DNA of 22,363 nucleotides from a virus, in the IMG/VR virus record IMGVR_UViG_3300030116_006926, positions 1 through 22,363 of that record; one strand, 5' to 3'. A program made the position numbers and the translations under genes. A model generated the notes under the pieces. It did not search any database. It saw only the letters and a program-made list of their open reading frames with translations, and was not told the origin of the DNA. This document shows, piece after piece, positions 1 through 22,363 of this stretch. The stretch's first letter is position 1. Each line of letters begins with the position of its first letter.

Positions 1-356
1 CCATGATGCCATTTTTTATCTTTACCGATGTATTTACCAGCTTGTGATTCTAAAATATCCCAACAATGAACAGAAGGATAATAACTAAAAGAGTTCCAGA
101 GCTGAAGTTCATCAAGTCTTCTTGTCGGGACGTCATTAGGTTTATATCCCCTTTGAATAAACGCGCTAATAGGGAGGCGGTAAAAGATTGCACCGTTTTC
201 CATGATAGCATGAAATAATAAAGCACGCCCAGTGATAGACGTAACGCCAAAGATAATGCAGTCTTCAACTTCTCCATGATGTTTTCTAAGGTCATATAAA
301 TATTCTCTCCTTATTTGTGCATATTCTACAGGTATATTTGCATTTAAGTAAGCCAT
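1..356 (-). CDS. Conserved phage protein, partial (C-terminus beyond window)
   Basis: The reading frame is open from an ATG at 354-356 leftward to the window edge, giving at least 118 residues that begin MAYLNANIPVEYAQIRREYLYD. The stop lies outside the window. I recognise the N-terminus as a type common in marine podoviruses, but I know no function for it. The sequence is a mixed alpha/beta soluble protein rich in Tyr, Trp and His, with no signal peptide or membrane segment. The start is supported by AGGAG a few bases upstream. That ribosome site and start codon are one unit of a 25-bp tandem duplication whose other unit overlaps the stop codon of the upstream oxygenase gene. It is the most distal gene seen in the leftward replication operon. 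An 81-aa frame inside this region (50-295) is an out-of-frame shadow. Confidence 0.85.
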   Translation of the reverse strand, partial: MAYLNANIPVEYAQIRREYLYDLRKHHGEVEDCIIFGVTSITGRALLFHAIMENGAIFYRLPISAFIQRGYKPNDVPTRRLDELQLWNSFSYYPSVHCWDILESQAGKYIGKDKKWHH

Positions 357-393
357 AATTTACTCCTTTTAAGTAAGGCATAATTTATTCCTT
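344..393. repeat. Tandem 25-bp imperfect repeat duplicating an RBS and start codon
   Basis: Two adjacent 25-bp units, 344-368 and 369-393, differ at two positions. On the minus strand each contains AAGGA(G/A)TAAATTATG(G/C)CTTAC, that is, a Shine-Dalgarno sequence, an ATG and the first codons of the downstream gene. The upstream copy (369-393) carries the TAA stop of the oxygenase gene. Its ATG opens a different frame that ends after about 29 codons, so it would be a decoy or leader start. The repeat looks like a recent slipped-strand duplication. Confidence 0.85.
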
Positions 394-900
394 TATATTA
401 AAAAATAATGACGTGGTAAACCTGTAAGATGGTCCTAGTATATTTTGTGCTTTTATGGTATGTTTTATATTCCCATCAAAAATAATAGCTCTATTGGGTG
501 TATATGGACTAGACTCTAAGATGTCTTTACCATTATCTTTGTAAAAAACAGTTTCGCCACCCCATTCAGGGTTCCATGTTAAATTAGAATAGTGTAAAAA
601 TACAACTTGATTTGGATGATTATGTATAAAGTTTACATCCATATTTTTAGTTAAATTAATCACACATTTTATATAATTATTTATGGTTATATTTTTATTT
701 TTTAACTTATCTAAAACAACATCTAATATTTCTACACTTTTAACGTCCTCAAAGGTATAAGGACTATGTAAACACGGATACATTCTGTGTTGAATTTCCT
801 CGCTATCCTCCCATCCTATTTTAAAAGTAGACTTAATAATCGTATTAAAAAGCTGTGCTTGTATTGGAGGCGTAAAAAAGTTGTCGTATTTTTCTATCAT
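385..900 (-). CDS. 2OG-Fe(II) oxygenase-like protein (prolyl-hydroxylase type fold)
   Basis: This 171-aa protein resembles small phage 2-oxoglutarate/Fe(II) dioxygenases, which hydroxylate proteins, nucleobases or small molecules. The signature region runs from about residue 88 to the end. It has a metal-motif segment FIHNHPN (H93, H95), the family-typical WNPEWGGETVFY (109-120), a distal histidine in NIKHTI (H147) and a C-terminal arginine (R160) expected to bind the 2OG carboxylate. The usual HxD motif reads HxH here, so the acidic iron ligand is absent or supplied differently. The N-terminal 85 residues have no motif I recognise. Its ATG overlaps the polymerase stop (ATGA at 897-900), so it is translationally coupled. 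The substrate is unknown. A modified or inactive enzyme is possible. Confidence 0.8.
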   Translation of the reverse strand: MIEKYDNFFTPPIQAQLFNTIIKSTFKIGWEDSEEIQHRMYPCLHSPYTFEDVKSVEILDVVLDKLKNKNITINNYIKCVINLTKNMDVNFIHNHPNQVVFLHYSNLTWNPEWGGETVFYKDNGKDILESSPYTPNRAIIFDGNIKHTIKAQNILGPSYRFTTSLFFNIKE

Positions 901-2834
901 TTTATACTACCCCAATTAGGCCCTGATTCATAATCTACCTTATTAGGTATCTTCAAATCAACAGCGCCTTCCATCACATCTTTTATTTTCTGTGCGTGCT
1001 TATCATTTTCAACTGATAGATCCAATTCATCATGTATTTGAATATGTGGTATAATTCCTTCTTTATATAAATCTAACATGGCCTTTTTAGTCATGTCTGC
1101 AGCACTACCTTGAATTAATTTATTTAAAGCTTTATATGTAAAAGCTCTTCTCGTAGCGTTGTTATGCCAATAATTTTTTTGAGGATTGCCTTCTTTATCT
1201 TTTAATATATCACCTTCTTCATCTTTTAGATAAGGTCCCATTTTTTGTAGGTCTTCCATTCTAGTTTGATCTTCAGCAGGAACATACTTACCCCAATCCG
1301 AACCACGAAGAATAGGTTCGTATTTAGGAAAACGACATTTTCTATTTAATAAAGTTTTTATTTGACCTTTGTTAGCAGCTGCTTTCATTACTTCATTCAT
1401 TAATTGTTTAACAAAGGGAACCTTTGTGTGATACTTGTCAAATAATTCCTCTGCCTTAAATTTACTGACACCTAATTCTGCTTGTAGTTTTGCTTTACCC
1501 ATACCATAAAACAAACCAAGATTAATTACTTTTGCTTGTGATCTAGGTATCTCTGCCATCTCTGCAACTATTCTATGAAAATCTGTTGAAGGGTCGCTGT
1601 CGTAAGAATCAGCTATTGTATTTACTGATGATAGGCCATACCGTAAAGCATAATGTGCTACAAGTCTTGGTTCCTGTTGCGAGTAATCAAAACAACCCCA
1701 CTTGCATCCTTCTTCTGGTATAAATAAACTTCTAATTAAAGGACCTGTGTCTGGATCTCTAGCAGGTATTTGCTGTAGGTTTGGGTTTGTATAACTAAAT
1801 CTACCAGTAACAGTTCCACCATCATCAGATCTTATTTGATTTATTTCAGCGTGTATTCTACCTTTGTGTTCGTGTTTTAAAATAGTGTCTATAAATGTAG
1901 TGTTTACTTTATTTATTCTTCTTGCTTCTGCTATCTTTTTTATTATAGGATGCGCATGATTAGAGAGGAAATTTTTTGTAAATGAAGGTTCACCAGACTT
2001 CGCAGTTCGTTCGTAAGATAATTTTAACTTGTCAAAAACTTTTTGTATACTACGTGCGGCCCATATTTGAACATCTATGTTTGTTTCTTTTTGTACTTCT
2101 TGGAGCAATACTTGTTCTTGTGCAATTAATTTTTTACGGAGGTCATGCGCTTGTGGCATATCTACTCTTACGCCTAGAAAACGCATATCAACTAAGCAAG
2201 GGAAGAGGTCGGTTTCGAGATTAAAAATATCTTGAAGGTCTTGTTCTATCATTAATTTTTTTACATGCTGCCATAATTTAAAAGTAAGCTCTGCATCTTT
2301 TTCTGCATAAGCACCAACTTCTTGAGCAGGCAGTTGCCACATGTCCGCTTTTGCATCAAGACCTCTTTGCTTTGCAGCTTCATTTAAAGCTCTTTCATTT
2401 TTACCTTCGTTTAAAAAATGCCATGACAATGTGTTAAGAGTATAAGAAAATCTATTTTCATCTAACAAAGAAGATGCAATCATGGTGTCGACTATTAAAC
2501 CATTGATTTTTAAGCCTAAATTACGTATCCAACAAACGTCGTACATTGCGTTGTGAAATATTTTTGTAGCTGGACATTCTAAAATATCTTTAAACCACTC
2601 TAAAGTTTTTTTACGATCCATGTTAGGTCCTTCTTTGTGAGCTATTGGAAAATACCATTTGTTGTTGTATGTGGCTACAGCTATACCAACAACTTCTCCT
2701 TCACCTGTGACAGCTCCAGAACCTTTTGATTTTAAACCAGGGTCTCTGGTTTCTAAGTCAACAGCTATCTCATCATAAGATCTAAGATCTGGGTATTCTG
2801 TGGGTTGCACCCATTCCGTTTGTGGTAGTAACAT
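897..2834 (-). CDS. polA: Family-A DNA polymerase with 3'-5' exonuclease domain
   Basis: This 645-aa replicative polymerase of the Pol I/T7 family copies the phage genome. The exonuclease domain (about 20-190) shows Exo I DLE (D26, E28), Exo II HNAMYDV (D99) and Exo III YAEKD (Y176, D180), so proofreading residues are intact. The polymerase domain shows motif A CFDYSQQEPR (D383), motif B RSQAKVINLGLFYG (R431, K435, Y443) and motif C IHDELDL (H601-E603). There is no 5'-3' exonuclease domain. The residue equivalent to E. coli Phe762 is Leu439. A segment at about 505-560, between motifs B and C, carries a charged DEEGDILKDKEG loop. The start is supported by AGGAAGG roughly ten bases upstream. 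The stop overlaps the oxygenase start. Confidence 0.97.
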   Translation of the reverse strand: MLLPQTEWVQPTEYPDLRSYDEIAVDLETRDPGLKSKGSGAVTGEGEVVGIAVATYNNKWYFPIAHKEGPNMDRKKTLEWFKDILECPATKIFHNAMYDVCWIRNLGLKINGLIVDTMIASSLLDENRFSYTLNTLSWHFLNEGKNERALNEAAKQRGLDAKADMWQLPAQEVGAYAEKDAELTFKLWQHVKKLMIEQDLQDIFNLETDLFPCLVDMRFLGVRVDMPQAHDLRKKLIAQEQVLLQEVQKETNIDVQIWAARSIQKVFDKLKLSYERTAKSGEPSFTKNFLSNHAHPIIKKIAEARRINKVNTTFIDTILKHEHKGRIHAEINQIRSDDGGTVTGRFSYTNPNLQQIPARDPDTGPLIRSLFIPEEGCKWGCFDYSQQEPRLVAHYALRYGLSSVNTIADSYDSDPSTDFHRIVAEMAEIPRSQAKVINLGLFYGMGKAKLQAELGVSKFKAEELFDKYHTKVPFVKQLMNEVMKAAANKGQIKTLLNRKCRFPKYEPILRGSDWGKYVPAEDQTRMEDLQKMGPYLKDEEGDILKDKEGNPQKNYWHNNATRRAFTYKALNKLIQGSAADMTKKAMLDLYKEGIIPHIQIHDELDLSVENDKHAQKIKDVMEGAVDLKIPNKVDYESGPNWGSIK

Positions 2835-2973
2835 ATTGTTTAAACCTTCCTATTTTTGGTCTCGCATTATTAAATTTAGACTGTCCTAAACATTCAATTG
2901 ATTCTTTTATATATCCATTATTCCATAGCCAGTGTGAGTGGAGTTCTAATATTTTATTTTTTCTTAGTTCCAT
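2782..2973 (-). CDS. Small overlapping ORF, unknown function
   Basis: This 63-residue frame starts inside the end of the DUF3310 gene (20-bp overlap) and runs 53 bp into the polymerase gene in another frame. It fills what would otherwise be a gap of about 120 bp in a tightly packed operon. Its composition is protein-like (KILELHSHWLWNNGY, then a basic RPKIGRFK segment), with several Trp, His and Cys residues. The ribosome-binding sequence is weak. I do not recognise a family. It could be a real overlapping gene or just an open frame carrying the polymerase ribosome site. Confidence 0.45.
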   Translation of the reverse strand: MELRKNKILELHSHWLWNNGYIKESIECLGQSKFNNARPKIGRFKQYVTTTNGMGATHRIPRS

Positions 2974-3202
2974 CTTTCATTTTTTTTATTTCTAGTTGAC
3001 AATAATGTATTATTTTTTCTAAGTCTTCAATACCTGACTTATTTAAATAACGACAAACGTATTTTACAACACACCCCTGAAAAAACGAAAGATTATTTTT
3101 TGAAATAAATTCATAAGGCTGTATCTTCATGTTTTTATAATGAGATCCTCCAATTTGTTTATGTTGTGGAAACGCATCATCAAATATATCTTTATGTGTC
3201 AT
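2954..3202 (-). CDS. DUF3310 family protein
   Basis: This 82-aa protein has the DUF3310 signature: QIGGSHYKNMKIQPYEFI (residues 17-33, with GGSHY at 18-22), then FFQGCVVKYVCRY and a final helix ending in a lysine run. DUF3310 occurs in many phages. The related region of T7 gp1.7 is part of a nucleotide-kinase-like protein, so a role in nucleotide metabolism or replication is plausible but unproven here. The ATG overlaps the SF1 helicase stop (ATGA around 3199-3202), which indicates translational coupling within the replication operon. Confidence 0.88.
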   Translation of the reverse strand: MTHKDIFDDAFPQHKQIGGSHYKNMKIQPYEFISKNNLSFFQGCVVKYVCRYLNKSGIEDLEKIIHYCQLEIKKMKDGTKKK

Positions 3203-4614
3203 AGTTGATATTCCTTTATTTTTTTCTTACTTTTTAATTTATATAAATTATTTCTTGCTCTCGTGATACCTACATACCATACTCTATGCTCTTCATCTTG
3301 TTTGTCAACACTTAAACTAATTCCTTTTTGAACCTTTGATCCTTGGTGCAAGGATAAAATTACATTGTCCTCTTCTCCTCCTTTAGCTGCATGAATGGTT
3401 GATAACCATATTCTTGCAGGTTCATTTAGTTTTTCTTCAGATGCTATTAGATTTCTTAAATATAAAATTTCTTTTTGGTCTTCTGAAAACTTGTCATACC
3501 AAGGCACCTTTGCATCCCAGCTGCCATTTGGTATAAAGTCTCTAACTTCAGCTATTTCTTTTTCATCGAGAGTTCCTTCTTTACACCATTTAGTGTAAGC
3601 CTCTGCAGCTTTATATAAACTTACTTTGTAGCTTTTACCTTTGTTAGTTTGATAATATAAATTTTTCTTTTTTAAATCTTTCATTATTTGTAGTAAATTA
3701 CTTTTAGTTCTAGTAAGTATTAACCACTTACCCTTTTTTAAATCAACATGATTAAAGTCTGTAATGTAATAAGAGATACCTAAATGTTTTCTAGGTAAGT
3801 ATTCTTTGCCTTTTCTTAAACCCATTATTTTTGATATAGGGAAATTTGATTGCATTTGAACTGCTTGAGATACTCTTCTAGAATATCTTAAAACTCTTTC
3901 TTTTGCAGGTTCATTTATAAATCTATTTACATCTGCACCTGCCCAAGCAAATATGGCCTGATCATCATCACCAGCTAGGTACACATGTTCAGCATTTTCT
4001 TTTAATTTATCATAAAGTTTCCATTGTAATGGCGATAAATCTTGTGCCTCGTCTATAAATATAGCTTTAAATTTTGGTATTTTATTTGATTCTAAAACCA
4101 TCTTAATCATGTCATTAAAATCAATAATCTGATTATTCTTTTTGTATGACTCTAAATTTATTGATATATGATTAAGAGTGTCCCAGTTTACTTCTCTTCT
4201 GTCGTGTTCATTTAAATTAAATTCCTCTCTTACAGGTATAGCTTTTTGTATCATTTGAAAGTATGGGTTGTTACAAGTTAAGAAATGAGACTCCTCTTCA
4301 TTATACTTATCTGTAAAAGAAACTCGCACATTTAATTTTTTACCTAAATCTTCGTAATGATATGGTTGTATTATATCTTCTTCCTTTAATCCTAAAAGGT
4401 GATAACAAAAAGCATGTAGTGTTTGAAAATATGGCACTTCTTTATCAGACACCCCTATTCTTTTTCTTGCTTCCGCAGCTGCTTTTTTTGTAAATGCAAA
4501 GTACCCTATTTTATGCAATGGTGTGCCAGTCCTAACGTAAGCTTTGACTCTTTTGATTAAACGAAAAGTTTTACCTGTGCCAGGTGGCCCATATATCTTA
4601 ATGCTTTTTTTCAT
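3199..4614 (-). CDS. SF1 DNA helicase, UvrD/Rep/Dda-like
   Basis: This 471-aa ATP-dependent 3'-5' or Dda-like DNA helicase probably unwinds DNA during replication or recombination. Ordered SF1 motifs are visible (numbered from the chosen start): Walker A GPPGTGKT (9-16), Ia FAFTKKAA (about 40-47), II IDEAQD (about 187-192), III GDDDQAIFAWAGA (about 215-227), V STIHAAKGGE (about 405-414) and VI WYVGITRAR (about 446-454). The ATG at 4612-4614 (MKKSIKIYGPPG) is preferred. A TTG seven codons upstream is also in frame but would enlarge the overlap with the glycosyltransferase gene from 17 to 38 bp. At under 500 residues it is shorter than UvrD and lacks large 1B/2B insertions, typical of compact phage helicases. 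Confidence 0.95.
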   Translation of the reverse strand: MKKSIKIYGPPGTGKTFRLIKRVKAYVRTGTPLHKIGYFAFTKKAAAEARKRIGVSDKEVPYFQTLHAFCYHLLGLKEEDIIQPYHYEDLGKKLNVRVSFTDKYNEEESHFLTCNNPYFQMIQKAIPVREEFNLNEHDRREVNWDTLNHISINLESYKKNNQIIDFNDMIKMVLESNKIPKFKAIFIDEAQDLSPLQWKLYDKLKENAEHVYLAGDDDQAIFAWAGADVNRFINEPAKERVLRYSRRVSQAVQMQSNFPISKIMGLRKGKEYLPRKHLGISYYITDFNHVDLKKGKWLILTRTKSNLLQIMKDLKKKNLYYQTNKGKSYKVSLYKAAEAYTKWCKEGTLDEKEIAEVRDFIPNGSWDAKVPWYDKFSEDQKEILYLRNLIASEEKLNEPARIWLSTIHAAKGGEEDNVILSLHQGSKVQKGISLSVDKQDEEHRVWYVGITRARNNLYKLKSKKKIKEYQL

Positions 4615-5308
4615 CGGCTTTTTGAAACGTATCAATTAGTTTACCTTTCCATCCATAGGTTCCATGATGAGTGGTTTGTCCATCAACCACACCATAAAAA
4701 TCAAAACCAGATTTTCTAATCATGTTGCAGAAGTTGGTATCTTCTCCCCACCACTTTCCATTTTTATCAAAAGTTGTATCCCAAAAATTATAAAAATAAT
4801 TATTTGCTGTTTCGGATATTATTTCTCTCTGTGTTATTTTTAATTCTGGATAATCTCTCATTAACTTTTCATACACTCTTCTATGTATTAAAGTCAATCC
4901 TGCAGGTCCCACTTTTAATTTAACCAACCCTTTATCATCGATATCGATGCTGTTAATATCTTCAAAAGCCACAGAAAATCTAACCGCATTGTCTTGAGTT
5001 TTTTTTCTGTAGGGCACACAGATAGCATCTTTGTCTGCTATTATCATCCTGCCCACCACCTCTGGTTCAAATTCCATGTCAGAATCCACAAACAATTGAT
5101 AATCCATACCTGTTTCTAAAAACATGGCAGTCAATACATTTCTTCCGTATCCTACATACGGACTTTTAAATGTCTGAACTGTTGCTTTTATTTTAGCTAA
5201 TGTAAATTTATCCATTAATTTTATTAATGATAAACATGTTGCCACCTGCATTAAATCATAAGTCGGCATTGATACACAAACTTGAGGCGGTTGTTTAGAT
5301 TTACTCAT
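4598..5308 (-). CDS. GT-A fold glycosyltransferase (family 2-like)
   Basis: This 236-aa cytosolic sugar-nucleotide-dependent glycosyltransferase has no membrane segment. The first half has a nucleotide-binding GT-A pattern: VSMPTYDLMQ near the N-terminus, a GRNVL segment (about 55-59), then LFVDSDMEF with the metal-binding DxD at 75-77. The second half has GPAGLTLIHRRVYE (134-146), DYPELKI and WWGEDTNFC (186-194), with histidines at 214-215. It is clearly paralogous to the gene at 19047-19895 (the same LI-x-R-R/K-V, YPEL and GED-x-x-FC blocks). It sits between primase and helicase, sharing ATGA with the primase stop, an unexpected place for a surface-sugar enzyme. DNA-base or protein glycosylation is possible. 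Acceptor and sugar are unknown. Confidence 0.88.
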   Translation of the reverse strand: MSKSKQPPQVCVSMPTYDLMQVATCLSLIKLMDKFTLAKIKATVQTFKSPYVGYGRNVLTAMFLETGMDYQLFVDSDMEFEPEVVGRMIIADKDAICVPYRKKTQDNAVRFSVAFEDINSIDIDDKGLVKLKVGPAGLTLIHRRVYEKLMRDYPELKITQREIISETANNYFYNFWDTTFDKNGKWWGEDTNFCNMIRKSGFDFYGVVDGQTTHHGTYGWKGKLIDTFQKADEKKH

Positions 5309-6933
5309 ACTATTGTCTCCTTGTTCTCTTGTTTAATAAATTCATCTTGTATTTCTTCTTTCTCTAAACCTTCTTTCGGAAGTTTCAAAACTCTTATAGG
5401 TGGAAACGGTTTTTCATTATTACCTTGCGGAAATCTTTTTTGACAACTAAACTCTCCACCAAAATATTGTTCTATCATTGTAGCAGTTCTTGATCTTTCT
5501 TTAATCCAGTCTCCACGTTTTAATTCTGAATAAAAAATATCATAGATAAAAAAATAATAATCATCTTCAACAAGAACAGCTCCAGATTTAAAAGCTGCAA
5601 ACGTGCTGGCTTGAGGTCCGTTAACAAATTCAATTAATTCTTTTTTCAACATGTCCAACGGATTGGTGCCTGCAGGTGGTTTAATAGTTTCCATGTTTGC
5701 CCACAAAGTGTCTAGTATAACTTGATATTCGTTTTGTTTTAATATTGGTGGAAATATAGGTGTCTGTTCTGCTATCAACGCACGCATCTCTTTCATCTCT
5801 GCTATTTTTTTAATATGCTTTGCATGTATTTGTACAACCTTACCATCAGCTAAATCTATGTTTATAAAAAACTCTGGATCTGGTTTGTAGTCCATTTTAA
5901 TTAATCCAGATACTTGAGGCCATGTTGTACTTCTATGACTACCAATACCAAATTTTCTTTTCAAACAAGTTCCTTTTGCACAATAAGATGAAATAGGTAG
6001 ATCACTACACTTAAAACCTTTAGTTTCATTTTTCCAATATTTAATTTTATCTTTTACTTTCTCATCACCCCAGACTGTGTCATACACAATATAATTTCTA
6101 GCAGCCTCTAAAACTTTTTTATCCCAATCATCTGGATATTTTTTCTTAGCAAACACCATGTAATTATATAAAAATCTATCTCTTTCATCGCTTAGTTTGG
6201 TTCCTGATGCCTGAATCTCTTTGCATATCATCTGTAAACAAGGTGGGCCATCGTGAAACTCTTCAGGTCCACCAGTTATTACTTCTGTAATTTTTTTGTT
6301 ACCTATTTCTTTTAAAGATTCTTCTGTTTGTAAATTAAGACCTACGACCTCTATAAATTTTTTTAAATCCATCCGTGTACCATCAGGTAAAATACCCCTA
6401 CGCTCGGTGCCTTTGTAATAAGGTAAATTAATAAAACTACCAGATGTCTTTTCGTTGTTTTGATTTACACCTAGTTTAGTTTGTTTAGGAAATATTTCTG
6501 TATTGTGTGGAAGTTTAAATAAAAATAGTAAGTTCGATAAAAACTCTCTAACTAAAGTAGCAGGGACTTTTTCTTTTGTAAAAACGTATATGTGCAGCCC
6601 ACCACTTTTAGATTCTATTGGTATTACGGGTAAGTTTTTTTCTTGTATTATATTTAAATATTTTTCTAATTTAAAATTTTTATAATTCTTAGGATCTACA
6701 TCTATGGCACCAAAGCTAGCTTTAGCATCATCATCACAGGGTTGAATACCAATAGCTTTTCTGCCGTCAAGATGATCTTGATAATCTTGTGCAGTTATAT
6801 GTCTTTTCGACCAACCGTAATCACCAGGGTCAAATTTAATTTTACCAGAGTCTGGATCTACATAGCCTTTGTCTACATTACAGAACCCGTAATCTCTTTG
6901 TAATCCAGTAAAAAATTTTTCAAATTCTCGCAT
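5305..6933 (-). CDS. Archaeo-eukaryotic-type primase (TOTE/PrimPol-like) with Cys-rich PriL-like region
   Basis: This 542-aa protein is the likely replicative primase. The N-terminal AEP catalytic domain (about 1-190) shows GAIDVDP (D78, D80, metal ligands), SKSGGLHIYVF (S108-H114, nucleotide-binding S-x-G/H motif), EIFPKQ (E146) and SFINLPYY (about 166-173). This is the pattern of primases in phages and TOTE conflict systems. A middle region carries GPPCL (C232) followed by spaced cysteines C309, C318 and C323, reminiscent of the 4-Cys Fe-S domain of the large primase subunit PriL. That assignment is inference. The C-terminal 200 residues are unassigned. No Shine-Dalgarno sequence precedes the ATG. 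A hairpin with a U-rich tail directly abuts it. The next in-frame Met lies far inside (about 188), so this start is needed to keep the catalytic domain. Confidence 0.88.
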   Translation of the reverse strand: MREFEKFFTGLQRDYGFCNVDKGYVDPDSGKIKFDPGDYGWSKRHITAQDYQDHLDGRKAIGIQPCDDDAKASFGAIDVDPKNYKNFKLEKYLNIIQEKNLPVIPIESKSGGLHIYVFTKEKVPATLVREFLSNLLFLFKLPHNTEIFPKQTKLGVNQNNEKTSGSFINLPYYKGTERRGILPDGTRMDLKKFIEVVGLNLQTEESLKEIGNKKITEVITGGPEEFHDGPPCLQMICKEIQASGTKLSDERDRFLYNYMVFAKKKYPDDWDKKVLEAARNYIVYDTVWGDEKVKDKIKYWKNETKGFKCSDLPISSYCAKGTCLKRKFGIGSHRSTTWPQVSGLIKMDYKPDPEFFINIDLADGKVVQIHAKHIKKIAEMKEMRALIAEQTPIFPPILKQNEYQVILDTLWANMETIKPPAGTNPLDMLKKELIEFVNGPQASTFAAFKSGAVLVEDDYYFFIYDIFYSELKRGDWIKERSRTATMIEQYFGGEFSCQKRFPQGNNEKPFPPIRVLKLPKEGLEKEEIQDEFIKQENKETIV

Positions 6934-6970
6934 AAAAATAAGGGCGGCTAAACTCTCGCCTCACCGCCCT
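6934..6970 (-). terminator. Hairpin plus U-rich tract (terminator/attenuator) abutting primase start
   Basis: On the minus strand AGGGCGG (6964-6970) pairs perfectly with CCGCCCT (6941-6947) around a 16-nt loop. It is followed by TATTTTT and then immediately the primase ATG. A GC-rich 7-bp stem in A+T-rich sequence followed by U's is typical of an intrinsic terminator. It probably attenuates transcription after the 7005-7775 gene, lowering primase output. It may also affect initiation at the SD-less primase start. Confidence 0.7.
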
Positions 6971-7004
6971 CTCACTAGCCAAGTGTACTCATCAAAGTAC
7001 TCGG

Positions 7005-7775
7005 TTATACAATGTCAGCCTTTGGTTGCGCCTTATCGTACTGAGGTTTAGCTGCTCCTTTCGATACAGTTTTTTGAAGTTGCTGTGCAATTTCATATAT
7101 CTCAGCATCATTTTTATCTGCAACATCAAGATTTCTAACTCTTGAAGGCTTATAGACATGCCAACTTTTACTACCCGCTGTCTTACCAAAGGTCTTTAAA
7201 TTATAGACCGCTGAATAAGCTGCAGGGTTGAAAGAACCATCCGCATCTGAGAATCTAAGATTCTTAATCAGATTGTTTAGTTCTCTAGCTGGTGTAAGAT
7301 TAGAAGATCTCATTGGTATGACCGCAGGTTTAAGCTCTTTATCCACCATCGCTAGTGCATAAAAATATGCAGTCTTCTCTACATAATTACCATTAGGTAA
7401 TCTGTATCTACCATTTCTCTCCTCAACAGCATCAGCTGGAATCTCTAAGTGAGTTCCTACTGGAGCAGAAGCACTATCGCCTCTCTCTTGCCATTCAGGA
7501 TACCTTGTTTGAGAGTGTGCAATTACAACGTCTAATCCCTCATTGCCATCGATCAGTTGACCGAAACCAGATGCATATATCATGCCAGGTTTTGCACCTT
7601 CAACATGCTTTGCATCTCTCTCGTTACACTCTGGTGAAAGCTGATGAAGAATTTTTAAGATCGGTGTCGATACATCGTCCGACTTAATTTCTTCAGAACC
7701 TTTACCTGAGTCCTGTCTTAAATTAATAGTTGCAAGTGATCCTGCACTATTCTTTTTTACTACTTCTTTACTCAT
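7005..7775 (-). CDS. Conserved phage protein, possible ssDNA-binding protein
   Basis: This 256-aa acidic/basic mixed soluble protein has no membrane segment. I recognise its overall pattern as common in phage replication clusters: an N-terminal SLATI segment, DVSTPILKILHQLSPE (about 34-49), GAKPGMIY (about 60-67), GLDVVIAHSQTRYPEW, then a low-complexity Lys/Gln/Ala tail. Such proteins are often left as hypothetical. A single-strand DNA-binding role is suggested only by its position directly before the primase and by the attenuator behind it, which would make it more abundant than the primase. The start is supported by a strong AGGAGG four bases from the ATG. It lies 32 bp after the coiled-coil gene, presumably in the same transcript. 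Confidence 0.85.
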   Translation of the reverse strand: MSKEVVKKNSAGSLATINLRQDSGKGSEEIKSDDVSTPILKILHQLSPECNERDAKHVEGAKPGMIYASGFGQLIDGNEGLDVVIAHSQTRYPEWQERGDSASAPVGTHLEIPADAVEERNGRYRLPNGNYVEKTAYFYALAMVDKELKPAVIPMRSSNLTPARELNNLIKNLRFSDADGSFNPAAYSAVYNLKTFGKTAGSKSWHVYKPSRVRNLDVADKNDAEIYEIAQQLQKTVSKGAAKPQYDKAQPKADIV

Positions 7776-7807
7776 TTATCCTCCTATTGGTTTGATGGTT
7801 TAGTAGT

Positions 7808-8353
7808 TTATTTGGTTTTGATTTCAGTTTGATTTCCTTCAAACGTGTTGAACAACTCTGCAGGTATACTACCACCACGTTCGTGATAATCCCGCAAAGT
7901 TGTTCTAAGAGTACCTGCATGAACCGTTACCTTTCGATCAGGATCATACCCCTGTCCTCTTGCAAGTGAAGCGTATTGCTCCGCCTTGTTGTCTTCGTTC
8001 AGACCAAACTTAACTGTAATTTCATTTTTTACAATTGAACCTAGTCCGTTTGTTCGAAGCCAGTCATGTGCCTCTTGCTTTTTAGCTGCAATAATTGAGA
8101 CACCAAAAATATCTTTTATAGATATTTCAGAACCATCTTTTAATTTTAAAGTTTTCAAATTAAGTTGGCTCATTAAATCTGGAATGATCATAGTAGAGTA
8201 ATATTTTTCTCTCTCTTTCAATTCTTTGATTTTATTTTCTTGATTGTCGATTTCTTGTTTGATTTCCTGAAGCGTGTTTATCTCTTTAGATAACTGATCA
8301 GGGTTAATTGTTGACACCTGGTTAGGTGCATCTTTTCTTAGATCTATAGTCAT
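7808..8353 (-). CDS. Conserved phage protein with N-terminal coiled coil
   Basis: This 181-aa protein is of a type frequent in podovirus early/replication blocks. Residues about 20-55 form a heptad-like charged helix (EINTLQEIKQEIDNQENKIK and on) predicted to be a coiled coil. Then comes a compact alpha/beta region with LKTLKLKDGSEISIKD, EAHDWLRTNGLGSIVKNE and a C-terminal part ending in PAELFNTFEGNQTEIK. I recall similar proteins (Leu-Lys rich, 'WLRxNGxGxLIKNE') but know no proven function. DNA- or polymerase-associated roles are guesses. The start chosen is the ATG at 8351-8353, preceded by GGAG at seven bases. An ATG four codons upstream would leave that GGAG inside the gene. It is the first gene after the consensus promoter at 8401-8430. 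Confidence 0.87.
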   Translation of the reverse strand: MTIDLRKDAPNQVSTINPDQLSKEINTLQEIKQEIDNQENKIKELKEREKYYSTMIIPDLMSQLNLKTLKLKDGSEISIKDIFGVSIIAAKKQEAHDWLRTNGLGSIVKNEITVKFGLNEDNKAEQYASLARGQGYDPDRKVTVHAGTLRTTLRDYHERGGSIPAELFNTFEGNQTEIKTK

Positions 8354-8400
8354 AGCTTTCTCCATATATGTTTAATAGTTTAATTTATAAATCGCACTAC

Positions 8401-8430
8401 ATTATATATGGGACAATTATATGTTGTCAA
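8401..8430 (-). promoter_or_regulatory. Consensus sigma-70 promoter of replication operon
   Basis: On the minus strand TTGACA (8425-8430) and TATAAT (8401-8406) are both perfect, with an 18-bp spacer. The site directs transcription left into the coiled-coil gene and the replication genes behind it. It lies between the 111-aa gene and the 181-aa gene. Confidence 0.85.
8412..8428. promoter_or_regulatory. Inverted repeat within promoter spacer (possible operator)
   Basis: GACAA (8412-8416) and TTGTC (8424-8428) are an exact inverted repeat separated by 7 bp. The 17-bp dyad overlaps the -35 box and spacer of the 8401-8430 promoter. Size and position fit a helix-turn-helix repressor operator, but no repressor gene is seen in the window. 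Part of the symmetry may be fortuitous. Confidence 0.45.
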
Positions 8431-8432
8431 GT

Positions 8433-8768
8433 TTATTTTTGAAAAAGATTTATCTCGATTGGATAATAAGTTTTTTCTTGGCGATCCCATTTTAAAAGTT
8501 TATATCTACCATTGGTTGTATCTGAAACTAAAGAACATACTACACCTATGATAGCAGGATCTCCTGATAATAAAAGATAATCATCGGCCGTGTAGTTTTT
8601 TAGAAGAGTTCTAAGTTTCATAACTAAAGGCCCTGGAGAATGTATCATTTGAGAAAATTCTGGTAGCACCGTTACAATGTCACCATATTTTTGTGCTCCT
8701 ACAATATTATATTTAGGCTCGCCTCTTGAGGTTCCAGGTATCTCTTGTATTAAATAAACTTTGCTCAT
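8433..8768 (-). CDS. Conserved phage protein, unknown function
   Basis: This 111-aa small soluble protein begins KVYLIQEIPGTSRGEPKYNI. It has a central LLKNYTADDYLLLSGDPAIIGVVCSL block and a C-terminal YKLLKWDRQEKTYYPIEI. The GDPA...LKWDRQ...Y.P pattern recurs, as I recall, in marine phage early genes, but no function is known to me. It contains no catalytic motif or membrane segment. It is the first leftward gene after the divergent promoter region 8769-8819, so it is likely expressed early. It ends three bases before the next promoter. The ribosome site is weak (AAG-rich). Confidence 0.85.
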   Translation of the reverse strand: MSKVYLIQEIPGTSRGEPKYNIVGAQKYGDIVTVLPEFSQMIHSPGPLVMKLRTLLKNYTADDYLLLSGDPAIIGVVCSLVSDTTNGRYKLLKWDRQEKTYYPIEINLFQK

Positions 8769-8796
8769 TGACTTTTTAACTTTCAGCTAATATATA
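8768..8796 (+). promoter_or_regulatory. Promoter for rightward SF2 helicase
   Basis: TTGACT (8768-8773) and TATATA (8791-8796) are spaced 17 bp. Transcription would start near 8803, giving a very short leader before the ATG at 8820. The -35 box overlaps the first base of the divergent 111-aa gene. Confidence 0.65.
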
Positions 8797-8818
8797 ACAA
8801 TTAGAAAGTAAAAGTAAA
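8789..8818 (-). promoter_or_regulatory. Possible divergent promoter for leftward 111-aa gene
   Basis: On the minus strand TATATT (-10, 8789-8794) lies 18 bp from a weak TTTACT (-35, 8813-8818). It overlaps the rightward promoter, so polymerases may compete. It is supported only by position and a fair -10. Confidence 0.35.
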
Positions 8819-8819
8819 C

Positions 8820-10259
8820 ATGAATTATAAATTTAAAACAAAGCCTTATGCGCATCAATTAAAAGCTTTAGAACGTTCTTGGGATAAAGAATACTTTGCC
8901 TATTTTATGGAAATGGGTACAGGTAAATCTAAAGTGTTAATTGATAATGCATCAATGCTTTATGACAAAGGTGAGATTAATGGGCTTCTCTTGATTGCTC
9001 CAAAAGGTGTATACAAAAATTGGTACGAAGGTGAGATACCTACGCATATGGTTGACCACATTGAAAAAAATGTAGTGCTATGGCAGACTTCTAATAATAG
9101 CACTGAACAACTAAAAAAACTAAATAGTCTGTTTGCAACGGGTACAGATTTTCATATTTTAGTCATGAATGTGGAGGCTTTTTCTTACCCAAAAGCCACA
9201 AATTTTGCCATGCGTTTTTTAAATTCACATAAAGCCATGGTAGCAATTGACGAGTCTACAACTATCAAAACTCCTACAGCTAATAGAACAAAAAATATTA
9301 TTAAATTAAAAGAGCTATCTAAGTACAGAAGAATTTTAACTGGTTCTCCTATCACAAATTCACCATTAGATCTTTGGAGTCAGGCTCAGTTTCTTGATTC
9401 CTGGCTCTTGGGGTTTGATTCGTATTGGGCGTATCGTGCACACTATTGTATTATGAAAACTATGAACCTAGGGTCAAGAACAGTTAGTGTTCCTGTTGGA
9501 CCCAACAGAAGAAACATACCAGAACTAGAAGATAAGATAAAAAAATTTAGTGAACGTGTTTTAAAAGATGAGTGTTTAGATCTCCCTAAAACAACTTACG
9601 TCACCAGAGAGATAGAACTTACAGGTGTACAAAGAAAACTTTATGATGAGATGCGAAGATACGCTATCTCAGAACTTGAAGGTAAAGTTTGTTCTACATC
9701 TACAGTCATGGTGCAGTTATTGAGACTACATCAAATATCGTGTGGCTATCATGCAACAGATGATGGAAAACCGCAACAGTTGCCTTGTAATAGGTTGACA
9801 GAACTTATGGATATTATTTGGGAGCTGTCTGGCAAAGCTGTGATCTGGTCCTATTATCAAAAAGATGTTGAAAGAATAATTGAAGAAATAAAAAAAACTC
9901 ACGGAGAAAATTCTGTCGTAGATTACTACGGACTTACCCCACAAGAAGATAGACAGAACAATATAAAAAAATTTCAAGAAGATCCTGAGTGTAGATTTTT
10001 TGTGGGCACTACACAAACGGGCGGGTATGGTATCACATTAACAGCTGCTAGCACAATGATTTATTACTCTAATGGTTATGATTTAGAAAAAAGATTACAA
10101 TCAGAAGCAAGAATAGATCGTATTGGCCAAGAAAAACCTATGACCTATATTGATTTAGTTGCTGGCGATACAATAGATACTAAAGTGCAAAAAGCTCTTC
10201 GTGATAAAATGAATATTGCAAGTGAGGTCATGGGCGAAGAATTAAAAGCTTGGATTTAA
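8820..10259 (+). CDS. SNF2-like SF2 helicase/ATPase
   Basis: This 479-aa DNA-dependent ATPase/helicase shows ordered SF2 motifs. They are a Q-like YAHQLKAL (10-17), Walker A MGTGKS (32-37), LLIAPKGVYKNW (motif Ia region, 57-68), motif II DEST (144-147), motif III LTGSPITN (173-180), GGYGITLTAA (401-410) and motif VI QSEARIDRIGQ (427-437), the last typical of the SNF2 group. It lacks accessory domains, as compact phage versions do. It probably translocates on dsDNA during replication, recombination or host takeover. It is transcribed opposite to all other replication genes, with its own promoter upstream and a hairpin terminator overlapping its stop codon, so it is a self-contained unit. The Shine-Dalgarno is weak (AGAAAG). 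Confidence 0.95.
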   Translation: MNYKFKTKPYAHQLKALERSWDKEYFAYFMEMGTGKSKVLIDNASMLYDKGEINGLLLIAPKGVYKNWYEGEIPTHMVDHIEKNVVLWQTSNNSTEQLKKLNSLFATGTDFHILVMNVEAFSYPKATNFAMRFLNSHKAMVAIDESTTIKTPTANRTKNIIKLKELSKYRRILTGSPITNSPLDLWSQAQFLDSWLLGFDSYWAYRAHYCIMKTMNLGSRTVSVPVGPNRRNIPELEDKIKKFSERVLKDECLDLPKTTYVTREIELTGVQRKLYDEMRRYAISELEGKVCSTSTVMVQLLRLHQISCGYHATDDGKPQQLPCNRLTELMDIIWELSGKAVIWSYYQKDVERIIEEIKKTHGENSVVDYYGLTPQEDRQNNIKKFQEDPECRFFVGTTQTGGYGITLTAASTMIYYSNGYDLEKRLQSEARIDRIGQEKPMTYIDLVAGDTIDTKVQKALRDKMNIASEVMGEELKAWI

Positions 10260-10285
10260 CACAACTGTAAGTTGTGTGTATTTTT
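10259..10285 (+). terminator. Intrinsic terminator of SF2 helicase
   Basis: A perfect 8-bp stem, ACACAACT (10259-10266) / AGTTGTGT (10270-10277), with a 3-nt GTA loop is followed by GTATTTTT. It begins on the last base of the TAA stop codon. Confidence 0.85.
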
Positions 10286-10326
10286 GCAACACTTTAAAAA
10301 AAAATTACACTTAGCGTAAAAAGTGA

Positions 10327-10355
10327 TTGACCAATATATAGTGGGTGTGGATAAG
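10327..10355 (+). promoter_or_regulatory. Possible weak upstream promoter
   Basis: TTGACC (10327-10332) and GATAAG (10350-10355) are spaced 17 bp. The -35 matches 5 of 6 and the -10 matches 4 of 6. It may be a secondary start feeding the same rightward operon, or chance. Confidence 0.3.
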
Positions 10356-10408
10356 TAACACTACATCTTGTGTCAAGAAATTTATTTTTTATTTTTTGTC
10401 GATTTTTC

Positions 10409-10437
10409 TTGCAATCAAAATTTATATATCTTATAAT
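10409..10437 (+). promoter_or_regulatory. Sigma-70 promoter driving leader RNA and small-gene operon
   Basis: TTGCAA (10409-10414) and a perfect TATAAT (10432-10437) are spaced 17 bp. The predicted start (10443-10445) coincides with the first base of the 12-bp closing stem of the downstream RNA element, which supports both calls. Confidence 0.75.
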
Positions 10438-10443
10438 CTCCCA

Positions 10444-10606
10444 TATGCAAAACTTAATTAAACTTTTTAAAAGTTTGAGATGGTTTGTTATTAAAACCGA
10501 TTGGTAGAAGACAAGCTGATCTTTAGTTCTATCGGTCGCAGTAATAGGAGTCACGAGTTTAGAGCAGCAACTAAACTCATAAAAGTTCTCGTCCAAGTTT
10601 TGCATA
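10444..10606 (+). ncRNA. Candidate structured leader RNA (riboswitch-like or phage ncRNA)
   Basis: The 163-nt element is closed by a perfect 12-bp helix, TATGCAAAACTT (10444-10455) with AAGTTTTGCATA (10595-10606). Inside are an A/U hairpin (10460-10476), a two-part helix (ACCGAT 10496-10501 with ATCGGT 10531-10536, plus AGAA 10506-10509 with TTCT 10527-10530), and a perfect 8-bp hairpin GAGTTTAG/CTAAACTC (10555-10562/10571-10578). An unpaired AGGAG lies at 10546-10550. The multi-branched shape, exact fit to the promoter start, and position just before the RBS (GCGAGG, 10615-10620) of the 48-aa gene suggest a cis-regulatory leader. It matches no RNA family I can recall. An independent small RNA or a replication-origin structure are alternatives. 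Confidence 0.6.
10445..10507 (+). CDS. Possible leaderless 20-aa leader peptide
   Basis: An ATG at 10445-10447, at the predicted transcription start, opens a 20-codon frame ending in TAG at 10505-10507. The peptide (MQNLIKLFKS then LRWFVIKTDW) alternates hydrophobic and basic residues and would be an amphipathic cationic helix. No Shine-Dalgarno sequence precedes it, so translation would have to be leaderless. The ORF overlaps the 5' arm of the closing RNA stem and could be fortuitous. Confidence 0.25.
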   Translation: MQNLIKLFKSLRWFVIKTDW

Positions 10607-10625
10607 CTAACAAAGCGAGGAAAAT

Positions 10626-10772
10626 ATGAACAGACGAAGAGGACCAGTAATAACACAACAGTGGCTTGCAGATTTTTATGCCAACGGTGTTCAGGGAAAA
10701 TACAAAGCTAGTATTAAAAAAGCTGCACAAGAAAATAACAATAACAAGAAAGATAAAAAGGAGAAAAAATGA
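10626..10772 (+). CDS. Small basic protein (48 aa), unknown function
   Basis: The first gene of the rightward micro-operon begins MNRRRGPVITQQWLADFYANG and ends in a lysine-rich tail (KKDKKEKK). A GCGAGG ribosome site lies five bases before the ATG. The protein is strongly basic at both ends with a short aromatic helix-like middle, so nucleic-acid or acidic-partner binding is conceivable, but no family is recognised. Its TGA overlaps the next ATG (ATGA), which indicates translational coupling. Expression should depend on the promoter at 10409-10437 and on the structured leader. Confidence 0.8.
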   Translation: MNRRRGPVITQQWLADFYANGVQGKYKASIKKAAQENNNNKKDKKEKK

Positions 10773-10933
10773 GTACAAAAGCAAAAGTAGAAAGCTTACC
10801 AGAGGACTTTAAAATTTCAGATAAACAATTACTGATATTAATTTCAGATTTATTTGAAATGGTAAAGGACAATAATACACTTATTAATATTTTAGATAAA
10901 AGAGTTAAGTTATTGGAGAAGAAAGATGTATAG
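10769..10933 (+). CDS. Small helical protein (54 aa), unknown function
   Basis: The gene begins at an ATG preceded by AAGGAG and overlaps the upstream TGA. The sequence (MSTKAKVESLPEDFKISDK, then a Leu/Ile-rich segment LLILISDLFEMV and a charged C-terminus) looks like one or two amphipathic helices, possibly oligomerising. It has no catalytic motif. The hydrophobic stretch is too interrupted by charges for a confident transmembrane call. Its TAG overlaps the start region of the 75-aa gene, so the three genes are a coupled unit. No family is recognised. Confidence 0.78.
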   Translation: MSTKAKVESLPEDFKISDKQLLILISDLFEMVKDNNTLINILDKRVKLLEKKDV

Positions 10934-11153
10934 ATACATAGGCGTAGAAAAAGACACTCCAGATTTTCCAAGAGTATGGGGTGAAGGTAAGACACACACT
11001 GAAGCTAGATTACAATGTGAGATAGCTTTAAGAGAAAAACTTTTAGGTAAGATAGAGAGAGGTTGTTCTGAAACCCTTGCTCAACCCGAAAGATACATAA
11101 TAAAAGAAGATAAAGAGAAAAAGAAAATAAGAAAAGACGGTTGGATTATCTAA
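10926..11153 (+). CDS. Small protein (75 aa), unknown function
   Basis: This last gene of the rightward micro-operon overlaps the previous stop (GATGTATAG), with TTGGAGAAG as ribosome site. The protein starts MYRYIGVEKDTPDFPRVWG, has a central helix (THTEARLQCEIALREKLLGKI) and a highly charged C-terminus (KEDKEKKKIRKDGWII). The N-terminal beta segment followed by one helix resembles small phage accessory proteins generally, but I cannot assign a family. Transcription probably ends near the hairpin at 11165-11188. Confidence 0.82.
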   Translation: MYRYIGVEKDTPDFPRVWGEGKTHTEARLQCEIALREKLLGKIERGCSETLAQPERYIIKEDKEKKKIRKDGWII

Positions 11154-11164
11154 CCAAACTAGCC

Positions 11165-11188
11165 AAGGCGATCAGAAATGGTCGCCTT
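11165..11188. terminator. Hairpin between convergent operons
   Basis: AAGGCGATC (11165-11173) pairs with GGTCGCCTT (11180-11188), a 9-bp stem with one G-U pair and a 6-nt loop. It lies between the convergent 75-aa gene and the late operon and overlaps the late operon's final stop. U-tracts are weak on both sides, so it may be an inefficient bidirectional terminator or a 3'-end stabiliser. Confidence 0.55.
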
Positions 11189-11399
11189 AAAACATTTCCA
11201 TAACTCTCTCCAACAGAACTAGCGACACAGCCCCCACCGTGCCTAATAACACCCAATAGATTTTGTCTATCTTACCACCCAAATCGTGAATTCCATCATG
11301 CATATGTTTCATGTCTTTTTTTATCCCTGTTATATATCCGTATATAGAGAGTAAATGTTCTCTAGTAGTTTTGGGTTTTAGTTTATCTCCATTAGGCAT
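11187..11399 (-). CDS. Small membrane protein, holin/XhlA-like
   Basis: This 70-aa protein has a charged N-terminal part with a helix (KDMKHMHDGIHDLGGKIDK) and one C-terminal hydrophobic segment (about 47-64, IYWVLLGTVGAVSLVLL) ending in RVMEMF. The layout of an amphipathic helix then one TM helix at the C-terminus resembles hemolysin XhlA-type proteins and small phage lysis proteins, so a holin or membrane-associated lysis role is plausible. No endolysin is visible in the window to support it. It is the last gene of the late operon and overlaps the 1415-aa gene by 8 bp. A structural or ejection-associated membrane peptide is an alternative. Confidence 0.8.
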   Translation of the reverse strand: MPNGDKLKPKTTREHLLSIYGYITGIKKDMKHMHDGIHDLGGKIDKIYWVLLGTVGAVSLVLLERVMEMF

Positions 11400-14300
11400 T
11401 TTTAATTCCTCTGTTTCTTAAAGTAATTTCTTTTTCCGCATCAGAATATAAGGCATTCTCTGTTCTGGTCAATCCTGGATTTTGTGCACTTAGCCCCTGA
11501 TTTACCACTTGTTGTCCTTGTGTAATTACTTGAGCATTTGGTTCAGCTGAAGCTACTTGTAATGGTATAGGTGGTGTAGGTAACTCAGGTTGAATTGTAA
11601 TGTAGTCTGAAACTTGAATATTAAATTCATCATCTAAATCTAAATTTTCTAAGTCTTGATCTATTTGATTTATTATAGGTAGGGCATCAGCAAAAGTAGT
11701 TAAGGCAGGTTCGATTCCTTCAACATGGCCTCCAGTTGCAAATCCTGCTATAAATCTCTGATCTAAAGCTAGCTTTCTAATTTCATTTCTAATGGCATTA
11801 ACATCTCCTTGTGCAGATAAAAAAGGATTATCTTCACCAATGTTTCTAGCTATCTCTTGAAATTTTCTTATTATGTCTAAGGAAGGATAATACGGATCAA
11901 ATCTACCATTAGATAATTGACCAAATACTTTAGCACTTATCTGTCTTTCCTTAAATTCTCTTGCAAGACTAGTGACAGGGGTATCTAATAACTTAGCCGC
12001 TTCTATATCTTTATACATTTCTTTTTGAACATTAAATCTAGCTTTGTTAGATGCAATATATCTTTCAATAACATCCTCTGGAGATTTTTCACCACCTTTC
12101 AATAAACCAAAAAATCCACCTGTAAATTCTCTTCTAGCTTCTCTGATACCTCTTTGGTAGCCTGCAATTTTAAAACTCATAGATCTTAATGGATTTACTT
12201 TTATAGGTCTAAGACCCATGTATCCTGCTAGCTCTGGTCCTATCTCTAACGCTTGTCCACTAGGGTCTACTTTACCAAACGCAGCTCCTCCAATTCTTTG
12301 ATAAGGTTTTAAATTTGGTAATAATGCATTTGCTAAATGTTGCATTTGTATAGCTAGTTTATCCCCTGCAGATGTTTGATCTGTATATAGTTGTCTGCCA
12401 TCAACAGTTCTTCCTCTTCTTACAGCTAAATCAAACATAGCTTCTGTAAAAATAGATTCGGATATAAACGGATCCATAATTTCACCACTAGCTTCCATAA
12501 CTCCTTCACTAAAACTTTGTAGAATAGTTTCGGAGTCTTTGTCTCCTTCAATTAAATTATTTACAATTGTTCGATAGGGTCTAGCAATAACGTCGTAAGC
12601 ATTACTTTTACTAAAATCTATATATCTTAATTCTCCATCATCTAATCTTAAAGGGACAATAGTTGAGTTTTTAGACCACTCAGGTACAAATCTTCTTATG
12701 GCATCTATCTCTTCTGATGTTACATCGTATAAAGCTTTAGCCCCTTCAGTAACCGCTATAGGCACGGCGGTTAAAGTTGTTGCCATACCAACTAATCTTT
12801 TAAAACCTGTTCCAAAACTACCATCAACATAAGCACTATTTTTAACCACTCTCTCGCTTCCATCTCTTAATATCTCAGTAACCGTTGGTGTTAAATTAGA
12901 ACCTTTAACTCTGACGGCTCCCTCTCCTAGTTCGTGGCTCATTTCTTTTAAACCTCTTTCAGCTATGTTCGTGGTTGTTCTAATAATTTCTGCAGGGAAA
13001 GACATAAAATTACCAATCGGTAATAGCCTAGCTGTCTTAACAACATCACCAACATAAGCATAGTTAGGAACTGTATTTTTTACAATATTAGCAGCTTCAG
13101 TTTTTAGTTTCCATAACTCTGAGCTTCTATCTACAACACCTTTGTTTGGCCCTGTTTTTATTATACCCTCATCTAATTGTTTTCTAAACTCATCTAAAGA
13201 TACACCAGCTCTTTTTGCTCCTCTAGCTTTAAGTCGTTCTAGTTCTACAACGTAGTTTGTAATCTTAAACGTATCATCTTCAGCTACGTATTTACTTTGA
13301 AAAAATTCACCTGTTTTTTTAACAGCATTGAGCATTTTACTTAAAGGTCCATTTATATTCATCATAGTTGACCCTGCGTTTGTATCTTTTAATAAAGATA
13401 TAAGATCTCCCATTTGAACCTGTGAGTTAGTAACTCCTAGTTCTAGTAAATCCTGATATGCTATTTGTGCTCTTGAAGATCCTGGTCCCAGTTTTAAAAG
13501 ACCTGATACATCAATACCTTCAGCAAAAGCTTTTCCTAATAATTTAGGATTTTCTAAAAAGAAAGGTATTAGTCCATTAGCAGCAGCAAATGCACCTGCA
13601 CTCATAAAATTTCTTATGTGAGTTGGTATAGAAAATATTGTTTTTGACATCTGAGATATTCCTTTTGGAAATAATAAAAGGTTTCTATAAAACCAACTTA
13701 CCGCCTGTTCCGCACCACTCATCTCTTTTGTGCCTCTTACAAATGCTTGTAGTCCAGACACAACATCATTGGCTGATCTAATTCCTTCTGCTATCTCTCG
13801 TGTTGTGTATTTAGTTGATAGTGGATTAACTAAATTTTTAGCTGCAGTAATATCTCCAATAACATCTTTCATAGCTACAACCTCTATTCCAGTGTTTCTA
13901 GAATCAACTCCTATTTTTGCAGCATCAGCACTGTCCCAAAAAAATCCTCTGCCACCCGCATCTTGAACAGCTTTGTTTTTTCTAGATATCTCATCAAAAT
14001 AACTAGCAGTTCTTGCACGAGAAGATAAAGCAGTCATAGAATTAAATAAAGTAAATCTTGGATCTTTTATTTCTCCAAACAATTCACGTAACGCTCTTTT
14101 TTCTTCAGCTGATCCAGCTGAACCAAGATCTAAACCCACCTCTCTTGTTACAGGTTTTAAAGTTCCATCCTCCATTGTTTTAGTGGTATACTTAAAATCA
14201 GGTAGGTTGGATGGATCTTTAACTCTATAAGCTTGATCCAAAATTTCATCTATTATTTGTCTAGCTTCATTTTCAGTGGCACCTGTACTTTTAGCAAAAA

Positions 14301-15639
14301 CTTTTTGTGCTGCTGTGTAGGCTTCATCTGTTGGTTGATATTTTCTAAAAGCGTTAAATATATTACTTTTACTTCTAAATATTTCAAACGTATTACTAGA
14401 GTATCCCGCTAATCTTTTTTTAAATAAATCTTTAAATTCTTGTGTAGCTTTTTTACCTGCACCTTCTGTGGTTCTAGCAAGTATATCAACTAAATTATTT
14501 AATTCTATTCTACCCGCATTTAAACTATCTCTTAAATTTTCAAGACTTTTAGGAGGTAGCTTTTTAAGTTTTAAATCATCTAATATTTTCCCTAATTTAA
14601 CTTCATCAATTCCTTTAGTTAAATCTCCCCCTATTAATAAATCATTTACGTCATTAAAAAATTTTAATTTTTGACCTTTGGCACTTTTATCACTAGCTTC
14701 TAATGCAGTTGGAAAAATACCGTCTATTACTTTAGTTATGTTTCTAACAATTTGACTAGCTCTTCTTTGATCTCTTACTTTTAGTCCTTGTTTTTGCATT
14801 TCACTTTCAAATATTTCTTGTGTTAACTTACCTCTTGGAGTGAAAGGAGCTCTTATATATTTATCAATTGCTCTTTGAAATTGACTATTGCTATATGCTA
14901 AATCTTTTCCTCTTTTAGCTAAAAGTTTTGCTGTTTTACCAGCGCCAAAAGCAAAAGGAGTTACAAGTAAAGACTCACCACCAAACTTAATTCTATTCAT
15001 TAACTTTCTAGCGGCATCATCTCTTCCTACACTTTCACCTCTATCTAACTCAGTAGGTCCTTCAAACATGTCTCCAAAAGTTCCTATCTCTTCATTGTCT
15101 ACAACTAAAGTCTCTCCTGCAGCTCCACCTGTAATGGCTGCAGCGTATCTAGGGTATTTAGCTTTACTATTTAAATTACGAACTTTGGTTAAAGCCTCTA
15201 GTAGTCTATCTTTATCAGGTGTTGAACCTTTTTTTCTAATAACCGTCCCTGGCTTAACACCAAATCTTTTTGCTACTTCTCCAAATACTTTACGTTCACT
15301 ACCAAAATTAGCGTATGCATTAGCTCTTCTAGCCTTTAAAGCATTAGCTGTTAATTTTCTAGCAGCACTATTTGCTACTTTAAATCCTACACCACCTGGT
15401 ACAGCTATCTGAACTATGGCCTCTGTTAATTTTCCTATTAATCTATCTTCTGCTATTTCTTCAAAAGGATTTAGTTTATCAAAAAATTCCTCTACCTCAG
15501 CCGCTTTATCTGTATCCATGCCCAGGTCTATTAACTCAGCGCCTAATGAAACTATACCTTCTGGTATTTTAATAATACCAGATGCTAGACCCGCAGCAAA
15601 AGATTTATACCAACTAGTGGAGTTATCTTCTTCAGCCAT
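11392..15639 (-). CDS. Large internal virion / DNA-ejection-type protein
   Basis: At 1415 aa this is the largest gene, in the position where podoviruses encode their giant internal core/ejection protein (compare T7 gp16). It is mostly alpha-helical and charged, with several moderately hydrophobic helices (for example SWFYRNLLLFPKGIS and an Ala/Gly-rich stretch near the N-terminus: SFAAGLASGIIKIPEGIVSLG). Near the end is FATGGHVEG (about 1300-1308), then an acidic region, a Pro-rich linker (PELPTPPIPL) and a Gln/Asn-rich tail. The pattern resembles large polyvalent or internal virion proteins of uncultured marine phages. No lytic transglycosylase motif is obvious to me. AGGA about eight bases upstream supports the start. 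Confidence 0.85.
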   Translation of the reverse strand: MAEEDNSTSWYKSFAAGLASGIIKIPEGIVSLGAELIDLGMDTDKAAEVEEFFDKLNPFEEIAEDRLIGKLTEAIVQIAVPGGVGFKVANSAARKLTANALKARRANAYANFGSERKVFGEVAKRFGVKPGTVIRKKGSTPDKDRLLEALTKVRNLNSKAKYPRYAAAITGGAAGETLVVDNEEIGTFGDMFEGPTELDRGESVGRDDAARKLMNRIKFGGESLLVTPFAFGAGKTAKLLAKRGKDLAYSNSQFQRAIDKYIRAPFTPRGKLTQEIFESEMQKQGLKVRDQRRASQIVRNITKVIDGIFPTALEASDKSAKGQKLKFFNDVNDLLIGGDLTKGIDEVKLGKILDDLKLKKLPPKSLENLRDSLNAGRIELNNLVDILARTTEGAGKKATQEFKDLFKKRLAGYSSNTFEIFRSKSNIFNAFRKYQPTDEAYTAAQKVFAKSTGATENEARQIIDEILDQAYRVKDPSNLPDFKYTTKTMEDGTLKPVTREVGLDLGSAGSAEEKRALRELFGEIKDPRFTLFNSMTALSSRARTASYFDEISRKNKAVQDAGGRGFFWDSADAAKIGVDSRNTGIEVVAMKDVIGDITAAKNLVNPLSTKYTTREIAEGIRSANDVVSGLQAFVRGTKEMSGAEQAVSWFYRNLLLFPKGISQMSKTIFSIPTHIRNFMSAGAFAAANGLIPFFLENPKLLGKAFAEGIDVSGLLKLGPGSSRAQIAYQDLLELGVTNSQVQMGDLISLLKDTNAGSTMMNINGPLSKMLNAVKKTGEFFQSKYVAEDDTFKITNYVVELERLKARGAKRAGVSLDEFRKQLDEGIIKTGPNKGVVDRSSELWKLKTEAANIVKNTVPNYAYVGDVVKTARLLPIGNFMSFPAEIIRTTTNIAERGLKEMSHELGEGAVRVKGSNLTPTVTEILRDGSERVVKNSAYVDGSFGTGFKRLVGMATTLTAVPIAVTEGAKALYDVTSEEIDAIRRFVPEWSKNSTIVPLRLDDGELRYIDFSKSNAYDVIARPYRTIVNNLIEGDKDSETILQSFSEGVMEASGEIMDPFISESIFTEAMFDLAVRRGRTVDGRQLYTDQTSAGDKLAIQMQHLANALLPNLKPYQRIGGAAFGKVDPSGQALEIGPELAGYMGLRPIKVNPLRSMSFKIAGYQRGIREARREFTGGFFGLLKGGEKSPEDVIERYIASNKARFNVQKEMYKDIEAAKLLDTPVTSLAREFKERQISAKVFGQLSNGRFDPYYPSLDIIRKFQEIARNIGEDNPFLSAQGDVNAIRNEIRKLALDQRFIAGFATGGHVEGIEPALTTFADALPIINQIDQDLENLDLDDEFNIQVSDYITIQPELPTPPIPLQVASAEPNAQVITQGQQVVNQGLSAQNPGLTRTENALYSDAEKEITLRNRGIKNA

Positions 15640-15641
15640 TA

Positions 15642-17060
15642 TTAAGTCCTGTTTCTATATTCTTCTAAAAATTTTTCGTAATCTGATTTTTGTTGTCCAG
15701 TCATTCTCGTATCAAGAGCAATAGGAAATCTCCCTGCCTCGTCTCTAATGTTTCTTCCTTGGGCTACTGGAAGTACGGTGCCTCTTGCTGAGATGCCTGC
15801 TAGCCTTATAGCTCGATCTTGTTCCCGCAGGTCAGCTGAACCTCGTGGGTATTCGTAACTCTCGTCTTCTCCTATTTCTTTTTTACTACGTCTAGGTAGT
15901 TTTTCTATAGCTTCTTTTACTGATTCTGTTGTTTTTTGTGTTATTTTTCCGTCATTGTCAGTCTCGGTTCCTTGATCATACACAACAAATTTATATTCTT
16001 TACCATCTTTTATAAGTTGATACTGTATGTCGTTAGTCCAATCGTAGTATATCCTGTTGGTGTTATTGCCTTTTTTACCAAATTTTTTAGCAGCTGTTTT
16101 TAATGATTTCTCGTCCTGCACAGCTTTAGGGTCCAATGGCTCTGATGCAACAAGTAAACCTTGATCCCTTAAAGATCTAGTATCTTTTAATTTCCATGTT
16201 TCTTTTCTAGTAGCCTCACCTATATCGCCATATATTTGATTTTTTACACCCTCTTCAGCGTTATTTCTGATAGTGTTTTCTATGCCGCTTATTAATTTTT
16301 GCTCTTCTTTTAATAATCCTAATGCATTTGTATATTGAATTTCTAATTCTTTAAATCTATCTTTTTGTTTTTTATCATATAAATCTGAGTCTATAGCAGC
16401 TTTTATTTTTAATAAATTTTTCTCAAGATCAGCTTGTCTATCAAACATTGTTCCCTCTTGTGCAAATTTTAATCCTAATAGTTTTTCTTCTTGAGAAAAA
16501 TCTTTTTCTTGTAATTTTAATAATCTATCTGTTTCTTGTTTAAATTTTTTTAATATAAAATCCTGTTCTCTTTGAGTTTTTTCATAATCTTGTTTTCTCT
16601 CTTCTAAAGTCTCACCTCTTCTTATACTTAAATCAGCTGCAGCTAGTCCTAGATCTCTATCTCTTTTAGCTCTTGCTTCCTGTGCTTCAATTAAAGCTAG
16701 GTTAGGTTTTTCTAATCTAGCAATAGCGTCCGCAAAACTAGTAGCCTTAGCCACTGCAGGGCCAGCTGTTAATAAATATTGTGTGAATGGGTCAAAACTT
16801 GTATCTTCACCTAAACCAGATTTTAATTTATCAAGATAATAAGCAGTATCTCTCTCTTCCCCAAAATCAGGTACTTCTCTTTCAGTTATTTGTTCTCTTA
16901 AACCCAAAAGCCCTTGATCCGCTGCTCTATCCATTTGCAGTGGATTTTCAAAAGGATTACTTCCTATTTGAAAAGACTTTCTATCTTGAATCTCAGACAT
17001 GATACCAACACCGACGTTACCGCCTTTTCTAAACATTGGTCTTTTAAATGTTTGACTCAC
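15642..17060 (-). CDS. Virion protein with central coiled coil and N-terminal FRKGG motif
   Basis: This 472-aa protein begins SQTFKRPMFRKGGNVGVGIM. The MFRKGG-x-V start is recurrent in marine phage virion proteins. A long charged helical region (about 115-275, rich in Glu, Lys, Gln and Leu) should be a coiled coil. It is followed by a beta-rich part with IYYDWTNDIQYQLIKDGKEYKFVVYD (about 340-365) and a basic, disordered C-terminus. It lies between the giant protein and the Gln-rich protein, adjoining the latter with no gap, so all are co-expressed. A role as internal core or tail component is inferred from neighbours only. Confidence 0.85.
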   Translation of the reverse strand: MSQTFKRPMFRKGGNVGVGIMSEIQDRKSFQIGSNPFENPLQMDRAADQGLLGLREQITEREVPDFGEERDTAYYLDKLKSGLGEDTSFDPFTQYLLTAGPAVAKATSFADAIARLEKPNLALIEAQEARAKRDRDLGLAAADLSIRRGETLEERKQDYEKTQREQDFILKKFKQETDRLLKLQEKDFSQEEKLLGLKFAQEGTMFDRQADLEKNLLKIKAAIDSDLYDKKQKDRFKELEIQYTNALGLLKEEQKLISGIENTIRNNAEEGVKNQIYGDIGEATRKETWKLKDTRSLRDQGLLVASEPLDPKAVQDEKSLKTAAKKFGKKGNNTNRIYYDWTNDIQYQLIKDGKEYKFVVYDQGTETDNDGKITQKTTESVKEAIEKLPRRSKKEIGEDESYEYPRGSADLREQDRAIRLAGISARGTVLPVAQGRNIRDEAGRFPIALDTRMTGQQKSDYEKFLEEYRNRT

Positions 17061-17921
17061 TTAATTTCCTCCTAAACCAAATGCTCTGTATATTCCAGCT
17101 AATGTTCCACCTGCTCCAATAGCGGTTGCAATAGGACTAGGACTTGGAGCTATGACTTGAGTTGTTTGACCTGGATATCCAGCTATTAAGCTTGTTACAC
17201 CACTACCAAAAGCTTGAGCAGCAGTTAATGGTTGATTTAATTGTTGTTGGGCCAACTGTTGCTGTGCCTGTAGTTGAGCTTGTCTCTGGGCCTGATTCTG
17301 GGCACCCAAAGTTGTTAAGGCCCCAACATCTTGACCTAAGAAAGCTTGTTGCGCTCTACCTAATCCTAATTGATTGGCTGCTAAAGCTTGTTGATTTTGA
17401 AATGCTTGTTGAGCTAAATTTTGGGCCTGGCCAAAACCTTGTTGCAAGAGTTGTGCTTGTAATGCTGCACGGTTTCTGTCGCTTGCTGCTTGGTACTCGG
17501 CTCTTTGAACACCTTCTCTACCACCTCCAAGAACACCTCTGCTTACAGCTTGAGCAGCAATGTTAGGTATACCTTTTGCTGCCTGAACATCAAACTCCTG
17601 TAACGTAGCATCTATAACATCTTGTTGATATGGAGACATGAAAGCTTGAAAAGCTGTTGGCCCTGTTAATGTTCCAGCTTGAGCCTCCCTTGCAGCTGCA
17701 GATTGTAAGAATGGTTGATATGCTCCTAAACCTTGTGTAGCTAATTGTTGAGCCGCCGTTTGTAAAGGGTCTTGCGCAGCCACAAACTGTGGACCAAATA
17801 CTTTAGAAAGATCTGCTGTTTTAATTTGACCTGTTGCAGTTGCAAGATCTCCTAAAAATGTTTTACCAGCAGCTTCTATAAACTCTGGTGGTAATATACG
17901 TTGTTCTGTTACTTCAGCCAT
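17061..17921 (-). CDS. Gln/Ala-rich virion protein (internal/ejection-type)
   Basis: This 286-aa protein has an extremely Gln/Ala-rich central region (about 150-235), including repeated QAQ, QQA and AQQQL patterns that should form a long helix. It has a conserved-looking block MSPYQQDVIDATLQEFD and then GGGREGVQRAEYQAASDRNRAAL. I recognise this layout from internal virion proteins of T7-like marine phages (gp14-like position). The C-terminus has a hydrophobic Gly/Ala segment (IATAIGAGGTLAGIYRAFGLG) that could insert in a membrane during ejection. The start ATG overlaps the preceding TAA (TAATG). The opposite-strand 134-codon frame is a shadow of the biased composition. Confidence 0.87.
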   Translation of the reverse strand: MAEVTEQRILPPEFIEAAGKTFLGDLATATGQIKTADLSKVFGPQFVAAQDPLQTAAQQLATQGLGAYQPFLQSAAAREAQAGTLTGPTAFQAFMSPYQQDVIDATLQEFDVQAAKGIPNIAAQAVSRGVLGGGREGVQRAEYQAASDRNRAALQAQLLQQGFGQAQNLAQQAFQNQQALAANQLGLGRAQQAFLGQDVGALTTLGAQNQAQRQAQLQAQQQLAQQQLNQPLTAAQAFGSGVTSLIAGYPGQTTQVIAPSPSPIATAIGAGGTLAGIYRAFGLGGN

Positions 17922-18991
17922 TATGCTACCTTATTCTCCAATCTCTTCATTTGATCATACATTCTTTGTGCTCCTTTTTCAATGCTGCCATCGCCAGCAC
18001 CTCTAACAGCATCAGCCGTCATTACAAATTCATTTTTACTTAACATAGCTGGTACATCATCAGCTCTCTCTTTTATACCCACTGGCACAAAACCACCTTC
18101 ATCTCTATAATCTCTTTCTAAAACACCCGCTTTATTAGTTCTCATAATACCTGTTGGCATGCCACCAGCAGCTTTTTTATTCTTTTCGTATTCTCTAAGA
18201 AGCTCCATAAGTTTTTCCATTCTATTAGCTTTTTTCTTTAGCTCATAGTTTTTAACCTCACCTCTTGCTAGTCCAGGCATAGTCTCTTCTAATTCTTTTT
18301 CAGTCATAAATTTAACGCTATCTTTTAAACCTATACGACCACCATCTTTTACAGCTATGGGTTTATTTCTTTTTAAGTATTGTAAAAACTCTTGCATCAT
18401 TCGATTTTGATTTTTCATTTTTTCAAACTCACCTTTTTCTTGTAAAAATTTTTTAAACTCTTCTTCTGGAAAAGGCACTTTACCTTCTGCGAAACCAACT
18501 CTACCACCCGTGGCGTCATATTCACGAGTGTTAACGTCTATAAATTCTTGTATCTCTGTCTCCTGTGCATCTGGATTTAATTTTGTAAAATACTCTCTTA
18601 AATATCCACTTAGAGCATTTCTATCTTGTGTGATAGCTTCTATCTCTTCTTTAGATTTGCCTTGAGATAAAAGATAAGTTGCTATACCTGTTCCTATTCC
18701 AAGTTTGCCACCCGTTCCTAAACCAGCAAGTTTATCTAGAGCACCACTTAATATTCCACCTTGTCTTGCGGCTCCACTGCCTGGTCCTACCATTCCAAAC
18801 AAAGTAGTCCCTAGTTTAGTATTTGCTAGACCAGCAAAAGGTCCCATACCCGCTAATCCAAAACCACCAGCTAATAGTAAACCTTTACCTACAGGGGATT
18901 TAATTAGTTTTTTAACACCTTTACCTATGCTTTTTACTAAGCTTCCTAATCCGTATAGTTGTCTGGGTTCCTGCATCCTTGATATTGCCAT
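17921..18991 (-). CDS. Virion protein with repeated GGR-V/I-G motifs
   Basis: This 356-aa protein has three parts. The N-terminal 110 residues are Gly/Ala/Leu-rich with basic starts (GKGVKKLIKSPVGKGLLLAGG), possibly membrane-active. The middle has ATGGRVGFAEG (160-170) and KDGGRIGLKD (215-224) flanked by charged helices. The C-terminus has DEGGFVPVG (297-305) and DDVPAMLSKNEFVMTADAV (311-329), then a terminal helix. I recall this C-terminal block from uncultured marine phage structural genes. It suggests a virion-associated role, perhaps internal. Function is otherwise unknown. The first gene after a 55-bp gap, it has no evident Shine-Dalgarno sequence. Confidence 0.85.
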   Translation of the reverse strand: MAISRMQEPRQLYGLGSLVKSIGKGVKKLIKSPVGKGLLLAGGFGLAGMGPFAGLANTKLGTTLFGMVGPGSGAARQGGILSGALDKLAGLGTGGKLGIGTGIATYLLSQGKSKEEIEAITQDRNALSGYLREYFTKLNPDAQETEIQEFIDVNTREYDATGGRVGFAEGKVPFPEEEFKKFLQEKGEFEKMKNQNRMMQEFLQYLKRNKPIAVKDGGRIGLKDSVKFMTEKELEETMPGLARGEVKNYELKKKANRMEKLMELLREYEKNKKAAGGMPTGIMRTNKAGVLERDYRDEGGFVPVGIKERADDVPAMLSKNEFVMTADAVRGAGDGSIEKGAQRMYDQMKRLENKVA

Positions 18992-19046
18992 AATGTTGTC
19001 TAAATTTAAGTTAAAGGCAGGCGTACTAATCCTGAAATATCACACT
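18992..19046. other. Short intergenic gap in late operon
   Basis: This is the only real gap in the late operon, 55 bp between the second GT-A gene and the 356-aa virion gene. A weak CAGG/CCTG hairpin is present but no convincing promoter or terminator. Confidence 0.6.
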
Positions 19047-19895
19047 TTATTTGATTTTTTTCTGGTCGTCAACAGGTTTTAAGTTATCAAAAAATCTACC
19101 ATAGTATTGATATTCACCCACATGATTAATATAATCCATGATATAAACAAAGACTTTGCCCCCTATATCTGTCCATCTTTGACAAAAACCAAAGTCTTCA
19201 CCAAAATATCTTTTGGTATCGGTCTCATGAAGAGTGTCAAAAAAGTTAAAAAAGTTTTCTTTTTTAACCTCTTTTCCATTTATATTTGTTGGCTGATAAA
19301 TCTCCAGTTCTGGATATTTTTCAATCATGTCAGTTAATACTTTTCTTTTAATTAACATACATCCTGTTGGAGCATGAGTTACTTCTACAACTCCATTATT
19401 CGAGTCTATATTAGTTTGATCACTTAGTTTTAAAGGAAACGTATATCCAGGTTTTTTAAGATCCTCTGCTGATTTAGCCTCGTGTCTAGCCAACCATACT
19501 TTGTCCCAATTAAAAGACTTCATTGGATATGGGCAAGATATAACGTCTTTGTCAGCTGCTAACATTTTTTCAATTGTAGAAAAATCAAAATCAATATCTG
19601 AATCAATAAACAATAGATGAGTATAATTATCTTTATGGTTTAACATTTCAGCCACACATAGATTTCTACCTTGAGTGACTAGAGATGATTTCATTAATGT
19701 AAAACTAACTAATATGTTTTTTTGTAAACACTTTTGTTGAAACTTTAAAACAGCTTGACAATAGTGCATAGAAACATCGCTGTGCACAGGTGTACAAACC
19801 ATAATTTTATGTGGTGATGTTCCTAAATCAATTGTAGTAATTGATGTATCGTTTTCACTATTATCAAACCATATAGGTTTAGTTGGATCTTGCAT
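19047..19895 (-). CDS. GT-A fold glycosyltransferase (family 2-like), paralog of the 4598-5308 gene
   Basis: This 282-aa cytosolic glycosyltransferase has IMVCTPVHSD (about 31-40), SLVTQGRNLC (71-80), LLFIDSDIDFD with DxD at 98-100, APTGCMLIKRKV (175-186), KYPELEI, and YFGEDFGFCQRW (230-241) with NHVG (H258). These blocks match the replication-region paralog in order and spacing, so both derive from one ancestor. It sits directly after a GT4 gene (17-bp overlap) in the virion operon. The pair may build a glycan on virion, capsid decoration or host surface. Donor and acceptor are unknown. Confidence 0.88.
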   Translation of the reverse strand: MQDPTKPIWFDNSENDTSITTIDLGTSPHKIMVCTPVHSDVSMHYCQAVLKFQQKCLQKNILVSFTLMKSSLVTQGRNLCVAEMLNHKDNYTHLLFIDSDIDFDFSTIEKMLAADKDVISCPYPMKSFNWDKVWLARHEAKSAEDLKKPGYTFPLKLSDQTNIDSNNGVVEVTHAPTGCMLIKRKVLTDMIEKYPELEIYQPTNINGKEVKKENFFNFFDTLHETDTKRYFGEDFGFCQRWTDIGGKVFVYIMDYINHVGEYQYYGRFFDNLKPVDDQKKIK

Positions 19896-20826
19896 CTAAA
19901 ACTCCTTTCAAAAATGTCTGCCATTGATTGCCCACTTTATTCCAATTGTAATAAATATTAGCATAATTAGATTGTGAATTTAAGTGAGCATGAATTTGTT
20001 CTGTGTGTATAGTTTTAGCTGCTTGTTCAATTGCAAATCCAAATTTTTGAGCCAAAGCTTGATAGTTATTATCATAAGGAACATACATTGGAAACTCTGC
20101 TCCTGTTTCATACAATGCGCCAAAATCAGTTACGATAGAATAAAGACCAGCTGCCATACACTCTAATAAAGATATGCAGAACGTTTCTTCAAATATACTA
20201 GGATATACATACATGTGATAATTTTTTAAATTATCTTTTATGTATTGATTAGGTTTGTATCCTATATAGTTTACGTTAGATAAATTTTCTGCTTGTTCGT
20301 ATAGTTCCTTATAATGATGATCACTTTGATCATAAAAATCTTTTCCATATACTTCAGTTGAAGAATAAACATCTAGAGTTATTAAAGGATTTTTAACTAA
20401 CTGCATAGCTCCTAATAGAACAGATAAACCACGCCAAGGTGTATTTTGATGAACTATTCTTATCGGGTCACCTTTTTTATAAGGTTTCGAAGGTTCTATT
20501 TTATCTATACCATTTTTTATAACTACAGATTTGTGTGTCGGAATATTAAAATGATATCTATATTTTTCGTATGTCCAATGAGAATTAAATACATACCAGT
20601 CATACTTATCATGATTAGCGGAATTACTAAACCAAGGGGCTAGATTAGGTTGATCATAAGAATTTTTTTGCCAAAGAATATTTGGTTTGGTTGGATGCAA
20701 AGGTATTTTTTCTGGCACTGAAGTACAAATTTGCACTTGGTCTAATAAACTATTATCGACATATTTTCTTAAATATTCGAATTGTAGTTCTGTTCCGCCT
20801 TTAGGGTTTTGGTTTCTTATTATCAT
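19879..20826 (-). CDS. Glycosyltransferase family 4-like (GT-B fold)
   Basis: This 315-aa GT-B enzyme has an N-terminal donor-loop-like NPKGGTELQ (7-15), VIKNGID (102-108) linking the domains, and the family-4 C-terminal signature EETFCISLLECMAAG (213-227) followed by YSIVTDFGALYETG. The paired glutamates (E214, E222) match the EX7E motif of GT4 enzymes. The N-terminus is short: it starts at the donor loop without the usual first beta strand, and in-frame stops just upstream fix this start. The gene overlaps a 63-aa gene on one side and the GT-A gene on the other. It probably acts with that enzyme on the same glycan. Confidence 0.88.
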   Translation of the reverse strand: MIIRNQNPKGGTELQFEYLRKYVDNSLLDQVQICTSVPEKIPLHPTKPNILWQKNSYDQPNLAPWFSNSANHDKYDWYVFNSHWTYEKYRYHFNIPTHKSVVIKNGIDKIEPSKPYKKGDPIRIVHQNTPWRGLSVLLGAMQLVKNPLITLDVYSSTEVYGKDFYDQSDHHYKELYEQAENLSNVNYIGYKPNQYIKDNLKNYHMYVYPSIFEETFCISLLECMAAGLYSIVTDFGALYETGAEFPMYVPYDNNYQALAQKFGFAIEQAAKTIHTEQIHAHLNSQSNYANIYYNWNKVGNQWQTFLKGVLDARSN

Positions 20827-20992
20827 TCATTACTTTCTGAAATACTTCTAAACCTTTATTAGTAACTTGCACAGTAACGTCTTGAACAATATCAGGTCCT
20901 TCCATTTTTTCAGAAGAAGTTTCACCTGTCTTTGTGTTTCTATAGGTGGTTATTGTTGTACAGTCTATCTTTATAGTATTATCCGTTTTCAT
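20801..20992 (-). CDS. Small phage protein (63 aa), unknown function
   Basis: The gene begins MKTDNTIKIDCTTITTYRN. It is beta-rich with Thr/Lys repeats and ends in a helix plus a lysine/proline tail (VMNDNKKPKP). It overlaps the 116-aa gene upstream by 14 bp and the GT4 gene downstream by 26 bp, the usual packing for a real gene here. A GAGAG sequence precedes the ATG. No family is recognised. A small virion or assembly factor is possible from context. Confidence 0.75.
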   Translation of the reverse strand: MKTDNTIKIDCTTITTYRNTKTGETSSEKMEGPDIVQDVTVQVTNKGLEVFQKVMNDNKKPKP

Positions 20993-21329
20993 TCTCTCTG
21001 TTTATTAAAGCATAACTTATGGCACCTTGTATTGTATTACTGCCTGTTGCTGCTTGCACTGTTATAGCATCACCTGCTTCTAAATTCAAGCTTTGAGGTG
21101 TGGCATTTACTTGTGATTTAGCCGCTATCTCATCTCTAAAAAATTCATATTCAGTATTGGAATCAGATGAATCAACTAAATTCATTTGAACTAAAATACC
21201 TGATGATGCATCATTGTTTGCACAATATATGCTTTTAACTATGATTGCCCCATCACTAGGGCAAGTAAGCACTGTAGCTTTGTTTACATCAGCTTGTTTA
21301 AAACCTTGGTTCTTGTATTGTATTGTCAT
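20979..21329 (-). CDS. Small beta-rich virion protein
   Basis: This 116-aa protein is almost entirely beta-strand-like with Asn/Ser/Thr/Ala turns (MTIQYKNQGFKQADVNK, IIVKSIYCANNDASSGI, LNLEAGDAITVQAATGSN). It resembles, from memory, the short jellyroll-like proteins common in cyanophage and pelagiphage late operons that are thought to be head decoration or tail components. It lacks enzymatic motifs and signal peptide. Its ATG overlaps the stop of the 54-aa gene (ATGTCATGA). The role is inferred from fold impression and position. Confidence 0.8.
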   Translation of the reverse strand: MTIQYKNQGFKQADVNKATVLTCPSDGAIIVKSIYCANNDASSGILVQMNLVDSSDSNTEYEFFRDEIAAKSQVNATPQSLNLEAGDAITVQAATGSNTIQGAISYALINRENENG

Positions 21330-21490
21330 GACATGAAATAATTAAAAGCGTCTTGTTCGTTTTTTAAATCTTGTTGAAAAGAAAAATTAAGTTGTTGTTT
21401 CATAGTGGTTAAAGATTCAATAATTTGTCTTTGATTATCCACCTCATACTCTGGTTTAGGCTCGGGTATGTAGTTAGTTATCTTGGCCAC
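21326..21490 (-). CDS. Small phage protein (54 aa), GTG start
   Basis: This short gene lies between two virion genes. It reads MAKITNYIPEPKPEYEVDNQ at the start and ends with a helix containing LNFSFQQDLKNEQDAFNYF. The start is a GTG at 21488-21490 that shares its first base with the upstream TAG. It is supported by GGAG seven bases before. The stop overlaps the next ATG. No ATG gives a comparable frame. Small proteins of this kind recur between structural genes in marine podoviruses, but no function is known to me. Confidence 0.75.
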   Translation of the reverse strand: MAKITNYIPEPKPEYEVDNQRQIIESLTTMKQQLNFSFQQDLKNEQDAFNYFMS

Positions 21491-22269
21491 TATAACGCTC
21501 CAAAATCTCTATCTGAAAAATTACCAAAGTCTGCAGCTCCAAATCCGCCGCCACCTCCTGATCCTCTGTCTGGAGTGCCTCCTCTATCTTCTTTTTTAGG
21601 TCCTGGAGTTTTTCCACCAACACCTGTTGGAACACCTCTTTTAGGTTTTTTAGGGGTCTGGTCGGTAGGAAATTCTCCCTCACCTGCAAACTCTTCTGCA
21701 ATTTGTGAGCCTTGATCTATTAATCTTTGTCTCGCTGCTGTTATTAAATTAGTAGGATTTTTTTCATTTCTTATTAGACTAGCTAAATTTGTATAAGCTC
21801 CTTGTATTTTACCAAGTGGATACTCCGCACCAATTTGTCTTGGATCAAAAATATTAGATATTAATTGTAAAACTCCACCCGTAGGAATGTCAGTGAACAT
21901 TGCGTCTACATTTTTACCGTCTTCAGTTTGATATAAACCTGTTCTCATATTTCTAAATGCATCTATTTCAGTTGGAACAAAATCAAATCTGCCTGGAGCT
22001 AATTTAGTATAAACGTTTCTAGTTACAGTTTTTTTATCACTTAAATCTAAATCACCAAACCTACCTCCTCCTCCAGGGAAGTCATCTCTAGGAGATGATT
22101 TTCCTGTTTGAAACAATGTTTCTATACCAACGGGTTGTTGTGATATAGGCATTACTGGTAATATAGGGGCTACTGGTTGTGTAGTCGCTGGTGGTGGAAA
22201 GATACCTGTTATATCAGGTAAACCTTGTTTTAAATATTCTTGTGCTAAATCAAATAAAGTATTTGCCAT
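21490..22269 (-). CDS. Virion-associated protein with Gly/Pro-rich tail
   Basis: This 259-aa protein begins ANTLFDLAQEYLKQGLPDIT, followed by a Pro-rich linker. The middle (about 80-195) looks folded, with VYTKLAPGRFDFVPTEIDAFRNM and LQLISNIFDPRQIGAEYP. The C-terminal 60 residues are disordered and rich in Gly, Lys, Pro and Asp, with a five-glycine run. Similar low-complexity tails occur in marine phage structural proteins. The start is TAATG, overlapping the stop of the upstream gene. The exact role is unknown. Confidence 0.83.
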   Translation of the reverse strand: MANTLFDLAQEYLKQGLPDITGIFPPPATTQPVAPILPVMPISQQPVGIETLFQTGKSSPRDDFPGGGGRFGDLDLSDKKTVTRNVYTKLAPGRFDFVPTEIDAFRNMRTGLYQTEDGKNVDAMFTDIPTGGVLQLISNIFDPRQIGAEYPLGKIQGAYTNLASLIRNEKNPTNLITAARQRLIDQGSQIAEEFAGEGEFPTDQTPKKPKRGVPTGVGGKTPGPKKEDRGGTPDRGSGGGGGFGAADFGNFSDRDFGAL

Positions 22270-22363
22270 TATCTTCTTCCATCTGGTTGAGCATCTAATC
22301 TAAGAGTTCCATATCTCCATGTTTCTCCCACAGATTCGTTTTCTATTCTAAGAGATACTAATC
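22269..22363 (-). CDS. C-terminal end of an unidentified late protein (partial)
   Basis: A minus-strand frame enters from the right edge and ends in TAA at 22269-22271. About 30 residues are visible: LVSLRIENESVGETWRYG, then TLRLDAQPDGRR. It overlaps the next ATG (TAATG). The fragment is beta-rich and ends in arginines, compatible with a tail or head-tail structural protein, but too little is present to assign it. Confidence 0.7.
   Translation of the reverse strand, partial: LVSLRIENESVGETWRYGTLRLDAQPDGRR

Follow-up and report, generated by a model that had tools for sequence, protein, structure and literature searches.

A palindrome-ended insertion in the leader region of an accessory operon of a pelagiphage genome fragment

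The window, i.e. the whole stretch of DNA analyzed here, is a virus record of 22,363 bases. It encodes a DNA polymerase A with 80% identity to the counterpart in Pelagibacter phage HTVC027P (MN698241), which is also the best match for its 1415-aa structural protein; judging by these two matches, the window is a fragment of the genome of an HTVC027P-type pelagiphage (SAR11 phage). The segment of interest is located between the helicase gene (8820-10259, plus strand) and three tiny genes that make up an accessory operon, beyond which the structural genes lie on the opposite strand. The following features were distinguished at this locus:

10409-10437, plus strand: sigma-70-type promoter TTGCAA-17-TATAAT (-35 box TTGCAA at 10409-10414, spacer of 17 nt, -10 box TATAAT at 10432-10437)
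10442-10445, no strand: left copy of the direct repeat CATA (TA, if the target duplication is 2 bp), single in nine of nine empty sites
10444-10455, plus strand: left terminal inverted repeat with TA, TATGCAAAACTT, 5' arm of stem P1; from the sequence, most positions pairing with a probability of about 1 when the element is folded alone
10446-10604, plus strand: inserted element TGCAAAACTT...AAGTTTTGCA, 159 bp, delimited by the alignment break between CCCATA and CTAACAAAGCGAGG relative to nine related contigs
10458-10478, plus strand: hairpin P2, an A+T-rich stem of 9 bp; most positions pair with a probability above 0.9 in the element alone
10498-10538, plus strand: hairpin P3, a 12-bp stem with G-U pairs and an inner 3-bp stem; pairing probability of the outer stem about 0.96
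10555-10578, plus strand: hairpin P4, a perfect stem of 8 bp with the loop AGCAGCAA; pairing probability about 1
10595-10606, plus strand: right terminal inverted repeat with TA, AAGTTTTGCATA, 3' arm of stem P1; from the sequence, most positions pairing with a probability of about 1 when the element is folded alone
10603-10606, no strand: right copy of the direct repeat CATA (or TA), by comparison with the empty sites
10615-10620, plus strand: ribosome-binding site GCGAGG of the 48-aa gene, shared with eight of nine relatives, L056 having GTGAGG
10626-11153, plus strand: accessory operon of the 48-aa, 54-aa and 75-aa genes, the first with its ATG start codon at 10626; gene content differs among relatives

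None of the three small genes belongs to a family above any curated cut-off. The promoter and the operon form an accessory module (10259-11187) that many relatives with the same helicase lack, and in the module-bearing relatives the first gene 3' of the promoter may be the 48-aa gene, the 75-aa gene or an unrelated one. Upstream of the promoter there are a terminator-like hairpin directly 3' of the helicase stop codon (10259-10284) and an imperfect dyad at 10327-10376 (TTGACACAATAT...ATTTTGTGTCAAG in some relatives) around a DnaA-box-like site (10346-10354), followed by an A+T-rich stretch; the dyad and this site are possibly an operator or an origin element. Four contigs (L008, L009, L012, L058) lack the stretch 10260-10326, and L009 and L010 carry about 510 extra bp just upstream of the helicase gene (approximately 5484-5998, opposite window positions 8817-8838).

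The original prediction placed a promoter at these coordinates and described a structured RNA starting at the predicted transcription start. The promoter is indeed present and is kept in all nine module-bearing relatives with constant spacing, the -10 box being TATAAT or, in L013 and L056, TATACT; on this comparison, the promoter predates the insertion. In nine distinct related HTVC027P-type IMG/VR contigs (L002, L003/L011, L001/L012, L007, L008, L009, L013, L056 and L058) nothing separates CCCATA from the ribosome-binding site, and the leader consensus ...TATAATxTCCCATA(A/C)TAAxAAxGCGAGG... is uninterrupted, whereas the filled site in the window reads CCCATA-TGCAAAACTT...AAGTTTTGCATA-CTAACAAAGCGAGG. 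The additional segment is 159 bp long (161 bp gained when one TA copy is counted), has 35% G+C and is non-coding, with no credible ORF. Its ends are flush with the inverted repeat, and TA, the target of IS630/Tc1-type transposases, is single in the empty sites and doubled at the junctions in the window. The duplication may be read either as TA or as CATA, because the element ends in CA and CA also precedes the TA of the site, and 4-bp CATA microhomology would explain the junctions equally well.

The target TA belongs to CCCATA and lies about seven bases 3' of the -10 box in every relative. Hence the agreement between the promoter start and the stem boundary, which had been considered hard to get by chance, is real, but the stem starts at the predicted transcription start because the TA used for insertion lies there, and not by joint design. 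The rarity of the repeat itself did not hold up. The arms TATGCAAAACTT and AAGTTTTGCATA are perfect over 12 bp at the positions predicted originally and carry TA at both outer ends; at least one perfect 12-bp inverted repeat within 300 bp was found, however, in 51 of 100 dinucleotide shuffles of the A+T-rich window, so that by itself such a repeat is unsurprising at this composition. What is not due to chance is that the arms match both ends of an insertion missing from nine relatives. As a background, we compared all loci of the phage group pairwise and collected the segments of 60-450 bp that one locus has and the other lacks. This yielded about 51 indel sites, some of which may represent one event in several contigs; many of them are directly 3' of the helicase gene, and therefore the region is a hotspot of gain and loss. 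Among these sites, only that of the window's element is bordered by an inverted repeat of more than 8 bp.

The same observations bear on two other explanations. The first is that the segment is debris of illegitimate recombination or a chimera of assembly or amplification, the inverted repeat and CATA being microhomology. The chance frequency of 12-bp repeats, the 4-bp direct repeat at both junctions and the occurrence of the element only once, in one contig, are compatible with this, but the repeat ends are also the insertion ends, neither the window nor HTVC027P (57.6 kb) nor the near relatives contained a donor sequence, and the interior is more structured than shuffled sequences (see below). 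We consider this explanation unlikely. The second is an invertible segment acting as a phase switch, as inverted repeats flank it, or an RNA that primes replication at a phage origin, as the DnaA-box-like TGTGGATAA is located about 90 bp upstream and is invariant in nine of nine module-bearing relatives. No recombinase was recognized near the element, however, no promoter-like site was found inside it on either strand, and in the relatives the site is empty rather than inverted, and therefore the element is dispensable. Both variants, including the replication-priming role proposed originally, were rejected since nine relatives do without the element, and their probability is minimal.

The folding of the element was compared with that of shuffled sequences. 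The folding energy is -44.6 kcal/mol versus -28.9 +/- 3.9 for shuffles (z = -4.06). This value is partly due to the terminal arms; when the 12-bp arms were fixed, the interior had a z of about -2.25, with 8 of 300 shuffles being equally good, and thus the internal hairpins are still beyond shuffles. The minus strand folds equally well (z = -4.5), as expected of palindromic DNA. The predicted internal helices, including the perfect 8-bp hairpin (P4, arms GAGTTTAG at 10555-10562 and CTAAACTC at 10571-10578), were found at the expected places and are stable in the folding; the more extended pairing near P3 has a low probability of about 0.27. According to the energy model, the transcribed insert would fold into a leader with four helices.

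Other structured segments occur near the helicase/structural junction in related contigs (L020:4975-5075 on the minus strand, L021, L032, L034, L053 and L004:5200-5300), right after the helicase in L020 and after the accessory genes in L004. The motif GGTGG..TTGGTTT..GAACCAAC..GC.GGA.ACCACC in these segments is shared by phages as diverged as the L004 and L020 types and folds well; it matches nothing in Rfam or in GenBank phages and may be an undescribed RNA motif or a terminator.

In the energy model of the full leader, opening of the terminal stem is preferred: the 3' arm of P1 pairs with CAAAGC and TCC with GGA, both in the ribosome-binding region of the 48-aa gene, with the probability of the alternative pairing exceeding 0.9. 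The predicted mean accessibility of the start region decreases from about 0.8 in the empty sites to 0.4-0.55 with the element. If this model holds, the 48-aa gene could be translated less efficiently, or the masking could work as a switch. However, 23.5% of inserts with shuffled interiors mask the ribosome-binding site as much; therefore the masking is no evidence for a selected regulator, and we rejected it as a proof of a switch.

These predictions bear on the possibility that the segment is an acquired functional structured RNA, either a cis-regulatory leader or a processed small RNA, gained by recombination at a hypervariable accessory site. In the cis-regulatory version, the ribosome-binding site would be free when P1 is closed, and the 3' arm would pair there when P1 is open. 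The folding z-score, the strong alternative pairing with the decreased accessibility and the exchange of accessory modules among relatives at this site speak for it, whereas the equal masking by shuffled interiors, the absence of the segment from every relative and from Rfam, and the fact that an RNA gene need not end in TA and flush inverted repeats speak against it. This explanation is possible but doubtful. Very unlikely, in our estimate, is the combination of both ideas, a mobile structured RNA cassette kept as a new translational switch (P1 versus pairing at the ribosome-binding site) for the accessory operon; if true, it would be a jumping palindrome caught becoming a riboregulator in a SAR11 phage.

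Searches for homologs of the element yielded none. In Rfam 15, both the gathering and the relaxed (E up to 10) thresholds produced only weak chance matches, in agreement with the original statement that no known riboswitch or phage RNA family fits, and no tRNA or tmRNA was found. There is no second copy in the 22-kb record, and BLASTN found no relative in 50,697 GenBank phage records and 72,556 PLSDB plasmids, and no copy in 385 + 397 alphaproteobacterial genomes, where the only matches were of 20-55 nt, almost all of them falling in the first 60 nt of the element, which are A+T-rich; 397 of these approximately 780 genomes are from an order with small genomes (about 1-1.5 Mb), probably Pelagibacterales. 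A single-sequence covariance model applied to 98 sources and 50 whole related phage records identified no homolog; a weak match in G813, with E of 0.04 per one record, corresponds to about 2 over 50 records and was rejected.

The pattern scans, which detect near-identical copies only, so that diverged relatives may exist, gave several candidates that were rejected. Exact pairs of terminal repeats in IMG/VR produced 11 + 1 matches that are unrelated to the element and resemble ordinary coding sequence; internal 16-mers and the P4 hairpin gave chance matches or none in IMG/VR, and the L005/L006 matches (CAAAAGTTAGTTAAACTTTTAAAAAGT) are chance ones inside an apparent small gene. The terminal-repeat pattern in 84,980 species genomes had 37 matches with unrelated interiors, some of them being other inverted-repeat elements. 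Three such elements in bacterial genomes (L110:641-788, L123:5521-5668 and L140:2674-2822, from Marinimicrobia and Lampropedia) share GTCAAT(A/C)GCGGG(G/A)CTAT and longer terminal repeats; L108, L114 and L129 are also inverted-repeat elements in bacterial genomes, and a second family of 176 bp has three copies in one Krumholzibacteriota genome.

Thus, while any transcript from the kept promoter would begin with the segment, and in this sense the proposed structured leader stands, it is not a conserved RNA of these phages: all relatives with the same promoter lack it, comparison of the related intergenic regions revealed no conservation of the stems, and no homologs with covarying stems were found in the collections searched.

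Small mobile sequences of bacteria, such as Correia/NEMIS, RUP and Rickettsia palindromic elements (RPE), are non-coding, shorter than 200 bp and A+T-rich, and mostly have terminal inverted repeats, terminal TA and target duplications (Delihas 2007, PMC2229807). The element of the window has this form: it is non-coding, below 200 bp and A+T-rich, with terminal inverted repeats and TA at both ends. Correia/NEMIS of Neisseria (about 100-155 bp) similarly have terminal inverted repeats ending in TA, are A+T-rich and lie near genes, and cleavage of their folded transcripts by RNase III has been proposed (PMC2229807), but they have a high copy number and a shared sequence in Neisseria, whereas our element is a single copy of unrelated sequence in a phage. 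RUP of Streptococcus pneumoniae are also small, with a TA target and terminal inverted repeats, and are proposed to be moved by IS630-Spn1, for which TA targeting is supported (PMC2229807); unlike the element, they have many copies and a known partner IS. RPE (105-146 bp) are palindromic, alphaproteobacterial and have long predicted stem-loops (PMC2229807), but are multi-copy, often inside genes, and some lack terminal TA; the likeness is by description. Finally, the element resembles translational riboswitch-type leaders in the closing stem P1, whose 3' arm alternatively pairs at the ribosome-binding site, but differs from them in having no aptamer family match, no conservation and masking no better than shuffled inserts. 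We call the element MITE-like and claim no membership in any MITE family, because neither a second copy nor a relative nor a transposase was found.

In summary, sequence comparison indicates that the segment 10446-10604 is a real, discrete, palindrome-ended insertion and has become the 5' leader of the accessory operon. The reading we prefer, with a probability of about 0.55, is a MITE-like, non-autonomous palindromic insertion. It accounts for the nine empty sites, the coincidence of the insertion ends with the inverted repeat, the doubled TA or CATA, the size, composition and form, and the internal hairpins beyond shuffles. Arguing against it, MITEs are repeats, yet no second copy was found in the collections searched and no transposase with matching ends was recognized in the window; moreover, the direct repeat of 2-4 bp could be microhomology at an illegitimate junction. 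One HTVC027P-type lineage gained 161 bp at the TA just past the start site of the pre-existing promoter; under the MITE-like reading, a TA-targeting transposase (for example, IS630/Tc1) acting in trans, from the host or a co-infecting element, would have inserted the element and duplicated the TA. The promoter would now yield an mRNA whose first 163 nt fold into several hairpins closed by a common stem; RNase III may cut this structure, as suggested for transcripts of Correia/NEMIS, and the effect on translation of the 48-aa gene would be at most modest.

The segment looks like a small jumping element turned RNA leader rather than a conserved regulatory RNA, and warns that good folding of an intergenic segment seen in one phage does not have to mean a conserved RNA. 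For bacterial chromosomes there are good descriptions of small palindromic mobile elements; a limited literature search gave no report of such an element in this kind of phage. A site at a promoter start in a SAR11 phage, known in both filled and empty form, would demonstrate that the leaders of phage accessory operons, too, are shaped by elements of this type, and how a structured 5' leader can arise in a single step.
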